From contig NC_017076.1 in the NCBI RefSeq assembly GCF_000284095.1, positions 1 through 64,000 on the forward strand: 64,000 bases of DNA, given 5' to 3'. The notes beneath the pieces were generated by a model that was not told the DNA's origin, searched no databases, and was given only the letters and a program-made list of their open reading frames with translations. A program made the translations under genes and the position numbers. This DNA comes from Selenomonas ruminantium subsp. lactilytica TAM6421. Lineage in GTDB: Bacteria > Bacillota > Negativicutes > Selenomonadales > Selenomonadaceae. Below, piece after piece: positions 1-64,000 of the stretch; within the stretch, counting starts at the first letter, position 1; every line of letters begins with the position of its first letter.

Positions 1-975
1 ATGCCGGGATTGACATACCGAAAGTCCATCGGAGCAACATTATCCACTGACAATGTCGCAAAGCTAAAAGAGATGGCAAAAAACAGTGGACAGCCCCAAA
101 CCAGAATTTTGGACCAGGCGGTAGACGCACTATATCAGAAGGAGATTGAAACCATGGAAAATGCTCCAAAGCACAAGGGAATCGCCATAAGTATTGCCAA
201 CAATAAAGGTGGCGTCGGTAAAACTACCTCAGCAGCTGCTTTCGCTGACCTCCTTTCCAAAAGAGGAAAAAAAGTCCTGCTAATTGATGCAGACCCCCAG
301 GGAAATCTCTCCGGCCGTTTCGGCTTCAGCACCAGCGACCCTCAACCAAATTACCTGGGTGCATTGATTGAAGACCGTATGGGCAACGATGAGCATCATC
401 CTTTAGAAAACTATATCCAGCACCTTGACGAGTTTCCCCGTATTGATATCATCATCAGTGACCTGCGGCTGGATGGTACCTACAACCAGCTCAGCTCCGA
501 CAGCATCAACTCCGCCATCATGTTCAAAGGCATCATCCATGAGGCCAGAGCCATGGACAAGTATGACTATATAATCATTGATGCCCGGCCCGCTCTCAAT
601 AATGAAGTTGGCTCTGCCTTCATTGGCTCTGACTATGTAGTCATCCCCATCGAGGCAGCATACGATTCTGTCATCGGTGCAAACTCCATGGTTGCCTTCA
701 TGACTAAATCCCGGGCACTGAACGAAAATCTGAAGCTGCTGGGTGTATTCTTCAATAAGGTCGTAGACCGCACTACATCGTTCCATGAATTGCTCCCCAT
801 GGTCAAGGGCCATTGGGATTCAGCTTTATTTGAGACCAAAGTTCCCAGAGCTCAGGACGTTGTAAACGCAGAAAATGCCGGAATGCCTGTTACCTTTAAA
901 TATCCCAGCTGCAAGGCATCCAAGGCCTATTCCAAACTTATTGATGAGGTGGTGAAACGTCTTGAGGAAAATTGA
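1..975 (+). CDS. parA: ParA partition ATPase with N-terminal RHH-like segment
   Basis: Walker-type ATPase that would drive segregation of this replicon together with ParB. The deviant Walker A motif KGGVGKTT is near residues 70-77, followed by the Walker A-prime motif LLIDADPQGN near 94-103 and the Walker B region YIIIDARPAL near 190-200. Residues 1-50 precede the ATPase core and read as a ribbon-helix-helix fold (a short strand KSIGATLS, then two helices), so the protein may bind its own promoter. The window begins exactly at this ATG, so the upstream promoter is not visible; an internal ATG at 154 would give a ParA without the extension. The 3' end overlaps parB by 14 bases, which implies translational coupling. 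Confidence 0.93.
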   Translation: MPGLTYRKSIGATLSTDNVAKLKEMAKNSGQPQTRILDQAVDALYQKEIETMENAPKHKGIAISIANNKGGVGKTTSAAAFADLLSKRGKKVLLIDADPQGNLSGRFGFSTSDPQPNYLGALIEDRMGNDEHHPLENYIQHLDEFPRIDIIISDLRLDGTYNQLSSDSINSAIMFKGIIHEARAMDKYDYIIIDARPALNNEVGSAFIGSDYVVIPIEAAYDSVIGANSMVAFMTKSRALNENLKLLGVFFNKVVDRTTSFHELLPMVKGHWDSALFETKVPRAQDVVNAENAGMPVTFKYPSCKASKAYSKLIDEVVKRLEEN

Positions 976-2038
976 TTTTCATCCAACAGATGCCAAACCT
1001 GAAGATATAAAAGAGCAGATTGGCATCAGCAAAAAGTTCGAAAATGCGGAACTGAAGGCCAAACTCCAGCAGCTTATTGATACTCCCCCTTCTAAAGAGC
1101 AGATACCAGAAGCCACGGAAGAAAGCAGTGTAGATATTTCCGACACGTTGGAAAGGATAGCTGGTACCTCGGGAGCCTACGCTAAAATTGAGCGTAGCAA
1201 GCTGGTTCCTACCCCTGATGACTGGAATCAATTTACCGAAATCTCTGAGGACAAAAAAATCCTGATGGCAGAAAGTATTTACTACAATGGCCTTTTGCAG
1301 CCTATCGTTGTACGTTCCATCAGTGAGGATAACAGCCAGTTCCAGATTCTCGCAGGCAATACCCGCAACTCGCTCTATGGTATGCTCTACGAAATAACCA
1401 ATGATGAGAAGTACCTCTCCATTGAGGCAAAGATATACTGGTATGGCGAGCTTACCGATAATCAGGCCCGTGAAATCGTAACCGACACCAACTATGTCCA
1501 GAGAGCCAACTTGTCTGCCCGCGACCGTGCCTTCTGCATCCATAACAAGATAGAAATGCTAAAGGGCCGGAGAGAGTCCGACATCATGAACAAGGTCGCC
1601 GAACAAATGAACATCAAACGTTCCACGGTCTTCTATTGGGACAAAATAGCCAAGCTCATCCCCGAGTTCTTCGACATGTTCCAGAATGATGAAATATCAC
1701 TGAAGGCCTCCAGTCGTCTGGCTTCCTTCCCTCAGAATATTCAGCGTGAGCTTTATGAAATGCGTGACCTTCTTACTGACGAGGTAATTATGAAGGTTCC
1801 CGCAAAGACGGTACACAATGAGATTATCGCCAAGTTTCACGAGGTTATTGATGCCCTCAGTGCTCCTGCTCCCTCCTACTCTCTGGAAGCAATGTGGGAA
1901 GAGGATGGCCATCTGATGTTCAAGACAAAAGAAAAACCGCCTGAAGATTGTGAACCTGTCTTGTTATATCTCCCCAAAAACAAACTTAAAACATTTCTGA
2001 AGAATTACGAGGACTTCATCCTCAAAAACTTCTCCTAA
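962..2038 (+). CDS. parB: ParB-like partition protein
   Basis: Centromere-binding partner of ParA, 358 residues. The start is a TTG at 962 inside the end of parA, in the -1 register, giving MRKIDFHPTD. A ParB N-terminal nuclease-like fold is visible around residues 75-190 (ILMAESIYYNGLLQPIVVRS, then LAGNTR), followed by a helix-turn-helix region (MNKVAEQMNIKRSTVFYWDK) near 215-240 that would contact parS. No parS site was recognised. The gene ends just before the iteron field, so parAB, origin and initiator form one maintenance block. Confidence 0.9.
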   Translation: MRKIDFHPTDAKPEDIKEQIGISKKFENAELKAKLQQLIDTPPSKEQIPEATEESSVDISDTLERIAGTSGAYAKIERSKLVPTPDDWNQFTEISEDKKILMAESIYYNGLLQPIVVRSISEDNSQFQILAGNTRNSLYGMLYEITNDEKYLSIEAKIYWYGELTDNQAREIVTDTNYVQRANLSARDRAFCIHNKIEMLKGRRESDIMNKVAEQMNIKRSTVFYWDKIAKLIPEFFDMFQNDEISLKASSRLASFPQNIQRELYEMRDLLTDEVIMKVPAKTVHNEIIAKFHEVIDALSAPAPSYSLEAMWEEDGHLMFKTKEKPPEDCEPVLLYLPKNKLKTFLKNYEDFILKNFS

Positions 2039-2137
2039 ACTCCTATCTCAAAGGTACCTAATTGGGTTGCACAACTTTTTTAGGTACCTTTATCGTCAAA
2101 TTACAACAAATCTAGGTACCTTTCAACACTTCCGCCC

Positions 2138-2169
2138 TGTGTATAACTCTGTGGATAAAATGTGGATAA
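2138..2169. promoter_or_regulatory. Cluster of three DnaA boxes in the origin
   Basis: TGTGTATAA (2138-2146), TGTGGATAA (2150-2158) and TGTGGATAA (2161-2169) are DnaA boxes in the same orientation, 11-12 bp apart. They lie between iterons, as expected for a Rep plus DnaA dependent origin. Confidence 0.8.
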
Positions 2170-2584
2170 ATTATTCATCTCAACAAATGTTGGTACCTTT
2201 CTTCAACCAATCCAGGTACCTTTACCATTTTCTTTCAACCAATCTTGGTACCTTTACCAGTCTGCTTTTCATTCCCGGAAAACCTTAAAACCCGCTAATT
2301 ACGCGGTTTCTGGCACTTGAAGCATTACAAATACCTCTCCACGTTTTGCCATTTCAACCAAACTAGGTACCTTTCAAACATCATAAAAGTACCCAAAAAC
2401 GGCTAATTCACGCCATTCACAGCTATTTTCGCGTTTCAACGAATCTGGGTACCTTTCAACGAATCTGGGTACCTTTCAACGAATCCTGGTACCTTTCGGT
2501 TTTGCATTATCCCTCTTAATCGCAGAAAACCCCAGTAATGACGCGGCCTTCCACCACTTCAACCAAATCTGGTACCTTTGCCCC

Positions 2585-2617
2585 CTATATATTATATTTT
2601 TTATTAAATATATAATA
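2585..2617. other. AT-rich stretch, probable DNA unwinding element
   Basis: About 33 bases made almost only of A and T, lying between the last two iterons and just before the initiator gene. Position and composition fit the strand-opening site of an iteron origin. A -10-like TATAAT at 2695-2700 for rep follows downstream. Confidence 0.6.
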
Positions 2618-2718
2618 CGCACACGCGAGGAAAGGTACCCAGATTTGTTGCGTTCATACCTTGAAAGTTTTACTCCCCTTCGCCTATAATAAACCTAAAG
2701 ATTGACCATTATGGAGTA

Positions 2719-4101
2719 ATGAGCATGCAAACACACTTAGAAAGCCCTGTCTTTCTTCAAGTCATAGGTAACAATTACGCCAAATTGGCAGAGAGATTTG
2801 CTTCTGCTCCTTATGAGCTTACATCCACACAGCTCAAAGCATGGATTGTTTTTGTTGCTACTCTCGACCCCGACAACGACGATGGTTCTAATATTTATCG
2901 CCTCAATGCTTTTGATATTGCAGATAAGCTGGGTATCGATAAAAGAAAAGCACGTGGTACAATCGTTGCAGATATTTTTGCTGACCTTTCTACGAAAGGT
3001 ATTCGCAAAAAGAGTGCAGCTGACTCTCGTGGTGAAAAGAATGTCTTTACAGCAAATTTCGTATCCGGCGTTGCATACGACAGAAATACGCACATCCTCC
3101 AACTGGAGATTCCGCAGATGATGCGTCCCTATTTATTTGCTCTAAAGGAAGGAGCATATCTGTCTCTGGATTCAAAAGACATTGTAGCCCTTGATACCGT
3201 CCCTGCTATTCGCATCTACATCTATCTTAAAAATTTAGACCGTCAAGGCATAAACGAGGTATCCTTGGAAGAGTTTCGCCAGGGGATTGGTGCTACGTCT
3301 TCTTACTATGATTCTTTCAAACAGTTCAAGGCTAAAGTCATTAAACCTGCTGTAAAGGAAATCCATAAACACACGGACTATAAAGACTTCTTCATAGAGG
3401 ATAATGGCAGGCCGGGAGTAAAGGCCACCAGAATTAGCTTTGGTTTCTACGCAAATCTCAGCAATGACGATTTGCTACAGTCCATGAGTCCTGCTCAAGC
3501 AACTATCTGCAAGAAGTTTTCTACCGCTGTTCAAATGGTCATGATACTGGCTCTTGAGCACGGCTTTGACCCCTCTTATATTGATAAAAAATTGGATGGC
3601 GTTCCAGATGATTGCATCATTGCAAATTTTCACTATGTAATGTATGAAATCATTGCTAAAGATAAGAAAAAAGGCAAGGATAAGGGCAAGGATATTTACG
3701 GTAAGTATTTCCTCAAGGCAGTGACAGAACATTGGGCCGAACAAAATGACAAGTTTGATGAAATGCTCGGCAGGGAGAAAGCTCGCAAACAGAACGTTGA
3801 AGCAAGGAAACAAGTAGCTCAAGCTCAGGAGCAGGATGAGGTTACTAACTCTGCTCTTTATTACAACCAAAAGGCCAAAGAGTATCTGGAGAATATCTCC
3901 AAGGAACCTTTTGGGTTGAGCAGCTTTATAAGCAAGAATGCGTTACAGCTTAATGCAATGGCTGGTAAAAAAGAGTTTAATATTCAGCATGCATTGACCG
4001 GCAAGAAGAATTATAGGGAATATAAGATTTTGGTGAACTTTATAACGGCGAAAATGACACTGAAAGAGATTGATATTCCATCTCAAGGAGAATTATTTTA
4101 A
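2719..4101 (+). CDS. Replication initiator protein, Rep_3 (RepB) family
   Basis: Initiator of theta replication that binds the adjacent iterons. The N-terminal winged-helix domain spans about residues 10-130 and the second about 140-250 (for example LSLDSKDIVALDTVPAIRIY, then ISFGFYANLS), the usual order of the family. At 460 residues it is longer than the typical 300-350. The extra C-terminal part is lysine-rich with a coiled-coil look (KARKQNVEARKQVAQAQEQ). Two starts, ATG at 2719 and 2725, are close together; GGAG at 2713-2716 is better spaced for 2725. Codon use is more AT-rich than the later genes. Confidence 0.9.
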   Translation: MSMQTHLESPVFLQVIGNNYAKLAERFASAPYELTSTQLKAWIVFVATLDPDNDDGSNIYRLNAFDIADKLGIDKRKARGTIVADIFADLSTKGIRKKSAADSRGEKNVFTANFVSGVAYDRNTHILQLEIPQMMRPYLFALKEGAYLSLDSKDIVALDTVPAIRIYIYLKNLDRQGINEVSLEEFRQGIGATSSYYDSFKQFKAKVIKPAVKEIHKHTDYKDFFIEDNGRPGVKATRISFGFYANLSNDDLLQSMSPAQATICKKFSTAVQMVMILALEHGFDPSYIDKKLDGVPDDCIIANFHYVMYEIIAKDKKKGKDKGKDIYGKYFLKAVTEHWAEQNDKFDEMLGREKARKQNVEARKQVAQAQEQDEVTNSALYYNQKAKEYLENISKEPFGLSSFISKNALQLNAMAGKKEFNIQHALTGKKNYREYKILVNFITAKMTLKEIDIPSQGELF

Positions 4102-4205
4102 AAAGCCTAATGCAGGTTGAAGAATATAAGTGACCCAATTGAAGTGATAAACTAAAGTTGTAACACCAGTGACTAATAAAATATAATATCCTTGGAGGTT
4201 TTATT

Positions 4206-4490
4206 ATGCCACAACATTACGACGAAACATTTAAAAAGCAGATTGTCCGCCTTCGGCTTGAAGAAGGCCGATCTATAAGAAGCATCATTGAAGAGTATGG
4301 AATGTCAAAAGCCAGCATTATCAACTGGTGCAACGAATTTCGCGAAGAATGCCAGAACAATCCTGAAAGCCAGAATGAATACGACTCCATGAAAGAAATA
4401 CGTAAGCTCAGAAAGGAAATGGAAGAACTTAGAAAGGAGAATCTTTTCCTAAAAAAAGCAGCGGCATTCTTTGCAAAGGAAATCGATTAG
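4206..4490 (+). CDS. IS3-family transposase OrfA
   Basis: 94-residue helix-turn-helix subunit (RSIRSIIEEYGMSKASIINW) followed by a leucine-zipper coiled coil (IRKLRKEMEELRKENLFLKK). The gene contains an A7G run at 4451-4458 where ribosomes can slip -1 into the orfB frame. That frame is open from the slip site through RLEAYRFIQEHHHEFGVRW, so the active transposase is probably an OrfAB fusion. A GGAGG ribosome binding site lies just upstream (about 4193). Confidence 0.92.
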   Translation: MPQHYDETFKKQIVRLRLEEGRSIRSIIEEYGMSKASIINWCNEFREECQNNPESQNEYDSMKEIRKLRKEMEELRKENLFLKKAAAFFAKEID

Positions 4491-4531
4491 AGGCTTATCG
4501 GTTCATCCAAGAACATCATCATGAATTTGGC

Positions 4532-5359
4532 GTGCGCTGGTTGTTGCGTAAATTCAACATTTGCCCCAATGCCTACTACAACTTCCTGAAAAACAGGAAG
4601 TCTGCTTATCGTGCCCAGAAACAGCGTGTGCTCAAGGAAATCACCACGATATACCACGAGCATAACGGTGTGGATGGTTACCGCAGCATGCAGATTTTCT
4701 TGAAACGGAAGCATGTTCATCTTAGTGCCCTTATTGTTCATCAGTACATGAATAAGGAGCTGAATCTTCATGCCATTGTTCGAAGGAAGAAGCCGAATTA
4801 CCAGAAAGGCACAGTACACAAGGTTTTTGATAATCTGTTGAACCAGGATTTCCAGGCAGAACAGATTAACCAGAAATGGGCTACTGACTTTACATATCTT
4901 TTCCTGAAGGATGGCAGCGTACGGTATAATTGCTCCGTAATCGATCTGCATGACCGCAGCGTGGTATCCAGCATTACGGACAGGAACATTACCACCGACC
5001 TGGCTATCCGTACAGTAAAGAAGGCACTGGAAGCCCAGACATCCATAAGTAAAAATCTGATTCTGCATTCGGACCAGGGATCTCAGTTCACTTCAAAGGA
5101 ATTTACCGAATTCTGTGAATCGGCAGGTATTACCCAAAGTATGAGCAAGGCTGGCTATCCATATGATAATGCTCCGATGGAGCGCTACTTCAATACGCTA
5201 AAGAATGAATGGATTTACCTGCATGACTATCTGGCAGAGGACGATCTTTATGCATCTGTTGAAGAGTTCGCTTATGTCTGGTATAACCATGTGCGGCCAC
5301 ATTCATATAATGGTTACAAGACTCCGTTCGAAGCCAGGACAGGAATCAGCAATTATTAA
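4532..5359 (+). CDS. IS3-family transposase OrfB (DDE integrase)
   Basis: Catalytic subunit with the rve fold. The DDE triad is visible: Asp in WATDFTYLF, Asp in LHSDQGSQF, and Glu in APMERYFNTLKNE. An HTH_21-like segment with HNGVDGYRSM lies before it. The ATG at 4532 is only the first in-frame ATG; expression probably depends on -1 frameshifting from orfA, because no good ribosome binding site precedes it. The reading frame is intact, so the element may still be mobile. Confidence 0.92.
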   Translation: MRWLLRKFNICPNAYYNFLKNRKSAYRAQKQRVLKEITTIYHEHNGVDGYRSMQIFLKRKHVHLSALIVHQYMNKELNLHAIVRRKKPNYQKGTVHKVFDNLLNQDFQAEQINQKWATDFTYLFLKDGSVRYNCSVIDLHDRSVVSSITDRNITTDLAIRTVKKALEAQTSISKNLILHSDQGSQFTSKEFTEFCESAGITQSMSKAGYPYDNAPMERYFNTLKNEWIYLHDYLAEDDLYASVEEFAYVWYNHVRPHSYNGYKTPFEARTGISNY

Positions 5360-5393
5360 GACACAAGTGTTACAAAAATGCTTGACCACTACA

Positions 5394-5654
5394 ATTGGGC
5401 TAACAGACGGATATGACATGCCTGACGATGAAAAGAAAAAAGCTCTGTACAGCAAAGTACAAGAGCTTGTCCTTCAATTTCAAGAATCCAAAGGATCTAT
5501 AATCTGCCGGGAGCTGTTGGGGTTAGAACAGAAGCATGACCAGCCCATACCATCTAAGCGTACAAAGGAAAATTATGCTGAGCGCCCCTGCGCAGATTTT
5601 TGCGCAACAGCAGCTGCGCTTTTTGAAAAGAATTATCTACAATCCAAGCAATAA
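5394..5654 (+). pseudogene. 3' remnant of a C_GCAxxG_C_C family gene
   Basis: Encodes about 86 residues from IGLTDGYDMPDDEKKKALYS to the stop, matching the C-terminal half of the intact paralogue at 36040-36528 nearly residue for residue (CRELLGLEQKHDQP, ERPCADFCATAAA). The N-terminal half with the family-defining cysteines is missing because the IS3 element ends exactly here. The reading frame is otherwise open and continuous with IS sequence. It overlaps the convergent peptidase gene by 22 bp. Confidence 0.85.
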
Positions 5655-6697
5655 GACAGATATTCCTCATCATCCATTTGAGATGAAGTTATCGCCCGTT
5701 CTATGGCTTTGGCCATTACTTCTGCCGCCAGTGTTCCTGCCATATTGACGTCAGCCGTTACCTGCTCGCCGCAGGAGGAGGCATAAACCGTATCCCCATC
5801 TGTCAGCGTCCCCACGGGATTGATGCATCTGGCATAGGCATTGCCAGCCTGCTGGGCGATACGGGTGAGCTGCGCCTTTTCAAACCTGCCATTGGTGATG
5901 ATTGCACCAATGGTGGTGTTGGTGCGGGATGGCAAATCTTTTGGGGCAGCAATCTTGTAAAACGCCCTGGTGCTATCTATGTATTCCGTGCGGGATTCAT
6001 TCATGAGCCCGGCAATCTTCCGTCCCTCCGCATAGACATCCCCCATAGCATTTACCACTACAACGGCTCCTATCTTCAAATCCCCTATCTGCATGGCATA
6101 ATAGCCAATCCCGCTTTTCTGTGATTGCTTCATGCCGCACATTTTCCCCACGGTGGCTCCCGTACCTGCACCAATCGAGCCGCTTTGGGGATTATTCTTT
6201 TTTAGGGCATTAAGACATGCCTCATAACCCATGGCTTTATCCGGACGAACAGTTGCGCTCCCATAGGAAAGGTCATAGATGCAGCTTTGCACCACCAAAG
6301 GCACTAAGGCAAAACCTGTGTCTAAGCCAATGCCATTTTCCTCCAAGCAGGCCATTACGCCATCTGCTGCCGCCAAGCCGTAGGCGCTCCCACCACTAAG
6401 GACGATAGCATGTATGCCAATGTCCTCTCTGGTGGGTTCAAGGACAGGAGTCTCCCGGGAGGCAGGGCCGCCGCTGCTGATATCAATGCCAGTTTTTGCC
6501 CCTTTGGGAAAGCAAAGCACAGTAACACCCGTCTTGCCCTCATTGTTCTGGGCATTTCCCACGCAGGCCCCGTCTATAGACCCCAAAGGGATTTTCTTGG
6601 CCTGAATTTCCATCCCATGCACCTCCCCGCCAGCTGATATCATCGCTATTGAACACAGCAGCAGGGCTGCATTTTTCATAAGCTTCTTCAAGTACAT
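5633..6697 (-). CDS. Secreted P1-family (S58, DmpA-like) aminopeptidase
   Basis: Autoprocessing N-terminal nucleophile hydrolase of the DmpA/BapA group, cleaving N-terminal amino acids or beta-peptides. Seen: SGGPASRETPVLEP near the substrate region, ATVGKMCGMKQSQKSGIG, and NTTIGAIITN, where self-cleavage would free the catalytic Thr of the second subunit. The start is set at ATG 6697 (MYLKKLMKNAALLLCS) because a GGAGAT site lies 8 bases upstream and a signal peptide follows. The frame stays open to 6820 but that part has no support. The signal peptide places it in the periplasm or outside. Mature length fits the family (about 330). Confidence 0.85.
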   Translation of the reverse strand: MYLKKLMKNAALLLCSIAMISAGGEVHGMEIQAKKIPLGSIDGACVGNAQNNEGKTGVTVLCFPKGAKTGIDISSGGPASRETPVLEPTREDIGIHAIVLSGGSAYGLAAADGVMACLEENGIGLDTGFALVPLVVQSCIYDLSYGSATVRPDKAMGYEACLNALKKNNPQSGSIGAGTGATVGKMCGMKQSQKSGIGYYAMQIGDLKIGAVVVVNAMGDVYAEGRKIAGLMNESRTEYIDSTRAFYKIAAPKDLPSRTNTTIGAIITNGRFEKAQLTRIAQQAGNAYARCINPVGTLTDGDTVYASSCGEQVTADVNMAGTLAAEVMAKAIERAITSSQMDDEEYLSYCLDCR

Positions 6698-6850
6698 AAA
6701 GGAAATCTCCCTGTTCTTATGGCACCAGTCAGCAAGTTGCTGCTGCGGTAAATCCTTCTTCCCGATGAGCGTATGGAATCTGTCGGGCAGACCAGAACGC
6801 AAAGATGACAGCCCACACATCTTTTATGTTTCATGGACAAGTTTAGCGCA

Positions 6851-8212
6851 TCACCCCACCAACCCATTCAAAATCAAAAGACCAATAAGACCGATTGCCC
6901 AAGCTATCGTACTCGATACTGAATACAGACGAAGTTGCTCGCTACCTTCTGTGATGCCTATGGAGCGATTCACCACCCAGAAAAAACTGTCGTTGAAATA
7001 AGAATAAAAGAGCGAGCCTACACATGCCCCCAGTGCGGCAAAGAGGGGATTAACCGACATATTCGCAATTATAGGTGCCGTTATCGAAGCCGCCGTTATC
7101 ATAGCAACGGTGCCACTACCCTGAATGAAACGCACCACGGTAGAAATTACGAAGGGCAAAAGAACGGCAGGTATGTTCCACAAAATCATACTTTCCGCGA
7201 TGACTTGACCCACGCCGCAGTCGCGAATCAACATGCCCAAGGCACCGCCGCTCCCCGTTATGAGCATGATTATCCCCGCGGACTTCATACCGTTTTCCAT
7301 CTTGGCCAAAACCTGTTTACGGTCAAGACTGCCCGCCAATCCGTGTAGGGCTATAAGAAAGCCGATGCCAACCGCGATGACCGGCGAGCCCAAAAACGCG
7401 ATGAAAGCGAAAGCGCCCTCCTTCATACCCATAGTCGCAGTGACATTGCCAAGCAAGATAAGAATTATTGGCGCGACTATCGGCGCAAAAGAAATAAAAG
7501 AGTTCGGCAGATTGGCCTCTTCATACACATCGTTTCTCAAATTGGAAACGTAGTTGCTGTCCCGTGTCCAGCCACCGTCGTCCTTGGGGATTTGCCAAAT
7601 TTTCTCGCCGATGTATTTAGCAAAGACGAGCGAGCCAAACATCATCGGCACTGACAGGACAAGCCCCCAGAGAATGAGAGAGCCGACATCGATTCCAAAA
7701 ATTCCGGCCACCCCGACGGGACCGGGTGTCGGCGGGACAAGAGAGTGCGTAATAACAAGCCCTGTTGCCAACGCCAGGCCGATAGAAACGATGGACTTGC
7801 GGCTGGTGGCGGAAATTGCTTTGGCAAGGGGAGTAAGAATGATAAAGGCAGAGTCGCAAAATATTGGAATAGACACAAGAAAACCGGTGATTGCCATAGC
7901 TAGTTCCTCGTGGCCTTTGCCGAAAAGTTTCAAGAAGCAAAGTGCCATTCGCTTGGCCGCTCCCGAAACTTCAAAAAGACGCCCCATCATCACGCCGAAG
8001 CCGATGATGATGCCGATACTGCCCAGTGTGATGCCGAACCCCTTGGTTATGCTGCCGACTATCTTGTCGTACTCGATTCCACCCACCAAGCCGACAATAA
8101 TCGTGGCAAGGATAAGGGCAAGAAACGTATGAATTTTTGTCTTTATAATCATCCAAATGAGAACAATTATACCGACGGCAAGACCTACAAGAACTTGTTG
8201 CTCTTGCGACAT
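6851..8212 (-). CDS. GntP-family gluconate/sugar-acid permease
   Basis: 453-residue polytopic membrane protein of the GntP family of proton symporters for gluconate and related hydroxy acids. The sequence has about 12 hydrophobic segments and the family signature around HSLVPPTPGPVGVAGIFGID, plus IPIFCDSAFIIL in the first half and SITAPIIANM in the second. The substrate cannot be read from sequence. The nearest sugar-acid gene is a glycerate kinase far away at 48.3 kb. The gene stands alone on the minus strand between two exported hydrolases. Confidence 0.9.
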   Translation of the reverse strand: MSQEQQVLVGLAVGIIVLIWMIIKTKIHTFLALILATIIVGLVGGIEYDKIVGSITKGFGITLGSIGIIIGFGVMMGRLFEVSGAAKRMALCFLKLFGKGHEELAMAITGFLVSIPIFCDSAFIILTPLAKAISATSRKSIVSIGLALATGLVITHSLVPPTPGPVGVAGIFGIDVGSLILWGLVLSVPMMFGSLVFAKYIGEKIWQIPKDDGGWTRDSNYVSNLRNDVYEEANLPNSFISFAPIVAPIILILLGNVTATMGMKEGAFAFIAFLGSPVIAVGIGFLIALHGLAGSLDRKQVLAKMENGMKSAGIIMLITGSGGALGMLIRDCGVGQVIAESMILWNIPAVLLPFVISTVVRFIQGSGTVAMITAASITAPIIANMSVNPLFAALGACVGSLFYSYFNDSFFWVVNRSIGITEGSEQLRLYSVSSTIAWAIGLIGLLILNGLVG

Positions 8213-8299
8213 GTTTTACCACTCCTGTTACGATATAAAAAATAAGCGCTTTTTCCCAGCCACTTTACTCTGCAACCCCCAAAAAAATTCCTGCGATTT

Positions 8300-9382
8300 T
8301 CATTCTCCTGTCTTCTTCACATTATCTCCATAGATGGTTCTCCAATCATCTCTCATGGAAATCGGTATCCATCCGTTCTGCTCACAATTTTTCAGCATTT
8401 TCTCTGCCGAAAAAGGCTTGCCAAATTCCCTTTCGGTATCATCGGCAAGCAGGGAGAATACCATGGTTTTATATTTTGTATTTGCAGTTGTATAGTTGTA
8501 CATACTGAAATCTCCGCTTGAATTGCCGAAGGCTAACACGGGATGTTTGCCTATTTCCTTGGCCATGGCAGAAACCTTGTTCATGTTGATGTTCTTTACC
8601 TCGAACTCACCGCGCACAACCTTGCCATCCGAAGGGAAGACATATTCCATGCCATCCTTTCCCTGTTGATTTTCCTCCACATACCGATAATCCGTTCCGA
8701 TTATGTTGTCACTGTCCACTGGCAAAATCTCTACCATGACACGAGTGTACTGACGATCTGCCCCCGATACCAGGAATATCTTGAAGTCATTGGCTCTGAG
8801 GTAGGACAGTACCTCCACCATTGGAAGGTAGTATGCCTCGCCGATTTTCAGGTTTTGGAAACCCTCTACGCTTTTTTGCATATATTTCTCGATATAAGTC
8901 TCATATTCCTCCGGTGTCATGCCTGCAAAAACAGAAGCATGGGATTCGCATGTCTTTATCCGGGTATCGTTGGTGACCTTATGGGCATAGATGTCCATTT
9001 CCACATCCTTGGCGTTTTGAGCATCACGAGCAGAAGCAGTGTAGCTTGAGTCGTATAATGCCCTGTCCACCATCATCAAAAAATCGAAGCAAAATGGTGC
9101 CGTTTCGCAAACCAGTGTGCCGTCCACATCAAATACAGCAATACGATCACGCACCGGGATAAAGTCTTTGTCCTTGGGATTCGTTACCTTCTGTACATAA
9201 TCACGGAGTTGGGCAAGCACTGCCGACCCCTTCTGCCAATACTTGAAATTGCTCCCCTTCTGATTCACGGAAATTTGCGCGATTTCCGTGCGAGAGGCCG
9301 CTTCGGAGCACGGCATCCATCCTATGCTTCCAATCATAAAACTTGCCACAAGTGTAGCGATAATTTTATTGGTCCGATACAT
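8300..9382 (-). CDS. Exported HAD-superfamily phosphatase
   Basis: Predicted periplasmic phosphatase of the haloacid dehalogenase fold. Motif I is IAVFDVDGTL near residue 83-92 (two catalytic Asp), a motif II Ser is in FLVSGADRQY, and motif III/IV is VLAFGNSSGDFSMYNY. The N-terminus MYRTNKIIATLVASFMIGSI is a signal peptide. ATG at 9382 is preferred over the upstream TTG at 9388 because of GGGG spacing. About 360 residues with a long cap inserted between motifs I and II, so the substrate is probably a small phosphomonoester. Its own ribosome binding site and a 45-bp gap suggest it may be co-transcribed with the next gene downstream on the minus strand. Confidence 0.82.
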   Translation of the reverse strand: MYRTNKIIATLVASFMIGSIGWMPCSEAASRTEIAQISVNQKGSNFKYWQKGSAVLAQLRDYVQKVTNPKDKDFIPVRDRIAVFDVDGTLVCETAPFCFDFLMMVDRALYDSSYTASARDAQNAKDVEMDIYAHKVTNDTRIKTCESHASVFAGMTPEEYETYIEKYMQKSVEGFQNLKIGEAYYLPMVEVLSYLRANDFKIFLVSGADRQYTRVMVEILPVDSDNIIGTDYRYVEENQQGKDGMEYVFPSDGKVVRGEFEVKNINMNKVSAMAKEIGKHPVLAFGNSSGDFSMYNYTTANTKYKTMVFSLLADDTEREFGKPFSAEKMLKNCEQNGWIPISMRDDWRTIYGDNVKKTGE

Positions 9383-9433
9383 GTTCAATCCCCCATTCCG
9401 TGCTACTAGACAATTGACCTACAGCAAGCACTC

Positions 9434-10039
9434 CTAAAGCTTGTTTTGAGATAAGTATTGTTGTATTTCTTCTATCAGTTTATCGCCATCATAAGATTTG
9501 AAAACTTTGAACATACAACCGCTTATCATCGGATTCAGGTCAAGTCCTAATTCAACTGAACGTGTATCTGTTTTGAAACCATAGCACCGCTTACCGATAC
9601 CGTAAGCAATACCAAGCTCAACACAAGCTCCCTCATCAGGTACCCGACCGTCCAAATTCATAAAGATAATATCTGCTTTTCTTACTTCTCCAGCATCTAA
9701 TCCAAAAATCATCTTTACAAGTTCTTCTTCCGTCTTTCCCTGTAATAATGCAGCTTCTATTCCATCTCGTTGAGGCAAAAATACCTGATATCCATTATGT
9801 TCGAGCACTTTTGTTATCTTTAGATTGAAATCCTTTTCGGCTTGATTAAACAGCGGACCAGCTAAATAAACTTTTTTCCCAACTCCTATATGTTCTATCA
9901 TTTTTGTTTTTAAGGTATCTTCAGAAGAATTATCACTAAACTTTTCATTTCCATTTGCATAAACATCAACTGATAACAGCATAACCATACATAGTATTAT
10001 AGTTCTTATCAATGGAAGCCTTCTGCTGGTTCTAAACAT
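9434..10039 (-). CDS. Nucleoside 2-deoxyribosyltransferase-like protein with signal peptide
   Basis: The core matches the nucleoside 2-deoxyribosyltransferase family: KVYLAGPLFNQAEKDF (substrate loop), RKADIIFMNLDGRVPDEGAC (Asp and catalytic Glu region) and ELGIAYGIGKRCYGFKTD. These enzymes swap bases on deoxynucleosides. The unusual part is the N-terminus, RTSRRLPLIRTIILCMVMLL, followed by VDVYANG, a convincing signal peptide; cytosolic homologues start directly at KVYLAGP. It would act on extracellular nucleosides. 201 residues, of which about 155 are the usual domain. The RBS is TCCTCC on the complementary strand just upstream. Confidence 0.8.
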   Translation of the reverse strand: MFRTSRRLPLIRTIILCMVMLLSVDVYANGNEKFSDNSSEDTLKTKMIEHIGVGKKVYLAGPLFNQAEKDFNLKITKVLEHNGYQVFLPQRDGIEAALLQGKTEEELVKMIFGLDAGEVRKADIIFMNLDGRVPDEGACVELGIAYGIGKRCYGFKTDTRSVELGLDLNPMISGCMFKVFKSYDGDKLIEEIQQYLSQNKL

Positions 10040-10110
10040 CTTCTTTCCTCCTGGCTCTTGAACACGAAGGGGATGTGATAGCGCAGCCCCTCTTTTTACT
10101 ATATTCCCCC

Positions 10111-10365
10111 TTACAGCAATTTCTGAATTGGGAAGGTGAAATATGTATTAGGATACGGCTCATTCTTCAAGGTAAAATGCCACCATTCCGTGGACAATGT
10201 CCCCATGTCCACATCCTTGCCCGTCTGCATATCAAACAGGGTCAGGTCTACCGTAGAGCCACGGCTATGGCCTGACTTGGCATCAATATAGTCATCGGCA
10301 AAGAGATAGCGCGGCCATGGCCAAGATTTTCTTTTGTCTTTGCAGGCTGCAAAATAATTTTTTTG
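10111..10365 (-). pseudogene. Remnant of a VanX/DdpX-type D-Ala-D-Ala dipeptidase
   Basis: Reading the minus strand gives [15 protein letters not shown], then [13 protein letters not shown] (zinc ligands His and Asp) and [19 protein letters not shown] (catalytic Glu and last His), ending in a stop at 10111. The family normally has about 40-50 residues between VDMG and EWWHF; here they are joined directly ([13 protein letters not shown]), so there is an internal deletion, and the N-terminal half is also absent. Not expected to be active. It lies directly downstream of the methyltransferase-STAS gene. Confidence 0.72.
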
Positions 10366-10371
10366 ATAACA

Positions 10372-11604
10372 TTATATAACATCCCCAAAACCTTTCTGCT
10401 GCAAGATTTCTTTTACTTTTACACTGGCTCCAGAAAAAACTATGTGACGGCTGCAGTTTTCCTGCATCTCAAGCAGCAAGCGAATTCCTGCCGATGATAT
10501 ATACTCCAGCTGTGCACAATCTATCCTTACCCCTTCAATACTTCCGTCAGCATTAGCTTCCTCCCAGGCCAGCAGAAGTCTCGGTGCTGAGATGGTGTCA
10601 AGCCTGCCATGCAGAGCTAGGTGAAGTATTCCCTTTTTCACTGTATATTGCAGTTCAAAGGGCTGCTCCTCCCGGGGCCTGTCAGTTTGTATTTCCTTTG
10701 CCTCATCAAGGGTAATGACCCAGTAATGGCAATGATGCATAGCTTCCTTAAAGCGCACAATCTGCTCTGGAGCAAACTGTTTATAAACGCTTAATTCCGG
10801 CATATGTTCCCCTAGATTAACCTTTTCGACTTTCAGGCTATGCTTTGCTAAAAGCGTTTCAGCTCTTGCTTGCGAATTTTGTATATCTGTCGGCTCTATG
10901 ATAAAGGCGTTGCCTAAAGCAGCCACTGCTGACTGCCCTTGGGCCTCGTCCTTGGTCGCCATGAGCTTGGCAAGGGATTCTTCGCCGAAAACAGCACGGA
11001 ATGTACCGCAAAACTGTAGCGCATATTCAGGGTCCGGGGTTATCCAACAGCCGCCATGTTCTCTTAGCAGGCATTGTATATTGGCGATGACGTTATCAAC
11101 CTCATCATCACTGAAATACATCATCATGCCCTCGGTTGAGATACATAAAGGCCCGACACAGCCCTGCAAGGCTTTTTTCAATGAGGTGTAGTTTGTAGCA
11201 TCTACTCCGTGAAAGGACACATTTTCTGCACTACCAGCCAGCTGACGGATAATCGGTCCTGCTTCCCCTACAACGATAGGCAAGTCCAGACCAACAAAGT
11301 TTCGATTGTGTTCCGCCATATAAATTGCCTTTGGCGTATAGCCACATGGCAAGTCTACACATGTCTGATACCCGGAAGCCTCTATCAAGCGGCACATGGT
11401 ACGATACTTGGCCTCAACTACCAGCGCGTTGCCCAGGATAGTTTCAGCATCCGTCATATTTTGCAGTGGTGCATTGTTTTCCAAAGCCAATGCATGGACA
11501 ATCTTATCCGCCTCTGGTATTCCCGCTTGCACCATCAAGCACACCGCTGTCTTAGCTGTAAGGTAAACCGGATTGACTCGTGCCTCTATACTCCTTACTG
11601 ACAT
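10372..11604 (-). CDS. Leucine carboxyl methyltransferase-like protein fused to a STAS domain
   Basis: Residues 1-290 resemble the LCM/PPM1-like class I SAM-dependent methyltransferases (VDLPCGYTPKAIYMAE for SAM, GPLCISTEGMMMYFSDDEV). Residues 315-410 form a STAS domain (KKGILHLALHGRLDTISAPR, then LEYISSAGIRLLLEMQ) with the serine that is phosphorylated in anti-sigma factor antagonists. The combination suggests a methyltransferase whose activity or partner is controlled by a GHKL kinase of the RsbW type; such GHKL-like genes exist nearby (17024-17639 and the MATE fusion). Starts 12 bp after the secreted hydrolase gene in the same direction, so the two are probably one operon. Substrate unknown. 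Confidence 0.8.
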   Translation of the reverse strand: MSVRSIEARVNPVYLTAKTAVCLMVQAGIPEADKIVHALALENNAPLQNMTDAETILGNALVVEAKYRTMCRLIEASGYQTCVDLPCGYTPKAIYMAEHNRNFVGLDLPIVVGEAGPIIRQLAGSAENVSFHGVDATNYTSLKKALQGCVGPLCISTEGMMMYFSDDEVDNVIANIQCLLREHGGCWITPDPEYALQFCGTFRAVFGEESLAKLMATKDEAQGQSAVAALGNAFIIEPTDIQNSQARAETLLAKHSLKVEKVNLGEHMPELSVYKQFAPEQIVRFKEAMHHCHYWVITLDEAKEIQTDRPREEQPFELQYTVKKGILHLALHGRLDTISAPRLLLAWEEANADGSIEGVRIDCAQLEYISSAGIRLLLEMQENCSRHIVFSGASVKVKEILQQKGFGDVI

Positions 11605-11616
11605 TTATCATCTTCC

Positions 11617-12561
11617 TTATTCATTTCTGCCCTCTACCAAAAAATCCATAACATTCTCACGAAACAGCTTATAGTACGGGCGCTCCATAAGCATGGCATG
11701 AGCTGCCCCGGGGATAATCTCCAGCCGCGAATCTTTATTTGGCAAGGTCTTATAAGCTTCTGCACACATTTCTGGAGTTACATAAGGATCATTGGTACCT
11801 GCGATAATAAGCACGGGAGCTTTTATCTCTGCGGTGGGTATCAGCCGTTTTTTGCTGCTCACCAATAAATCACGCCGACCTCCGTTGGGGCTGGTATCCT
11901 TGTCATAGTGCCAGGCATTGGCAAGGTAGGTGTCTGCCACAGCTTTCTCGGTGATATTGAAGTCTATACTGCCATCTGCTGTCTTTTGAAAATCATCTGC
12001 CGCATGTTCCCAGGTATTCTTATGGAAGGGTTCCTTTACCCGCACATCACCAAGGCCAGCCACGATAGGCGCATAGAGGACAAGCCTATGGACCAATTCC
12101 GGGTATTTTGCCGCAAAGCGTCCGCTGGTCACGGTTCCCCAGCTCCACCCCAGAATATCCATGGAAGGAAGATTATGCCTTGCCAGAATGCAACGAACTG
12201 CTGCTGCTATGTCTTCGGCTGCATAATCGGAATCTGGCAGGAACCCATTCCTGACCTCTCCTGACCTGCCAAATCCTGCTATATCCAGGAGCCATACCTC
12301 AAAGCCATGACGGGCCAAATAGCGTGTCAGGCTGTAATCCCCATAGTCAACATCAAACTCATGGGAGGAGTAGGTTACGCCATGCACAAACAGGATGGGC
12401 TTTTTCTCCTGCCCGTCCTGCTCTGCATAACGCTCCAAATGCAGCTGTATACCGTTCCGTTCCAGAGGAATATTCTCCTGTAATATTTCTCCCGCCCAGG
12501 CAGCGGATAAACACAAGAAATTCAACACCAAACAAATGATTGTAATCCGAACTGCTCTCAC
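11617..12561 (-). CDS. Exported alpha/beta hydrolase
   Basis: Signal peptide (IICLVLNFLCLSAAWAGE) followed by an alpha/beta hydrolase fold. The oxyanion motif is FVHGVTYSS, the nucleophile elbow is GWSWGTV, the acid is probably Asp in AGTNDPYV and the histidine is in GAAHAML, so the catalytic triad looks complete. The cap domain lies between about residues 170 and 230. Likely an esterase or lipase acting outside the cytoplasm; the natural substrate is not evident. First gene of a two-gene minus-strand unit with the methyltransferase-STAS protein. Confidence 0.83.
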   Translation of the reverse strand: MRAVRITIICLVLNFLCLSAAWAGEILQENIPLERNGIQLHLERYAEQDGQEKKPILFVHGVTYSSHEFDVDYGDYSLTRYLARHGFEVWLLDIAGFGRSGEVRNGFLPDSDYAAEDIAAAVRCILARHNLPSMDILGWSWGTVTSGRFAAKYPELVHRLVLYAPIVAGLGDVRVKEPFHKNTWEHAADDFQKTADGSIDFNITEKAVADTYLANAWHYDKDTSPNGGRRDLLVSSKKRLIPTAEIKAPVLIIAGTNDPYVTPEMCAEAYKTLPNKDSRLEIIPGAAHAMLMERPYYKLFRENVMDFLVEGRNE

Positions 12562-12642
12562 TATCTACCGCTCCCCTCTGATTTCTCACTTTTTCTACAG
12601 GCGAAGCAATATGCCCCGTCGAGCCAGCAGGCGGGCCGGAAT

Positions 12643-12942
12643 CTACCAAAAGAGAATCCACATCATGGAAAAGAGCAGAATGCTGAAAGCTGTACTGCCA
12701 CAATCCTTTACGGAGATTTCCCATAGCCAGGGATAAACCAACTCCCCATCAGGAGTTTTTAGGCTCCAAAGAAAACTCTGCACAAGTTCGGACAATATGT
12801 ACATCAGCAGGGCATTGCGGCCAAAGTTCCGGCAGATGCAAAAGATGTTCTCCATGATATCCGGCACCAGCATAAAGCCCAGCTGCAAGAGCGCCAGCCC
12901 CCGAAACACATCAAGTGCAGGGAGTCTGTTTTCACTTTTCAC
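12643..12942 (-). pseudogene. Internally deleted membrane acyltransferase remnant
   Basis: Begins with NRLPALDVFRGLALLQLG, the N-terminal hallmark of the heparan-alpha-glucosaminide N-acetyltransferase-like (DUF5009/DUF1624) membrane proteins, then jumps to a C-terminal part (FGRNALLMYILSELVQSF). The family is normally about 350-400 residues, so roughly 250 residues are missing in frame. A GTG at 12942 overlaps the end of the acetolactate decarboxylase gene. Remnant status is inferred from length. Confidence 0.6.
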
Positions 12943-13777
12943 CCTGCAATTTACCCTTTGTATCCTGCTCTGCGCTTCTGATATCATTTGTCATATCCTT
13001 GGCAAGATTGAGGTCATGGAACTTTTTGTCAGCATGGAGAATCATGGTGAACTTGTCCGTCTGGTCAAGATATGCCGTGGCACTCTTCAGGGAAAGCTCC
13101 AAAATATGCCCGCCCTTCTTTTTGTCATCCGAAAGGAAATGGAAATGCCAGCCCACGGAGTTAAGTTCCCCCATGTAGCTCGGGCAGTACAGCCCCACCA
13201 GAGTGCCCTTGATGTTCTGCTCGGTAAACTCCGTCTGCTTGCCTTTCAAAGCCTCCACCAGGGTGGGATATGGCTCCTGGCTGCCGTATTCGCTGCGGAA
13301 CAGAATGGAGGAGAATTCTGCCGGGAATTTTACCATGTAGAAACTATTGGCTCCGTGCTGCTGAACGGCATCATTCAAAGCTTTCTCCAAAGCTGCCTTA
13401 TCCTTGATATTCTCCAGCTTGACGGCAATATCCTTGTCAAAGAAGGTCACAGTGGCATAAGGGATGATGGTCTTGTCGGGGGCAACGATGACACGCCCGT
13501 CCCCCAAGGCCTGGTAGACCTTGCCATCCAGCACAATCATCTCGCCGTTGAGTCCCTCAAAAGTTCCGATTCCCGTATCGCCGAGCTTGCGAAGCTGCCC
13601 GGCAGTAACCGTGCCGCCAAAATATCCCTGTGCCAAGGATTGCAAGAGCGCCACCTGGGCAATGCTCTCACGATCAGCTTGAGCAGCATACGCAGGAGAT
13701 GCACCGATTCCCGCGCCAATCGTCACCGCACTGGTAATAGCGGCCGCAATAAGTTTCTTTTTAATGTCAAATTTCAT
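12932..13777 (-). CDS. alsD: Alpha-acetolactate decarboxylase with signal peptide
   Basis: Converts 2-acetolactate to acetoin, bypassing diacetyl formation. Family motifs: TGIGTFEGLNGEMIVLDGKV, YMVKFPAEFSSILFRSEYGS and VGWHFHFLSDDKKKGGH, which holds the metal-binding histidines. The N-terminus FDIKKKLIAAAITSAVTIGA through ASPAYAAQ is a clear signal peptide, so the enzyme is exported. Start ATG 13777 follows an AGGAGT site; the ATG at 13786 is too close to it. A second copy without signal peptide is at 17910-18608. No acetolactate synthase gene is present in the window. Confidence 0.9.
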   Translation of the reverse strand: MKFDIKKKLIAAAITSAVTIGAGIGASPAYAAQADRESIAQVALLQSLAQGYFGGTVTAGQLRKLGDTGIGTFEGLNGEMIVLDGKVYQALGDGRVIVAPDKTIIPYATVTFFDKDIAVKLENIKDKAALEKALNDAVQQHGANSFYMVKFPAEFSSILFRSEYGSQEPYPTLVEALKGKQTEFTEQNIKGTLVGLYCPSYMGELNSVGWHFHFLSDDKKKGGHILELSLKSATAYLDQTDKFTMILHADKKFHDLNLAKDMTNDIRSAEQDTKGKLQGEK

Positions 13778-13860
13778 TTCTCTCATACTCCTCGAATAAG
13801 AATATTAAAATTTTTTCAATACTAACTTGCAAAGCAACAAAACGCTACCACTGTTCAAGT

Positions 13861-15045
13861 TTAGTAGGCGGTGTTCAGCAGATTTACTCCATCAATGGTC
13901 AAGTCAAAATATGGTGCCGAGCGGTATTCGGATTCATGGAAATAGCCATCTTTCACCGCTTCCCGTACATCTCCCTCACTGATAGCAGCTTCAAAGGCAT
14001 TAAGCTGCGCTCCACTTACCGTAAATTTTCTTACATCAAATACATTTACTTTACCGTTGGACAACTTCTTTTGCGCTTTTGCCAAAGCCCTAGCCGTCCC
14101 CTTTGCTGCGACTCTTTCATTTATAGCGGATATTTCTACAGAGCCATCTGCCATATGCCCTGTCCAATCCCTTGCAATGGCTTTGCCATTTTTGACACTA
14201 TCGATGATATAGGTAAAATATGGTTTCCAATTAATTTTTGAACTTACCAAAAATGTCTTGGGATATTCTTTTTCGAGACTTTCGTTATAAGCCACATTGG
14301 GGATATTGTTTGCTTCGCAGAAGGAAGGAACTCCCATAGAATCAGAGTGCTGGCCGAGCAGAACTGCTCCACCGGCTACAAGCTGTTCGGCTGCCTTTTT
14401 CTCTGCATCGTAATCATACCATGAACCGGTGAAGAGAACATCCATTGTCGCTGTTTTGCAGACGGAACGCACTCCCAAGAAAAAAGCGGTGTAACCCGAA
14501 ATGACCTCAGGATAGGTGTATGCGCCTACGTAACCGATTTTTGCTTTATTGGGGGCGATTTTGCCTTCAGCAATCATTTCATTAAGCTTCATGCCAGCGG
14601 CAATCCCCGTCAAATACCGTCCTTCATAGATAGTTGCAAAGGCATTATGATAATTGGGCAGGTTGGCAGTATGTGATTTTACACCGGTAGCGGTAATAAA
14701 ATAAACAGCAGGGAATTTTTTTGCTGCTTCTGCCATGTAGGAATCGTGACCGAAACTGTCAGCAAAAACAATTCTGCATCCTTCCTGCACTAATTCAGCA
14801 GCAATTTTCGTGCATTCTTCACTCTCAGGAACAGCTGTTTTGAAAACAAATTCTACACCTTGCTCACGACAAGCCTGCTCCGCAGCTCTCATGAAGTTGG
14901 CATCATATGTCGATGCCTCATCATGAAAGAAGATAAAACCAGCCTTAGGAATAGCGGCTTCCACGACATTTGCGATAGAAAACGAGGACATTGCCAGCAT
15001 AAATGCGACGGCAAAGTACGCCCATAATGTAAACTTTTTTTTCAT
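13861..15045 (-). CDS. BMP-family substrate-binding protein
   Basis: Periplasmic binding protein of the Bmp/Med/PnrA family, which commonly binds purine nucleosides. The signal peptide is KKFTLWAYFAVAFMLAMSSF. Core segments: KAGFIFFHDEASTYDANFMR, IVFADSFGHDSYMAEAAKKF, TIYEGRYLTGIAAG, AKIGYVGAYTYPEVISGY and GQHSDSMGVPSF. No Cys follows the signal peptide, so it is not an obvious lipoprotein. No permease or ATPase of the same ABC system is adjacent; it may serve a chromosomal transporter. 394 residues, slightly long. Confidence 0.85.
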   Translation of the reverse strand: MKKKFTLWAYFAVAFMLAMSSFSIANVVEAAIPKAGFIFFHDEASTYDANFMRAAEQACREQGVEFVFKTAVPESEECTKIAAELVQEGCRIVFADSFGHDSYMAEAAKKFPAVYFITATGVKSHTANLPNYHNAFATIYEGRYLTGIAAGMKLNEMIAEGKIAPNKAKIGYVGAYTYPEVISGYTAFFLGVRSVCKTATMDVLFTGSWYDYDAEKKAAEQLVAGGAVLLGQHSDSMGVPSFCEANNIPNVAYNESLEKEYPKTFLVSSKINWKPYFTYIIDSVKNGKAIARDWTGHMADGSVEISAINERVAAKGTARALAKAQKKLSNGKVNVFDVRKFTVSGAQLNAFEAAISEGDVREAVKDGYFHESEYRSAPYFDLTIDGVNLLNTAY

Positions 15046-15067
15046 TTGAAAAACCTTCTTAAAAAAT

Positions 15068-16231
15068 TTAGAAACAACTTCCTATCGAAGTCATGCCATC
15101 AATGGTCCGGACGGCTTTGCCGTTTTGGTAGGATAGGTCGGAAACCAGTACCCGCCGGATGTAATGCTTTTTGCTCTTATTGCCAGAGAAGGTGAAATAG
15201 CTGCTGGCAGAGTGAATCGCCAAGGGGGTGCCTTTTGCATCTTTGCCAAGATAGAGCATCACATGGCCAGGCTTGAAGAATAGTGCGCCTACAGGTGCCT
15301 CCGCTGCTTTTTGATAGCGAGCATCAGTGTTTAGCCCCTCTAGGGATACGGAGTGATTCATGGCCAGTTCCTGCTGGTCGGCATCGCGGGGAAGCAAGAT
15401 GCCCATGGAACGGTAGACATCCTGCACAAAGGAGGAGCAGTCAACACTCTCCTCCATGCCGCCCTAACCGTAGACATCCTTCAATCTTGCAGGGATGTAA
15501 ATGGCAATCTTGTTGCCGGTGGCGTTGCCTATATTACTCATGGTCATGCCGCCCCAAATGAAAGCCTTGTTGCCGCCAATGGTGCCGCTGCTTACCGTGA
15601 CTGTATTGTTGTCGGTATTGCCTGTGCTATAGGCACGTCCCCCGAAGATATAAATGCCCGTTTCAAACTCACCATCATTAACCGTAACCCTGTTGTTCAC
15701 GGCATCACTGCCTAAACTGCCAAGGACGGCAGAAATGTAGGTACGTCCCTGAAAACTTCCGCCGTTTACCGTAACATAGTTATCTGAGGCAGCGTAGTCC
15801 TCCCCCATGGCATTGGCAGCATAAATGCCAGTGGACTGCCAAGTGTCTGATTCATTAACGAAATTGCCATAATTGATGATAATGCCATTGCCTGTGGCAC
15901 TGCCGTTGTTCCTCGTAAAGCCACCATAAAAGTAATTGGAATACCTGCCTGAACCAGACGAGGTATCCCCATTGACCCTGTAGGTCCCTCCGTTTATCGT
16001 CAAGGTACTGTTTGAGACTGTCCCCTCTTTGGTATAGGCATTAAAAAACCACTGATGGCCTCCATAATGACTGTAGTCTTTATTCAAAACCCACTTCACA
16101 TCGGATACAGCCTCTGTATTATCGCCATCTCCAAAGCCATAATACGTCTGATCCTCTGCAGCAGCAAATCCAGGGACTGACAGCCAGCCTGACACCGCCA
16201 ACCATGCCATTGTCTTTTTACGCATTTTCAT
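15068..16231 (-). pseudogene. Chimaera: autotransporter-like N-terminus fused to NlpC/P60 C-terminus, with amber stop
   Basis: From ATG 16231 (MKMRKKTMAWLAVSGW, signal peptide, AAAGGAG upstream) the protein reads as a beta-helical surface-protein repeat region (NNTVTVSSGTIGGN, NATGNKI). It then switches without warning to IYIPARLKDVYG, where TAG at 15464-15466 replaces the Trp of the YGWGG motif that opens NlpC/P60 peptidase domains. After the stop the same frame continues GGMEESVDCSSFVQDVYRS (catalytic Cys) and GHVMLYLGKD (catalytic His). So two unrelated genes were joined in frame by a deletion and the junction product then gained a nonsense mutation. Confidence 0.75.
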
Positions 16232-16245
16232 TGTTTCTCCTTTAA

Positions 16246-16995
16246 TCAAAGCGTATCTAAGAAACTGCTTATTTTCTCGAAAACAGCCTCCCGACCTTCC
16301 ATTAAGGGAAGCAAATGCCCTGCTCCATCAAGCAAAACTACTTTCTTCCGACTGCTGCCAATATGCTCTCCAATATATTGGGCACTTTCAACCGCCGCCA
16401 TCGTATCATCTTTACCATGAACGATTAAGGAGGGAGCGGTAATTTTGGGCAGACATTTTTTGCTACGCTCTATAACTTCAAGAAGATCATAAACAGAAAG
16501 AAGGGGGATTTTATCATAAATCAAATTAGCGGCTTTGGGAACATTTACGAGGTTCCGCTTATTCTCAGGTGTAAAATCTGAAGATGTCAGCATTTCCTTG
16601 GGCGGAAGGGCAGAAATGCCCTGTTCCTGTGCAATGAAAATAGGTGCCGCTAATGTGACCACCCCTTTAACCTGTTTTTCCGCTGACAAAATAAGGCCAA
16701 GGCTTCCTCCCATGGAGCCGCCGATTACTACAATATCTTTGGCCAAGCCACGGAGAACAGAATAGCCGTCCCGCACGGCATCCAGCCAATCATCAGCATT
16801 TGTCCGAAGAAGGTCTTCTACCTTTGTTCCATGCCCAGGAAGTCTTGGTGCAAGCACTGTATATCCTTTGGCTTCCAAGAATTTCCCCATTGGCCAAAGC
16901 TCAGCGGTATTTCCAGCAAATCCCTGCACCAAAAGCACGGCTTTCTTTTGACCATCTCCAGGGAGAAAAAATGATTCTGCACCTTCAATAAGCAT
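16246..16995 (-). CDS. Cytosolic alpha/beta hydrolase (Est30-like carboxylesterase)
   Basis: 249 residues without a signal peptide. The oxyanion region is LVQGFAGNTAEL, the nucleophile elbow GGSMGGSLG, the acid Asp in VHGKDDTM, and the His in LDGAGHLLPLM; together with PRLPGHG these are typical of the Est30/YvaK carboxylesterase group, which hydrolyses short-chain esters. Start ATG at 16995 has AGGAGG close upstream. It ends 15 bp before the start of the chimaeric pseudogene on the same strand. Confidence 0.85.
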   Translation of the reverse strand: MLIEGAESFFLPGDGQKKAVLLVQGFAGNTAELWPMGKFLEAKGYTVLAPRLPGHGTKVEDLLRTNADDWLDAVRDGYSVLRGLAKDIVVIGGSMGGSLGLILSAEKQVKGVVTLAAPIFIAQEQGISALPPKEMLTSSDFTPENKRNLVNVPKAANLIYDKIPLLSVYDLLEVIERSKKCLPKITAPSLIVHGKDDTMAAVESAQYIGEHIGSSRKKVVLLDGAGHLLPLMEGREAVFEKISSFLDTL

Positions 16996-17023
16996 GTTGC
17001 TGCCTCCTTTATAGCGTCAGTGT

Positions 17024-17639
17024 TTATAGCTTGTCTATGGGAAAATTCTTGCGGATAATCATTTCTATATTGTCATCCTGTACAGATACACGCACATCAT
17101 CAGCAATATTGGCAACGATGGATTTTTCCAGTTCGTCAAACAGGGCATCTACATCTGCCCCTTCCTCCCTGTCCTTCTCCAAGCATAGGCGGTATTGCTC
17201 CAGAGACCATAGCTGTATCTCTTCATAGCTAACACAGCCTACCATGTGATAATCCCCCACTGGCCTATTGGAGCCGCTCCCCAAGTAAAAGAGGCTGCCT
17301 TCAATAAAAGTCTTTAATCTTGCCCATAATGCCCACAGACGCTTCATTACGCTTGTGGGTTGACGTGTTTATGAGATCCTGTCTTTTCTTGAAGTTCATA
17401 TCCGCCACAGCCAATAGATGCAGCTCACAGCTGCACTCCTCTGTGCTTTCCATCCAAAAATCTGCCTCAAAATCCTCCACAATGGCCCTCACCATGCTCA
17501 TAGTTTCCTCAGCCAGTAGGCGCGCCCGCATAGAGCTGCGCTCGTCAAACCCCATGGAACGACTGAAAGCCTCCACTTCATCAAGAGCCATGGTCATACC
17601 GCGCCCGTTGCTGCTAACTACAATCTTTTCGGTTTTCAA
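17024..17639 (-). pseudogene. Frameshifted GHKL ATPase-like (anti-sigma kinase-like) gene
   Basis: Two overlapping frames make one protein of about 204 residues: the first (TTG 17639 to stop 17301) carries RARLLAEETMSMVRAIVED, like the N-box helix of RsbW-type GHKL ATPases; the second (to 17024) continues EGSLFYLGSGSNRPVGDYHM and ends ...IEMIIRKNFPIDKL. Adding or removing one T in the short T run at 17306-17309 restores the frame (GKIKDF then IEGSLF). It is either a real +1 frameshift mutation or a sequencing error. The same fold occurs at the C-terminus of the MATE protein at 20 kb and could act with the STAS fusion at 10.4 kb. Confidence 0.6.
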
Positions 17640-17785
17640 TCTAAGAACCCCCTGTACCTAAATATATCTGTATCTTGCTTCTATTCTGTAAAATTGAGAA
17701 ATTTCCTGCTTTTTCACTGTCCTACATCTGTATATTCATCGCTGGCAACCTGCCGCCTCCTTGGAACGCCTCCCGTTTTACGATT

Positions 17786-17810
17786 GATTCACCGCTCCAG
17801 CAGGTGAATC
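17786..17810. promoter_or_regulatory. Perfect 8-bp inverted repeat upstream of alsD-2
   Basis: GATTCACC, nine bases, then GGTGAATC, about 70 bp before the ATG at 17878. There is no T run, so an operator for a dimeric regulator is more likely than a terminator. Confidence 0.4.
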
Positions 17811-17909
17811 ATAGCTGCTTCTCGAAATAACAAAAGAGATTGCTTAGAAAAGTGATGCACCATGAGGAGGTAACATTATGGACATAGAAAATATTATCAG
17901 GTATCTACC

Positions 17910-18608
17910 TTGCAGGCTTTGGCACTGGGATATTCAAAATCAGTGATAACGGTGGGAGAACTGCTCAAGCATGGGAATCTGGGGCTGGGAACCTTTGAAG
18001 ATGTGGATGGCGAGATGATTGTTTTGGATGGAAAGTGCTATCGCGCCAGGAATAATGGCGATGTAACACATGCCGAGGACGAGAGAGGCGTGCCATTTGC
18101 TTCTGTCTGCCATTTTCATCCCCACCGTTTTGAAGAATGCGAGAAGATGGATACCATCGAGAAGCTCAAGGAATGGCTGACACGTTGTGTCGATGATGAT
18201 TTTGGCCTTAACTCCATGTATGCAGTCAGAATCAACGGAGAGTTTGCCAAAGTAGATGCACGCTCCGAATCCGGTACCAAGGCACATCATGTGACCTTGA
18301 AAGATGCATTAAGCATTACACAGAAAGCATTTATTTTTGAAAATATAAAAGGCTCTCTTGTCTGTGTATATTACCCTGACTATATGGATGGTATCAATGC
18401 CGCAGGATGGCATATGCATTTTCTCTCAGAAGATGAAAAAAATGGCGGACATGTATTTGATATCAGTCTAACCAGTGGAAATGCCTCTTTTTGCAAAATA
18501 ACCAGCTTAGAAATACGTATTCCTAACTCTTTAGCATTTGATACCTATGAATTGAAAAGTGCATCCAAAGAAGAAATCAAAAGTGTCGAGCAGGGTAAAA
18601 ATGCATAA
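17910..18608 (+). CDS. alsD: Second alpha-acetolactate decarboxylase, 5' end frameshifted
   Basis: Cytosolic form without signal peptide: NLGLGTFEDVDGEMIVLDGK, GEFAKVDARSES and AAGWHMHFLSEDEKNGGH with the metal histidines. A strong AGGAGG (17865-17870) sits before ATG 17878, but that ATG is out of frame. Reading one base earlier gives HRKYYQVSTLQALALGY, the normal N-terminus, so restoring one G after the ATG (ATGGGACAT instead of ATGGACAT) would rebuild the gene. As it stands only TTG 17910 is available, far from the RBS. The product would start inside the first helix. Probably a recent lesion or a sequence error. About 45% similar to the exported copy by eye. Confidence 0.8.
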   Translation: MQALALGYSKSVITVGELLKHGNLGLGTFEDVDGEMIVLDGKCYRARNNGDVTHAEDERGVPFASVCHFHPHRFEECEKMDTIEKLKEWLTRCVDDDFGLNSMYAVRINGEFAKVDARSESGTKAHHVTLKDALSITQKAFIFENIKGSLVCVYYPDYMDGINAAGWHMHFLSEDEKNGGHVFDISLTSGNASFCKITSLEIRIPNSLAFDTYELKSASKEEIKSVEQGKNA

Positions 18609-18633
18609 GAGACACATAAACTAGGGCATGTTC

Positions 18634-19992
18634 CTATTTCTTAACTTCATTGGTTTTATCTGTGACGATATAGGTTGGTTGTGCCTGTTCGTTGTGCCCG
18701 GTAGCTATTATTCCTCCATTCGTGGCCAAACGTGAAAATATACCGGCAAATTCCCCATCATAAGCATAAAGTCCGGTCATGTTGATGTAGGGGCACCACT
18801 TGCCTTTTCCCCACGCAAAATCAATGTTTTGATTGACATATTGTGGCCAATATTCTTGGCAAATATAGCCGTTGTCATAGACAAGCCGCACTTGTTCCTC
18901 CCATTTTTTCTGGGGATAATCCACTCCAGCAAAAACGCCGGAAGCAGCATAAGCATCCCGAGGCTTCAATATATATCGCTTTTTATGATTTATCACTTCT
19001 TCCAAATCTATAGCATCTTTTTCAAGGGGGAATGTTTTGGGTATGTGTGCCTCTATAAATTTCGTCTCATCCGGTGAAAGAAACTTCGTTGTTTCGGGAT
19101 GGTGCAAAATATAAAATAACCATTTGTGGTGAATAATCTGTGTACAAAAATGCCCCGCTATGAAACAAGCATTTTCCCGCACTGCCTGCAAGAAAGGACG
19201 AACATCATCGAGATTATCCATAATGTCAGCCGTTACGGCACGGCGGTATATGGCATCAATAACATGACCGTTCGATGAGTAAAGTTTACCGTCTTCAAAG
19301 TGCAATTGACGAATATCGCATATTTCACAGTCAATTCCATTTTTTTGAAACGAACGGGCAAATTCTTGAAATTCGCGCCAAGTCGCCTTATCCATAAAGT
19401 CAACTATGGCAACATTTGGGTGAGAAACCTTACCTTCATAAGTGTCGTAAATCCTCATAAAGGTACCAACCCACCGGTCGAAGAGTTCCATGGTTTCAAA
19501 TCTATAGCGGCGTATCATTTCTTGATGGGCTGGATTATCAATCATAATCTCGTCTAAAATTCTATTTGCATCCATTCCGCTTGTTCCATCCGTGTTTATC
19601 TCACAGAAACCAAAATCTCCAGTCTCTTCATTGTAAAAAATATCTGCACGGGAAATGGGAATTATAGAATCATAGCCACGCGGTGTAAGAATCAACTCTT
19701 CAAGCTCTTGTGAAAAAGGAAATAGTGCACGATATCCTGCGTGAGCAAAATATGCTCCAATGACCTTGGCAAAAATGCCATAAGCAGTACCCACAATCCA
19801 CTGAAACCTATCCAAATCTACTTTTGTATATATTCGAGGAATATGTACAGTACTGTATTTTAAATGCCCGTTATAGTATAGTGGGGAACGCTCTATGTTT
19901 TCTTTCATGGCGAGTGCAGCTAATTTATTTTCATCCCCATATTTTTCAATCAAGTAAAAGTATTCTTGACGGATTTCAAATGTTGATTTCAA
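18634..19992 (-). CDS. ATP-grasp ligase of the glutathionylspermidine-synthase-like group
   Basis: 452 residues resembling the pre-ATP-grasp plus ATP-grasp architecture that forms amide bonds through acyl phosphates. Seen: DFGFCEINTDGTSGMDANR (acidic substrate/Mg site), KRYILKPRDAYAASGVFAG (ATP lysine and glycine-rich loop), YICQEYWPQ, and SRLATNGGIIATG near the C-terminus. The start is TTG 19992; its AGGAGG lies inside the last codons of the MATE gene 6 bp away, so the two are translationally coupled. Third gene of an operon with a GCS2 ligase and an exporter; it probably adds an amine or amino acid to the product of the first enzyme. The exact substrate is unknown. Confidence 0.75.
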   Translation of the reverse strand: MKSTFEIRQEYFYLIEKYGDENKLAALAMKENIERSPLYYNGHLKYSTVHIPRIYTKVDLDRFQWIVGTAYGIFAKVIGAYFAHAGYRALFPFSQELEELILTPRGYDSIIPISRADIFYNEETGDFGFCEINTDGTSGMDANRILDEIMIDNPAHQEMIRRYRFETMELFDRWVGTFMRIYDTYEGKVSHPNVAIVDFMDKATWREFQEFARSFQKNGIDCEICDIRQLHFEDGKLYSSNGHVIDAIYRRAVTADIMDNLDDVRPFLQAVRENACFIAGHFCTQIIHHKWLFYILHHPETTKFLSPDETKFIEAHIPKTFPLEKDAIDLEEVINHKKRYILKPRDAYAASGVFAGVDYPQKKWEEQVRLVYDNGYICQEYWPQYVNQNIDFAWGKGKWCPYINMTGLYAYDGEFAGIFSRLATNGGIIATGHNEQAQPTYIVTDKTNEVKK

Positions 19993-19998
19993 ATTTCA

Positions 19999-21732
19999 TC
20001 AGCCTCCTTTATTCTTCAGCACTGGGCGAAAAATATGTCGATTATAATTTTGTGTCTCCAGAAAATTTTTTCCTATATTTTCCTCAGTTAATAAACTGTA
20101 AAGAAAATAATCACGAAAAGAACTAAGATTATCTTGTGTCATGTCAAAGTGTATGCCATTATCACGCAGAATTATTTTTGGTTCTCCGTCAAAAAATAAG
20201 GTCAACTCTGCTAGGATATTTGTGCCTAGATTCTTTTCTACCACGCTCATGCCAATCTCCTCAACAAGGAGACCGACTTTCATAACATATCGTGATGAAA
20301 ATCCCCTCTTTTGAAATTCCCCTTCTGCCCAATCCCTAAGCTTGATAACATTACAGATATTAAGCACTTCATCTTGAGAAACGATATCCTTATTGAAGAC
20401 AAGCATGGGGAATGTTTCGGGATAGCGGATACGAAGGACAATGGCAAATAAAAGGAAAGTGCCAAAGGGAACAGCGACCATGCCAAGCCACACACCACGC
20501 ACACCTATAAAAGAGGAAAACAGTATCGGAAGACCGGTATACAAAAGTAAATCCTTACAAAAAGAAAGCGATATGGCAATTTTGAAATAGCCGTTAATTT
20601 GATAATACATGGTAAAAAGGTAGAGTAATGCCACAAAGGGCATTGCGAAAGCGACAGTTCTTATAACAATTTTGGCCTCAGCAACTATTGCAACATCGGC
20701 AATGCCGAAAATACTGGCAATAGGTTCACAAAATAACCACATAACAGGGATAACTGCTCCACCAAATAAAGCTGCTACTATGGCCGCTGGTTTCATGATT
20801 TTTATTACGCCATCAAAATTATTTTCACCTAAATAAATATTAACGAGAGGTTCTGTTGCCTTTTCTACACCACTTAAACAAACCGCTAGTTGAAAAATGG
20901 AAATAACTGCTGATAAAACCGGGAAGTAATCCTGCCCGAAATCCCGCAAAAAATATATAACCAAAATCATATTGCCAACAGCAATGTATAGGGAGAGAGA
21001 GGCGTTGACATAGCTTAATTTTAGCACCTTTAAAGTGTCGCTAAAGGAACAATAAAACTTCGGCTTTAATGTCTGTGAAACAGAAAACATCCACCGTGCA
21101 AATACAGCCATAGCTCCAATCTCACTAATAAAAACGCTCAGTGCTATGCCAGTCATCCCAAAATCCAAACCTATCGTCAAAAAAAGAGCTACTATCATGT
21201 GTACCGTTATTTGGATTACCGTGGCGAATACACAATATCTGCCACCGCCGTCTGCATAAACCATCATTTGCATTAAAATATACATGGGATGTATAGCAAT
21301 TGTTGCCAAAAAAGGCTCGTAATACAAACGGGCAAAGGCAGTCGTAGTTTCAGCGTGAGGATAAAAGGAAAAATATAAGTCCTCAGCCCAGTATAAGCTC
21401 ACTGCTAGTAAGGCAGACAAAAATAGCGTCCAGATAATCCCTTGACCAACGAGACAATTGGCTCTTTTGGCATTAAAAGCACCTATTTCAAAGGAATAGA
21501 GATAAGCTGTTCCTGTTGCAATCATAAATTCTAAAAAAGCCGTAGCATAAAGCAAAGGAAGTACGATTTCTATCCCTGCCATGGCAGTTTTTCCAAAAAG
21601 TTGTGTCGCAAAAATCTTGTCAGCTATGAAATTCAAGTTTGTTATAAATGTTGTGACAACAGCAGCAAAAAGAAGCCGTGTAAATTGCTGACCACAAAAT
21701 GTTTTGCCGACAATGGCATCTATAAATTTCAT
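19999..21732 (-). CDS. MATE-family exporter with C-terminal GHKL ATPase-like domain
   Basis: Residues 1-445 form about 12 membrane segments of a MATE transporter (TTFITNLNFIADKIFATQLF, GIEIVLPLLYATAF; second half AVISIFQLAVCLSGVEKATE). Residues 455-577 are soluble and resemble a GHKL/HATPase fold of the RsbW kind: YVMKVGLLVEEIGMSVVEKN (N-box helix, with Glu where Asn is common) and IILRDNGIHFD (G1-like DNG). Such a fusion is not the standard MATE layout (about 450 residues). It sits between the two ligase genes, 11 bp from one and 6 bp from the other, so the exporter most likely carries the product they make, with activity gated by ATP or by a partner protein through the tail. Confidence 0.82.
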   Translation of the reverse strand: MKFIDAIVGKTFCGQQFTRLLFAAVVTTFITNLNFIADKIFATQLFGKTAMAGIEIVLPLLYATAFLEFMIATGTAYLYSFEIGAFNAKRANCLVGQGIIWTLFLSALLAVSLYWAEDLYFSFYPHAETTTAFARLYYEPFLATIAIHPMYILMQMMVYADGGGRYCVFATVIQITVHMIVALFLTIGLDFGMTGIALSVFISEIGAMAVFARWMFSVSQTLKPKFYCSFSDTLKVLKLSYVNASLSLYIAVGNMILVIYFLRDFGQDYFPVLSAVISIFQLAVCLSGVEKATEPLVNIYLGENNFDGVIKIMKPAAIVAALFGGAVIPVMWLFCEPIASIFGIADVAIVAEAKIVIRTVAFAMPFVALLYLFTMYYQINGYFKIAISLSFCKDLLLYTGLPILFSSFIGVRGVWLGMVAVPFGTFLLFAIVLRIRYPETFPMLVFNKDIVSQDEVLNICNVIKLRDWAEGEFQKRGFSSRYVMKVGLLVEEIGMSVVEKNLGTNILAELTLFFDGEPKIILRDNGIHFDMTQDNLSSFRDYFLYSLLTEENIGKNFLETQNYNRHIFRPVLKNKGG

Positions 21733-21743
21733 AATTTACCTTT

Positions 21744-22994
21744 CTAATGCGAAGTGTAATCATTTTTACCATGAAGAATTCTCTCTGCAAAAGGATGCAA
21801 AAAATCACGTTCTTCCTGTGTCAGTATACCTTCGGCAATGCTTAACATATTAGTGGCAATTTTCCGTAATGGCTGCCCGTAGACGATGGCATCATAGCCT
21901 TTTGTCATCAAATTATCTTCTGCAACTAAAATATCCTTCTCCGTTAGATTATTTTTTCGTATGCCATCTGCGGCAAATGATAATCCCTCATCCGAGTATA
22001 GCAAACCTTTTAGCAATGCACAATAAGCCAGCATTAGATATGATGATACAGAATCTGCCATTCTTAATTCCAAATAATTTTTCAATCTTACATCTGGAAA
22101 AGCCATGGACAGAATATGCGATAAAGCTTTTTCAGTCATAGGTTTTTTTTCATATAGCGATTCAGTCGTTCTGTCGCCGGTATACCGATACGTTTTCCCC
22201 TCTAGCACAAAGATAGGTGGTACAGTGCCGATATAATCAGCATAATCAGAAAAGCAGTAATCTACCTTGAAAATATTTGGCACTATACCTGTACGAGCCT
22301 TATCTACTCGTCTCCAAATATCAGTTCGTTTTAGAAAGCTCTTAAGAGTTTTGCCTTCAAAAGTTCTGGAACTATCTGTCAACATTTTTAGTATCGGAGA
22401 ATAATAATAGGCTGCCTGTATTTTCCGCCGAAAATCATCCTCAGAAAAGTAATCAATAGATACCTGAAGCGAGGCTGTTCCCCGCATCATTTCACGTCCC
22501 CCATTCCCAGTTCCGACAAAGTATTTGTCCATCAGCAGATAGCGTTCTTTGGGAATCATGGGTAAATCATCTACATGGCTAGTTGGTTGACACCCTACAG
22601 TCATAAATTCATAGCCGTAGGGCAGTAGTTCAGTATTTAGATTTTTACATAAATCATCATAAACAAGGCTAATTCGTGAGATAGATGTCATAGGAAAAAT
22701 ACTTATTTCTAGTTGAGAAGCAGGCTCAAGAGTGATAACGAATTCATCAGTGGAAAAGCCTAATAAATCCGCCTCTTCTAAGGCTATTGCATGGGGATAA
22801 TGTGACATCAACCCAAGCAAGATTTCTCTCACTCCACCTTCTCCGTAGTACGAGACGGCATTTTTGGTGTCATGACACACAATAAAGTGCTCTAACTCCA
22901 CGCCTAGTCTTGGTAACGTATTGTGCTTAATTCCTTGTCGAAAGTGATTTACTAACGCTTTTTTCCATTCCTTCATTTTTAGATTCTGCCTCAT
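21744..22994 (-). CDS. GCS2-family glutamate-cysteine ligase homologue
   Basis: 416 residues with the GCS2 pattern: RLGVELEHFIV, TLEPASQLEISIFPMTSI, MMRGTASLQVSIDYFSEDDF and NYLELRMADSVSSYLML. Members join the gamma-carboxyl of glutamate to cysteine or another amine, using ATP. First gene of the operon. ATG 22994 and ATG 22976 (MKEWKKALVNHF) are both possible; neither has a strong RBS. A GTTTTGCA/TGCAAAAC inverted repeat (23040-23078) lies upstream and could be the control site. Whether it makes gamma-glutamylcysteine for a glutathione-like thiol or a different gamma-glutamyl product cannot be decided from sequence; a glutathione peroxidase is encoded at 62.1 kb. Confidence 0.8.
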   Translation of the reverse strand: MRQNLKMKEWKKALVNHFRQGIKHNTLPRLGVELEHFIVCHDTKNAVSYYGEGGVREILLGLMSHYPHAIALEEADLLGFSTDEFVITLEPASQLEISIFPMTSISRISLVYDDLCKNLNTELLPYGYEFMTVGCQPTSHVDDLPMIPKERYLLMDKYFVGTGNGGREMMRGTASLQVSIDYFSEDDFRRKIQAAYYYSPILKMLTDSSRTFEGKTLKSFLKRTDIWRRVDKARTGIVPNIFKVDYCFSDYADYIGTVPPIFVLEGKTYRYTGDRTTESLYEKKPMTEKALSHILSMAFPDVRLKNYLELRMADSVSSYLMLAYCALLKGLLYSDEGLSFAADGIRKNNLTEKDILVAEDNLMTKGYDAIVYGQPLRKIATNMLSIAEGILTQEERDFLHPFAERILHGKNDYTSH

Positions 22995-23330
22995 CTATTG
23001 TTTCCAAGAAAAAACTTATAGGGTGAAAGCCGTCATCTTGTTTTGCACCGCAGCGTTCCTATAACCGTGATGCAAAACTTTACATGGCCATCCTCTCTTA
23101 GTGCTTGACTTTATTATTTCCACAATAACATTCGACATTCCTGCAAAAAGGGCAGTAATAACGCAGAGCTGCTGCCTTTTTTCCTAATGTCTGTCAAGCC
23201 TGCACAACACTTTTTTCATATATAAAAGGACTGCTGCGCCTCATGATGCGCAACAGTCCTATGGTTATACTTTATCGTTATCAGAATCTTTCGTAGTTTG
23301 AACTTCCTGTAGAAAGAGATTATGGGAAAG
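22995..23330. other. Intergenic region with inverted repeat and two hairpins
   Basis: No gene. It holds GTTTTGCA (23040-23047) facing TGCAAAAC (23071-23078), a possible operator for the ligase/MATE operon; a hairpin AAAAAGGGCAG...CTGCTGCCTTTTT at 23146-23182 that can terminate on either strand; and a second hairpin described separately. Confidence 0.5.
23227..23260 (-). terminator. Hairpin terminator after the 97-residue gene
   Basis: AGGACTGCTGCGC pairs with GCGCAACAGTCCT around a short loop (one mismatch), followed on the minus strand by TTTT. Confidence 0.65.
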
Positions 23331-23624
23331 CTATATTTGTATAGCTGCCTTGGCCTCGTCCTTCGGCAGACCGTAGAACTGGCTGTCCTCCTTGAACTCA
23401 ATATCAGGTGTAGATGTGATGTGTTCCACTACCGCCGCTTCGCTGGTGGCAATGTGCTGGAAACCCACCTTGTCAACAATGGTGTAAACATAATCCTCTG
23501 CAACACCGTCAGAAAGCACTTCATCGACATTATCATCAATAAGTGCCTGTAAGTTCTCGGCGGTGGTCTGGTTATCACAGATGGCCGTGATGTTCCCGAC
23601 ACCGTCTCTTGCAATGTATAGCAT
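23331..23624 (-). CDS. Small acidic protein of unknown function
   Basis: 97 residues with an excellent GGAGGCG ribosome binding site 6-7 bases before ATG 23624 and a terminator downstream, so it looks like a real monocistronic gene. The protein is acidic and has no signal peptide or membrane segment (MLYIARDGVGNITAICDNQT, DEVLSDGVAEDYVYTIVDKV). Family not recognised. Confidence 0.6.
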   Translation of the reverse strand: MLYIARDGVGNITAICDNQTTAENLQALIDDNVDEVLSDGVAEDYVYTIVDKVGFQHIATSEAAVVEHITSTPDIEFKEDSQFYGLPKDEAKAAIQI

Positions 23625-23760
23625 TTTATCGCCTCCTATGTGGGATAGACTTCAATCATAAGACAATAAAACTACTTATGTATAAAATTTGTTGCATTTC
23701 GGATAGTAAACTTGATATAAATGATATTTTATGGTATTATTACAGTAGTGGAGGTGCATT

Positions 23761-25080
23761 ATGGAAGAAATAAAGCAACGCAACATATATCTTAAGCAAC
23801 TGCTGGCTTTTAAGGACCAGGAGCCGGTCAAAATCATCACTGGCATTAGACGCTGCGGAAAATCGACAGTAATGAAGCTCATGATGAAATATCTAATTGA
23901 ACATGATACTCTACCTGAACAAATAATTTACATGAATTTTGAATCTAATAAATTTGATGATTTTGACCGTAAACAAGTCTATCAATATGTACAAGAAAGA
24001 ATCATTACTGGGAGAAAAATGTATATCTTTCTTGACGAACCACAGACTATAGAAAATTGGAATAAGACCGTTAATTCTTTTCAAGTCGATTTTAATTGTG
24101 ATATATACATAACAGGTTCAAATGCTTACTTATTATCATCTGAATATGCTACTTATTTATCTGGTAGATATGTGGAAATAAAAATGTTGCCTTTATCTTT
24201 TAAGGAGTTCATAACCTTTCAAGGATATACCTTAAAAGATTATGTTTCACCAATCGGGGAACAAAGAAAACGAGCCTATGACGCTTTGGGTGAAATGACA
24301 GAGATTGCAGATTTGTTCGAGGCATATGTTCGTTATGGTGGCTTCCCAGTTTTGAGTGATATTGGACTTGAGCAGGATAAGGTTTTAGCTATATTAGATG
24401 GTATATATAACACAGTTGTAAAAAGAGATATAATTGACCGTGCCAACTTAAAACCAAATTCTCACACCATAGATTCTGTCTTGCTCGAAAAGGTATGTCA
24501 ATTTCTCGCTGATAATATTGGAAGCAGTATTTCCTTCAACAATATCAGTAATACGCTTGTATCTAATAAAATGTTGCAGGAAAGAAAAAGACATGGAAAA
24601 CCTGCTGTCAGAACTATTTCCAATTATGTAGACGATATAACAGAAGCGTATCTCTTTTATCCCATAAAAAGATTTGACATAAAAGGTAAAGAGTATTTAC
24701 AAACCCTCGGTAAATATTACATGGTAGATACAGGCCTTAGGAATTATCTGCTAGGCTACAGAGGGGTAGATACAGGACACCAGATTGAAAATGTTGTCTA
24801 CTTTGAATTACTTCGTAGGGGGTATGATGTAGCCGTTGGCAAAATTGGCAATAAAGAAGTAGACTTTATCGCTATAAAAGGTGAAGAAAAGATATATTAT
24901 CAAGTTACGCAAGAGATGCGCTCTGAAGAAACCATTACACGTGAATTAGCTCCTTTAAAAGAGATAAAAGATAACTTCCCTAAGATTGTTTTAACCTTAG
25001 ATAGTAATATCAAACTAACAGAAGATGGTATACGAATTATAAACTTATTGGATTTCTTGTTAAGCAACGAACATGAATGA
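23761..25080 (+). CDS. AAA_14/DUF4143 family ATPase
   Basis: 439 residues of the common AAA_14 plus DUF4143 architecture. Walker A is GIRRCGKSTV near residues 28-37, Walker B is KMYIFLDEPQ near 92-101, and the arginine-type sensor follows in YITGSNAYLLSSEYATYLSG. The C-terminal DUF4143 portion ends with a restriction-endonuclease-like strand (KEVDFIAIKGEEKIYYQVT), the D-E/Q-x-K pattern. Function of the family is not established; it is frequent in mobile and accessory DNA of anaerobes. More AT-rich than neighbours, consistent with horizontal acquisition. Preceded by a GGAGGTG site. Confidence 0.88.
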   Translation: MEEIKQRNIYLKQLLAFKDQEPVKIITGIRRCGKSTVMKLMMKYLIEHDTLPEQIIYMNFESNKFDDFDRKQVYQYVQERIITGRKMYIFLDEPQTIENWNKTVNSFQVDFNCDIYITGSNAYLLSSEYATYLSGRYVEIKMLPLSFKEFITFQGYTLKDYVSPIGEQRKRAYDALGEMTEIADLFEAYVRYGGFPVLSDIGLEQDKVLAILDGIYNTVVKRDIIDRANLKPNSHTIDSVLLEKVCQFLADNIGSSISFNNISNTLVSNKMLQERKRHGKPAVRTISNYVDDITEAYLFYPIKRFDIKGKEYLQTLGKYYMVDTGLRNYLLGYRGVDTGHQIENVVYFELLRRGYDVAVGKIGNKEVDFIAIKGEEKIYYQVTQEMRSEETITRELAPLKEIKDNFPKIVLTLDSNIKLTEDGIRIINLLDFLLSNEHE

Positions 25081-25100
25081 CTTTCAATCAGAAACATGAT

Positions 25101-26120
25101 TCAATAACTCAAACTTCGCACATCCGAAACAAGCCTTCTATCAGGCGTAGCATAGGTAACTGACAGCTAAAAAGGCAACCTCATGCACATCGGTTCAGGC
25201 AATTGTGCCATAAATCAGACAGATTTTCCAAAAAGGAATCCAGCATGGCATTTAGTTCTTTTTCAAGGAAAATTGCCTCCGGAGAACAGAACCATGTGTC
25301 AAAGAGGACATACTTTGCTGGAATATCAGCGTCTTTCGCCTCCTTCAGTAAAGTCAGCATCACACTGGTAGCCTTGGTCTGCGCCAGTTTACGCAGTTTG
25401 CCCCCATTGCTTCTCGCATCAATATCTGAAGATGCTTCCTGCAGTCGGTTTTCACGTTCTGCGGAAGATAACAGGCACTGACTCAACGGCAGAAAGGAAT
25501 TCCCATCACTCCAGCCAAGCGTTAACATACGGAAACCTTTGGTATATTTATGCTCTACATGGTCATAGACCTTAGCCAGCAGTTCTACCTTTTTCGCGCG
25601 TGCCCGGCTGAAAAGAGAATCGTCGATGATAAGTACATTGCGACGCTTCTCGTTGGTGAGTGGTTCAATCTTCTGGATAATTGCCGAGGATAGCTGTAAT
25701 GTGAATTTGCACCAGTTGATGCTGCTGGAATTCATAAATCGGTAAAAGGTATCCTTAGCAAAAGGGATAGACGTTGAAGATTCTCGCTGCTTTTGGAAGA
25801 ATGATTTACTGCTGAAGGCATTTTCAAAAGCTACCTGAAATACGTCTTTGATCGAAAGCCGCGTACCTTGTATGCATTGCAGGCTTTAAGAATCCGTCCT
25901 ACATGGAATTCTTCAAGAAAATGAGAAATTTTCGAGGAAAGGAGTTCACGAGATTGATGATTATGTGCTACAATATTCATGGCATAAGCCCTCCGTTTAT
26001 GTTGTGATAGTTTAGGCACTTTCATTATACAAAACGGAGACGGCTTATGCTATTTTATTTTAGAAAATCTGATTTAATAATTATTGGACAGTTTTACAAC
26101 TGCGAAGTTTGAGTTATTGA
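25101..26120 (-). mobile_element. Defective IS4-type element with perfect 20-bp ends
   Basis: The ends are perfect inverted repeats: TCAATAACTCAAACTTCGCA at 25101-25120 and its complement at 26101-26120. Inside is a broken DDE transposase. At 1.02 kb it is too short to encode the usual roughly 450-residue enzyme, so it has an internal deletion near the left end. No clear target duplication. Confidence 0.7.
25181..26025 (-). pseudogene. Broken IS4-family transposase
   Basis: The N-terminal part (to 25831) reads MNIVAHNHQSRELLSSKISH, then VGRILKACNAYKVRGF, and runs into a stop after a frameshift around 25855-25865. The next frame continues IKDVFQVAFENAFSSKSFFQ into the ORF at 25181-25735 with NVLIIDDSLFSRARAKKVEL (first catalytic Asp) and AKYVLFDTWFCSP (second Asp). 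The C-terminal third, with the catalytic Glu, is absent. Not functional. Confidence 0.8.
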
Positions 26121-26255
26121 GTTTTTCAACACGCCCTAGTATGTATCATAAATTTTACTTTAGTGAGATAAAGAATATTCGTTTGTTGAATTTACTTTAT
26201 TTCACTAAAGATTAGTAAGATAATAAAAAAGAGTAGAACTCGGCAGAGGGCAAGG

Positions 26256-26576
26256 ATGGTGGCAGACATGAGCATAATAACCGAAAGCAATACTATGCCT
26301 ATAGGTGTGGACGATTTTCGGGAGATTGTGACAAAAAAATATTGCTTTGTCGATAAGACTCGATTTATCAAAGAAATTTTGGACGGCCATAGCAAGGTAA
26401 CTCTTATCACTCGTCCCAGACGATTTGGAAAAACCTTGAACCTATCTATGCTGAGATATTTCTTTACTGTGGAAAATAAGGAAAAGAATCGGGGACTTTT
26501 TGCCGGTCTGGACATTGAGAGAGCCGGAGAGCGGTATATGGCTGAACAGGGCAGCCGTCCTGTGTTTTTTTTGTGA
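26256..26576 (+). pseudogene. 5' fragment of an AAA-ATPase-like (DUF1703) gene
   Basis: Reads MPIGVDDFREIVTKKYCFVD, then DKTRFIKEILDGHSKVTLIT and RPRRFGKTLNLSMLRYFF, the standard opening of the large AAA-ATPase_like/PD-(D/E)XK family (about 500-600 residues). The frame ends after about 100 residues at GSRPVFFL. The rest of the gene is gone and the next readable sequence belongs to another family. Confidence 0.8.
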
Positions 26577-26636
26577 AGCTGTCAGAGCTTTTGCATCAGG
26601 TCTATGACCAGATGTTTGATAACCTTCTGGAGTCCC

Positions 26637-26861
26637 GTGGTCATTGAATGCAGGCTGGCGGAAATCGTGGAAGGTACGAACTTTACCACGGTACTGGCAA
26701 GGATTGTCAATGTGGCAGCAGATGAATTCGTACTGAATGAGCAGGGGAGGCTGGACGCAGCAAAAAACGGGCTGATTTTTTATGATTCGTTCAGTAACAG
26801 TTATTTTTCTCTGGGAGAAAAGGTAGGAAAGGCTTGGGGCGAAGGACGTAAATTTGTCTAA
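26637..26861 (+). pseudogene. 3' fragment of a flavin reductase family gene
   Basis: About 75 residues beginning PVVIECRLAEIVEGTNF and ending FSLGEKVGKAWGEGRKFV, which match the C-terminal end of FMN-binding flavin reductase (DIM6/NTAB) proteins. The N-terminal FMN domain is missing. It directly follows the ATPase remnant, so a deletion joined the two ruins. Confidence 0.6.
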
Positions 26862-26975
26862 GACTTACAACTCATGGGTCACTAAAAGCTTAACTTCTGG
26901 TCGTTGGTCGACACTGAGTGGCCGCTGACAAATGCATCAGAAGCCTTTCTATGACGCAAACTGTAGCGAAATGAA

Positions 26976-27018
26976 AAACAGGCTATTGCAAGCGAAGATA
27001 CGTTGCAATAGCCTGTTT
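26976..27018 (-). terminator. Terminator of the esterase gene
   Basis: A perfect 16-bp stem AAACAGGCTATTGCAA / TTGCAATAGCCTGTTT with an 11-base loop, 10 bp after the esterase stop codon on the minus strand. Confidence 0.8.
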
Positions 27019-27027
27019 GTGGTGCAC

Positions 27028-27873
27028 TTATTTCTTCAGTTGTGCGACAAAGTAGTCCGTCACTGCCTGGCAGGCTCCTTGAGTATCATGGGTAAAGCCA
27101 TGGTCTTCTCCGGGAACCAGCTTCAGCTGGCCGTTGAAGTAAATCCTGTGATAACGCTGGCTGTAAGTGTAGGGAGCGATAACATCCCCGGTGCCGTGAA
27201 TCATGAAGGCAGGGCCCTGGTATCTGACAGCTGTTTCATAGATAGGCAGAGTCTGAGCTGTAAGCACATAATTTCTGCCCAAGGTCAGGCCTTTTTTGAT
27301 GGGGATGGTCTCGGGGACATTGTTGGCGTCATAGCGGGACCCCTGGCAGTCTCCGCGAATAGCATCCTCACGCAGTACAGCTGCCGGGGCCATCAGGGCC
27401 AGGCTTTTGACCTTATCGGTGCCCAGAAGGCCTGCGGTCATGCTGGCCACAACGCCGCCTTGGGAATGGCCTGCCAGGGAAATGGAAGTGACGTTAGGAA
27501 GCTTGGCTGCATAGTCGTAGACTTTCTTGGCGTCTTCGATTTCATTGAGCACCGTCATATCCTGGAAGCGGCCTTCGCTTTTGCCATGGCCGTTGAAATC
27601 AAAACGCAGCGTGGCAATACCTTCCTTTTCCAGGTCATTGGCCAAAGTCTGCATCAGTTTCGTATCTTTGTTAGAGGTAAAACCGTGGCAGACAATAACT
27701 AGAGGGTACTTCTTGGCTCCATCAGGAGTCTGAAGTACGGCGGCAAGTTTGCCATGGTCGCCCTGAATGATTAAATCCTTACTTTGGGCAAAGCTTACTC
27801 CCGTGCCGATGGTCATCAGCCCCATGGTCAACAGCGAAGCGGTAATAAGTTTTTTCAGCTTAAAAATTTTCAT
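27028..27873 (-). CDS. Exported feruloyl/cinnamoyl esterase-like alpha/beta hydrolase
   Basis: Signal peptide (LKKLITASLLTMGLMTIGTG, then VSFAQ). The catalytic elbow is AGHSQGGVVASM, the oxyanion motif CHGFTSNKD, the strand LRFDFNGHGKSEG; Asp is in HGTGDVIAPY and His in GEDHGFTHD. The pattern follows the Est1E/LJ0536 cinnamoyl esterases that release hydroxycinnamates from plant cell walls. Adjacent, 16 bp away on the same strand, is phenolic acid decarboxylase, which supports a role in liberating ferulate or p-coumarate. Terminator directly after the gene. Confidence 0.82.
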   Translation of the reverse strand: MKIFKLKKLITASLLTMGLMTIGTGVSFAQSKDLIIQGDHGKLAAVLQTPDGAKKYPLVIVCHGFTSNKDTKLMQTLANDLEKEGIATLRFDFNGHGKSEGRFQDMTVLNEIEDAKKVYDYAAKLPNVTSISLAGHSQGGVVASMTAGLLGTDKVKSLALMAPAAVLREDAIRGDCQGSRYDANNVPETIPIKKGLTLGRNYVLTAQTLPIYETAVRYQGPAFMIHGTGDVIAPYTYSQRYHRIYFNGQLKLVPGEDHGFTHDTQGACQAVTDYFVAQLKK

Positions 27874-27889
27874 GCTTCTATCTCCAAAA

Positions 27890-28420
27890 TCATTTTTTCA
27901 GACGGCTGTAGTTGGCATCAAAGTAGCGACCTTCACGGATCTCATTGGTCATTCCTTCATAAGGAGCTTCGGCAATGACATCTTCATTATCAAGGCCGGC
28001 CTTGCCGATATAGGTGATTTTGGCAAACTCAGGCACCAGATACTTGGGATAATTCTCGTATTTATCCCGGGATTCGTGCATAAGGTCGATATGTTCATTT
28101 TGGAAGCAGACAGTGATTTCAGGATGGTCCTGCACCCATTTGGGGAAGAAGATGGTGCCGTGCATCTTGTTTTCGTTGGGCATGAAGTCCAAGGCCACAT
28201 CTGTACCAGTGGGCTCCGTCCAGGTAACTTTGAATACGCCGTCGGTCAGTTTGACAATATCTGCTTTCTGGTCTTTTACCCAGCGGCCTGCCACCATGCC
28301 GCCATGGATGCGGTAGTCTACCGTATGGTCATTTTTGGCATACCATTCGTATTCCCAGCCATTGTCATAGGTGTAGATAAAATGGGTTCCGAGAAAATCG
28401 CTAAGGTCTTTGAATTTCAT
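27890..28420 (-). CDS. padC: Phenolic acid decarboxylase
   Basis: 176 residues, the normal family length. Non-oxidatively decarboxylates p-coumarate, ferulate and caffeate to vinylphenols. Family signatures: [56 protein letters not shown] and [18 protein letters not shown], containing the Tyr/Arg/Glu active-site residues. First gene of a unit with the esterase; divergent from padR with palindromic PadR sites between. AAAGGGAG precedes the ATG. Confidence 0.95.
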
Positions 28421-28453
28421 AAGTAAGCACTCCCTTTTTATGTATCTATAAAC

Positions 28454-28541
28454 ATGTAATTAAATACACATTTCCTTTGTGCTTTTATATTAAACCTGGC
28501 ACAGAAGATTGTCAAGAAAAAAAATATGTAAATAATTACAT
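28454..28541. promoter_or_regulatory. PadR operators between padC and padR
   Basis: A perfect palindrome ATGTAAATAATTACAT at 28526-28541 and a degenerate copy ATGTAATTAAATACACAT at 28454-28471 match the ATGTAA...TTACAT sites known for PadR. The perfect one lies just upstream of the padR -10 (TATAAT 28561-28566), the other in the padC leader. This predicts repression of both genes that is relieved by phenolic acids. Confidence 0.8.
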
Positions 28542-28594
28542 CTTTTTTCTCGTGTCATGATATAATGGAAAAAACGGAAGCGGAGGAAATCGTG

Positions 28595-29140
28595 ATGGCA
28601 CAGAAGAATGTTCTTAAATACGTGGTATTAGGCTTGTTGTCCCATGGAAATTTAACAGGTTATGATATCAAGAAACTTTTTGAGGGTGAGTTGGGAGATT
28701 TTTGGTATTCCAACCATAGCCAGATTTACCCGGAGCTGAAAAAGATGGAAGATAGCGGCCTGATTGCATCCTATGAGGATACAGTAGGGCAGAAAATGAC
28801 CAAGACATACTATCGAATCCTGCCACAGGGTGAAGAGGAGCTGTCAGGGTGGCTGAGTGAGCCTTTAAATGCCCTGCCGCCAACCAGAGATGAATTTTCC
28901 ATGAAGCTGTATTTGCTGAATGATGCAAAGAACCCCCTGGTAAAACAGATATTCGCCCAGGAGATTGCCCGCCATGAGGAAAAGCTGCAATATCTGGAGT
29001 CGCGGTGGGAAACTTTGTTTACAGCAGAAGAGGAACAGGCGAAACACTATGGTCATTCGCTGATATTGCGGCAGGCAATCAACAGGGAAAAGCAGCGTCT
29101 TCAATGGCTGCGTGAGGAGCAGGCCCACCTTCCTCAATGA
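28595..29140 (+). CDS. padR: PadR-family repressor
   Basis: About 181 residues: N-terminal winged helix (KYVVLGLLSHGNLTGYDIKK, then FWYSNHSQIYPELKKMEDSG) and a C-terminal Vir_act_alpha_C dimerisation helix (MKLYLLNDAKNPLVKQIFAQ). ATG 28595 (MAQKNVLKYV) is chosen because GGAGGAAA precedes it; the frame-open ATG at 28565 overlaps the -10 box and cannot be in the transcript. Divergent from padC. Senses hydroxycinnamates in characterised homologues. Confidence 0.92.
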   Translation: MAQKNVLKYVVLGLLSHGNLTGYDIKKLFEGELGDFWYSNHSQIYPELKKMEDSGLIASYEDTVGQKMTKTYYRILPQGEEELSGWLSEPLNALPPTRDEFSMKLYLLNDAKNPLVKQIFAQEIARHEEKLQYLESRWETLFTAEEEQAKHYGHSLILRQAINREKQRLQWLREEQAHLPQ

Positions 29141-29337
29141 TATTGTATTAGAATAAAGCCTCTCTCGTTGAATGTCTGTCACTCAGCAAGAGGGGCTTTA
29201 TCCTTAGTTGATTTCCATGATAATAATATGATATCATCGATGGCTGCACTGTCCATCTTTTGTATTTGTAAAAGTGGTTCTGTTTTGATATACTTAGTTT
29301 AGTAATATGTAAATTACTAAAAAAGAGGTGAGTAAAA

Positions 29338-30729
29338 TTGTATAACGATGCTTTCGTGGGAAGAGAACGCGAGTTGACCAAGCTGGACAAGATGTACAGC
29401 AGTAAAAAACAGAATGTAGCACTGATTTATGGCCGCCGTCGTGTAGGAAAAAGTGAATTGATAAAGCACTTTATTCAGAAATATAACCATGATGCAGTAT
29501 ACTATGAGTGCAAGCAGACGACAGAACTGAATAATGTTAGTTCCTTGTCCACATTGATATCCGAGAAGTTTTCTCTTCCTCCACTGGCTTTTTCTGGCAT
29601 AGAAGAGCTACTGGAATTTATGTTCAAGCAGGCATGTGAGAAGAAGATAATCCTAGTATTGGATGAATACCCCTACTTGCAGAAAACGGTAACAGGATTG
29701 GACAGTATTCTACAATCCCTTATAGACCGATATATGAGCAAATCACAAATGAAGCTTATAATATGTGGCTCCTTTGTGGAAACGATGAAAAAGCTGTTGC
29801 TGAGACATAATCCTTTATATGGGCGAGTATCTTTGGTACTGAATCTGAAGCCGATGAATTATCTGGAGTCGGCCAAGTTCTATCCGTCGTTTTCCAATGA
29901 AGATAAAGTGAGGCTTTACAGCGTTTTTGGTGGTATTCCCTACTATAACAGCCTTATAGATGAAGAACTGTCGGTAAAAGAAAATATTATGGAGCTCCTA
30001 ACTCTGCCTGGTTCACGGTTGGAAGATGAAGTTTCTATGTATTTGAACGCAGAACTGTCCAAAATCACCAATGCCAACGAGGTGTTTGAGGCTTTAACAA
30101 GAGGCTTTACCCGTTTTAGTGATATTTTATCGCAATCTCATATAACAAACAGTCCTACCTTATCCAAGGTGCTGGAAAAGCTTATAAATATGGACATGGT
30201 GGAGAAAGAAGCACCAATCAATGATTCGAATAACAAGAAGAAAACTGGGTATTATATCAGCGACAATATGTCAAGTTTCTACTATAAATATGTATTTCGG
30301 TATGCCTCACAGCGGCGTATAATGAACCCGGAAGTATTCTACGAACGTTACATTGAAAAGGATTTTGAACAGACATATGTTCCCAAGAGATTCGAGGATA
30401 TTTGCAAGCAGTTCCTTATACTTAAAAATCAACAGGGAGATATGGCAGAGCCATTTGAAGCTATAGGGAAGTATTATTACGACCTGCCCAAGGAGCACAA
30501 GAATGGTGAATTTGACGTAGTAACAAAAGACGACCGAGGTTATGCTTTTTATGAAGCAAAATTTAGGGAAACTCCTGTTACTGCGGCCATGATTGAGGAA
30601 GAAATAAGACAGGTTAATGACACGGGGCTGTACTGCTATCAATATGGGTTCTTTTCAAGGTCAGGCTATGAAGACTTTACACGGTCAGATGTTGTCAAAT
30701 ATACCTTAGATGATTTGTATAATACATAA
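29338..30729 (+). CDS. AAA ATPase with DUF234 nuclease-like C-terminus
   Basis: 463 residues. It opens VGRERELTKLDKMYSSKKQN, Walker A IYGRRRVGKSEL, Walker B KKIILVLDEYPYL, and ends in a DUF234 region with a restriction-like motif (NGEFDVVTKDDRGYAFYEAK). Related to the archaeal-type ATPases common in accessory DNA. Start is TTG 29338 with an AGGTGAG site; no in-frame ATG is near. Role unknown; it is the second AAA/nuclease-like gene in this interval besides 23761-25080. Confidence 0.85.
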   Translation: MYNDAFVGRERELTKLDKMYSSKKQNVALIYGRRRVGKSELIKHFIQKYNHDAVYYECKQTTELNNVSSLSTLISEKFSLPPLAFSGIEELLEFMFKQACEKKIILVLDEYPYLQKTVTGLDSILQSLIDRYMSKSQMKLIICGSFVETMKKLLLRHNPLYGRVSLVLNLKPMNYLESAKFYPSFSNEDKVRLYSVFGGIPYYNSLIDEELSVKENIMELLTLPGSRLEDEVSMYLNAELSKITNANEVFEALTRGFTRFSDILSQSHITNSPTLSKVLEKLINMDMVEKEAPINDSNNKKKTGYYISDNMSSFYYKYVFRYASQRRIMNPEVFYERYIEKDFEQTYVPKRFEDICKQFLILKNQQGDMAEPFEAIGKYYYDLPKEHKNGEFDVVTKDDRGYAFYEAKFRETPVTAAMIEEEIRQVNDTGLYCYQYGFFSRSGYEDFTRSDVVKYTLDDLYNT

Positions 30730-30856
30730 GACACGTTTTCATACTGATGGTAAGATACAGACAAATATATTGGTCATCGGAGGACAGTATGCCGTAGCAC
30801 GGGGGGATAGCAGGGAGATTTTCCTGCAGGCCGCCTGTCGGATAAGGTGTCGGGTG

Positions 30857-30897
30857 AGCCCGGATTCTGTGATTTTTTCGCAGGCCCGGGCTTTTTT
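30857..30897 (+). terminator. Intrinsic terminator
   Basis: AGCCCGG pairs with CCGGGCT, with an inner CTGTG/CGCAG stem, followed by six T. It would end transcripts from 29338 or form the expression platform of the structured leader before it. Confidence 0.65.
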
Positions 30898-30925
30898 CTA
30901 TGCCCGGGCTGCCAAAGGAGACTAT

Positions 30926-30997
30926 ATGCATTCGGAAATCTTTTCAAAATTGCCGCCTACTGCGATGGACTCCGCCAGAATGCGGATGCAGGTGTAA
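30926..30997 (+). pseudogene. Short 5' remnant, possibly of a GNAT acetyltransferase
   Basis: AAAGGAG precedes ATG 30926; the reading is 23 residues ending PPTAMDSARMRMQV and then TAA. The LPPTAMDxxRxRxxV pattern recalls the start of ElaA-like GNAT proteins, but the piece is too short to be sure. It could also be a leader peptide. Confidence 0.3.
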
Positions 30998-31113
30998 ACT
31001 GCCGTGGTCTGCGTGGCCGCATTATGGACTCTAACTTAATGACATTGCTTCAGGGGGCTGTTTTTTGCTGGAAAATGGTGTTTTGAGTAGCAAGCAAACA
31101 TTTTTATTGTGCA

Positions 31114-31168
31114 TTGACAAGAACAGCAAAATGTTTATATAATAGGTTTATCAAATAACTATATAAAC
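31114..31168 (+). promoter_or_regulatory. Promoter and palindrome before the ROK regulator
   Basis: TTGACA (31114-31119), an 18-base spacer and TATAAT (31138-31143). GTTTATAT (31133-31140) and ATATAAAC (31161-31168) form an inverted repeat over the -10 and start site, a probable operator for autoregulation by the ROK protein. Confidence 0.7.
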
Positions 31169-31183
31169 ATATGGGAGTTTATT

Positions 31184-32191
31184 ATGAACAGGAAAGATGT
31201 GCGTAATCACAATCTGAAAAAGATACGCAGTGCCCTGCGGTCAATGAGGCAGGCTACCAAGCCGCAGCTGGCTGAGCATACGGGCTTAAGCGTTATGACG
31301 GTAAATACGCTGGTGAAAATCCTGCAGGAGCATGGTGAAGTTGAACTCATGGAGGATTTCCTTCCCTCTGCCTCTGAGGAAGGGGGACGCCCTGCCCGGC
31401 AGTACCGTTATCTGGCCGACCGGCTGCTGGCCCTTGTCATGTGCTTTTACGAGGAGGCGGGGGAAAACAGAATGGAGCTGGGGGTAGAAAATCTTCTGGG
31501 GGATATCGTTTCTTCCGAGAAGGTTGCCTGCCATGAGGTATCCCAGGAACTTTTATTGGAGACTATCAGGCGGTATCAGGAAAACTATCCTCAGCTGGCT
31601 CTGGTGATGATGGGGCTTCCAGGAGTGGAAGTGGATGGTGTAATGGCTGTTATAGACTATCCAGCCTTGAAAGGCCTGCGGTTGCGGGAACAGCTGGAAG
31701 CTTCTACCGGGCTGCCGATTTATCTGGTTAATGACATAAATGCAGCTGTGTCTGGGTATGGCATGGTCTTGGGTCAGGCAGTAAGGCAGGAAACTGTGGT
31801 AGGCATCTACTGGCCACGTAATTACCCGCCAGGGGCAGGCATACTGCTGAATGGCAATCTTTATAAGGGGCGGGATGGACTGGCGGGAGAAATCTCCTGT
31901 GCTTTTGACCGCAGCACCTGCGTGCCTAAGGAGATTACTGTGGAGCAGGTAGCGGAAAAAATAGTCAGCTTTGTCCGTTTCTGGAATCCCCATCGCATCG
32001 TGCTGTATCATGAGGGGATAATACCTTGCATGGAGGCGGAAATCAGAAGCATGTGTGCCGTTTCCTTGCCGGAGCGTTTTATGCCGGACCTTATTCTGGG
32101 AAGGCCTTTGCGGGAGGATTATCGGCGTGGAGTACATGCTTTGGCGGGTAAGTTTCTGGAATCGTTGGGAAAGACAGGAGAGGATTCATGA
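31184..32191 (+). CDS. ROK-family transcriptional regulator
   Basis: 335 residues. N-terminal winged helix of the NagC/XylR kind (RQATKPQLAEHTGLSVMTVN, then TLVKILQEHGEVEL), followed by a ROK sugar-kinase-like domain (PIYLVNDINAAVSGYGMVLG; LNGNLYKGRDGLAGEIS). The zinc-binding CxCGxxGC motif typical of ROK regulators is not evident. The downstream MFS gene overlaps by four bases (ATGA), so they are co-expressed and the regulator probably responds to the transported sugar or a derivative. Confidence 0.85.
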   Translation: MNRKDVRNHNLKKIRSALRSMRQATKPQLAEHTGLSVMTVNTLVKILQEHGEVELMEDFLPSASEEGGRPARQYRYLADRLLALVMCFYEEAGENRMELGVENLLGDIVSSEKVACHEVSQELLLETIRRYQENYPQLALVMMGLPGVEVDGVMAVIDYPALKGLRLREQLEASTGLPIYLVNDINAAVSGYGMVLGQAVRQETVVGIYWPRNYPPGAGILLNGNLYKGRDGLAGEISCAFDRSTCVPKEITVEQVAEKIVSFVRFWNPHRIVLYHEGIIPCMEAEIRSMCAVSLPERFMPDLILGRPLREDYRRGVHALAGKFLESLGKTGEDS

Positions 32192-33363
32192 ATCAGGATT
32201 TGGAAAGGTCAAAGGCCAAGGAAAGGTATGCGGCGGGGAAAATGCGGCAGCATTCCACCAGAGCTTTGTTTTTCGTTGGCGGTTTTGGGGCAGCTTCCTG
32301 GGCTCCCTTGGTTCCCCTGCTTAGGGAACGGTTGGCCATTGGCGAGGATGTACTGGGGATGCTGCTGCTGTGCATCGGCATTGGCTCCCTTTTGACCATG
32401 CCGCTTTCCGGGGCAGCCGCTGTGCGTTTTGGCTGTCGGAAGACGCTGACTTTAGCGGGCACTTTCTTTGCTTTGTTTTTGCTGGCATTATGCTTGGTGG
32501 ACAGTATGGTTTTGGCGGTGGTTTCCCTGCTTGTTTTTGGAGCCATGATGGGCTGTATTGATGTAGTGGCAAATATTCAGGCCGTATTGGTGGAAAAGGC
32601 TGCTAAACGCCGTTTGATGTCTGGCATGCATGCCCTGTGGAGCGTGGGAGGTTTTGCCGGGGCTGGGCTCTTTGGCATCTGGGTTGGTACTTTGGGGCTG
32701 ACGCCCTTTATTTCCACCTGCATTGCAACCGGTATAATGCTGGCAACCTTGTCCATTTTTTCCCGCCATTTGCTGCCATTTGGGGGTGAAGGCGGTGGGG
32801 CTATGGTGGCTGTGCCTAAGGGAATTGTAACTTTTGTGGGCGTTGTGGCCTGCATTGCTTTCCTGGTGGAAGGGGCCATCATGGATTGGAGCGGTGTATT
32901 CCTGACCTCTGTCAGAGGTTTTGATATGTCTCTGGCTGGTACGGGCTTTACGGTCTTTTCTGCGGCTATGCTTATCATGCGGCTACTGGGGGATGCTACG
33001 GTACAGAAGCTGGGTCAGAAGCCTGTGGTGCTGGGAGGAAGTCTGCTGGCTTTCTTGGGCTTTCTGATGGTGATTTTTGCTCCGAGCCAGCTGCTCTTAT
33101 ATGCAGGCTTCTTTGCCATTGGCATTGGCAGTGCCAATATTGTGCCGGTGTTCTTTTCCCTGTTAGGCAAACAGAAGGATATGCCAATAAGTATGGCAGT
33201 ACCGGCGGTAAGCACTCTGGGATATCTGGGAATCTTGATGGGGCCTGCGGCCATTGGCTTTTTGGCTCATCAGACCAGCCTTTATGCGGCCTTTGGTTTA
33301 TTGGCTGCTTTGGTGGCGGTTCAGGCCATTATTGCGGCTTATGTTTATAAGAAAGTTTTGTAG
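32188..33363 (+). CDS. MFS transporter
   Basis: 391 residues with about 12 membrane segments (FVGGFGAASWAPLVPLLRER; VACIAFLVEGAIMDWSGVFL; YAGFFAIGIGSANIVPVFFS). The motif FGCRKTL after segment 2 is the usual MFS loop. It resembles the fucose-permease/YbjJ-like branch. Substrate unknown, probably a sugar given the ROK partner with which it shares an ATGA overlap. Confidence 0.86.
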   Translation: MNQDLERSKAKERYAAGKMRQHSTRALFFVGGFGAASWAPLVPLLRERLAIGEDVLGMLLLCIGIGSLLTMPLSGAAAVRFGCRKTLTLAGTFFALFLLALCLVDSMVLAVVSLLVFGAMMGCIDVVANIQAVLVEKAAKRRLMSGMHALWSVGGFAGAGLFGIWVGTLGLTPFISTCIATGIMLATLSIFSRHLLPFGGEGGGAMVAVPKGIVTFVGVVACIAFLVEGAIMDWSGVFLTSVRGFDMSLAGTGFTVFSAAMLIMRLLGDATVQKLGQKPVVLGGSLLAFLGFLMVIFAPSQLLLYAGFFAIGIGSANIVPVFFSLLGKQKDMPISMAVPAVSTLGYLGILMGPAAIGFLAHQTSLYAAFGLLAALVAVQAIIAAYVYKKVL

Positions 33364-33377
33364 AGGGGGAGTTTCTT

Positions 33378-34247
33378 ATGTTGGCGGATTATCATGTGCA
33401 TACGGATTTCAGCGATGATTCCCGTGAACCAATGGAGGAGCAGGCGAAAAAAGCTATTTCCCTGGGACTGAAGGTAATGTGCTTTACCGACCATGTGGAT
33501 TATGGCATCAAGAAGGATTGGGACGAGGGCGATATTGAGTATCGCGGTGGCGATGGTATCGGTTTGGCGGCAGAGGAACTGCAACCCCTGGCCAACGTGG
33601 ATTATCCCCAATACTTTGAAAATTTCAGCCGTGTTAAGGCAGAGTTTGCGAAAGAAATCGATTTGCGTTGCGGTTTGGAATTTGGGGTACAGGTTGGCAC
33701 TATCCCAAAGTACGAGGCTTTGTTTGCGAAATACGCGGACAAGCTGGACTTTGTGCTGCTCTCCATCCATCAGGTGGAGAATAAGGAATTCTGGAATCAG
33801 GAATTTCAGCAGGGCCGTAGCCAGCGGGAGTATAACGAGCGGTATTATCAGGAAATGTACGATGTGATGAAGAAGTTCAAGCACTACTCGGTGCTGGCCC
33901 ATCTGAATCTTATCAGCCGTTATGACAAGCAGGGGAAATATCCCTTTGCTGCAGTCCGGGATATGGTGGCGGAAATCCTGAAACTGGCCATCGCAGATGG
34001 CAAGGGCATCGAACTCAACACATCCTCCTGGCATTATGGCCTTGATGATACCATGCCAGCCCGTGATATTTTGCGGCTCTACAAGGATTTGGGAGGGAAA
34101 ATCATCACCATTGGCTCCGATGCCCATTCAACCAAATATCTGGCTGACCATATGGAAGATGCCAGGGCTATCCTGCGGGATGAGATTGGCATGAAGGAAA
34201 TCTACACGTTTAAGAATATGGAGTCTGTGGGGCATAAATTGTTGTGA
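33378..34247 (+). CDS. hisK: PHP-family phosphatase, histidinol-phosphatase (HisJ/HisK type)
   Basis: 289 residues of the PHP metallo-phosphoesterase fold: ADYHVHTDFSDDSREPMEEQ (motif I, metal His), VMCFTDHVDYG (motif II), LRCGLEFGVQ (Glu), VLAHLNLISRYDKQ (motif III) and ITIGSDAHSTKYL (motif IV). The family member best characterised hydrolyses L-histidinol phosphate. No other his gene is nearby, so a different phosphoester substrate is possible. It starts 15 bp after the MFS gene, with GGGGGAG upstream. Confidence 0.85.
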   Translation: MLADYHVHTDFSDDSREPMEEQAKKAISLGLKVMCFTDHVDYGIKKDWDEGDIEYRGGDGIGLAAEELQPLANVDYPQYFENFSRVKAEFAKEIDLRCGLEFGVQVGTIPKYEALFAKYADKLDFVLLSIHQVENKEFWNQEFQQGRSQREYNERYYQEMYDVMKKFKHYSVLAHLNLISRYDKQGKYPFAAVRDMVAEILKLAIADGKGIELNTSSWHYGLDDTMPARDILRLYKDLGGKIITIGSDAHSTKYLADHMEDARAILRDEIGMKEIYTFKNMESVGHKLL

Positions 34248-34263
34248 AAATGGAGTTGATGGC

Positions 34264-34558
34264 ATGAGCAAGATTATCTTTATTGATGTAGATGGTACGT
34301 TGGTGGATTATGACAATGTTTTGCCGACCTCGGCAGTGGATGTTATCCGCAAGGCCAGAGCCAACGGGCACAAGGTATATATCAGCACGGGCCGTAGCCG
34401 GGCAGAGGTTTATCAGGAAATTTGGGATATATCTGGTGCGTAAATTCACGGACGATAAGGAATATCTGGAGAAGGAACTGAAACATGCCCTGCCACGGGT
34501 GCAATGCCTGGAGATGAGCATTGAGCACATGACGGGCAAACTGGTGAATGAGTCATAA
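34264..34558 (+). pseudogene. Cof-type HAD hydrolase remnant joined to an unidentified 3' fragment
   Basis: ATG 34264 gives SKIIFIDVDGTLVDYDNVLP and GHKVYISTGRSRAEVYQEIW, the first about 55 residues of a Cof-like phosphatase, then a stop at 34443. In another frame a C-terminal piece follows (RKFTDDKEYLEKELKHALPR ... EHMTGKLVNES) ending at 34558; I do not recognise it. A normal Cof protein has about 270 residues, so most of the gene has been lost. Confidence 0.65.
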
Positions 34559-34572
34559 GGACGGTGAAGAAT

Positions 34573-34938
34573 ATGGACTTGAAAAGAATAGAAGGACAGC
34601 TGACGGTCTGCAAGCTCAAATCGACGGCAGCTATTGACCTGAATCAGGAGTTCTATTTCATTGGCAAGACCGATGAGGAGATATCTCTTGTATGTAAGAC
34701 CGAAGATACCCCAACGAAAACGCTGGAGCGTGACGATGGCTGGCGGGCTTTTCGCATACAGGGAACCCTTGATTTTTCGCTGATAGGAATTTTGTCGAAA
34801 ATATCATCCATCCTGGCTGAAAACAAGATAGGCATATTTGCGGTATCGACCTACAACACAGATTATATTCTGGTCAAAGAGGAGAATTTTGACGCGGCAT
34901 TGATGGCTTTGGAGAAAAACGGATACAACATAGTGTAG
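34573..34938 (+). CDS. ACT domain protein
   Basis: About 121 residues of the ACT_7 type (LDFSLIGILSKISSILAENK, then IGIFAVSTYNTDYILVKEEN), a small-molecule sensing fold that usually binds amino acids. The N-terminal half is the partner ACT-like repeat. ATG 34573 is preferred; GTG 34564 is also open. The stop codon lies inside the terminator hairpin. No enzyme domain attached; role unknown. Confidence 0.82.
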   Translation: MDLKRIEGQLTVCKLKSTAAIDLNQEFYFIGKTDEEISLVCKTEDTPTKTLERDDGWRAFRIQGTLDFSLIGILSKISSILAENKIGIFAVSTYNTDYILVKEENFDAALMALEKNGYNIV

Positions 34939-34966
34939 TCATTTGAGAATGACTACACTATATTTT
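34931..34966 (+). terminator. Terminator of the ACT gene
   Basis: TAGTGTAGTCATT pairs perfectly with AATGACTACACTA (34948-34960) and is followed by TATTTTCTCTT. Confidence 0.75.
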
Positions 34967-34969
34967 CTC

Positions 34970-35000
34970 TTGACTTAGAGCAAACTCCAAAGCGTAGACT
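34970..35000 (+). promoter_or_regulatory. MerR-type promoter of the flavodoxin pseudogene
   Basis: TTGACT (34970-34975) and TAGACT (34995-35000) are separated by 19 bases, the elongated spacer typical of MerR-activated promoters. The same layout occurs at 36001-36031 and 36917-36947. Confidence 0.65.
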
Positions 35001-35031
35001 ATAACCAAACAATGAGTAGAGGGGCGTAGCC

Positions 35032-35506
35032 ATGAACAGGAGAGATTTTCTGAAAGTCAGCGGCATACGAAAACCTTGGCAGAAACCACAGCCAAGGCTT
35101 TGGGGGCTGACCTTTACGAAATACGGCCAGAGCAACCCTACACTTCCCAGGATTTGAACTACAACGATGAAACCACCCGGGCCACGGTGGAACAGAAGGA
35201 CGATAAGGCCCATCCGGCTCTGGCCGATAAGAATGCTAAGATTGCCGACTACGAAACCATAGTGCTGGCTTATCCCATCTGGTGGGGACAGGCTTCCCGT
35301 ATTATGGACACCTTCGTGGAAAGCTATGATTTCACAAACAAAAAAATCACTGCCATCTGTACCTCCGGTGGCAGTGATATCGGCTCCAGTGCCGGTTATC
35401 TGGAAAAATCGCCAAGGGCAAGGCTCAGTGGAAGCCAGGCAAGCTCTTCAGCCCTCAGGCTTCGGCAGATGAGATAAAGAGTTGGTTCAATGGCTTAGGA
35501 TTTTGA
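35032..35506 (+). pseudogene. Broken secreted flavodoxin gene with Tat-like signal
   Basis: ATG 35032 gives MNRRDFLKVSG, a twin-arginine motif, but the hydrophobic part of the signal and the flavodoxin FMN loop are missing. A different frame continues with AETTAKALGADLYEIRPEQP, YETIVLAYPIWWGQASRIMD and KKITAICTSGGSDIGSSAGY. A second frameshift in GAAAAATCG near 35405 is needed to reach KPGKLFSPQASADEIKSWFN and the stop at 35506. At least one internal deletion and one indel. Confidence 0.8.
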
Positions 35507-35517
35507 TGTAAAAAGAA

Positions 35518-35552
35518 AACTGGTGCTAACCTTACGGCGGGCACCAGTTTTC
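35518..35552 (+). terminator. Terminator after the flavodoxin pseudogene
   Basis: AACTGGTGC / GCACCAGTT stem followed by TTCTT. It sits between the pseudogene and the convergent merR gene. Confidence 0.65.
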
Positions 35553-35589
35553 TTGCACTTGGGGTTATTAGGGAATAGGGAAATGGGGA

Positions 35590-35961
35590 TTATGATTTGA
35601 GTTTTTCCGAGCACTTGAGAATTTCATCGTAATGGGAAATCTTGTAGTCCAGCCGCTTCATGGTGGCTTGCAGCTGTTCCATCTGTTCCTGAAGCAGGGC
35701 ACGCTGCTCTACCAGAATATCCTTGCGGGCTGCTTCGGTGCCTTCCTGAAAGAACAGGTTGACGTAGTCAATGAGGGCTTCTACCTGCACCCCGGCACCA
35801 CGCATACATTTGGCAAATTCTACCCAACCGCAGGCGGTCTCGTCAAAGTCCCGGATGCCGTTTTCTTTACGGGGGACATGGGGGATAAGGCCAATCCGTT
35901 CATAATAGCGGATGGTGTCTGCAGACAAATCGTATTTCTTACTTACTTCCTTGATGGTCAT
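35590..35961 (-). CDS. MerR-family regulator
   Basis: 123 residues. N-terminal winged helix TIKEVSKKYDLSADTIRYYE, then RIGLIPHVPRKENGIRDFDE; a C-terminal coiled coil LVEQRALLQEQMEQLQATMK. It lacks the cysteines of metal sensors and looks like the aldehyde/redox-type MerR group that controls reductases and flavodoxins. ATG 35961 follows GAGGTGAG. Its promoter carries a perfect palindrome in a 19-bp spacer (36001-36031), so it is autoregulated, and two similar promoters face other genes nearby. Confidence 0.9.
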   Translation of the reverse strand: MTIKEVSKKYDLSADTIRYYERIGLIPHVPRKENGIRDFDETACGWVEFAKCMRGAGVQVEALIDYVNLFFQEGTEAARKDILVEQRALLQEQMEQLQATMKRLDYKISHYDEILKCSEKLKS

Positions 35962-36000
35962 ATTTCTCACCTCGTTGTGGGGAAACTCATATCATGGATT

Positions 36001-36031
36001 AAGTGTAACAGTTGGAGTCCACTCCAAGTCA
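36001..36031 (-). promoter_or_regulatory. Autoregulated MerR promoter
   Basis: On the minus strand TTGACT (36031-36026), 19-base spacer, TACACT (36006-36001). The spacer contains the palindrome TTGGAGTCCACTCCAA (36011-36026). This is the classic MerR operator geometry. Confidence 0.85.
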
Positions 36032-36039
36032 AGAACTTT

Positions 36040-36528
36040 TTAGGTTTCTGGCACTTTAGGTAGCTCCTGGTGGTAATTTTCCTCGAAAATAGCAGCTGCC
36101 GTTGCACATAAATCGGCACAGGGGCGTTCCGCATAATATTCCTTCGTACGTTTGGACGGTGTAGGCTGGTCATGCTTTTGCTCTAAGCCCAATAATTCGC
36201 GGCAGATGATGGAGCCTTTGCAATCTTGGAACTGCAGGACAAGTTCCTGGACTTTGCTGTACAAGGCTTTTTTCTTTTCATCGTCAGGTGTGTCGTAGCC
36301 GTCCGTTAATCCTATCAACAGGCATAGGGCTGAAACTGCACCGCAGACTTCACGGAGACGGCTGATGCCGCCTCCCATTGGTGAAGCCATTCGTAAAACA
36401 GTCTTGGGCTCCAATCCCTTTGCCTGCAAATAGTCCTCATAGGCCAGCAGCACAGACTGGGAGCAGTTGTAGCCGGAATTGAAATTTTCTTTTGCTTTTT
36501 GGGCACGAATTGACTGTTCAATAGTCAT
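36040..36528 (-). CDS. C_GCAxxG_C_C family protein
   Basis: 162 residues with the cysteine pattern of the family: FNSGYNCSQSVLLAYEDYL, MGGGISRLREVCGAVSALC and RPCADLCATAAAIFEENY. Thought to be a redox-active or iron-binding protein; function not established. ATG 36528 (MTIEQ) follows GGAGGTC; the ATG at 36543 forms part of that site. A truncated paralogue lies at 5394-5654 beside the IS3 element. Adjacent to merR on the same strand, which suggests a shared redox context. Confidence 0.88.
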   Translation of the reverse strand: MTIEQSIRAQKAKENFNSGYNCSQSVLLAYEDYLQAKGLEPKTVLRMASPMGGGISRLREVCGAVSALCLLIGLTDGYDTPDDEKKKALYSKVQELVLQFQDCKGSIICRELLGLEQKHDQPTPSKRTKEYYAERPCADLCATAAAIFEENYHQELPKVPET

Positions 36529-36562
36529 TGAATTGACCTCCATGTAAACAAAAAACTCATGG

Positions 36563-36808
36563 TCAAAAACCCATCAAATCAATTGGTTCCGAAACCTTGT
36601 CAGCTTTGTAGTTGCGGATGGATTCATCCATCATGGCAAGGGCTTTCTTGGAAATCTCCTTTGGAACCACTAATTCTCTTGGTTCAAGGACAATGCAGCC
36701 ATTTTCATACTCTTTAACTTGGTAATAATCATATTTGGCTCCACGTAATGTCAAGCGGTGCTTGGCATCAAGGTGTGCCGTATAATCAACGACTACTGAT
36801 GCTTCCAT
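36563..36808 (-). CDS. AbrB/MazE-like small DNA-binding protein
   Basis: 81 residues from ATG 36808 (AAAGGAG at optimal distance; the ATG at 36826 overlaps the operator). The first half, VVDYTAHLDAKHRLTLRGAK and YYQVKEYENGCIVLEPREL, fits the swapped-hairpin SpoVT/AbrB fold; the tail is helical. Antitoxin-like, but no partner toxin gene is adjacent. A perfect 14-bp palindrome in the promoter region suggests autoregulation. Confidence 0.65.
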   Translation of the reverse strand: MEASVVVDYTAHLDAKHRLTLRGAKYDYYQVKEYENGCIVLEPRELVVPKEISKKALAMMDESIRNYKADKVSEPIDLMGF

Positions 36809-36826
36809 GATGATTTCTCCTTTCAT

Positions 36827-36840
36827 GTGGGATATCCCAC
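36827..36840. promoter_or_regulatory. 14-bp perfect palindrome
   Basis: GTGGGATATCCCAC lies immediately upstream of the RBS of the AbrB-like gene, a likely binding site for that protein. Confidence 0.55.
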
Positions 36841-36916
36841 CCTTTATATCTATATTTTAGAGGATATGGCAAATTATGGCAAGTAAAATCTAGTGGAAAT
36901 ATTTTTATCACAGGTA

Positions 36917-36981
36917 TTGACTTGAAGTTCACTCAAGGGTATAGACTTACAAACATCAGCTGAACGAAGAATGTTTGTAAG
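36917..36981 (+). promoter_or_regulatory. MerR-type promoter plus leader hairpin
   Basis: TTGACT (36917-36922) with a 19-base spacer to TAGACT (36942-36947); the spacer holds CTTGA...TCAAG. Directly after is a perfect 11-bp hairpin CTTACAAACAT (36946-36956) / ATGTTTGTAAG (36971-36981) in the 5' leader of the DXS-like fragment. Confidence 0.55.
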
Positions 36982-37001
36982 ATAAAGTAAGGAGCAATTT
37001 C

Positions 37002-37289
37002 ATGTATTTAGAGAAAGTCAATAGTCCCCAGGATATCAAAGGTTTTTCCCCGGAACAGCGTAAGGCACTGGCTCAGGAGATGCGGGATGTCATGCTGAAA
37101 AGAGCCAGCCTCCACGGCGGCCACTTCGGCCCCGATTTCGGCATTGTGGACAAAATCATAGCGGAATTGATACAAGCATACGACAAGAGAAATCCCTCGA
37201 AACCCTATAAAATAAGGGCTTCGAGGGATTTTTGCGTTGTGGAGAATATGCTTATAGGCTGGGAGCGGCTAATGCATGCCAGAATTTAG
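37002..37289 (+). pseudogene. DXS-like N-terminal fragment
   Basis: The first about 48 residues (MYLEKVNSPQDIKGFSPEQR, GGHFGPDFGIVD) match the start of 1-deoxy-D-xylulose-5-phosphate synthase, including the GGHxGxxxGxVE thiamine region. They then pass directly into DKIIAELIQAYDK instead of TIALHYVF. The full enzyme has about 620 residues. The reading frame runs on through a terminator hairpin (37191-37233), which supports pseudogene status. A ribosome binding site (AAGGAGC) and the MerR-type promoter remain. Confidence 0.65.
37191..37233 (+). terminator. Terminator of the DXS-like fragment
   Basis: AATCCCTCGAA pairs with TTCGAGGGATT, with an inner ACCCTATAAAATAAGGG helix, followed by TTTT. 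Confidence 0.75.
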
Positions 37290-37455
37290 AGTTTGTGGTT
37301 TGGAGGGGGTGCATGGCTGAAAATGCCCGTTTGTAGTGTGTAGATACGCAGTAGAGGGGTGTTTGCAGGGTATGCAAAATAGCCTGCAATAAAGGAATAG
37401 AGCAGACTGTTGACGAATTTGTATGAAAGAACTAAGTAGATGGAGGTGGCGCTAT

Positions 37456-38199
37456 GTGGCAGGAAAAATCGATGTGACATTTGATTTCACCAAGGATTCT
37501 CCTGGCTATTGGGATGGTTTTTGGGACCGGAATGAAGGACTGGGGGCAGGAGCATGTGACCCGGATGCTTGCAGCTCTACACTTCAAAGATATCATCAGC
37601 TGTTATGGAGCAGGACATTGCCTAATGGTGAAGCTTTTGAGCTGTTGCGAGGAACAGGCCACATGTATCTGAATTGGCGTGGTATGCGCTTCGGTAGTGA
37701 TTCTATACTGGCCAGTTTTCGTTATCGGGACAATAGGAGTGTCATTGAGGCAGTTAAACGGTCTATGCCTGATTACCAAACATTCATGGAAGATTTTCTG
37801 CATAAGACGTATACCATTGGTGGAATGATAATCTTCCCCAAGCATCATGACAGTATGAATCAACGCCGGGGTACTGATAAACAGATACGCGACCGCTGGG
37901 ATTTGACGCTGGAGTGTATCCGTAGATTTTATAATGGTGAAGCCAGTCCGCTGTCCGATGTGATGGAGCGGGACCGTGACTTCTTCGCACTATTTAATGA
38001 CTTCAAGGGATACGTGGACTTCTTTTACTTGCAGGACTGTGTGACGGAAGATTACAAGAAGGTACGGTTTTGGCTGGGGGATGGTAGCTTTACTGATCAA
38101 CCCTTACCGCAGACAGTTGAGGAATATTTGGCCTGGATTGCAGCTGAGCTGGATTTCGTGGAAAAGCGTAATGGCAGGATAAAGGCGGCGGTAGCATGA
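37456..38199 (+). CDS. DUF6994-like protein
   Basis: About 247 residues, hydrophilic, no signal peptide. Conserved blocks: FDFTKDSPGYWDGFWDRNEG, LRGTGHMYLNWRGMRFGSDS, YTIGGMIIFPKHHDSMNQRR and RDRWDLTLECIRRFYNGEAS. I recall this pattern as DUF6994; no biochemical function is known. GTG 37456 is preferred because GGAGG (37441-37445) precedes it; ATG 37423 is in frame but has no RBS. First gene of the accessory ADP-ribose/nucleotide cluster, ending 36 bp before the phosphatase-like gene. Confidence 0.7.
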   Translation: MAGKIDVTFDFTKDSPGYWDGFWDRNEGLGAGACDPDACSSTLQRYHQLLWSRTLPNGEAFELLRGTGHMYLNWRGMRFGSDSILASFRYRDNRSVIEAVKRSMPDYQTFMEDFLHKTYTIGGMIIFPKHHDSMNQRRGTDKQIRDRWDLTLECIRRFYNGEASPLSDVMERDRDFFALFNDFKGYVDFFYLQDCVTEDYKKVRFWLGDGSFTDQPLPQTVEEYLAWIAAELDFVEKRNGRIKAAVA

Positions 38200-38235
38200 G
38201 GCTTTTCTGATGGTAACAATGGATTAGGATGTGCG

Positions 38236-39588
38236 ATGATGAAAATAGCAACATGGAATGTAGAGCGACTAAAACATCAAACTTCCCTTGATAAAATGAT
38301 TTCTGCCATTGAGGCCGTTCAAGCTGATATCCTTGTGCTTACTGAAACCGATGAGCGCATAAAACCAAATTATCGTTATAGTTTCCATACCCAAAAATTA
38401 CATGGAGCACCAGCCGACTATCATATGCCGGGGCGTTATAAGGATTATGCCGTAGCTAATGTATACGCAGCTACGGAAAATAGGGTGTCTATCTATACTA
38501 ACTATCCATGTGCCATGCAATATGAAACTTATGACAGATATACTGCCTTATGCATCGAATTAGAGACCGAAGCCGGGAATTTACTGGTGTATGGCACAAT
38601 TATCGGTATCATCGGCAACCGGGATGAGTCGTTCAAGCAGGACTTGCTTCAGCAAGTAGGCGATTTTGAGCGTTTGTCAAAATTGGGGGATATATGCATC
38701 TGCGGGGATTTTAACTGTTCTTTTGCCGATAACTATTATTTTACGAACTTTGGCAGGGAGACACTCAGGGCATCTTTAACTCGTAACAAAATCTCCCTGC
38801 TCACGGGAAGTCAGCAGGAGTGTATCGATCATATTGCTATATCACGGAATTTTTTAGGTGTCGGTAATGTCACTATAACGGAGTGGAATTTGGATAAATC
38901 ACTGTCAGATCACAAAGGAATTGTCGCTGAAATTAAGCTCAATTCAGATATGAGAGCGGAGGCGTTCGGTATGAATCTTAGTGAGATGGGTTTTCGTGGC
39001 TTATATCGCAACTTCACTATTTTGCAATTAACAGAGCGGCTAAAATGTGCTGCTAATGAATTCCCTGGAGCAAATAACGCAGAGTATGCCCTGGTTTATG
39101 GGTATATTGACCATACTGCTGGTCTTACTCTTGAGATTTTATCGCTAGGCAATAAAAGTGGAGATGGATTTGAATTTGAAAATGGAAACAACGATATACG
39201 CTCATTCATCAGGGTAGGAGCAGTGAAAGACTGTATATTTTACAATGCTGATAACAACGAAGAGTATACGCCTCAGTACCGTGAGAAAATAGAAATGCTG
39301 AAGGGGTATACATCATCAGAAGATATAGAAAAAATTCGTGACATGACATTCTTGGACACTTGTCGGAGTGCGGAGTACCCCGATGATGTTTTGGTATATT
39401 TGTTCAAGGAAGGTTGCAAGCCTGAAGGATGCTGGGTAAGAGTTGAGAAAATTGCTGAGCCTGGATTAGCTGGCATTCTGCTAAATGAGCCTGACCAAAA
39501 TATAGGATGTCATGCAGGTGACATGATACAATTTGGCATTCAGCAATTAAAGGACGGAACCATAGTCTGTTTCTCGAATTTTGATTGA
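38236..39588 (+). CDS. Endonuclease/exonuclease/phosphatase domain protein with extra C-terminal domain
   Basis: 450 residues. The N-terminal 235 are an EEP fold: KIATWNVERLKHQTSLDKMI (Asn), LVLTETDERI (Glu), GDICICGDFNCSFADNYYF (catalytic Asp/Asn) and CIDHIAIS plus SLSDHKGIV (His). Residues 250-450 (ALVYGYIDHTAGLTLEILSL ... HAGDMIQFGIQQLKDGTIVC) form a second domain I do not recognise. Substrates of EEP proteins are DNA, RNA, phosphoinositides or nucleotides; here the neighbours suggest a nucleic acid or nucleotide. Two adjacent ATG codons open the gene. Confidence 0.8.
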   Translation: MMKIATWNVERLKHQTSLDKMISAIEAVQADILVLTETDERIKPNYRYSFHTQKLHGAPADYHMPGRYKDYAVANVYAATENRVSIYTNYPCAMQYETYDRYTALCIELETEAGNLLVYGTIIGIIGNRDESFKQDLLQQVGDFERLSKLGDICICGDFNCSFADNYYFTNFGRETLRASLTRNKISLLTGSQQECIDHIAISRNFLGVGNVTITEWNLDKSLSDHKGIVAEIKLNSDMRAEAFGMNLSEMGFRGLYRNFTILQLTERLKCAANEFPGANNAEYALVYGYIDHTAGLTLEILSLGNKSGDGFEFENGNNDIRSFIRVGAVKDCIFYNADNNEEYTPQYREKIEMLKGYTSSEDIEKIRDMTFLDTCRSAEYPDDVLVYLFKEGCKPEGCWVRVEKIAEPGLAGILLNEPDQNIGCHAGDMIQFGIQQLKDGTIVCFSNFD

Positions 39589-39642
39589 GGTAAGAGTCTA
39601 TCTTGTGATGACCAAACGGCACAGCTATGAAGGGAGAGCATA

Positions 39643-40653
39643 ATGCCATTAGAAATCGTACGTAACGACATAACGAAAATGCAGGTTGATGCCATTGTAA
39701 ATACGGCGAACCCAAAGCCAATAGTGGGTGGGGGCGTTGACCGGGCGATACACAAGGCGGCAGGAGCAGAGCTGCTGGTGGCACGGAAGAAAATCGGTGC
39801 CATTGCTACAGGTAAGGCAGAGGTTACACCAGCCTATGGCCTTCATGCCAAGTTTGTCATCCACACAGTAGGGCCAGTCTGGCAGGACGGGGGACATGGG
39901 GAGCGGGAACTGTTGTCCGATTGCTATGCAAATTCCCTAAAGCTGGCGGCAGAGAATGGTTGCAGTTCTATAGCCTTTCCGCTTATTTCGGCAGGCGTAT
40001 TTTGCTGCCCCTCGGAGATAGCCATAGCAGTGGCAACTCAGGCTATTAGGGATTTTTTGGCAGACCACGATATGGATGTCTATCTGGTGGTGTTTGACCA
40101 TAAGGCGTTCAAAATCTCCAGTAGCCTGTTTGAGGATGTGCAGAGTTTCATTGATGAGAGATACATCGAGAAACGTCTGGCCGAGGAATATCGCGGGGAT
40201 ATGCGGGAAAGGCGCACGGTTTTTGAAGAAGCGCAAGAAGATGGATTTTTCGATATTCCGCAGTGGATGGGGAAATCAAAGGAACGTTCTCTGGAAGATT
40301 TGCTAGATGAGATTGACGATACCTTCTCTGAGGCATTGCTCAGGATTATCGACGCCAAGGGCAAGACAGACCCGGAAGTTTATAAGCGAGCCAATGTTGA
40401 CCGCAAGCTATTCTCGAAAATCCGCAACAATCCTGCCTACAAGCCAAGTAAGGCAACAGCATTGGCTTTTGCGGTAGCCTTGGAGCTGAATCTGGATGAA
40501 ACCAAGGATTTTATCGGACGGGCAGGCTATGCTCTGTCTCGTAGCAGTAAGTCGGATATTATCGTGGAGTACTTCATCCAGCATGGAGAGTTTGACATCA
40601 TCACCATCAACGAAACGCTCTTTGCCTTCGAGCAGCCACTCCTCGGTTGTTGA
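39643..40653 (+). CDS. Macro domain protein with C-terminal HTH-like domain
   Basis: Residues 1-170 are a macro domain that binds or removes ADP-ribose: VDAIVNTANPKPIVGGGVDR (Asn and glycine loop), AIATGKAEVTPAYGLHAKF, VIHTVGPVW, and IAFPLISAGVFCCP. Residues 205-330 are helical (LRIIDAKGKTDPEVYKRANV, then LFSKIRNNPAYKPSKATALA) and look like a DNA- or RNA-binding HTH. It could therefore be an ADP-ribose-sensing regulator. A GGGAG site precedes ATG 39643. Next downstream is an ADP-ribosylglycohydrolase. Two truncated relatives of the macro fold lie at 47349 and 57763. Confidence 0.87.
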   Translation: MPLEIVRNDITKMQVDAIVNTANPKPIVGGGVDRAIHKAAGAELLVARKKIGAIATGKAEVTPAYGLHAKFVIHTVGPVWQDGGHGERELLSDCYANSLKLAAENGCSSIAFPLISAGVFCCPSEIAIAVATQAIRDFLADHDMDVYLVVFDHKAFKISSSLFEDVQSFIDERYIEKRLAEEYRGDMRERRTVFEEAQEDGFFDIPQWMGKSKERSLEDLLDEIDDTFSEALLRIIDAKGKTDPEVYKRANVDRKLFSKIRNNPAYKPSKATALAFAVALELNLDETKDFIGRAGYALSRSSKSDIIVEYFIQHGEFDIITINETLFAFEQPLLGC

Positions 40654-40656
40654 TTT

Positions 40657-40700
40657 GTCGCACAGCAGGCGACCATACCAGCGTAGGATTTTGCTAGAAT
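40657..40700 (+). promoter_or_regulatory. GTCGC-N7-GCGAC operator with -10 (copy 1)
   Basis: GTCGC (40657-40661) and GCGAC (40669-40673) flank seven bases; TAGAAT (40695-40700) follows 22 bp later as -10. The palindrome overlaps the place where -35 should be, and -35 itself is poor, so an activator is plausible. The whole arrangement recurs at 42216 with the same distances. Confidence 0.75.
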
Positions 40701-40730
40701 AGAACCATCAAAGGAAAAGGAGTGATTGCT

Positions 40731-41654
40731 ATGCTGGGAGCAATTGTTGGTGACATTGTAGGTTCTGTTTACGAGTGGAACAATATCAAGACAAAAGATT
40801 TTCCGTTGTTCCGGGATGACTGCTTCTTCACGGATGATACGGTCATGACCTGTGCCGTGGCTGAGGCTATCATGAACGGTGGGGAGAAGGATGACTTTAT
40901 CGATGCCATGAAGAAATATGGCAGGATGTACCCTGATGCTGGCTATGGTGGCAGGTTTGGGGCATGGCTGTTCTCAGACAACCGTGAGCCGTATAACAGT
41001 TTTGGCAATGGCTCAGCCATGCGGGTGGCTCCCTGTGCCTGGGGGATGGACTGCGGCTTTTGTGCCAGAACGGGAATGTGGCCATCAAATGGCAGAGCCG
41101 GAGCAAGGTTATCTGCGGAGGTTACGCATAATCATCCAGAGGGTATTAAGGGAGCCATGGCAACTGCCGATGCAATATTCATGAACCGCTTTAACTTTGG
41201 TGGCTATTACCTTGATTATGGAAAGCCCATCAATGATAATCCGGAAGAATGCAAAAGACTTGTCAAGGAGCATATCGAGAAGGAGTATGGTTACGATTTG
41301 TCTCGTACTCTGGATGATATTCGCCCTGGCTACCAGTTTAACGAAACCTGTCAGGACACCGTGCCTCAGGCCATAATAGCATTTCTGGAAAGCACGGACT
41401 TTGAGGACGCTATACGCAATGCCATATCCCTTGGTGGTGACAGCGACACGCTGGCGGCAATCACCGGTAGCATTGCTGAAGCTGCCTACGGTATTCCTGA
41501 CTGGATTAAGGATAAGGCATATTCCTATCTGGATGAGCCGCTGAAGGATGTGCTACGGCGGTGGAGAAAGTATATAAGCAACATCAATGGTGATCGCGGA
41601 GCATTTCACACGATGCTTACCGGCATGAATGAATATCTCCGCAACAACCCTTAG
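40731..41654 (+). CDS. ADP-ribosylglycohydrolase (DraG family)
   Basis: 307 residues. Removes ADP-ribose from proteins or nucleic acids. Metal and substrate motifs: GAIVGDIVGSVYEWNN, FFTDDTVMTCAVAEAIM (two Asp), GNGSAMRVAPCAWG, and SLGGDSDTLAAITGSIAEAA (Asp pair). ATG 40731 follows GGAAAAGGAG; GTG 40722 is part of the ribosome binding region. Transcribed from its own GTCGC-N7-GCGAC promoter, directly after the macro-domain gene, so two ADP-ribose erasers stand side by side. Confidence 0.93.
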   Translation: MLGAIVGDIVGSVYEWNNIKTKDFPLFRDDCFFTDDTVMTCAVAEAIMNGGEKDDFIDAMKKYGRMYPDAGYGGRFGAWLFSDNREPYNSFGNGSAMRVAPCAWGMDCGFCARTGMWPSNGRAGARLSAEVTHNHPEGIKGAMATADAIFMNRFNFGGYYLDYGKPINDNPEECKRLVKEHIEKEYGYDLSRTLDDIRPGYQFNETCQDTVPQAIIAFLESTDFEDAIRNAISLGGDSDTLAAITGSIAEAAYGIPDWIKDKAYSYLDEPLKDVLRRWRKYISNINGDRGAFHTMLTGMNEYLRNNP

Positions 41655-41714
41655 GTGTGATGTGGTGAAGTTTTCAAGGCGCTGGAGGAGGGGACGACCG
41701 AGCAGGAGGGAACC

Positions 41715-41951
41715 ATGAACCTATCAGATAATGTAACACGGGATATGTTGGCTGATGTTATCGAGCAGGCGCTGGAAGATATTGAAGCACATAGGTCAGA
41801 GGCTAGAGCGGCTTACGAGGCAGATAACAGCGATTCGTTCCATATGAATATGGATATAATGTTTGGGCTGGCTATTGATGTTTTTCGGTCACGCCTGTCT
41901 ACATTGTGTGAAGATGAATGCAATGAGAATAGGAATTCAAAAGGCAGTTAA
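41715..41951 (+). CDS. Small acidic protein, unknown
   Basis: 78 residues with a perfect AGGAGGG site before ATG 41715. Helical and acidic (MLADVIEQALEDIEAHRSEA; FHMNMDIMFGLAIDVFRSRL). Not recognised. Between the glycohydrolase and the vWA gene, probably co-transcribed with the former. Confidence 0.6.
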   Translation: MNLSDNVTRDMLADVIEQALEDIEAHRSEARAAYEADNSDSFHMNMDIMFGLAIDVFRSRLSTLCEDECNENRNSKGS

Positions 41952-41980
41952 GGAACTTTTTATAGAAGGGATGGCGCTGG

Positions 41981-42211
41981 ATGTGTCAAAAGGGTGAGTT
42001 CTATAAAGAATTGGCGATATATGTGTATGAAAAATTCGGTCTGACGAAGGATGACATCTTAGCCATGGGGGAGGAAGAACTCAACACATTATACGAAAAG
42101 GCCTGCGATAATGAAACAGATGAAGTTTGCAGGTGTGAGGATATTGACTACGGAGACAATAAAGAATTGAAATTAGCAGAAGATTTTTCAGATTGGTTGG
42201 CAGATCTATGA
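41981..42211 (+). CDS. Small acidic protein, unknown
   Basis: 76 residues (MCQKGEFYKELAIYVYEKFG, LTKDDILAMGEEELNTLYEK), negatively charged and helical. GAAGGGA lies 8 bases before ATG 41981. It ends just before the second GTCGC-N7-GCGAC promoter. Family not recognised; could be a small partner of the vWA or glycohydrolase proteins. Confidence 0.55.
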   Translation: MCQKGEFYKELAIYVYEKFGLTKDDILAMGEEELNTLYEKACDNETDEVCRCEDIDYGDNKELKLAEDFSDWLADL

Positions 42212-42215
42212 TAAT

Positions 42216-42259
42216 GTCGCATGACAGGCGACCAAAGGCCCCCTTGTCTTAGGTAGAAT
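42216..42259 (+). promoter_or_regulatory. GTCGC-N7-GCGAC operator with -10 (copy 2)
   Basis: GTCGC (42216-42220), GCGAC (42228-42232), TAGAAT (42254-42259), then ATG 42290. From the palindrome end to the -10 is 22 bp and to the ATG 58 bp, exactly as at 40657. The shared bases include GTCGCA...CAGGCGACCA and TAGAATA, then ATCAAAG. Confidence 0.75.
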
Positions 42260-42289
42260 AAAACTATCAAAGATAAGGGGGCGTTTTCA

Positions 42290-42946
42290 ATGAAGAAAGG
42301 ATTAACAGAAATCGTGTTTATTCTGGATAGGAGTGGCTCCATGAGCGGCTTGGAGGCTGATACCATCGGCGGCTTCAACTCACTCATCAAGAAGCAGCGG
42401 AAGGAGCCAGGAGAGGCTATTGTTTCCACAGTGTTGTTTGATGATACCTGCGATGTCATCCACGACAGGGTGCCGATGGAAAAGGTAGCAAAGCTGACGG
42501 AAGATACCTACTTTGTCCGTGGTTGCACGGCACTGCTGGATGCCGTAGGTGGTGCTATTCACCATATCGGTAACATTCACAAGTATGCTCGTGATGAGGA
42601 TAGGCCGGAGAAGACGCTGTTCATCATCACCACCGATGGCATGGAAAATGCCAGTCGGCGGTATACTTACAAGAAGGTCAAGAAGATGGTGGAGCGGCAG
42701 AAGGAGAAGTACGGTTGGGAGTTTCTGTTCCTGGGGGCCAATATGGATGCCATAGCAGCTGCAGGGAATATCGGCATCCATGCTGACAGGGCGGCTACCT
42801 ACCAGTGTGATGCGGAAGGGACGGCTCTCAACTATGAAGTACTAGAGGAAGCTATCCACCATGTGCGTAACTTCTCTGAGCCACTGGCACCTTGTTGGAT
42901 GCGTAAGATTGATGAGGATGTAAAGCGGCGTGGCGGCAGAAAATAA
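42290..42946 (+). CDS. von Willebrand factor type A domain protein
   Basis: 218 residues forming a single vWA domain. The metal-ion site is FILDRSGSMSGLEADTI (DxSxS), then TALLDAVG (Thr) and FIITTDGMENASRRYT (Asp). Cytosolic, no signal peptide. Proteins of this small vWA type are found next to ADP-ribose, TerD-like or kinase genes; it probably scaffolds a complex. It has its own promoter with the palindrome shared with the ADP-ribosylglycohydrolase gene. Confidence 0.88.
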   Translation: MKKGLTEIVFILDRSGSMSGLEADTIGGFNSLIKKQRKEPGEAIVSTVLFDDTCDVIHDRVPMEKVAKLTEDTYFVRGCTALLDAVGGAIHHIGNIHKYARDEDRPEKTLFIITTDGMENASRRYTYKKVKKMVERQKEKYGWEFLFLGANMDAIAAAGNIGIHADRAATYQCDAEGTALNYEVLEEAIHHVRNFSEPLAPCWMRKIDEDVKRRGGRK

Positions 42947-43069
42947 AAGCGACTATGAGGCTGCTCGGCAGATGGCTGGGCAGTCTTTTTGTTCGGTTTT
43001 GCTAGAGAACAGCCCCTCTCTGGTGTATAATGGATATTGAAAATTATAGGAACGAACGGGAGATTTACA

Positions 43070-43582
43070 TTGAAGGTACTGAATTTTTATGGCGGCGCTG
43101 GCATTGGCAAGAGTACCATCGCCGCTGACATATTTTCGAAGCTGAAGCGCAAGGGGCATAAGACGGAATTGGTAGGTGAATACGCTAAGTGGCTGTGGTA
43201 TCAGAACGCCACAGACATAGTAGAAGACCAGCTATACCTTTTTGCCGAGCAGGTACATCGGCTGAAGACGCTGGAACGGTATGGCGTAGAGTATGCGGTC
43301 TGTGATTCGTCCCTACCGTTGAATATCATCTACAACAACACGCCGGATGAGCTATTTGATCAGCTGGTGATGCATGAACATGCCAAGTTTGACAATGTGG
43401 AATACCTTCTGCGGCGCAATGACGAGTTTATCAGCATCGATGGGCGCAAGGAGACCAATCTGGAACGGGCAAAGATGAAGGACGAGGAAATCAAGGTAGT
43501 TCTGGAGGGGGCTGGGATTAGCTATACGGTCATATCTCCTTGGGAGACAGACAAGGTACTGCTGGACTTGAAGATGAAGTGA
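43070..43582 (+). CDS. P-loop kinase/ATPase (AAA_28-like)
   Basis: About 170 residues starting at TTG 43070 (KVLNFYGGAGIGKSTIAADI); GGGAG lies 9 bases before. The frame is open to TTG 43037 but TATAAT at 43026-43031 makes that too early. Walker A GGAGIGKST; the second strand has VEYAVCDSSLPLNIIYN, like a small-molecule kinase Walker B. The fold resembles NadR-type or deoxynucleotide kinases, so a nucleoside or NMN-like substrate is plausible. The DNPH1-like gene originally followed directly, as the remnant at 43593 shows. Confidence 0.75.
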   Translation: MKVLNFYGGAGIGKSTIAADIFSKLKRKGHKTELVGEYAKWLWYQNATDIVEDQLYLFAEQVHRLKTLERYGVEYAVCDSSLPLNIIYNNTPDELFDQLVMHEHAKFDNVEYLLRRNDEFISIDGRKETNLERAKMKDEEIKVVLEGAGISYTVISPWETDKVLLDLKMK

Positions 43583-43623
43583 GGTGCGGGCAATGAAGGT
43601 ATATTTTGCTGGCTCCATCCGTG
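43550..43623 (+). repeat. Left copy of a duplicated gene junction
   Basis: End of the kinase gene (ACTGCTGGACTTGAAGATG), its stop and the start of a DNPH1-like gene (ATGAAGGTATATTTTGCTGG). A diverged copy of the same junction is at 44724-44797. The two copies bracket the NUDIX and PUA/EVE-like genes. Confidence 0.75.
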
Positions 43624-43640
43624 ATGTGGTGTTGAAATAA
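43593..43640 (+). pseudogene. 5' stub of a DNPH1-like gene
   Basis: ATG 43593 gives MKVYFAGSIRDVVLK then TAA. The first ten residues equal those of the intact gene at 44767 (MKVYFAGSIRGG). The rest has been lost. Confidence 0.75.
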
Positions 43641-43687
43641 GCTGCTTTATTAGAAGTTTAAGTTTTAGGCGATGGAGATACGAGTTG

Positions 43688-44086
43688 ATGAAAAGTATAG
43701 AAGTCGTTGCCGCTGCAATATATAAAGATGGCAAGGTATTGGCTGCACAGCGGGGCTATGGTGAATTTAAGGGCGGTTGGGAATTTCCAGGGGGAAAAGT
43801 TGAGCCTGGAGAATCGCTTGAGGAAGCGATTGTGCGCGAAATTCAAGAAGAAATGGAAACGATGATTGAAGTCGGTGAAAAGATCGGAATCGTTGAGTAT
43901 GATTACCCCAACTTTCACCTCAAGATGCACTGCTTCTGGGCAAAGGTAAAAGAAGGAGAATTTAAGCTCTTAGAACATGATGAAGTTATGTGGTTAGATA
44001 AGAAGAGTATCCAAACTTTACAGTGGTTGCCGGCAGATGTGGAGCTAGTGGAGAAAGTTGCGAAGAGATTGGATTATCATTCATGA
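43688..44086 (+). CDS. NUDIX hydrolase (MutT/8-oxo-dGTPase-like)
   Basis: 132 residues. The Nudix box is GGKVEPGESLEEAIVREIQE then EM; the final Gly of the consensus is Glu/Thr as in several MutT homologues. The N-terminus VVAAAIYKDGKVLAAQRGYG and KGGWEFPGGKVE follow the CTP/8-oxo-dGTP diphosphatase type. In this cluster it might instead cleave ADP-ribose or a modified nucleotide. ATG 43688 with GGAG upstream; TTG 43685 is in frame too. Confidence 0.88.
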   Translation: MKSIEVVAAAIYKDGKVLAAQRGYGEFKGGWEFPGGKVEPGESLEEAIVREIQEEMETMIEVGEKIGIVEYDYPNFHLKMHCFWAKVKEGEFKLLEHDEVMWLDKKSIQTLQWLPADVELVEKVAKRLDYHS

Positions 44087-44136
44087 CGAATTACTGGCGT
44101 TATAGTCAGCGATATATTTTTAGAGGTGATAACTAA

Positions 44137-44667
44137 ATGTCCATATTTTATGTATATCAAAATCAGACGTACCAGCATGAACATGACGGTGGCTATGTAT
44201 GGTCGCCACAACGTGATAAAAGAGGTTGTGAGAATCAAGGATATAAAATCATGACGGAGATACGTAAGGGTGATTTCATCATCCATCATGCTAGCACAGC
44301 TATTCAGGCGGTAGGAATAGCCACTTCTGATTGTTATGAATCACAGCAGCCGCGGGCGCTGAAAGATGCTAAGACGGATGTGGATTGGGATAATGATGGC
44401 TATCGCGTGGATGTAGACTACGTTGACTTCGATGTGCCACTCGATATGCGTACGTGTAAGTCGTGGCTGGCAGAGCATTGGACACAGAATAGTGCTTTCA
44501 ATCGCAAGGGTATGGGAAAACAGCAGTACATGTGTCATGTGTCTAATGAACACGTGCTATTTTTGATGGAACAGTCACTAAAGCATCAACGCCGCACTTC
44601 CGTCAAAGAAATTATAGAGCGGGTTATGGTGCAGGCTGGTGGTAGGTTTGCATCGAGGCGTCACTGA
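44137..44667 (+). CDS. PUA/EVE-like domain protein
   Basis: 176 residues. The pattern SIFYVYQNQTYQHEHDGGYV, then RKGDFIIHHASTAIQAVGIA, and MGKQQYMCHVSNEHVLFLM resembles the EVE/PUA-like modules found at the N-terminus of modified-base-dependent restriction enzymes (McrB- and HNH-linked). Such domains bind modified nucleobases. Here it stands alone, without a nuclease domain. GAGGTG precedes the ATG. It forms a pair with the NUDIX gene between the duplicated junctions. Confidence 0.6.
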   Translation: MSIFYVYQNQTYQHEHDGGYVWSPQRDKRGCENQGYKIMTEIRKGDFIIHHASTAIQAVGIATSDCYESQQPRALKDAKTDVDWDNDGYRVDVDYVDFDVPLDMRTCKSWLAEHWTQNSAFNRKGMGKQQYMCHVSNEHVLFLMEQSLKHQRRTSVKEIIERVMVQAGGRFASRRH

Positions 44668-44723
44668 TTACGCCAAAGTGGCATTGTTATTACAATGTGG
44701 AGTGTTTGCTGTGTTAATCTGTC

Positions 44724-44797
44724 GATGAGGTGCTGCTGGATTTGAAGAAGAAATGAGGCTCATAATATGAAGGTGTATTTTGCAGGCTCCATCCGTG
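44724..44797 (+). repeat. Right copy of the duplicated gene junction
   Basis: A kinase-gene tail (GTGCTGCTGGATTTGAAGAA, encoding EVLLDLKKK and stop at 44754) without the rest of its gene, followed by the start of the intact DNPH1-like gene. About 80% identical to 43550-43623. Confidence 0.75.
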
Positions 44798-45237
44798 GGG
44801 GGCGGCAGGACGTAGAGCTCTACCGCAAGGTTATAGCGGTTTTAAAGGAGAGACACCAGGTGCTTACTGAGCATGTGGGCGACCTTAGTTTGTCTACGGT
44901 GGAAGACAAAGGTGATAAAGCCATATATGAACAGGATACAGCTTGGTTGCGGGAATGTGACATTGTGGTAGCAGAATGTACACAGGTGTCATTAGGCGTA
45001 GGCTATGAACTGGCTTATGCTGAGGCGCATGGCAAGGAAGTACATATTTTCTATCGTCCCCAGGAGACGCAGCTCTCGGCTATGCTATCGGGGAATGAAC
45101 GGTTCCACATCCACAGATATGCTGATGAAAATGAGATATTGGCATGGGCGAGAGGACTTGATGAGGCGCTTACGTGTGTTAAAGTATATAAGCAGAGCGG
45201 ATTGGAAGTGCCGGTGCAGACGGATATAAGTGAATAG
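44767..45237 (+). CDS. DNPH1/Rcl-like 2'-deoxynucleoside 5'-phosphate N-hydrolase
   Basis: 156 residues of the nucleoside deoxyribosyltransferase superfamily. MKVYFAGSIRGGRQDVELYR and VLTEHVGDLSLS, then WLRECDIVVAECTQVSLGVG with YELAYAEA (catalytic Glu) are closest to DNPH1, which hydrolyses the glycosidic bond of deoxynucleotides such as modified dCMP or dUMP. GAGGCT upstream. No signal peptide, unlike the relative at 9434. Probably sanitises nucleotides together with the NUDIX and kinase proteins. Confidence 0.82.
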   Translation: MKVYFAGSIRGGRQDVELYRKVIAVLKERHQVLTEHVGDLSLSTVEDKGDKAIYEQDTAWLRECDIVVAECTQVSLGVGYELAYAEAHGKEVHIFYRPQETQLSAMLSGNERFHIHRYADENEILAWARGLDEALTCVKVYKQSGLEVPVQTDISE

Positions 45238-45276
45238 ACAAATGAAATATGAAGTTTTCCGAAGAGCAATGCATAG

Positions 45277-45321
45277 AAAGGCCTCGAAGCCTTATAAAAT
45301 GAGCGACTACGAGGCCTTTTT
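45277..45321 (+). terminator. Terminator of the accessory operon
   Basis: AAAGGCCTCG / CGAGGCCTTT stem followed by TT. It separates the plus-strand cluster from the convergent DUF262 gene. Confidence 0.75.
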
Positions 45322-45377
45322 GTATTAATGGGGTATGCTGGGGATGAGCAGGTATGTCTGAGCCTGTTTATGGTAAC

Positions 45378-47186
45378 TCACAGTTTCTCATAATAATCAC
45401 GTATCTTCTTGGCCATCAACGCACGGCGTTCCTTCAAAAATTCAGGGTAATCAGATGAGGTCATTGTGGTAATTCTATGGGGGATACAGTTGGCATCCAG
45501 ATTTTCCCAGAAAACGGATTCCTCTGCAATTGTACCGCAGGTGAGCTTGTCAGTACCACATTGTGACAGTGCTTGATTGAAATAATCGTTTGGGGCCTTT
45601 TTGCCCACGGCAATGTTGACCGTGGTATCGAGATAGGTATAGTTCGCCACTTGGTTATAAAGTGATTTGTCGTTATAACCGTTTTGCTTCAGATACTCCT
45701 TGGGGAAGATGTGATGAACATCCCCGGCTACAGTAATAAGGTGCTCCACTTTGGAGGTGGTGGACAACAAGGAATGATCACCGAAGAAAACTTGCGCTGC
45801 TAAGTAAGTATTGAAATAAGGGCTGCTGATGGAGGAAGTCTCCATACTCTGCACGAGGCGTACGTTCCAGAAGGTATCAGAGAGCATAGATTCTTCATTT
45901 TCCTTGAAGAATATTAAAAAGCCCTTGTCCTTGATACCGCGCAAGTCCCTGTCCATCTGAGATTCTGGAGAGGAAATATAGCGCCCGGTCAGGACTGAGA
46001 GTACGAACCATTTCTGAATGTATCGCTTGATTTCGGTCTTTGCCACTTCGTCACCGTTCTGCAGGATGAGGAAAAGGGTATATGCAAAATCTAGTGTCAT
46101 CATTGAGTTTATTAGCTTGGAAGAGATGAAACCGGCAGACTTGATGGCTAGTACAAATTGCTTGAAGTTGTATTCGCTCATGAAATTCAGTATGCCGTTC
46201 GCCAGCTTCTTAAAGCTGTTCTCTGCGATTTCCTCCTTAAAGGAGCGGTCCTTGAAATCCCTGCCGGAGAGAAGACTCACCAAGTCACCCAGTTTGCCAC
46301 GATTGAACTGGTGCATGAAGGAAACACGCAGCATATCATTATATTCCGGGTCGTAGATGTCATCGTAATCGTCCTTAAGCCATTTCATCTTGGCACCGTA
46401 GGGAGACTGCATGAACTCAGCATCCACGGTTTTCAGTTTGCTGTAGAATGCTGGTTCTACGGCGAGGTGGCAGAAATAATCGATGGCTTTGCGGAGTAGG
46501 TTGCCACCATAGCCTTCGTCAGCAGCAATTTTAGACATGGCGAAATCAGCTTCATTGAGCCGCTTCCCCTGGGAATTGATGCGCACGAAGATTTCTGTTA
46601 CTTCACTAATATCCAGTTGTGGTATAAGCTCAATGGCTCCGATTTGGCAATTCTGTATACCGAGTAGTTTCAGGATTGCTTTATTGACTTCACTTTTCGA
46701 GACGGAGGGGTTCTTCGCCGTGAATTCTTCAATAAAGCCATAGCTGTCGAATTCTGGCTTGAATACTTCGGAAATATCTGCAATCCACATGGGACTCTTA
46801 ATGTGGACGGGGGTATGTACGGCAAACCGTTCTTCATCCTCACCTGCAATGGGGTTGAAGGCAATGCGGATGGGTTTTTCTTCGTAATTTTCAGTTAGTA
46901 TGTTCTGTCCGGCTATGGCTGCCATGAGTGCTGTGATACGTTGCTGTCCATCGATGAGGATTTTCTTTCCTACGGAACTGGAGCCATCCTTAAGCTTCAC
47001 GTTTCCGTTTTGCCAGATTATGATGTAACCGGTGGGGTAGCCGTTGTATAGAGAATCTATCAGGTCACGCACTTTGCTGGCCTTCCAGACAAAAGGACGT
47101 TGGATTTCAGGAATGGCGATGTTGCCTCCTTCAATGAAGCCCAATAGGGTATTTACAGAATATTGATTTACATTATATTTGCTCAT
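45378..47186 (-). CDS. DUF262 (ParB/Srx fold) - DUF1524 (HNH) protein, GmrSD-like
   Basis: 602 residues. The N-terminal DUF262 has YSVNTLLGFIEGGNIAIPEI, QRPFVWKASKVRDLIDSLYN and ILIDGQQRITALMAA, the NTP-binding DGQQR motif. The middle is helical. The C-terminal part contains the HNH-type VHHIFPKEYLK and NYTYLDTTVNIAVGKKAPND. GmrSD-like proteins act in type IV restriction of modified phage DNA; related BrxU-type enzymes do the same. Monocistronic on the minus strand, beside nucleotide- and ADP-ribose-related genes, in keeping with a defence island. Confidence 0.85.
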   Translation of the reverse strand: MSKYNVNQYSVNTLLGFIEGGNIAIPEIQRPFVWKASKVRDLIDSLYNGYPTGYIIIWQNGNVKLKDGSSSVGKKILIDGQQRITALMAAIAGQNILTENYEEKPIRIAFNPIAGEDEERFAVHTPVHIKSPMWIADISEVFKPEFDSYGFIEEFTAKNPSVSKSEVNKAILKLLGIQNCQIGAIELIPQLDISEVTEIFVRINSQGKRLNEADFAMSKIAADEGYGGNLLRKAIDYFCHLAVEPAFYSKLKTVDAEFMQSPYGAKMKWLKDDYDDIYDPEYNDMLRVSFMHQFNRGKLGDLVSLLSGRDFKDRSFKEEIAENSFKKLANGILNFMSEYNFKQFVLAIKSAGFISSKLINSMMTLDFAYTLFLILQNGDEVAKTEIKRYIQKWFVLSVLTGRYISSPESQMDRDLRGIKDKGFLIFFKENEESMLSDTFWNVRLVQSMETSSISSPYFNTYLAAQVFFGDHSLLSTTSKVEHLITVAGDVHHIFPKEYLKQNGYNDKSLYNQVANYTYLDTTVNIAVGKKAPNDYFNQALSQCGTDKLTCGTIAEESVFWENLDANCIPHRITTMTSSDYPEFLKERRALMAKKIRDYYEKL

Positions 47187-47348
47187 TGGTTGTTCCTCAA
47201 TTCTATATGTGGGGGGGAATCCACACTACAGGTATAACTTGACGACTAAAAGCTAATTTCGAGGCAGAAGCGATTAAATCCTGCTGATATTTTAGAATGT
47301 ATACCAAAAGAGACTACTATTTACTGAAAAATCTGTTTTTTATGCAGA
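47187..47348. other. Spacer with no recognised features
   Basis: Upstream region of the DUF262 gene. Apart from a GGGGGGGA run I see no clear promoter, repeat or gene. Confidence 0.4.
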
Positions 47349-47450
47349 GATGTAATGAAGGAGCAACTCAAGACGTTTGACAAAATCTTGTGGGTATTGT
47401 TCGATGAGCGGACAAAACTGGTGTATGATGGAGCGTCGCAGAAACGCTGA
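47349..47450 (+). pseudogene. 3' remnant of a macro domain gene
   Basis: About 33 residues ending KILWVLFDERTKLVYDGASQ and stop. The same ending (EILWVLFDERTKLVYDGTIQ) closes the longer macro-domain remnant at 57763-58117 on the other strand. Only the last strand and helix remain. Confidence 0.7.
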
Positions 47451-47454
47451 AATC

Positions 47455-47699
47455 AAAGGAAATTTATGATAGGCTTATAGAGGGGGATGGTCAGCTGGAT
47501 TGGTGGTCGGGGACCCCTTACGCCATCATGGAGATGCATCCTTCTTCCTGTGCAGGGAGCTGATACCCGGTTTTCTTAACGGCATTACCGGTGAGTATGT
47601 CACCCCGAAAGGGTATTTCGTGGATGAAGCTGAGGCAGAGGATTTTGACAAAGCCTTTCCCCATAAGGAAAGAATGGTGCTGCCGGGGCAGATTTTCTA
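47455..47699 (+). pseudogene. Frameshifted gene remnant, unidentified
   Basis: One frame gives EIYDRLIEGDGQLDWWSGTP and YAIMEMHPSSCAGS. Another gives FLCRELIPGFLNGITGEYVT and PKGYFVDEAEAEDFDKAFPH, ending at 47699. These seem to be two pieces of one protein separated by a frameshift. Family not recognised. Convergent with the next gene, 2 bp apart. Confidence 0.45.
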
Positions 47700-47701
47700 A
47701 G

Positions 47702-48256
47702 CTAAGGCACTATCTGTTCGATGGATTCTTTGATTTTGAACACATCGACTACGAGTTCCTTTTCGTGAAGTTCGTCGATGTAACAGATGGCGTGTTTTTT
47801 GTCGATGGTTGCTTTGAGCAGCTTGCCCTGCTGCCCATCTTTTTCGTAGCGGCCTTTGAACCAGCTGGCCTTTTCCTTGTCTGCTGTCCATGACAGTCCA
47901 TAGAATGCCCGGTTGGGGCTTACACCGCGGTATACGGTTATGGAAGTGGGGAGGCTGTCGAAGTAGGCCTGCTCGTCTGGTGTCATTAGTTTTGTGGCCT
48001 TGCGGAAGTATGCGACAATTTCTTCCCGGCTCACATTTTTATCCTGGTTGGGGTCTTCTTCGTCCAACCAGGATTTTTTTAGGTACAGAGAAAAATCCTC
48101 CACATCCATATATTCGCAGCACTTTTTGAACCAGGTCATTTTGTCGGGGTTGGGAATCCGGCCGTAAAGTTCCGCAAGGGTACTGGCAGGAGTAGGGGGA
48201 GGAGAGGTCAGCAGGGAGAGGGTTGCATTTTCGATTTCTTGCAGATTGGTTTTCAT
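47702..48256 (-). CDS. Possible ADP-ribosyltransferase-fold protein
   Basis: 184 residues. The C-terminal half has the spacing of a small ART fold: SITVYRGVSPNRAFYG (R of R-S-E), GLSWTADKEKASWFKGRY (S-T/W strand) and DELHEKELVVDVFKIKES (an ExE-like pair). The N-terminal half is helical. This is a fold guess from motif order, not a family match. ATG 48256 follows AAAGGTG; GTG 48265 is the alternative. Last gene of the glycerate kinase operon (5 bp after it) and close to macro and DraG genes that would erase its product. Confidence 0.55.
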   Translation of the reverse strand: MKTNLQEIENATLSLLTSPPPTPASTLAELYGRIPNPDKMTWFKKCCEYMDVEDFSLYLKKSWLDEEDPNQDKNVSREEIVAYFRKATKLMTPDEQAYFDSLPTSITVYRGVSPNRAFYGLSWTADKEKASWFKGRYEKDGQQGKLLKATIDKKHAICYIDELHEKELVVDVFKIKESIEQIVP

Positions 48257-48261
48257 GGGAA

Positions 48262-49413
48262 TCACCTTTCAGGATGGGATTTGATTTTTAGAAGCCGGAA
48301 AACCTGCTCAGCCGTATCGGTCAGGTTTTGGCGGGCAGTGCCCGGTTCCATGGCATCCTGCAGTGTAGTAACCTGCCGCAGGATGGGGAAATAGGCGTCT
48401 ATGCCGTGTTCGTTGCATATTCTTGCATCCGGTGCCACGCAGCCGGAGAAAGCTATGACCGGTTTGGCGTGGCTTTTGGCAATTTGGGCTACGCCGATGG
48501 GAGCTTTGCCCATGACGGTCTGACCGTCAAGCTGCCCTTCGCCTGTGACAACAATGTCGGCATGGGCAATATGGTCTTCCAGCTTTGTTTCCGTCATGAC
48601 GATATGGATGCCGGATTCTAATTTGGCGTTGGTGAAGGTCAGGAAGGCAAAACCAAGGCCACCGGCAGCTCCGGCTCCGGGAGCGTCAGGATTGGCATGG
48701 GGGTATTTTGCCTGGGCAAGCTCTGCATAACGCGTTAGCCATCTATCCATTTGGGAAATCATATTGGGGGGAGCACCCTTTTGTGGCCCGAAGACAGCAC
48801 TGCATCCTTCCGGTCCGCAAAGGGGATTGGTGACATCACAGGCGATACGGAAGGTACAATCTTTAATTTCCGGCAGGACATCGCTGTCATCAATAGCGGC
48901 CAGTTTTTCCAACGCAAGGGCATTATGGGAGACAGGATTCCCCATGTCGTCCAGCATTTTGTATCCTAAGGCCTGCAGCATACCCAGCCCGCCGTCGTTG
49001 GTGGCACTGCCGCCGATGCCGATAATAAAGTGACGGCAGCCCTTGCGGATGGCATCCAGCAGCATCTCACCAACTCCGTAGGTAGTGGTGTAGAGGGGAT
49101 TGCGTTTTCCCTTCGGCACCAGGGTAATTCCGGCAGCGGCCGCCATTTCCATGATGGCGGTTTTTTCAGTGGCGAGAATGCCATATTGGGCAATTATTGG
49201 CTCGTCTAAAGGGCCTGTTACTTTTACCGTTTGCAGTTCGCCTCCCATGCCAATGGTAAGGGCTTCAACCGTTCCCTCGCCGCCATCGGCCAAAGGCAGG
49301 ATTTTTATATTGCCCCCAGGGCAGGCACGGAGAATACCTGTGGCGGCAGCTTCTCCAGCCTCTAAGGAACTTAGGCTCCCTTTGAAGGAATCAATGGCAA
49401 TTACGATGTTCAA
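48262..49413 (-). CDS. Glycerate kinase (GlxK/GarK family)
   Basis: 383 residues. Phosphorylates D-glycerate to 2-phosphoglycerate. Signatures: VIAIDSFKGSLSSLEAGEAA at the start, GGSATNDGGLGMLQALGYKM in the middle, VTNPLCGPEGCSAVFGPQKG and VVTGEGQLDGQTVMGKAPIG. In an operon downstream of a Gfo/Idh oxidoreductase that could supply a sugar-acid intermediate. The gene ends in KSHPER, and the next gene starts 5 bp later. Confidence 0.93.
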   Translation of the reverse strand: MNIVIAIDSFKGSLSSLEAGEAAATGILRACPGGNIKILPLADGGEGTVEALTIGMGGELQTVKVTGPLDEPIIAQYGILATEKTAIMEMAAAAGITLVPKGKRNPLYTTTYGVGEMLLDAIRKGCRHFIIGIGGSATNDGGLGMLQALGYKMLDDMGNPVSHNALALEKLAAIDDSDVLPEIKDCTFRIACDVTNPLCGPEGCSAVFGPQKGAPPNMISQMDRWLTRYAELAQAKYPHANPDAPGAGAAGGLGFAFLTFTNAKLESGIHIVMTETKLEDHIAHADIVVTGEGQLDGQTVMGKAPIGVAQIAKSHAKPVIAFSGCVAPDARICNEHGIDAYFPILRQVTTLQDAMEPGTARQNLTDTAEQVFRLLKIKSHPER

Positions 49414-49440
49414 AATAACTCTTCCTTTCCGGCAATCTTA

Positions 49441-50478
49441 TCAGGCAAGATTTTCCCCTGCCTTTTCCAGAATCCTCATCTGCTCCAAGGTTTGCTCTTT
49501 CGTTACCAGAGGTGGTGCTCCGTTGATGATTGTTTCATACAGGGCATCATAATAGCGTGCATAGTCACCTTTTACGGTGGGAACTTTTTCTTCGTGATAG
49601 AGACCTTCCTCGTCGTAGTAAGTCAAAGTCCCGTAATGTTCCGGGCTGTCCAGGCCAAAATCATCATGTCCGGCTGGCAGGTAAAACTTCTTCAAATCCG
49701 CTTCCTGCCGGTCTTCGGTTTCCTTGATGAATACGCCCCTTGTGCCGTATACGGCAAAGCTGGGGCGGGGCTTGGCCCGGAAATAGCTGGACTTTACCGA
49801 GACCTTCAGTCCGTCGTAGAAAAAGGCAAAATCAAAATAGTCGTTCATGCGGCCTGGCCCCAGGAGCTGCCGTACATCGCTATGAATATCTTCGGGACTG
49901 CCGAAATAGGAAAGCACCTGGTCTACCGTATGGCAGGCATGGGTGTATAGAAAGGCATGGTCTTTTCGATAGGAATTTTCTCCTTCCGGCACATGGGGGC
50001 GGTAGTAGTCATAATGCATATTGATTTCGAAAAGTTCGCCCAGCTTGCCGGATTCGATAACCTGCTGAGTGGTAAGGAAATCACTGTCGAAACGGCGGTT
50101 TTGGTAGCATTCCAAGGTAAGCCCTTTTTCCTCAGCCAAACGGAACATTTCTTCCGCATCTGCAAGGCTCAGGGCAAAGGGCTTTTCCACTACGCAATGT
50201 TTCCCAGCATTTAGTACCTGCTCCACTAAAGATTTATGGCCATCTACGGGAGTGCAGATAATCACGGCCTGGATTTCCTGGTCAGCGAGCATTTCATTTA
50301 GATTATCCGTATACATGATGCCGTCAAAAGGAGCCCAGCCGCCTTTGCCCAAAGTCCGCTGGTAAACGGTCTTGACTTTGATTTTTCCCGGCCTGTTCAG
50401 GGCAAAGGGCAGATGATAGCGGTTGGTGCTTTTGCCGTTGCCGATATAGCCGATTACGAGTTCCTGCTTTTTATTCAT
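49441..50478 (-). CDS. Gfo/Idh/MocA family oxidoreductase
   Basis: 345 residues. N-terminal Rossmann fold (ELVIGYIGNGKSTNRYHLPF, with IQAVIICTPVDGHKSLVEQV), the conserved KHCVVEKPFALSLADAEEMF with the EKP lysine, and a C-terminal alpha/beta domain with DHAFLYTHACHTVDQVLSYF. NAD(P)-dependent oxidation of a polyol or sugar is expected; the substrate is unknown. YhhX-like by overall pattern. 27 bp before glycerate kinase and 15 bp after crcB, same strand. Confidence 0.9.
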   Translation of the reverse strand: MNKKQELVIGYIGNGKSTNRYHLPFALNRPGKIKVKTVYQRTLGKGGWAPFDGIMYTDNLNEMLADQEIQAVIICTPVDGHKSLVEQVLNAGKHCVVEKPFALSLADAEEMFRLAEEKGLTLECYQNRRFDSDFLTTQQVIESGKLGELFEINMHYDYYRPHVPEGENSYRKDHAFLYTHACHTVDQVLSYFGSPEDIHSDVRQLLGPGRMNDYFDFAFFYDGLKVSVKSSYFRAKPRPSFAVYGTRGVFIKETEDRQEADLKKFYLPAGHDDFGLDSPEHYGTLTYYDEEGLYHEEKVPTVKGDYARYYDALYETIINGAPPLVTKEQTLEQMRILEKAGENLA

Positions 50479-50493
50479 AGGTAACCTCCAAAT

Positions 50494-50883
50494 CTATCCC
50501 TGTACGGATGAAGCGATATAAAAGCCGATAAGGGCAGCTCCCAGCCCCAACAAGATGTTTGTTCCCATATTGGCAAAGGCAAGAAACAGACTGCCACCGC
50601 GGATAAGGGTTAAGGTTTCCATGCTGAAAGATGAAAAGGTTGTAAATCCGCCTAAGAACCCAACCGTTAGCAAGAGGCGAAGGGATTCAGGCAGCATATG
50701 TGTGGATTTTGCCAAAGGGAGCAGGAATCCCAGCACAAGTGCCATAAGGAAACTGCCCAATGTGTTGACGAATAGGGTACCGAAAGGAAACGTAAGACCA
50801 AATCTGGCACCAATCGCCAATGTGGCAAGATAACGGCATATGGCACCCAGTCCGCCGCCGATGAAAACGTAAAATAGCTGCAT
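50494..50883 (-). CDS. crcB: Fluoride channel CrcB/Fluc
   Basis: 129 residues with four membrane helices: FYVFIGGGLGAICRYLATLA, FPFGTLFVNTLGSFLMALVL, LLLTVGFLGGFTTFSSFSME and NMGTNILLGLGAALIGFYIA. The Asn and the GFTTFSSF motif define the fluoride pore. Works as an antiparallel dimer. No fluoride riboswitch is seen; the gene follows thpR by 13 bp in the same operon. Confidence 0.95.
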   Translation of the reverse strand: MQLFYVFIGGGLGAICRYLATLAIGARFGLTFPFGTLFVNTLGSFLMALVLGFLLPLAKSTHMLPESLRLLLTVGFLGGFTTFSSFSMETLTLIRGGSLFLAFANMGTNILLGLGAALIGFYIASSVQG

Positions 50884-50896
50884 GATATTCCTCCCA

Positions 50897-51412
50897 TTAT
50901 ACTTCAGCTACAATGCTTCCGATTTTCGTGTAAATCATGCCGTTTTTCCCACGGTCAGAACGCAGGAGCGAGATTTCAGATACATCCATGGTGTCTGTCG
51001 GAAGTTGCTGTAGCAGCTTATCCATGCTGCCGATAATCTCAGCTCTTCGAACCATGGTGATATGGGGAGAGAATTTTTTGCGGTCATAGGGGATTTCCTG
51101 TTCGGCAAGAGCCCGTCTGAGCTGGCGTACACAGGCGGAAAGGGACTCATTGGGGGATATTCCTGTCCAAAGGGTATCATGGAAGGTTCCTGCCCCATCG
51201 AGCTGAATGGTAAAGGGCGTAAAAGATACTGAGGATATGGCATCCATAACGACATCGGGATTGCCGTATTCCCCGATAAAGGCAAGGGTCAGGTGCATGT
51301 TTTCAGCAGGAACGAAATATCCCCGCACGCCGATGCCCCGCCAATGCTGCTGGAGGTTCAGGAGAGAGTCCTGCATGGCTCCAGTAATGGATATGGCAAG
51401 AAAAAGTCTCAT
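50897..51412 (-). CDS. thpR: RNA 2',3'-cyclic phosphodiesterase (2'-5' RNA ligase, ThpR)
   Basis: 171 residues of the 2H phosphoesterase superfamily. The two HxT/S motifs are NMHLTLAFIGEYG (first) and SPHITMVRRAEI (second). Opens MRLFLAISITGAMQDSLLNL, typical for ThpR. Probably processes RNA ends with 2',3'-cyclic phosphate. First gene of the operon thpR-crcB-gfo-glxK-ART-like. Confidence 0.92.
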   Translation of the reverse strand: MRLFLAISITGAMQDSLLNLQQHWRGIGVRGYFVPAENMHLTLAFIGEYGNPDVVMDAISSVSFTPFTIQLDGAGTFHDTLWTGISPNESLSACVRQLRRALAEQEIPYDRKKFSPHITMVRRAEIIGSMDKLLQQLPTDTMDVSEISLLRSDRGKNGMIYTKIGSIVAEV

Positions 51413-51495
51413 GGTGAAAACTCCTTGTTTTTTGTTTCTATTATCATTCTATCATGATAGGACGATGGCGTCGATTGTATGGACGGAGACAAAAA

Positions 51496-51525
51496 AATTC
51501 CTGCTACTTGGGGATAGCAGGAATT
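51496..51525 (-). terminator. Terminator after yeiH
   Basis: Perfect 11-bp stem AATTCCTGCTA / TAGCAGGAATT with an eight-base loop, then TTTTTTT on the minus strand. Confidence 0.85.
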
Positions 51526-51551
51526 GTATTTGGGAAGCTTCAAGTAGTTTT

Positions 51552-52535
51552 CTATATTATGCCAATCAAATATTGCACCAGCAGGGACATGCAGGCTACT
51601 GCTGCCCAGCAGCAGAGTCCCAGGAAGATGGGCCTTAGCCCGTGTTTCACAAGTTCGCCCAATCTGGTATTGAGGCCGATGGCTGTCATGGCCATAACAA
51701 TAGCGAATTTGCCGCAGGTGCCAAGCGTCTGGGAGAGGGTTTCGGGCAGAATGCCAGTGGTGTTGACGATGGAAGCCACCACAAACCAAAGGATAAACCA
51801 GGGGAAGATTTTCCGGAAGTTAAATCCAGCACCAGCGTTGGCTTTTTCTCGTACCATCAGCAGGGCAAAAATCAGGCAGACAGGTACAATCATCAGAGCC
51901 CGGGTGAGCTTTACGATGGTGGCCAGCCCGCCAGCTTCTTCGCTATAGGAATATCCGGCTGCCACAACGGAAGATGTATCGTTTACCGCTGTACCGGCCC
52001 ACATGCCAAAGCCCAGGTCAGACATATTCATCAGATGCCCCAAAAAGGGAAAGATAAATACAGCCAGCACATTGAAGAGAAAGATAGTGGAGATGGAAAA
52101 GGCAATATCCTTGTCCTTGGCACCAATGACCGGTGCAACAGCCGCAATGGCCGAGCCACCACAGATGGCAGTGCCTGCACCAATAAGAGTAGTGGTATTG
52201 CGGTCAAGATGCAGCATTTTGCCTACGCCCAAGGCCACCACAAAGGCCGTCAGCAGGGTGAATATCATGACGGAAAAGGACTGGCTGCCAATAGCCAGCA
52301 CATGGAAGAGGTTCATTTCAAAGCCCAGCAGGATGATGGCATATTGGAGTATCTTCTTGCCTGTAAAAGCGATGCCTGGCTCTAAAGAGGATGGCCGCTT
52401 TATCCCCGCCAACATCATGCCCAGCAGTATGCCAAATACCGGCCCGCCGATAATGGGGAACTGTCTGCCTAAAAGCCAAGCTGGTATGGCAATGACCAAA
52501 GCCAGCAAAATACCTCGGATGTGTTCTTTCTTCAT
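51552..52535 (-). CDS. YeiH/UPF0324 family membrane protein
   Basis: 327 residues with about ten membrane segments (RGILLALVIAIPAWLLGRQF, TLIGAGTAICGGSAIAAVAP, GMWAGTAVNDTSSVVAAGYS). The GTAICGGSAIAA and GTAVNDTSSVVA blocks are the family signature. Commonly called a putative sulfate exporter; a role with sulfite/cysteine or taurine metabolism is suspected. A divergent-type LysR gene lies just upstream on the same strand, as in the yeiE-yeiH pairs. Confidence 0.9.
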   Translation of the reverse strand: MKKEHIRGILLALVIAIPAWLLGRQFPIIGGPVFGILLGMMLAGIKRPSSLEPGIAFTGKKILQYAIILLGFEMNLFHVLAIGSQSFSVMIFTLLTAFVVALGVGKMLHLDRNTTTLIGAGTAICGGSAIAAVAPVIGAKDKDIAFSISTIFLFNVLAVFIFPFLGHLMNMSDLGFGMWAGTAVNDTSSVVAAGYSYSEEAGGLATIVKLTRALMIVPVCLIFALLMVREKANAGAGFNFRKIFPWFILWFVVASIVNTTGILPETLSQTLGTCGKFAIVMAMTAIGLNTRLGELVKHGLRPIFLGLCCWAAVACMSLLVQYLIGII

Positions 52536-52635
52536 TGTATTAGGATGCCTCCTCGAATATCGTTACGGAAACATCCTAGCACTTGCTAGGTAAATTGTAA
52601 AATACTATGATTTAATGATTTGTATAGGTTATTGC

Positions 52636-53505
52636 CTATGATTCTGCATCGAAATTTCTGCAGAGGGCCATAAATCTTTCCATAGCTGGAGTAAGGTATT
52701 TGTTGATATGGCAGACAATCCGAAAGCTTCGGGTAAAGGAGATGCCGGGGATGGCAAAAGTTACCAGTTTTCCAGATGCCAACTCTTGTCTGGCTACCCG
52801 CTCGGACAAAACTGCTACCCCGAAGCCCGCCATAACTGCCTGTTTGATGCTTTCGGAGTTGTTGTAAGTACCGATAATGTTGGAGGTTAGGCCCTTTTCT
52901 GCCATTATCCGCATGAATATTTCCCGGGTGCCGCTGCCTTCTTCACGGGTAATGAAATCCAGCTGGGCCAGGTCGGCAATGGTACGGGGCAGGGGATTAT
53001 CTGGGGCTGTCAGAAATACCAGTTCATCGGCCATAAAGGGTGTTTCCCTTAAGTAGGGGGAATGTATTTTCCCTTCCACTAATGCCAAATCCAATTCATC
53101 ATTTAGTAGGGCTTTTTCCAATGTGGCCGTATTGTGAATGTAAGAAAATACCCGTTGCCCGCAGGATTTGCGGAACCTGTCCAGCAAAGGGATAAATACG
53201 CTTTCTCCCACGGATAGGGTAGCACCAATCCGCAGAGGAGAGCCCTTGGCAAAATCCCGCATGGCAGATTCTGACCGGTCAACAAGGCCTACAATATGAC
53301 GGGCATATTGCAGAAGCTCCTCCCCTGCGGCGGTCAAAAACAGCCTCTTGCTCAGCCGCTCAAAAAGCCTTGTTCCATAATGTTCCTCTAGTTCCCGGAT
53401 AGCCTGACTTACCGAGGGCTGGGAAATATGCAGTTTTTCGGCGGCCCGGGTCATGCCGCCTTCGTCATGAACGCAAAGAAAAATCTGAAAATGGCGTAAG
53501 GTCAT
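52636..53505 (-). CDS. LysR-family regulator (YeiE/CysB-like)
   Basis: 289 residues. Winged helix MTLRHFQIFLCVHDEGGMTR, AAEKLHISQPSVSQAIRELE; effector domain opens GSPLRIGATLSVGESVFIPL and contains FITREEGSGTREIFMRIM. The pattern is that of LysR proteins paired with YeiH. It is 100 bp upstream of yeiH on the same strand and probably controls it. Confidence 0.92.
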   Translation of the reverse strand: MTLRHFQIFLCVHDEGGMTRAAEKLHISQPSVSQAIRELEEHYGTRLFERLSKRLFLTAAGEELLQYARHIVGLVDRSESAMRDFAKGSPLRIGATLSVGESVFIPLLDRFRKSCGQRVFSYIHNTATLEKALLNDELDLALVEGKIHSPYLRETPFMADELVFLTAPDNPLPRTIADLAQLDFITREEGSGTREIFMRIMAEKGLTSNIIGTYNNSESIKQAVMAGFGVAVLSERVARQELASGKLVTFAIPGISFTRSFRIVCHINKYLTPAMERFMALCRNFDAES

Positions 53506-53516
53506 AGAAGGGCTCC

Positions 53517-54050
53517 TTAAGGCAGACGTTTTTCAAAACGGAACATCCCCTCGGGGAATTGTTCATCATGTTCTTCCTCGTCATCCTTAGGGTCAGGATG
53601 ATGGGCGTTAAAGAACTCCACGATATGAAACCCGCAGCGGTTCACATAAAAGTGGATGTTACGCTTTTCGAAATAGGGTGTTACGGTCTCCCACAACTTG
53701 ACCTCAGGATACATTTTTTCTACCGCACACCATGCGGCATAGCCGATTCCCTTGCTGTGAGCATTGGGGGAGACAAATAGAATCTCCAGCTCGCCATGAC
53801 TGCCGTCAACTTTTACGATAAGGCCGCCAACAGGCTGGGATTCCTGCATAATGCGGTAGGCGGTGCCTTCGGCAATGGATTTTTCAATGGTGTCTCGGGA
53901 GATGATTTCGCCATCTTCTTCAAAATGGTTGTCCCGCAGGCCAAATTCTTCCATAGCTCCGTAGTTAAAGGCGTCCTGATTGTCGCGGATAAATTTTTCC
54001 TTGTCCTCTGCCTGCAGGGGCACAAGGGTTATTTCTGTATTTTGCATCAT
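53517..54050 (-). CDS. GNAT-family N-acetyltransferase
   Basis: About 177 residues. Acetyl-CoA loop region ELEILFVSPNAHSKGIGYAA (Q/RxxGxG/A as HSKGIG) and end strand FYVNRCGFHIVEFFNAHHPD. ATG 54050 (MMQNTEITLVPLQ) follows AAGGAAG; the GTG at 54059 is less likely. Substrate unknown. It is 11 bp upstream of the LysR gene on the same strand. Confidence 0.87.
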   Translation of the reverse strand: MMQNTEITLVPLQAEDKEKFIRDNQDAFNYGAMEEFGLRDNHFEEDGEIISRDTIEKSIAEGTAYRIMQESQPVGGLIVKVDGSHGELEILFVSPNAHSKGIGYAAWCAVEKMYPEVKLWETVTPYFEKRNIHFYVNRCGFHIVEFFNAHHPDPKDDEEEHDEQFPEGMFRFEKRLP

Positions 54051-54157
54051 CGTTCGCACTTCCTTTTCCCAATTATACCATATTGTGGATGATGACTTCT
54101 GCTAATATAATAAAGAGAGGTCAAAATAGATGCTGTAGCAGACAGATGAGGTGTATC

Positions 54158-54955
54158 ATGAAAAGCAGAGTAACCGTTCTTGTGGAAAATACGGCAGCGG
54201 ATGAATCAACTCTTGAGTCGGAACATGGGCTATCCCTGTATATTGAAACGCCGGAGACAAAATTTATCTTCGACTGCGGCCACACAGGGCTGGCCTGGAA
54301 AAATGCAGGGAAACTAGGAATTGATTTGCAGGTTGTGAAAATGGTGGTATTGAGCCATTCCCATTATGACCATGGGGGAGGTTTTCCTGCTCTCCTGAAG
54401 TATTGTCAGCCCAAGACCTTGTATACGGGTAGAAATTTTTGGCAGGAGAAATACTCTTATGATAAGGAAAGCGGAGAATACCTTTATAAAGGCTGCGGCT
54501 TTACCGCCGATGACTTGGCAAAGTGGCAGGTTGAGCAAAAGGTATGCGTTGATTCCTTGCCGATAGATGATTATGCCAGCATCATTACCGGCTTTGACCG
54601 GCAGTATACCTTTGAGGATATCCCGGAGAAATTCTGCCGGGGCGGGCAGAAGGAAGCGGACCCTTTTAACGATGAAATATGCCTGCTTCTAAAAGAGGGG
54701 GATGGACTTGCGATGGTGGTGGGATGTTCTCACCGCGGGATACTCAACATGGTGGCTGCGGTAAAGAACAAGACCGGCCAGCCTGTGCGACGAATAATCG
54801 GCGGCATTCATCTGAGTAAGGCTAGTAAGGAAAGGATGGAACAGACTTTGCAGGAATTGCGGAGCCTGGGCGTTCAGGAGCTAAACCTTTGCCACTGTTC
54901 CGGGGCAGAGGTGCCGGGACGGATTTCGACAGGTTCTGTAATTGAAATTGGGTAG
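54158..54955 (+). CDS. MBL-fold metallo-hydrolase
   Basis: 265 residues from ATG 54158 (MKSRVTVLVENTAADESTLE), which has GAGGTG upstream; the open frame to 54083 lacks support. Metal motif VVLSHSHYDHGGGFPALLK (HxHxDH), then VVGCSHRGILNMV, and GGIHLSK at the end, as in the DHPS/Tflp-like MBL group that makes or cleaves methanopterin-like or other cyclic substrates. Function not determined. Terminator follows. Confidence 0.88.
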   Translation: MKSRVTVLVENTAADESTLESEHGLSLYIETPETKFIFDCGHTGLAWKNAGKLGIDLQVVKMVVLSHSHYDHGGGFPALLKYCQPKTLYTGRNFWQEKYSYDKESGEYLYKGCGFTADDLAKWQVEQKVCVDSLPIDDYASIITGFDRQYTFEDIPEKFCRGGQKEADPFNDEICLLLKEGDGLAMVVGCSHRGILNMVAAVKNKTGQPVRRIIGGIHLSKASKERMEQTLQELRSLGVQELNLCHCSGAEVPGRISTGSVIEIG

Positions 54956-54980
54956 AGATTATCATAGCAGCTGGCAAAGA

Positions 54981-55024
54981 AAACCAGTCTTCCTCGCAAA
55001 AATTGCGGAGAAGACTGGTTTTTG
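54981..55024. terminator. Bidirectional terminator
   Basis: AAACCAGTCTTC pairs with GAAGACTGGTTT (12 bp) and has an inner CTCGCAA/TTGCGGAG helix; T run on the plus strand, A run on the left. Separates the MBL gene from the convergent chimaeric pseudogene. Confidence 0.85.
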
Positions 55025-55058
55025 TACAAATATCAGGTTTGCAGGATAAGCAGTGGAC

Positions 55059-55752
55059 TTAATTTGTGGCGTTTAATTCACAGTCCATGTCTTTTGTGAC
55101 TGTTTTGGCTGTGGTGGCCATATACATGGTGGACAGGAGCAGCAACGCCAGCGAACATAAGAGCAGGCAGGCGTGCTGACTGCCTAGGGCGGTTGCCTGA
55201 GGCAGGCTGTCAGGCATATAGGCCTGGGGGGCGGAAACGATGGTGGCGATAACCGCCGTACCGATGGCTCCGGCCAGCTGCTGCATGGTGTTGAAGATGG
55301 CATTACCATCAGCCTTATATTGCTGGGGAAGCTGATTCAGGCCATGCACCATGATATTGCCTGAGGAAAAGGCCTGTCCCAAGGGAAAGACCATATAGAT
55401 AAGGGCTAAGGTAATGGCTGTGGCTGCTGAAAGCAGATTATAAAAAAGCAGCATCGCCGTCAGCACCAGCAGGCATCCCAGCACGATAGGGCGTTTGGCT
55501 CCAAAGCGGTCAAGTAGGCGGCCGCTGATGGGAGCCAGCATTGCCCCGAGCAGGCAGCCAGACAGCAGGATACAGCCAGCGATAAAGGAATTTTCCCCCA
55601 ACACAATTTGGGCAAAGTTGGGGATGAAGAAACCCAGACCAAGGCAGATGAATTGCAGGAGCAGCAGAGCGAGGACACTTAAAGAGAAGGAGAAAGCTTT
55701 TCAGCCTGGCTACTGCTAAAAAACACGTGATTTGCTCTAAATCAATTTGCAT
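55059..55752 (-). pseudogene. LysR 5' fragment joined to an EmrB/QacA-type MFS 3' fragment
   Basis: ATG 55752 gives MQIDLEQITCFLAVARLKSF, the first helices of a LysR protein, which then runs out of frame. From about 55690 another frame reads LSVLALLLLQFICLGLGFFI, IAGCILLSGCLLGAMLAPIS and GRLLDRFGAKRPIVLGCLLV up to 55059, the C-terminal half of a 14-TM drug/proton antiporter. A deletion has joined two genes that were presumably divergent or neighbouring. Confidence 0.75.
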
Positions 55753-55826
55753 GATACATACCTCGGCTTTGCACATTGAAGGATTGCCTTAAATACTGCC
55801 AACTCTTCCAATCAAAAGTCAATTAT

Positions 55827-56114
55827 TCATTCCATGCGAGGGCCTGGGCCATCATATTCGCAAAGAATGAAATCACCAAGAGGCTTTCCGTGGTAAGTAA
55901 CGGTGATGTCTTCCGGGGTGTTAGGGTTATCTGCCTCCAAATAGATGTCCCGGATGTCTATGAGTTCCGTGGTTTCGTACCATTTGTAGTCCTTGCAGTA
56001 AAAGAACTTTCCCAGGTGCTCGAAAGAGTAGTACTTGTCATCATACTCCCCGTACTCGATATAGCTGTTCAGCTCTGAGTCCCATACTGCGTTCGGATAT
56101 GCTTTGATTATCAT
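55827..56114 (-). CDS. Small acidic Tyr/Glu-rich protein, unknown
   Basis: 95 residues (MIIKAYPNAVWDSELNSYIE, WYETTELIDIRDIYLEADNP, FILCEYDGPGPRME). No signal peptide or membrane segment. Six bp after the LysR gene on the same strand, so possibly co-transcribed. Family not recognised. Confidence 0.55.
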   Translation of the reverse strand: MIIKAYPNAVWDSELNSYIEYGEYDDKYYSFEHLGKFFYCKDYKWYETTELIDIRDIYLEADNPNTPEDITVTYHGKPLGDFILCEYDGPGPRME

Positions 56115-56120
56115 GAAGAT

Positions 56121-56990
56121 TCACTCCCTGAATTTCTGCCGGACGAAGTTGATAAGCAGACGCTCCCCAGCATAGACTTGCCTACCTTTTTTCGTGACGA
56201 CAAAGCCCTGTTGGGACAGTCCTTTTATTGGGATAGCGGAAAGGCCGCTGCCTGTGGGAATGCCATTGCCGGTAAGAATGGAAAAGGCGATTCCCTGACG
56301 GACGATATTCCAGATGGTGGAAAGGTGCGGGGAGTAGTGGAGCACATGGGGCGTTAGCTTTTGCTTCCGGCATTTTTCCAGTATCTCGTGGGTCAAAATG
56401 AAGTTTCGTCCCAATAACACCAATGGGTAATTTGTTGCTTCCGCCAAGGTGATGGATTTTTGACAAGTCAATTCGTGGTCTGTGGGCACGCACAGGCAAA
56501 TGGGCCAGTCCGACAGTTTACGCAGGGTGAGAGTGTTGCGGTCATCTGCATCGTGGACGAAAGCCAAATCAACTTCTTCTCGCTCCACCATATCCAGGGC
56601 CTCTCCACCAGCGGGTTCCGTGATTTCCAGCTCGATTTCCGGGTGGAGCTTTCTGAACTCCCTCAGGAGCAAAGGCAGTATAATCGTGGCAATCTGTGAG
56701 GGAAGGGCAATTTGCAGGCGGTTGTGGCGGTGGGCGATTTCCCGTACGCTTCCTTCAAAACGCTTGACCTGCTTGAGCATGGTTTCCACCTCATGGAGCA
56801 GGGCGTGGCCCTCCTCCGTAAGCTGGATATTGCGGCCCACATGGCGGAAGAGGTTCAGTCCCGTTTCTTCCTCGATATTCTTCATAGCCAAACTGAGAGT
56901 GGACTGGGACATATGCAGGGCATCCGCTGCCCGGGTTACGTTTTCGTAACGGCAGACTTCAGCGTAATATTGCATTTGCTGGATATTCAT
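56121..56990 (-). CDS. LysR-family regulator
   Basis: 289 residues. Winged helix MNIQQMQYYAEVCRYENVTR, AADALHMSQSTLSLAMKNIE; effector domain HNRLQIALPSQIATIILPLL and NIVRQGIAFSILTGNGIPTG. ATG 56990 follows GGAGGT. It is divergent from a 53-residue gene at 57143, and two AATCGATT boxes 21 bp apart between them are probable binding sites. Confidence 0.92.
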   Translation of the reverse strand: MNIQQMQYYAEVCRYENVTRAADALHMSQSTLSLAMKNIEEETGLNLFRHVGRNIQLTEEGHALLHEVETMLKQVKRFEGSVREIAHRHNRLQIALPSQIATIILPLLLREFRKLHPEIELEITEPAGGEALDMVEREEVDLAFVHDADDRNTLTLRKLSDWPICLCVPTDHELTCQKSITLAEATNYPLVLLGRNFILTHEILEKCRKQKLTPHVLHYSPHLSTIWNIVRQGIAFSILTGNGIPTGSGLSAIPIKGLSQQGFVVTKKGRQVYAGERLLINFVRQKFRE

Positions 56991-57025
56991 ACTGGTACCT
57001 CCCTTTTCTTCAGCATATAACAATC

Positions 57026-57054
57026 AATCGATTTTCTCAATAGATAAATCGATT
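57026..57054. promoter_or_regulatory. LysR operator candidate
   Basis: AATCGATT at 57026-57033 and again at 57047-57054, two helical turns apart, between the divergent LysR gene and the small gene at 57143. Confidence 0.6.
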
Positions 57055-57142
57055 ATAAGTGTTTTTCATTAGCGGGGCTTTGCGATATGATAAAGCCAAC
57101 AAGAGAAACACAGGTTAACGTGAAGACGAGGAGGTTTTGACC

Positions 57143-57304
57143 ATGAAAAAAGAAATGATGAACTGGGCAGCTAAGATGATGATGCAGGCTCATAAGGATG
57201 TCAGCCGCTATCAGGCAGCTATGCAACAGAAAAAGGATATGTCGCCTGCTGAGAAGAATATGCTCTATGGCCGTTACCTAAAGGATATGAACGAAGCAAT
57301 CTGA
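57143..57304 (+). CDS. 53-residue Met-rich small protein
   Basis: ATG 57143 follows GAGGAGG. The product starts MKKEMMNWAAKMMMQAHKDV and contains nine or more methionines, amphipathic and basic at the start. It has a regular start and stop, is divergent from a LysR gene and precedes the VOC gene by 70 bp. Family not recognised; likely the main target of that LysR protein. Confidence 0.6.
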   Translation: MKKEMMNWAAKMMMQAHKDVSRYQAAMQQKKDMSPAEKNMLYGRYLKDMNEAI

Positions 57305-57374
57305 CAGGAAAAACTATCCCCGTAGCGAAATACAAAGCTATGGAGATAGTTTTGTATACGAAGGGGGACTTGTG

Positions 57375-57719
57375 ATGAATGAACACGCCTATCTTGACCA
57401 TGCGGCTGTTACGGTGGCAGATATTGACTGGACGCTGGCTTTCTTTGAGGATGTTTTGGGCATGTCCGTAACCCGGCGGCGGGAAGCGGAGGGTAAGCTC
57501 CAACAGGTTTGGCTGAATGGAGGCATCCAGCTTGTAGCCGCACCGGATAATGCAGGAAGCGGTCAGGCTCATCATTTGGGACTGAGGGTACGAGATTTTA
57601 AGGAAACCCTGGCAAAGATGTTGGCTTACGAAGGCGTGCATCCAGTAGAGGGCAAGCCGGAAAAATGGGTGCAGCTGCCAGATGGCTTATTGCTGGAGCT
57701 GTTCCCGATTGAGGATTAA
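57375..57719 (+). CDS. VOC-family (glyoxalase-like) protein
   Basis: 114 residues. AYLDHAAVTVADIDWTLAFF, EDVLGMSVTRRREAEG, and LGLRVRDFKETLAKML, then DGLLLELFPIED give the two beta-alpha-beta-beta-beta units with metal-ligand candidates His and Glu. Typical dioxygenase/glyoxalase fold with unknown substrate. Terminator at 57725. Confidence 0.85.
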   Translation: MNEHAYLDHAAVTVADIDWTLAFFEDVLGMSVTRRREAEGKLQQVWLNGGIQLVAAPDNAGSGQAHHLGLRVRDFKETLAKMLAYEGVHPVEGKPEKWVQLPDGLLLELFPIED

Positions 57720-57724
57720 GGGAA

Positions 57725-57746
57725 AAAGGCCGGAAGTCCGGCCTTT
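57725..57746 (+). terminator. Terminator of the VOC gene
   Basis: AAAGGCCGGA / TCCGGCCTTT with a two-base loop, six bases after the stop codon. Confidence 0.7.
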
Positions 57747-57762
57747 CACAATCACGATTATA

Positions 57763-58117
57763 TCAACGTTCCTGTATTGTTCCGTCGTATACCAATTTCG
57801 TACGTTCGTCGAACAGCACCCAGAGGATTTCGTCAAAAGCTTCCGGGTGTTCTTTTATTACAGCCCTGACTGTTTGCACGGCAATTTCTGCTGCCTGTTG
57901 GACCGGGTAGGAATATACCCCGGTGGAGATGGATGGAAAAGCCACACTACGGATGCCGTGCTCCATGACAAGTTCCAGGGAGTGTCGGTAGCAGCTAGAG
58001 AGCAGTTCTGCTTCGCCCTGGCTGCCGCCATGCCAGATGGATCCAACTGTATGGATAATATGGTCGCAGGGCAGCCTGTATGCCTTGGTTATTTTGGCCT
58101 GCCCGGTTTTGCAGCCA
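57763..58117 (-). pseudogene. N-terminally truncated macro domain gene
   Basis: Reads KTGQAKITKAYRLPCDHIIH, TVGSIWHGGSQGEAELLSSC, then VAFPSISTGVYSYPVQQAAE and EILWVLFDERTKLVYDGTIQ with stop at 57763: a YmdB-type macro domain lacking the first about 60 residues with the NAAN motif. The missing part was replaced by IS3-type sequence. No stop within the remaining frame. Confidence 0.8.
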
Positions 58118-58178
58118 TGCAGTGTCTGGTCCTATGTCAAGATTTAGTACAACATAAAATGAGAAATTTTAATTATTT

Positions 58179-58331
58179 TCAGCTTACCAATAGTGATTCT
58201 CTAGCAACGCTCGCATTGTAAAGTTTTTCGAAATCATCTGGCGAAAGATATCCACAATGGCTGTGAATCCGCTTTGTATTATAAAATGCTTCAATATACT
58301 CAAAAATTAGGCTGTAAGCATGATTAAAATC
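58179..58331 (-). pseudogene. 3' remnant of an IS3-family transposase
   Basis: Encodes HAYSLIFEYIEAFYNTKRIH, SHCGYLSPDDFEKLYNASVA and a stop at 58179, the C-terminal end of an OrfB of another IS3 group (IS150-like). Truncated by the IS256-type element on its upstream side. Confidence 0.85.
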
Positions 58332-59722
58332 GAGGGTGTGAATAAAAGTCTGTAAAAGGTCTTCTATGATTTCAGCATGGATGTATTTTACGGTTGTAAT
58401 CTATCAGGGGGCATAATGGTCAGTTCGCCCCTTACTTTGCCCCAGTTTCGGATGGGCATGGACCATTTCTTGGTAGATTCAAACGTTGCCAAATACAACG
58501 CCTTTAGCAGGGCCTGTTGGCCGGGGAAAACACTTCTCTGGCTGTTCAGACGGCGGTACGAGGAATTTAGGCTCTCAATGGCATTGGTCGTGTAAAACGC
58601 GGTACGGATGTCTGTTGAGAACTTGAATATTGGCGTTATTACATCCCAATTGTCAAACCAACGCTTCAGTGCCGCTGGATAATGGAGCGTCCATTTTTTG
58701 TCCACTTCCTCCAGCCGCTTAACGGCGGCCTTCTCATCAGGGTCGGTATAGATGGTGCGGAGATCTTTGGCAAAATTTTTCATGTCTTTGTTGGCGACGT
58801 ATTTCAGTGTATTGCGCACCATGTGGACAATGCAGCGCTGGTGCTCCGTTTTCGGAAATGCTGCAGAAATGGCCTCTTTCAGGCCGGTAAGCCCATCAGA
58901 GCAAAGAATAAGGATATCCCTTACACCACGGTTCTTGAGGCTGTTCAGGACGCCCAGCCAGTATTTGCTGCTCTCATTTTCGCCCACTTCAAGCGTAAGG
59001 ACTTCCTTGCGGCCATCTTCATTTATTCCCATCACGACATAGGCAGCCAATTTGGCAATCATATTGTCATGTCTTACAGAAAAATGGATGGCATCAATGA
59101 AAATTATGGGGTAGATACTGGAAAGCGGTCTGCTCTGCCATTCCTCAATCTGAGGCAGAATTTTATCGGTAACATCGGATATGAACCCTTCTGAAGCCTC
59201 GAAGCCGTAAATGTCTTCCAAAGTTTCAGAGATCTGTCTGGTGGTCATGCCTTTGGCATACATAGAGATAATTTTCTCGTCAATGGCGGAAATATCCTTC
59301 TGCCGCTTCTTGACAACCTAGGGCTGGAAGGAGGACTGACGATCCTGCGGGACATCAATCTGAAAACTGCCATAACTGCTGTTGACACGCTTGGTTTTGT
59401 ATCCGTTGCGGGCATTCTCACTATCGGAGCGCTCAGACTTGCTGTAGCCTAGATGCTCATCCATTTCCGTTTCCATCATTTGCTTGATGGTGCCGCCCAG
59501 CAAGTCTTTCAGGGCGTCTTGGATATCAGTAGCGCTCTCGATGTTGTACTCTTGGAACAACTGCTGGATGATGGCACGCTTGCCATCGGTCATTTCTACT
59601 TTGTGAATCTCTTTTTTCTGTCTTGCCATGATAAAAGGCCTCCTATGATTTGATTATAGTTTATCATAGAAGACCTTATGTTTTCGAGGAAAATTCATTT
59701 ACAGAGATTTCTTCATACTCTC
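58332..59722 (-). mobile_element. IS256-family insertion sequence
   Basis: About 1.39 kb. Left end GAGGGTGTGAATAAAAGTCT, right end complementary to it with a few mismatches (TTACAGA...CATACTCTC ending 59722); further inside are AAGGTCTTCTATGAT and ATCATAGAAGACCTT. No target duplication found. A 231-bp fragment of the same element is at 61577-61807. Confidence 0.8.
58388..59629 (-). pseudogene. IS256 (mutator-type) transposase interrupted by an amber codon
   Basis: N-terminal part (59629 to 59318) contains ESATDIQDALKDLLGGTIKQ and MMETEMDEHLGYSKSERSD, ending QSSFQP-TAG; the same frame goes on VVKKRQKDISAIDEKIISMY and the ORF at 58388-59263 with IFIDAIHFSVRHDN (Asp), LILCSDGLTGLKEAI (Asp) and TTNAIESLNSSYRR (Glu). 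Only TAG at 59318-59320, probably a former CAG, breaks the gene. The catalytic residues are intact, so suppression of the amber codon would restore it. Confidence 0.88.
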
Positions 59723-59738
59723 AAGAAACGAATAAACC

Positions 59739-59902
59739 TTGCCTTTCCTTGGTAACGTTGATATAATATCAAGGTCTTACTGTATGGTTATTTTCCTAAT
59801 GGCAAATCATTGTATCAGCAAGGCAAGCGTTCTGAAATAGCTATCGTCCAACCTGGATGGAGCTTCCCCTAACCCTGCTATCCCCATGTAGTGGGGTTTT
59901 TT
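59739..59902 (+). ncRNA. Candidate small RNA of about 130 nt
   Basis: TTGCCT (59739-59744), a 17-base spacer and TATAAT (59762-59767) form a good promoter, predicting a start near 59774. The first terminator is CCCC-ATGTAGT-GGGG followed by TTTTTT (59882-59902). The intervening sequence has no ORF of note but can form small stems (for example GTCCAACCTGGA). It lies beside the IS256 element. Promoter and terminator are seen; the RNA is inferred. Confidence 0.4.
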
Positions 59903-60412
59903 ACTATCTAAAATTGCAAAAAAAATCTGTAGACTCACCAGTGTGTTGTCTACGTTTTTTTCATGTAACATAATAGTTTATATCCTAAAATCCCGGAGAT
60001 TTTTTCCCCTACGCCAAGGACTCAATAATATCAAGGCTTCACGGCGTTTTTCTGTAGGGTAATAAAACTTAACCTACCAAGCCCTAAAATCGTGCTTGAA
60101 ATGCTGTAACCCCTTATAAATACTAGGTTTAAGAATTGTAGGTTAAATTTTGAGCGGGATTTTAGGTTTATATGTAAAGGCTTTTACATGCCTCTCAACG
60201 TCAATTCTGGGCGTTCAATTTTTTTCACCGTCCATGGAAATTCGATACCGGTACAAATTTCTTTATTCAAATTCCTTATCCTGTATCCACGAGGCAATTT
60301 TACCATTTTTTCAGTAAACCTAATCTTCCCTCCTTAGTCCATGGTAACGTAATCTTCACAGTGATTTTACCAGATGAACTGTGACTTACATAATTCGCTA
60401 TAACAAATCAGT
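59903..60412. other. AT-rich intergenic region with CCTAAAATC repeats
   Basis: No gene seen. CCTAAAATCCC at 59983-59993, CCTAAAATCG at 60083-60092 and an inverted copy GGGATTTTAGG at 60156-60166 recur, with TAGGTT/AACCTA words between. It could be an operator field or the ruin of a second replication origin. Confidence 0.4.
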
Positions 60413-60955
60413 TTAATTTAGCGATTTCATCTCCTTCTGTTCTTTAATTTCTTTCAAAACCTTGTCAAAATCTAGTTCAATTATTTCTCCAGAATGAGGC
60501 CATTTATACAATATAATATCTACCAACAATTTGCCACAGCTATTTATTTCGGAAATTTCAACTTTAGAATTATGAACTCCTTTATTTGTTATCTTCCTAA
60601 TATAGTGGCACTTATCGGCAATATTGTCAGTTATAATCCTCTTATTTTGTAAATAACAGATTTTATTTGACAAATTCATTTTATCACTATGCAGTTCATA
60701 AGAACTTATAAATTCTTCAAGTGCTTGACGCAAGAATAAACATCTTTCTTCTGATGAGTTATAGTACGCTTTAGGTAAAATTTCTGCAATTTTTTTATTG
60801 TACCTATATAAATATTGTATTTCTTTTGGAACTGATTCTCTACGTTTCTTATCTTCTTCTAAATCATGTTTTAACATATAATCAAATTCTAAACAAGAAT
60901 CATCTTTTCCACATAGTATTTTACCTATTTCTATAACTTCATTTATAAATGACAT
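60413..60955 (-). CDS. Hypothetical protein with DUF4145-like C-terminus
   Basis: 180 residues, AT-rich codon use unlike the surrounding genes. ATG 60955 has AAAGGAG 8 bases upstream. Helical; near the C-terminus KCHYIRKITNKGVHNSKVEI recalls the R-x2-x3-N-x-x-x-H element of DUF4145 (possible HEPN-like RNase or binding domain). Probably a late arrival by horizontal transfer. Function unknown. Confidence 0.55.
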   Translation of the reverse strand: MSFINEVIEIGKILCGKDDSCLEFDYMLKHDLEEDKKRRESVPKEIQYLYRYNKKIAEILPKAYYNSSEERCLFLRQALEEFISSYELHSDKMNLSNKICYLQNKRIITDNIADKCHYIRKITNKGVHNSKVEISEINSCGKLLVDIILYKWPHSGEIIELDFDKVLKEIKEQKEMKSLN

Positions 60956-61173
60956 ATTATATCTCCTTTAATTAACAATATTTTTGCTACAATATATTCA
61001 TAGTATTCTCTTGGGAACAACTGACGAAATCAATCAGTATTTAGTTTCTGTATGCTATATTTGCAAATTATCTACCACAGTTGTACTTGTCAATCCGCTG
61101 CTGGCCTGCTACCAGCAAAGAAATCTTGCCTACCCTTGTATCTTGTTGAATATTATCATAATACGTTTACACG

Positions 61174-61221
61174 CCATTACACCATTACACCATTACACCG
61201 CTATACAATTACGCCATTATC
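61174..61221. repeat. Short tandem repeat, 8-bp unit
   Basis: CCATTACA three times in tandem (61174-61197), then three degenerate units to 61221. Too short for a minisatellite with known role. Confidence 0.6.
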
Positions 61222-61576
61222 CTACCTATCCGCCGGAAAAACGACCTTATTTTACGCGGACTCATGGTGCCAGATTCCTTTAATCCATCCGACACTTCCA
61301 AAGCATACGGATGAAACTGTTTGTTTATTTTCAGTACGTTTTCTCTGTCAACGTTAACTGACAATATCACTGATTTATGCAATGATAGTATATCGCGTTC
61401 AAGATTATCCTTTTTATATTTCTGGTCGTCAATGTCGAGCAAAATCATTTCTGCAGTACTATTTTCAGCTTTCTCAAAGGAGAACGATTTATTGTAATAA
61501 TATCGCTTAATAACTGGACAAGGTATTTGATAGATATATTCATTGCTTTCGCCCCCATTAAGCTGCACATAATCCA
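61209..61576 (-). pseudogene. Truncated trpF-like gene (phosphoribosylanthranilate isomerase)
   Basis: The fragment reads LVGLDYVQLNGGESNEYIYQ, IPCPVIKRYYYNKSF, then VILSVNVDRENVLKINKQFH and YALEVSDGLKESGTMSPRKI, the order of strands in TrpF. The usual GGTG and AGG phosphate loops are degenerate. The first half is missing: an IS256 fragment begins at 61577 inside the gene. The end at 61209 runs into the tandem repeat. Identification is by pattern and not certain. Confidence 0.55.
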
Positions 61577-61807
61577 AACCTACCAGCGTCTGAACAGCCA
61601 GAGAAGTGTTTTCCCCGGCCAACAGGCCCTGCTAAAGGCGTTGTATTTGGCAACGTTTGAAGCTACCAAGAAATGGTCCATGCCCATCCGAAACTGGGGC
61701 AAAGTAAGGGGCGAACTGACCATTATGCACCCTGATAGATTAAAACCGTAAAATACATCCATGCTGAAATCATAGAAGACCTTTTACAGACTTTTATTCA
61801 CACCCTC
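61577..61807 (+). mobile_element. Right-end fragment of the IS256-family element
   Basis: Codes for RLNSQRSVFPGQQALLKALY up to the transposase stop and the terminal sequence ending CACACCCTC, nearly identical to the complement of 58332-58570. The rest of the element is missing. It cuts the trpF-like remnant. Confidence 0.88.
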
Positions 61808-62044
61808 TATTAACATTTTACTGTGGATAACCCCAATTAGCAACACTAAAAATAACACAATGAATGAGCGTACGTGTTATTTTTACGCCTAAATCCGGCC
61901 TAAAAATACGATATCCATTTTAAGCTATCTAACGACCTCTCTGAGCGACTTTATGATTTATGCGATGTTTTATATGCGTTATGTTATTATTAAGTATTAC
62001 AGACGATTCTGTGAGGTCGTTTTTTCTGGAAGGCGAAAATTCAT
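61808..62044. other. Intergenic region with inverted repeats
   Basis: No gene. A TGTGGATAA (61822-61830) resembles a DnaA box. AAAAATAACAC / GTGTTATTTTT (about 61847-61888) and AACGACCTC / GAGGTCGTT (about 61929 and 62016) are inverted repeats; the latter is followed by TTTTT and could terminate plus-strand transcription. Confidence 0.4.
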
Positions 62045-62094
62045 AAAAAAGCCCCAGAATCAGACATTGTATCTACACGCCTGATACTGGGGGC
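62045..62094 (-). terminator. Terminator of the redox operon
   Basis: GCCCCCAGTATCAG pairs with CTGATTCTGGGGC (mismatch in the middle), then TTTTTT on the minus strand, about 50 bp after the glutathione peroxidase stop. Confidence 0.8.
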
Positions 62095-62142
62095 ATTTAC
62101 TATCAAACATCTTGCCTGACTTATGGGTCGTCAGCTTCTAAG

Positions 62143-62688
62143 TTACAACAGCTTTTCAATTTCCCCTGCCATGTTTGCAGGGTCAAAAGTGGGCTCGAAG
62201 CGGGCTACTACGTTGCCCTCTCTGTCTACCAGGAACTTAGTGAAATTCCATTTGATGGAGTCGCCTTCCAGATATTCGGGGAAATTCTGCTGGAGTGCTT
62301 CCGTAAGCTTCGCAGCAATGGGATGGTCCTGGTCAAAGCCCTTGAAGCCCTGCTGTTCAATCAGGTACTTGAACAGCGGCTGTGCCGTTTCGCCCCGGAC
62401 ATCGCCTTTCTCGAAAATCTGAAAGGTCACGCCGTAGTTCAGGCGGCAGAATTCCTGCACCTCATTATTGCTGCCAGGTTCCTGACCAGCGAACTGATTG
62501 CAGGGGAAGCCTAAGATTTCCAGGCCCTGGCCCTTATACTTCATATAGAGGTCCTGCAGTTCCTTGAACTGGGGTGTGAAACCGCATTTGGAGGCCGTAT
62601 TGACGATGACCAGCACCTTGCCCTTGTAATCAGCCAGAGATTTTTCTACACCTTTATTGGTCTTTACCACAAAATCATAAATACCCAT
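62143..62688 (-). CDS. Glutathione peroxidase family thiol peroxidase
   Basis: 181 residues. The active-site Cys is in [20 protein letters not shown] (Cys instead of selenocysteine); the Gln is in [20 protein letters not shown]; the Trp/Asn is in [14 protein letters not shown]. Reduces peroxides; most bacterial members use thioredoxin, which fits the trxB and glutaredoxin genes upstream in the operon. ATG 62688 follows GAGGAG. Cytosolic. Confidence 0.93.
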
Positions 62689-62724
62689 AATGATTCTCCT
62701 CACTTACATCTAACAAGCCGGCAA

Positions 62725-62955
62725 TCAAAGGCCCAGCATTTCGTCCAGCTTAGCTTTTTCAAAGCCCAGCACATAATCCTTGTCATTGGCCGTGGTGATG
62801 GGAACCATGGTATCTCCCGTCAGCTCATAGCATGCATCACGGTCATCGTCATTTTCCTCGATATTGTGCTCTTCAAATTCCACATTCTTGCTCTTCAGGT
62901 ACTTCTTTACCTTGTCGCACCAGGGACAATCATTGATTGAATATACTTTTACCAT
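62725..62955 (-). CDS. Glutaredoxin-like (NrdH-type) protein
   Basis: 76 residues. Redox site INDCPWCDKVKKYLKSKNVE (CPWC), with the thioredoxin-fold cis-Pro in TMVPITTA. Short glutaredoxin without a glutathione-binding signature, more like NrdH that takes electrons from thioredoxin reductase. Its start overlaps the end of trxB by 7 bases; part of the trxB-grx-gpx operon. Confidence 0.9.
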   Translation of the reverse strand: MVKVYSINDCPWCDKVKKYLKSKNVEFEEHNIEENDDDRDACYELTGDTMVPITTANDKDYVLGFEKAKLDEMLGL

Positions 62956-63896
62956 ACGGGATTACCCTCCTTCAACTTAACCAGATATTTCTCAGCCAGC
63001 AGGGCTGCTGCAGTGCCATCGGCTGCTGCAGTGGTCAGCTGGCGTATTTCCTTTTCCCGCACATCGCCGGCGGCAAAAACGCCTGGGATGGCTGTGCGGC
63101 AATCCTCTCCTGCCTCGATACGGCCGCCAGGAGTCAGCGGCAATTCTTCCTTATATAGTTCCGTATTGGGCACCACACCGATATTGACGAAAATACCATC
63201 CACCGGCAGGCTGCGGTTCATTCCTGAAGCCTTGTCCAACACCTCGATGCTCTCCAGACGTCCATTCCCCTGCAGGCTCTTGATTTCTGTCTGCAGGAAG
63301 ATTTCTGCCTTGGGATTATCCTTTAACCGCTTTTGGGAGACTTCATCGGCCCGGAAATCCGAGCGGTGTATCAGATAGAGTTTGCTGGCATACTTACTGA
63401 GGAAATTGGCGGCATCCACAGCCGCATTGCCGCCCCCCATGACAGCAATGACCTTATCCTGGTACATGTGGCCGTCACAGAGTTCACAGTAATGTACGCC
63501 TTTGCCTGCAAACTTTTTCTCCTCTGGCAGGGGGAGTTTGCGGCGATTCATACCAGAGGCAATGATGACGACATCGGCCTCATAGATATGCTCCTCCGTC
63601 TCTATCAGTTTGGGCTGACCTTTCAGGGTGACCTTCACGATGGAGTCAAACTCATCAATGACCGCCCCAAAGCTTTCCGCCTGCTGTTGCAGAGTGCCCA
63701 TAAGGTCCTTGCCGGAAACCTTGGCAAAGCCCGGATAGTTCTCAATGCCTGTAGCATTGGCAATCTGCCCGCCGATGATGCCGTTTTCCAGCACCAGCAC
63801 ATCCAGATTCATGCGTCCGGCGTAAAGGGCCGCTGTCAGCCCCGCCATGCCTGCACCGATAATGATGATATCCTTGTGGATACGCTTTTTCTCCAT
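62949..63896 (-). CDS. trxB: Thioredoxin reductase
   Basis: 315 residues. FAD motif IIIIGAGMAGLTAALYAGRM, redox-active CxxC in GVHYCELCDGHMYQDK, NADPH motif VMGGGNAAVDAANFLSK, and C-terminal GVFAAGDVREKEIRQLTTAA for FAD. Reduces thioredoxin or, given the operon, the adjacent glutaredoxin. The dinucleotide part GGGNAAVDAA has HRSDFRAD after it, typical for the NADPH form. Linked by overlap to the glutaredoxin gene. Confidence 0.95.
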   Translation of the reverse strand: MEKKRIHKDIIIIGAGMAGLTAALYAGRMNLDVLVLENGIIGGQIANATGIENYPGFAKVSGKDLMGTLQQQAESFGAVIDEFDSIVKVTLKGQPKLIETEEHIYEADVVIIASGMNRRKLPLPEEKKFAGKGVHYCELCDGHMYQDKVIAVMGGGNAAVDAANFLSKYASKLYLIHRSDFRADEVSQKRLKDNPKAEIFLQTEIKSLQGNGRLESIEVLDKASGMNRSLPVDGIFVNIGVVPNTELYKEELPLTPGGRIEAGEDCRTAIPGVFAAGDVREKEIRQLTTAAADGTAAALLAEKYLVKLKEGNPVW

Positions 63897-63939
63897 GCCA
63901 TCAGCTCCTTCTCTTCTGAAAACCAGGGAAACGGATTAT

Positions 63940-64000
63940 TTATTTGGCTTCCTTGAAAGCACTCTTGGGCTGGCCGCAGAGGGGGCAGACGTAATCGTCC
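63940..64000 (-). CDS. Rubredoxin-type domain protein, C-terminal end (partial)
   Basis: Only the last about 19 residues are in the window: DDYVCPLCGQPKSAFKEAK and a stop at 63940. CPLCG is the second iron-binding knuckle of rubredoxin or of the rubredoxin tail of rubrerythrin. It is 43 bp upstream of trxB on the same strand, so probably the first visible gene of the operon. Truncated by the window edge. Confidence 0.8.
   Translation of the reverse strand, partial: DDYVCPLCGQPKSAFKEAK

Follow-up and report, generated by a model that had tools for sequence, protein, structure and literature searches.

Paired palindromic promoters and a candidate macro-domain HTH regulator in Selenomonas ruminantium and related bacteria

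Lambda cI at OR2/PRM is an example of class II activation, in which a 17-bp operator is centred at about -42, the classical activator position, and the promoter has a poor or missing -35 element. Many lambda-repressor-like helix-turn-helix (HTH) proteins are repressors. Macro domains are well-studied ADP-ribose binders, and a literature search covering few subscription journals turned up none that forms the basis of a transcription regulator in bacteria. To our knowledge, a macro domain is no part of SinR of Bacillus subtilis. For conflict systems centred on vWA domains or on NAD+ and ADP-ribose, the accessible parts of two papers place macro and Nudix domains among the vWA-associated effectors and assign like reactions on ADP-ribose to macro and ADP-ribosylglycohydrolase domains. 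Neither a macro-HTH regulator nor an operator or a read-through hairpin is mentioned there (PMC7159879, PMC9503650).

The locus considered here lies in a stretch of 64,000 nucleotides from Selenomonas ruminantium subsp. lactilytica TAM6421 (NC_017076.1, positions 1 to 64,000; hereafter the window). Like lambda cI at OR2/PRM, it combines a lambda-repressor-like HTH domain with a 17-bp operator centred near -42 and a promoter whose -35 box is poor or absent. Unlike lambda cI, the partner of the HTH domain is a macro domain and not a peptidase-like domain, the system is cellular rather than phage-borne, and activation is something that we infer. The macro domain resembles those of the MacroD/YmdB type in matching Pfam Macro and solved MacroD-type chains, but here it is fused to an HTH domain. 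SinR shares the HTH fold, and its recognition helix AGVAKSYLSSI lines up with the helix AGIAKSVFSKI of a paralog of the window protein. According to the accessible part of its source, the SinR site is GTTCTYT, which begins with GTT as does the GTTGC operator class described below, but SinR is a repressor and its site departs from that class in the bases that follow (PMC3163267).

Genes, putative operators and promoters of the window

The proposed regulator is a 336-residue protein encoded at 39,643–40,653 on the plus strand, as are the next four genes described. Its macro domain spans residues 19–130 (39,697–40,032; Pfam Macro, 2.1e-37) and scored 128.1 bits against a curated cut-off of 22, and its closest solved chains are DR_2288 (9w48) and 1spv, which we take to be E. 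coli YmdB. The C-terminal HTH domain (40,255–40,650, as delimited in alignment A1) was modelled with AlphaFold2 at a mean pLDDT of 90.7. In fold comparison the model resembled SinR, 434 Cro, P22 c2 and restriction-modification controllers at Z 8–10, as expected of an XRE or lambda-repressor-like fold, though helical models can reach such Z by chance. The top row was 9a7f (Z 10.4), followed by the SinR-DNA complex 3zkc (Z 9.0, rmsd 1.8 over 63) and, at Z 8.5 each, 434 Cro-OR1 (3cro) and P22 c2 (3jxb). Every Foldseek E-value for the HTH model exceeded 0.05, and scores against the curated Pfam HTH families stayed below their cut-offs, both for the window domain (HTH_26, 15.4 against 22) and for the best relative scanned, from locus L062 (HTH_3, 21.2 against 23). 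Among HTH-containing reading frames, 80 of 199 have at least 300 codons; in ten hand-picked HTH proteins scanned for a macro domain, all eight long ones carried it and neither of the two short ones did.

The gene directly downstream encodes an ADP-ribosylglycohydrolase of 307 residues (40,731–41,654; Pfam ADP_ribosyl_GH, 5.7e-32), which would be the first target. It is followed by two small ORFs encoding 78 and 76 residues (41,715–41,951 and 41,981–42,211), both lacking a Pfam match and perhaps cotranscribed with it. The putative second target is a vWA-domain gene of 218 residues (42,290–42,946), whose match to Pfam VWA_CoxE (1.8e-4) lies below the cut-off of that family. None of the PADLOC 2.0.0 defence models matched the macro-HTH, glycohydrolase or vWA proteins at E 0.01. 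Elsewhere in the window, a 602-residue protein on the minus strand (45,378–47,186) matched HEC-05 and similar defence models of PADLOC (best 3.4e-27). A DUF6994 gene and an endonuclease/exonuclease/phosphatase gene occupy 37,423–39,588 directly 5' of the macro-HTH gene, a pair that also precedes it in locus L097. The region after the vWA gene (43,067–45,237) encodes an AAA_28 kinase-like protein, a protein that looks NUDIX-like by eye, one without a Pfam match and a nucleoside 2-deoxyribosyltransferase.

Two copies of the palindrome GTCGC-N7-GCGAC, to which no strand is assigned, were described in the initial annotation at 40,657–40,673 and 42,216–42,232, and both are exact. The first begins 3 bp past the macro-HTH stop codon, and its arms match in the five outer bases only. 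The spacings reported with them also hold. In both copies the -10 element TAGAAT (40,695–40,700 and 42,254–42,259, plus strand) begins 22 positions past the palindrome end, leaving 21 bases between, and the ATG lies 58 positions past it (at 40,731 and 42,290), leaving 57. As claimed, the two leaders also have CAGGCGACCA and ATCAAAG in common. ATCAAAG is the predicted transcription start region, with starts at 40,707 and 42,266, because in a set of 160 sites with a 21-base gap the base at -1 is a pyrimidine (0.93) and that at +1 a purine (0.88), although neither was demanded by the search. Window operator 1 is not part of this set, as its dyad is too short for the filter.

By itself the palindrome is not rare. 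Allowing one mismatch, the window holds three matches where 0.66 are expected, a number reached in 5 of 100 shuffles. The exact form occurs three times in the whole genome (3.63 Mb) compared with 11 times per strand for a reversed control pattern, and the ten specified bases alone are therefore not significant. Adding a TAnnnT element 20–21 bases downstream leaves just the two window copies in this genome (reversed control, 2); the third exact palindrome (C1:148073) has no -10 element at that distance. The genome-wide scan proposed in the initial annotation accordingly found the bare palindrome at chance level and the palindrome with its -10 element at the two window promoters only. Occurrence at random positions without promoters, which the initial annotation had set against its reading, describes the former and not the latter. 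The strength of the observation lies in two adjacent copies with identical spacing and in their recurrence in other genomes. Seven further matches in this genome, with up to three mismatches, proved to be one stretch within transposase-like copies, presumably IS200/605, and were dropped as operators.

The 160 sites give the consensus operator AAAT-GTCGC-N-TG-N-CA-N-GCGAC-C. With position -12 assigned to the first T of the -10 element, the palindrome covers -50 to -34 with its centre at about -42, where class II activators have their sites (near -41/-42). These promoters also have no good -35 box: the best match to TTGACA was 3/6, found in just 5 of the 160 sites and below shuffle level.

Recurrence of the operator, its target genes and the HTH domain

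Across 189 genomes of the family Selenomonadaceae, the shared part of the palindrome was found in 61 when no promoter was demanded, and the operator with a -10 element in 69. We took 51 stretches around the shared-palindrome matches (except for L104, which came from the mismatch search of the TAM6421 genome) and added the window. Together these contain 162 oriented exact palindromes, of which 83 have TAnnnT at 17–26 bases downstream; the gap is 21 in 51 of them and 20 in 17. According to the cluster table, the genes 3' of the family palindromes encode a vWA protein in 24 loci and an ADP-ribosylglycohydrolase in 15, and an HTH domain of the window type lies directly 5' of many of them. The domain is present in 67 of the 69 genomes with operator and -10 element against 69 of the 120 without the motif (Fisher p = 2.6e-10, relatedness ignored). 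For 115 of 191 distinct HTH domains, a palindrome was found in the interval from 80 bp ahead of the stop codon to 300 bp beyond it, at a median of 11 bp past that codon; the interval was empty for the other 76. In these counts identical domains and identical leaders were counted once, and HTH matches of fewer than 60 aligned residues were left out (fewer than 90 for the tree below).

A scan of named genomes for 19 specified bases returned at least 120 stretches in 257 Gb, which are not a random sample, where about four would be expected by chance at equal base use. Among the matches listed, 105 of 122 sites have a vWA start within 260 bp downstream and five an ADP-ribosylglycohydrolase start, while 12 precede neither; an HTH domain ends within 150 bp upstream of 59 sites and is absent from that interval at 63. 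By locus, 86 of the 120 listed contain the HTH domain, 105 a vWA gene and ten a glycohydrolase gene. The vWA gene is the commonest target in other genomes among the matches listed. Judged by title, the listed matches come mostly from Clostridia and Negativicutes (Lachnospiraceae, Oscillospiraceae, Ruminococcus, Selenomonas, Succiniclasticum), with exceptions in Fibrobacterales (L166), Anaerobiospirillum (L184), Chitinispirillia (L197), Anaerolineaceae (L224) and Fibrobacter (L249). Some named loci and family loci represent the same genomes (for example L172 and L088). The residue and leader tables below use 80 of the 120 named loci, and the other 40 (L220–L259) enter the neighbour count only.

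In a viral collection, the tighter pattern with TAGAAT had no match, and the 19-base pattern matched seven contigs, in six of them before a vWA gene. Three IMG/VR contigs filed as viral (L372, L373 and L377) show the Selenomonas-type order of glycohydrolase, operator and vWA, and are possibly pieces of prophages or plasmids. A search of plasmid DNA gave five records at 60–80% identity; two regions were inspected and yielded nothing useful.

Recognition helix, third operator base and chromosomal paralogs

The recognition helix of the modelled HTH domain comprises residues 254–262 (model helix 50–58; 40,402–40,428, plus strand), and Lys255, encoded at 40,405–40,407, is its second residue. Across the HTH domains compared, the residue equal to Lys255 tracks the third base of the operator. 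Among all 115 HTH domains with a site, Lys or Arg goes with C in both half-sites in 81 of 82 cases, the exception being L314 with a C/T site, and all 17 domains with Ala, Glu, Phe, Ser or Thr have T or A there; Gln is divided between C/C (10) and C/A (5), and one row has no residue. Because many loci (L059–L109 and L140–L219, except L104 from the mismatch search) had been found through the GTCGC motif, those found through the protein were counted apart. In this protein-found set (L269–L288 and L292–L371, with some of L269–L288 chosen when the palindrome was already known), Lys or Arg is paired with C/C in 23 of 24, the Ala/Glu/Phe/Ser/Thr group with T or A in every one of 17 cases and with C/C in none, and Gln with C/C in 9 of 14.

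Of the 130 alignment columns, that of Lys255 shares the most mutual information with the base, 0.718 of 0.892 bits with the next column at 0.595, when relatedness is ignored. A quick tree built from few columns gave, for the left half-site, two changes each of residue and base. A wider definition, chosen afterwards, gave six and seven changes and four independent pairs on supported branches, of which one to three agree and none disagree; the sign test was not significant and does not support many independent joint changes of residue and base. The correlation rests on few independent changes.

The TAM6421 chromosome itself carries a second cluster (C1, about 1.4267–1.4409 Mb, within locus L269 at C1:1423500-1443400). 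It contains two HTH paralogs together with five palindromes that read GTTGC..GCAAC or come close to it, all five with -10 elements at 20–21 bases. The genes 3' of these operators include those for an FtsZ-like protein, for a 146-residue protein whose gene precedes those of a protein kinase and a further vWA protein, and for a 233-residue protein. The GTTGC form of the paralog cluster fits the proposed residue-base code. Searching for the GTTGC motif first returned 16 sites in 9 of the 189 family genomes; among the rows listed, the reversed control never scored above 0. The 16 loci gave nine HTH matches representing eight genes, six of them already tabled and two new (L385, L387), and these have Glu, Ser or Ala at the Lys255 place and never Lys, Arg or Gln. 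SinR aligns with Ala-Lys-Ser at this residue triplet, placing Ser at the Lys255 position (a weak alignment, E 0.73, although the folds agree).

Asymmetric sites were also seen: ten loci (L331, L336, L337, L338, L343, L344, L346, L348, L352 and L364) have one GTCGC and one GTCAA-like half. Their domains mostly have Gln at the Lys255 place, with Arg in L331 and L346. One further locus, L325, has GTCAA on both sides.

Leader hairpins and the proposed mechanism

An inverted repeat surrounds the -10 element of the vWA promoter (42,234–42,286, plus strand). Its 3' arm holds the Shine-Dalgarno sequence, and its 5' arm (42,234–42,256) lies upstream of the predicted start. RNA reading through this leader is predicted to fold at -30.9 kcal/mol, while RNA beginning at +1 remains without structure. 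Folding the glycohydrolase leader of the window gave no such hairpin at its ribosome site. In an alignment of 17 of 18 leaders picked among the strongest repeats (L096 left out), the hairpin is compensated: changes on both sides affect 19 cells, where shuffles give 4.8 (none of 500 reached 19) and slid controls no more than 4. Two weaker measures set the leaders less apart, with four doubly changed pairs where shuffles give 2.0 (a number reached in 20 of 500 shuffles was at least four) and a number of pair types reached in 165 of 500.

We analysed 97 vWA leaders in all, leaving out one of 98 because its ribosome site is too near the start. In 43 of the 97, the ribosome site is predicted to be hidden by pairing to the untranscribed part, against about 5.6 expected from shuffles. 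A terminator with its 5' arm starting at -13 to -4 is predicted in 14 leaders compared with 0.3 in shuffles (L143, L150, L153, L154, L155, L160, L162, L167, L169, L190, L196, L199, L206 and L211). As that arm covers -10 to +1, these terminators could form in read-through RNA only. One or the other kind occurs in 54 of the 97 (19 of 35 family and 35 of 62 named-genome leaders) and neither in 43. An Rfam search of ten loci, including nine of the 14 with terminator-type leaders, found no family within the leaders, and two tRNAs and one SpF59 sRNA outside them.

The initial annotation proposed one regulator for both genes and named the neighbouring macro-HTH protein as the candidate. Comparative evidence speaks for both proposals, through the recurrence of the operator, the co-occurrence of the HTH domain with it (67 of 69 genomes), the proximity of the two, the tracking of operator base by helix residue, and a paralog cluster with a matching variant operator. 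The macro-HTH protein very probably binds both window operators and probably activates both promoters. Activation is favoured by the position of the palindrome at -50 to -34, by promoters without a -35 box and by the geometry of lambda cI at OR2/PRM. Repression by the same protein, which would block RNA polymerase at the -35 region until a ligand bound the macro domain, seems unlikely to us: an operator centre near -42 is the classical activator position, no -35 box is left to cover, and a gap to the -10 element of mostly 20–21 bases is unneeded for repression. Speaking for it, the extended -10 motif TGn is present in 48 of the 160 promoters and might dispense with a -35 box. Many lambda-repressor-like HTH proteins are repressors, including SinR according to the accessible part of its source (PMC3163267).

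Other explanations take the palindromes away from the macro-HTH protein. An unlinked protein might read them, with the HTH gene a mere neighbour or cotranscribed partner; adjacency by itself does not establish binding, and among the matches listed 63 of the 122 named-genome sites lack the end of an HTH domain in the 150 bp upstream. We consider this improbable, given that the operator base tracks the recognition-helix residue of the HTH domain, that the GTTGC variant adjoins paralogs with a fitting residue, and that the domain is present in all but two of the 69 genomes that carry operator and -10 element together. The fixed spacing to a conserved -10 element and the absence of an ordinary -35 box would also be expected if a special sigma factor used the palindrome as an extended promoter element, but the 17-bp dyad symmetry, the 21-base gap to an ordinary TAnAAT element and the variation of the palindrome in step with the HTH family make this very improbable. 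Least credible of all is a terminator or RNA hairpin closing the HTH gene. The palindrome does lie at a median of 11 bp past the HTH stop codon, and perfect copies could fold as RNA, yet the 160-site profile shows no T run after the palindrome, the spacing to the -10 element is fixed, window operator 1 pairs just five bases per arm, and copies occur away from HTH genes, such as that at 42,216 after the glycohydrolase gene and two small ORFs.

Our preferred reading, activation by the macro-HTH protein, can be put together as follows, and we consider it likely as a whole. The C-terminal HTH domain, as a dimer, would bind the 17-bp palindromes at 40,657 and 42,216, and Lys255 would read base pair 3 in each half-site. 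The bound dimer would most likely activate the ADP-ribosylglycohydrolase and vWA genes through contact with RNA polymerase. ADP-ribose, or a derivative of it, is most likely what the macro domain senses, and the switch would then respond to ADP-ribosylation or to NAD+ stress. RNA that reads into the vWA promoter from upstream, and no other, could form a hairpin that would hide the ribosome site and silence this RNA, so that the vWA protein would be made mainly from its own promoter.

More tentatively, and with somewhat less than even confidence, we suggest that this protein belongs to a large family, so far undescribed, of one-component activators that sense ADP-ribose and occur in Clostridia and Negativicutes, lambda-cI-like with a macro sensor. 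In this family Lys or Arg would specify GTCGC, Ala, Ser or Thr (with a few Glu and Phe) GTTGC or GTAGC, and Gln a mixture, and leaders would silence read-through by a hidden ribosome site or by a terminator with its arm in the promoter.

By sequence comparison, the two palindromes appear to exemplify a gene switch common to many gut and rumen bacteria. If this is true, regulator, operator, targets and a residue-level specificity code would be obtained at once for genes without an assigned function. The code suggests operator pairs that would not be expected to cross-react, and the read-through hairpins may represent a compact insulation of a promoter from the gene upstream. The proposed switch also raises the question of whether ADP-ribose or a relative of it signals to bacterial transcription.
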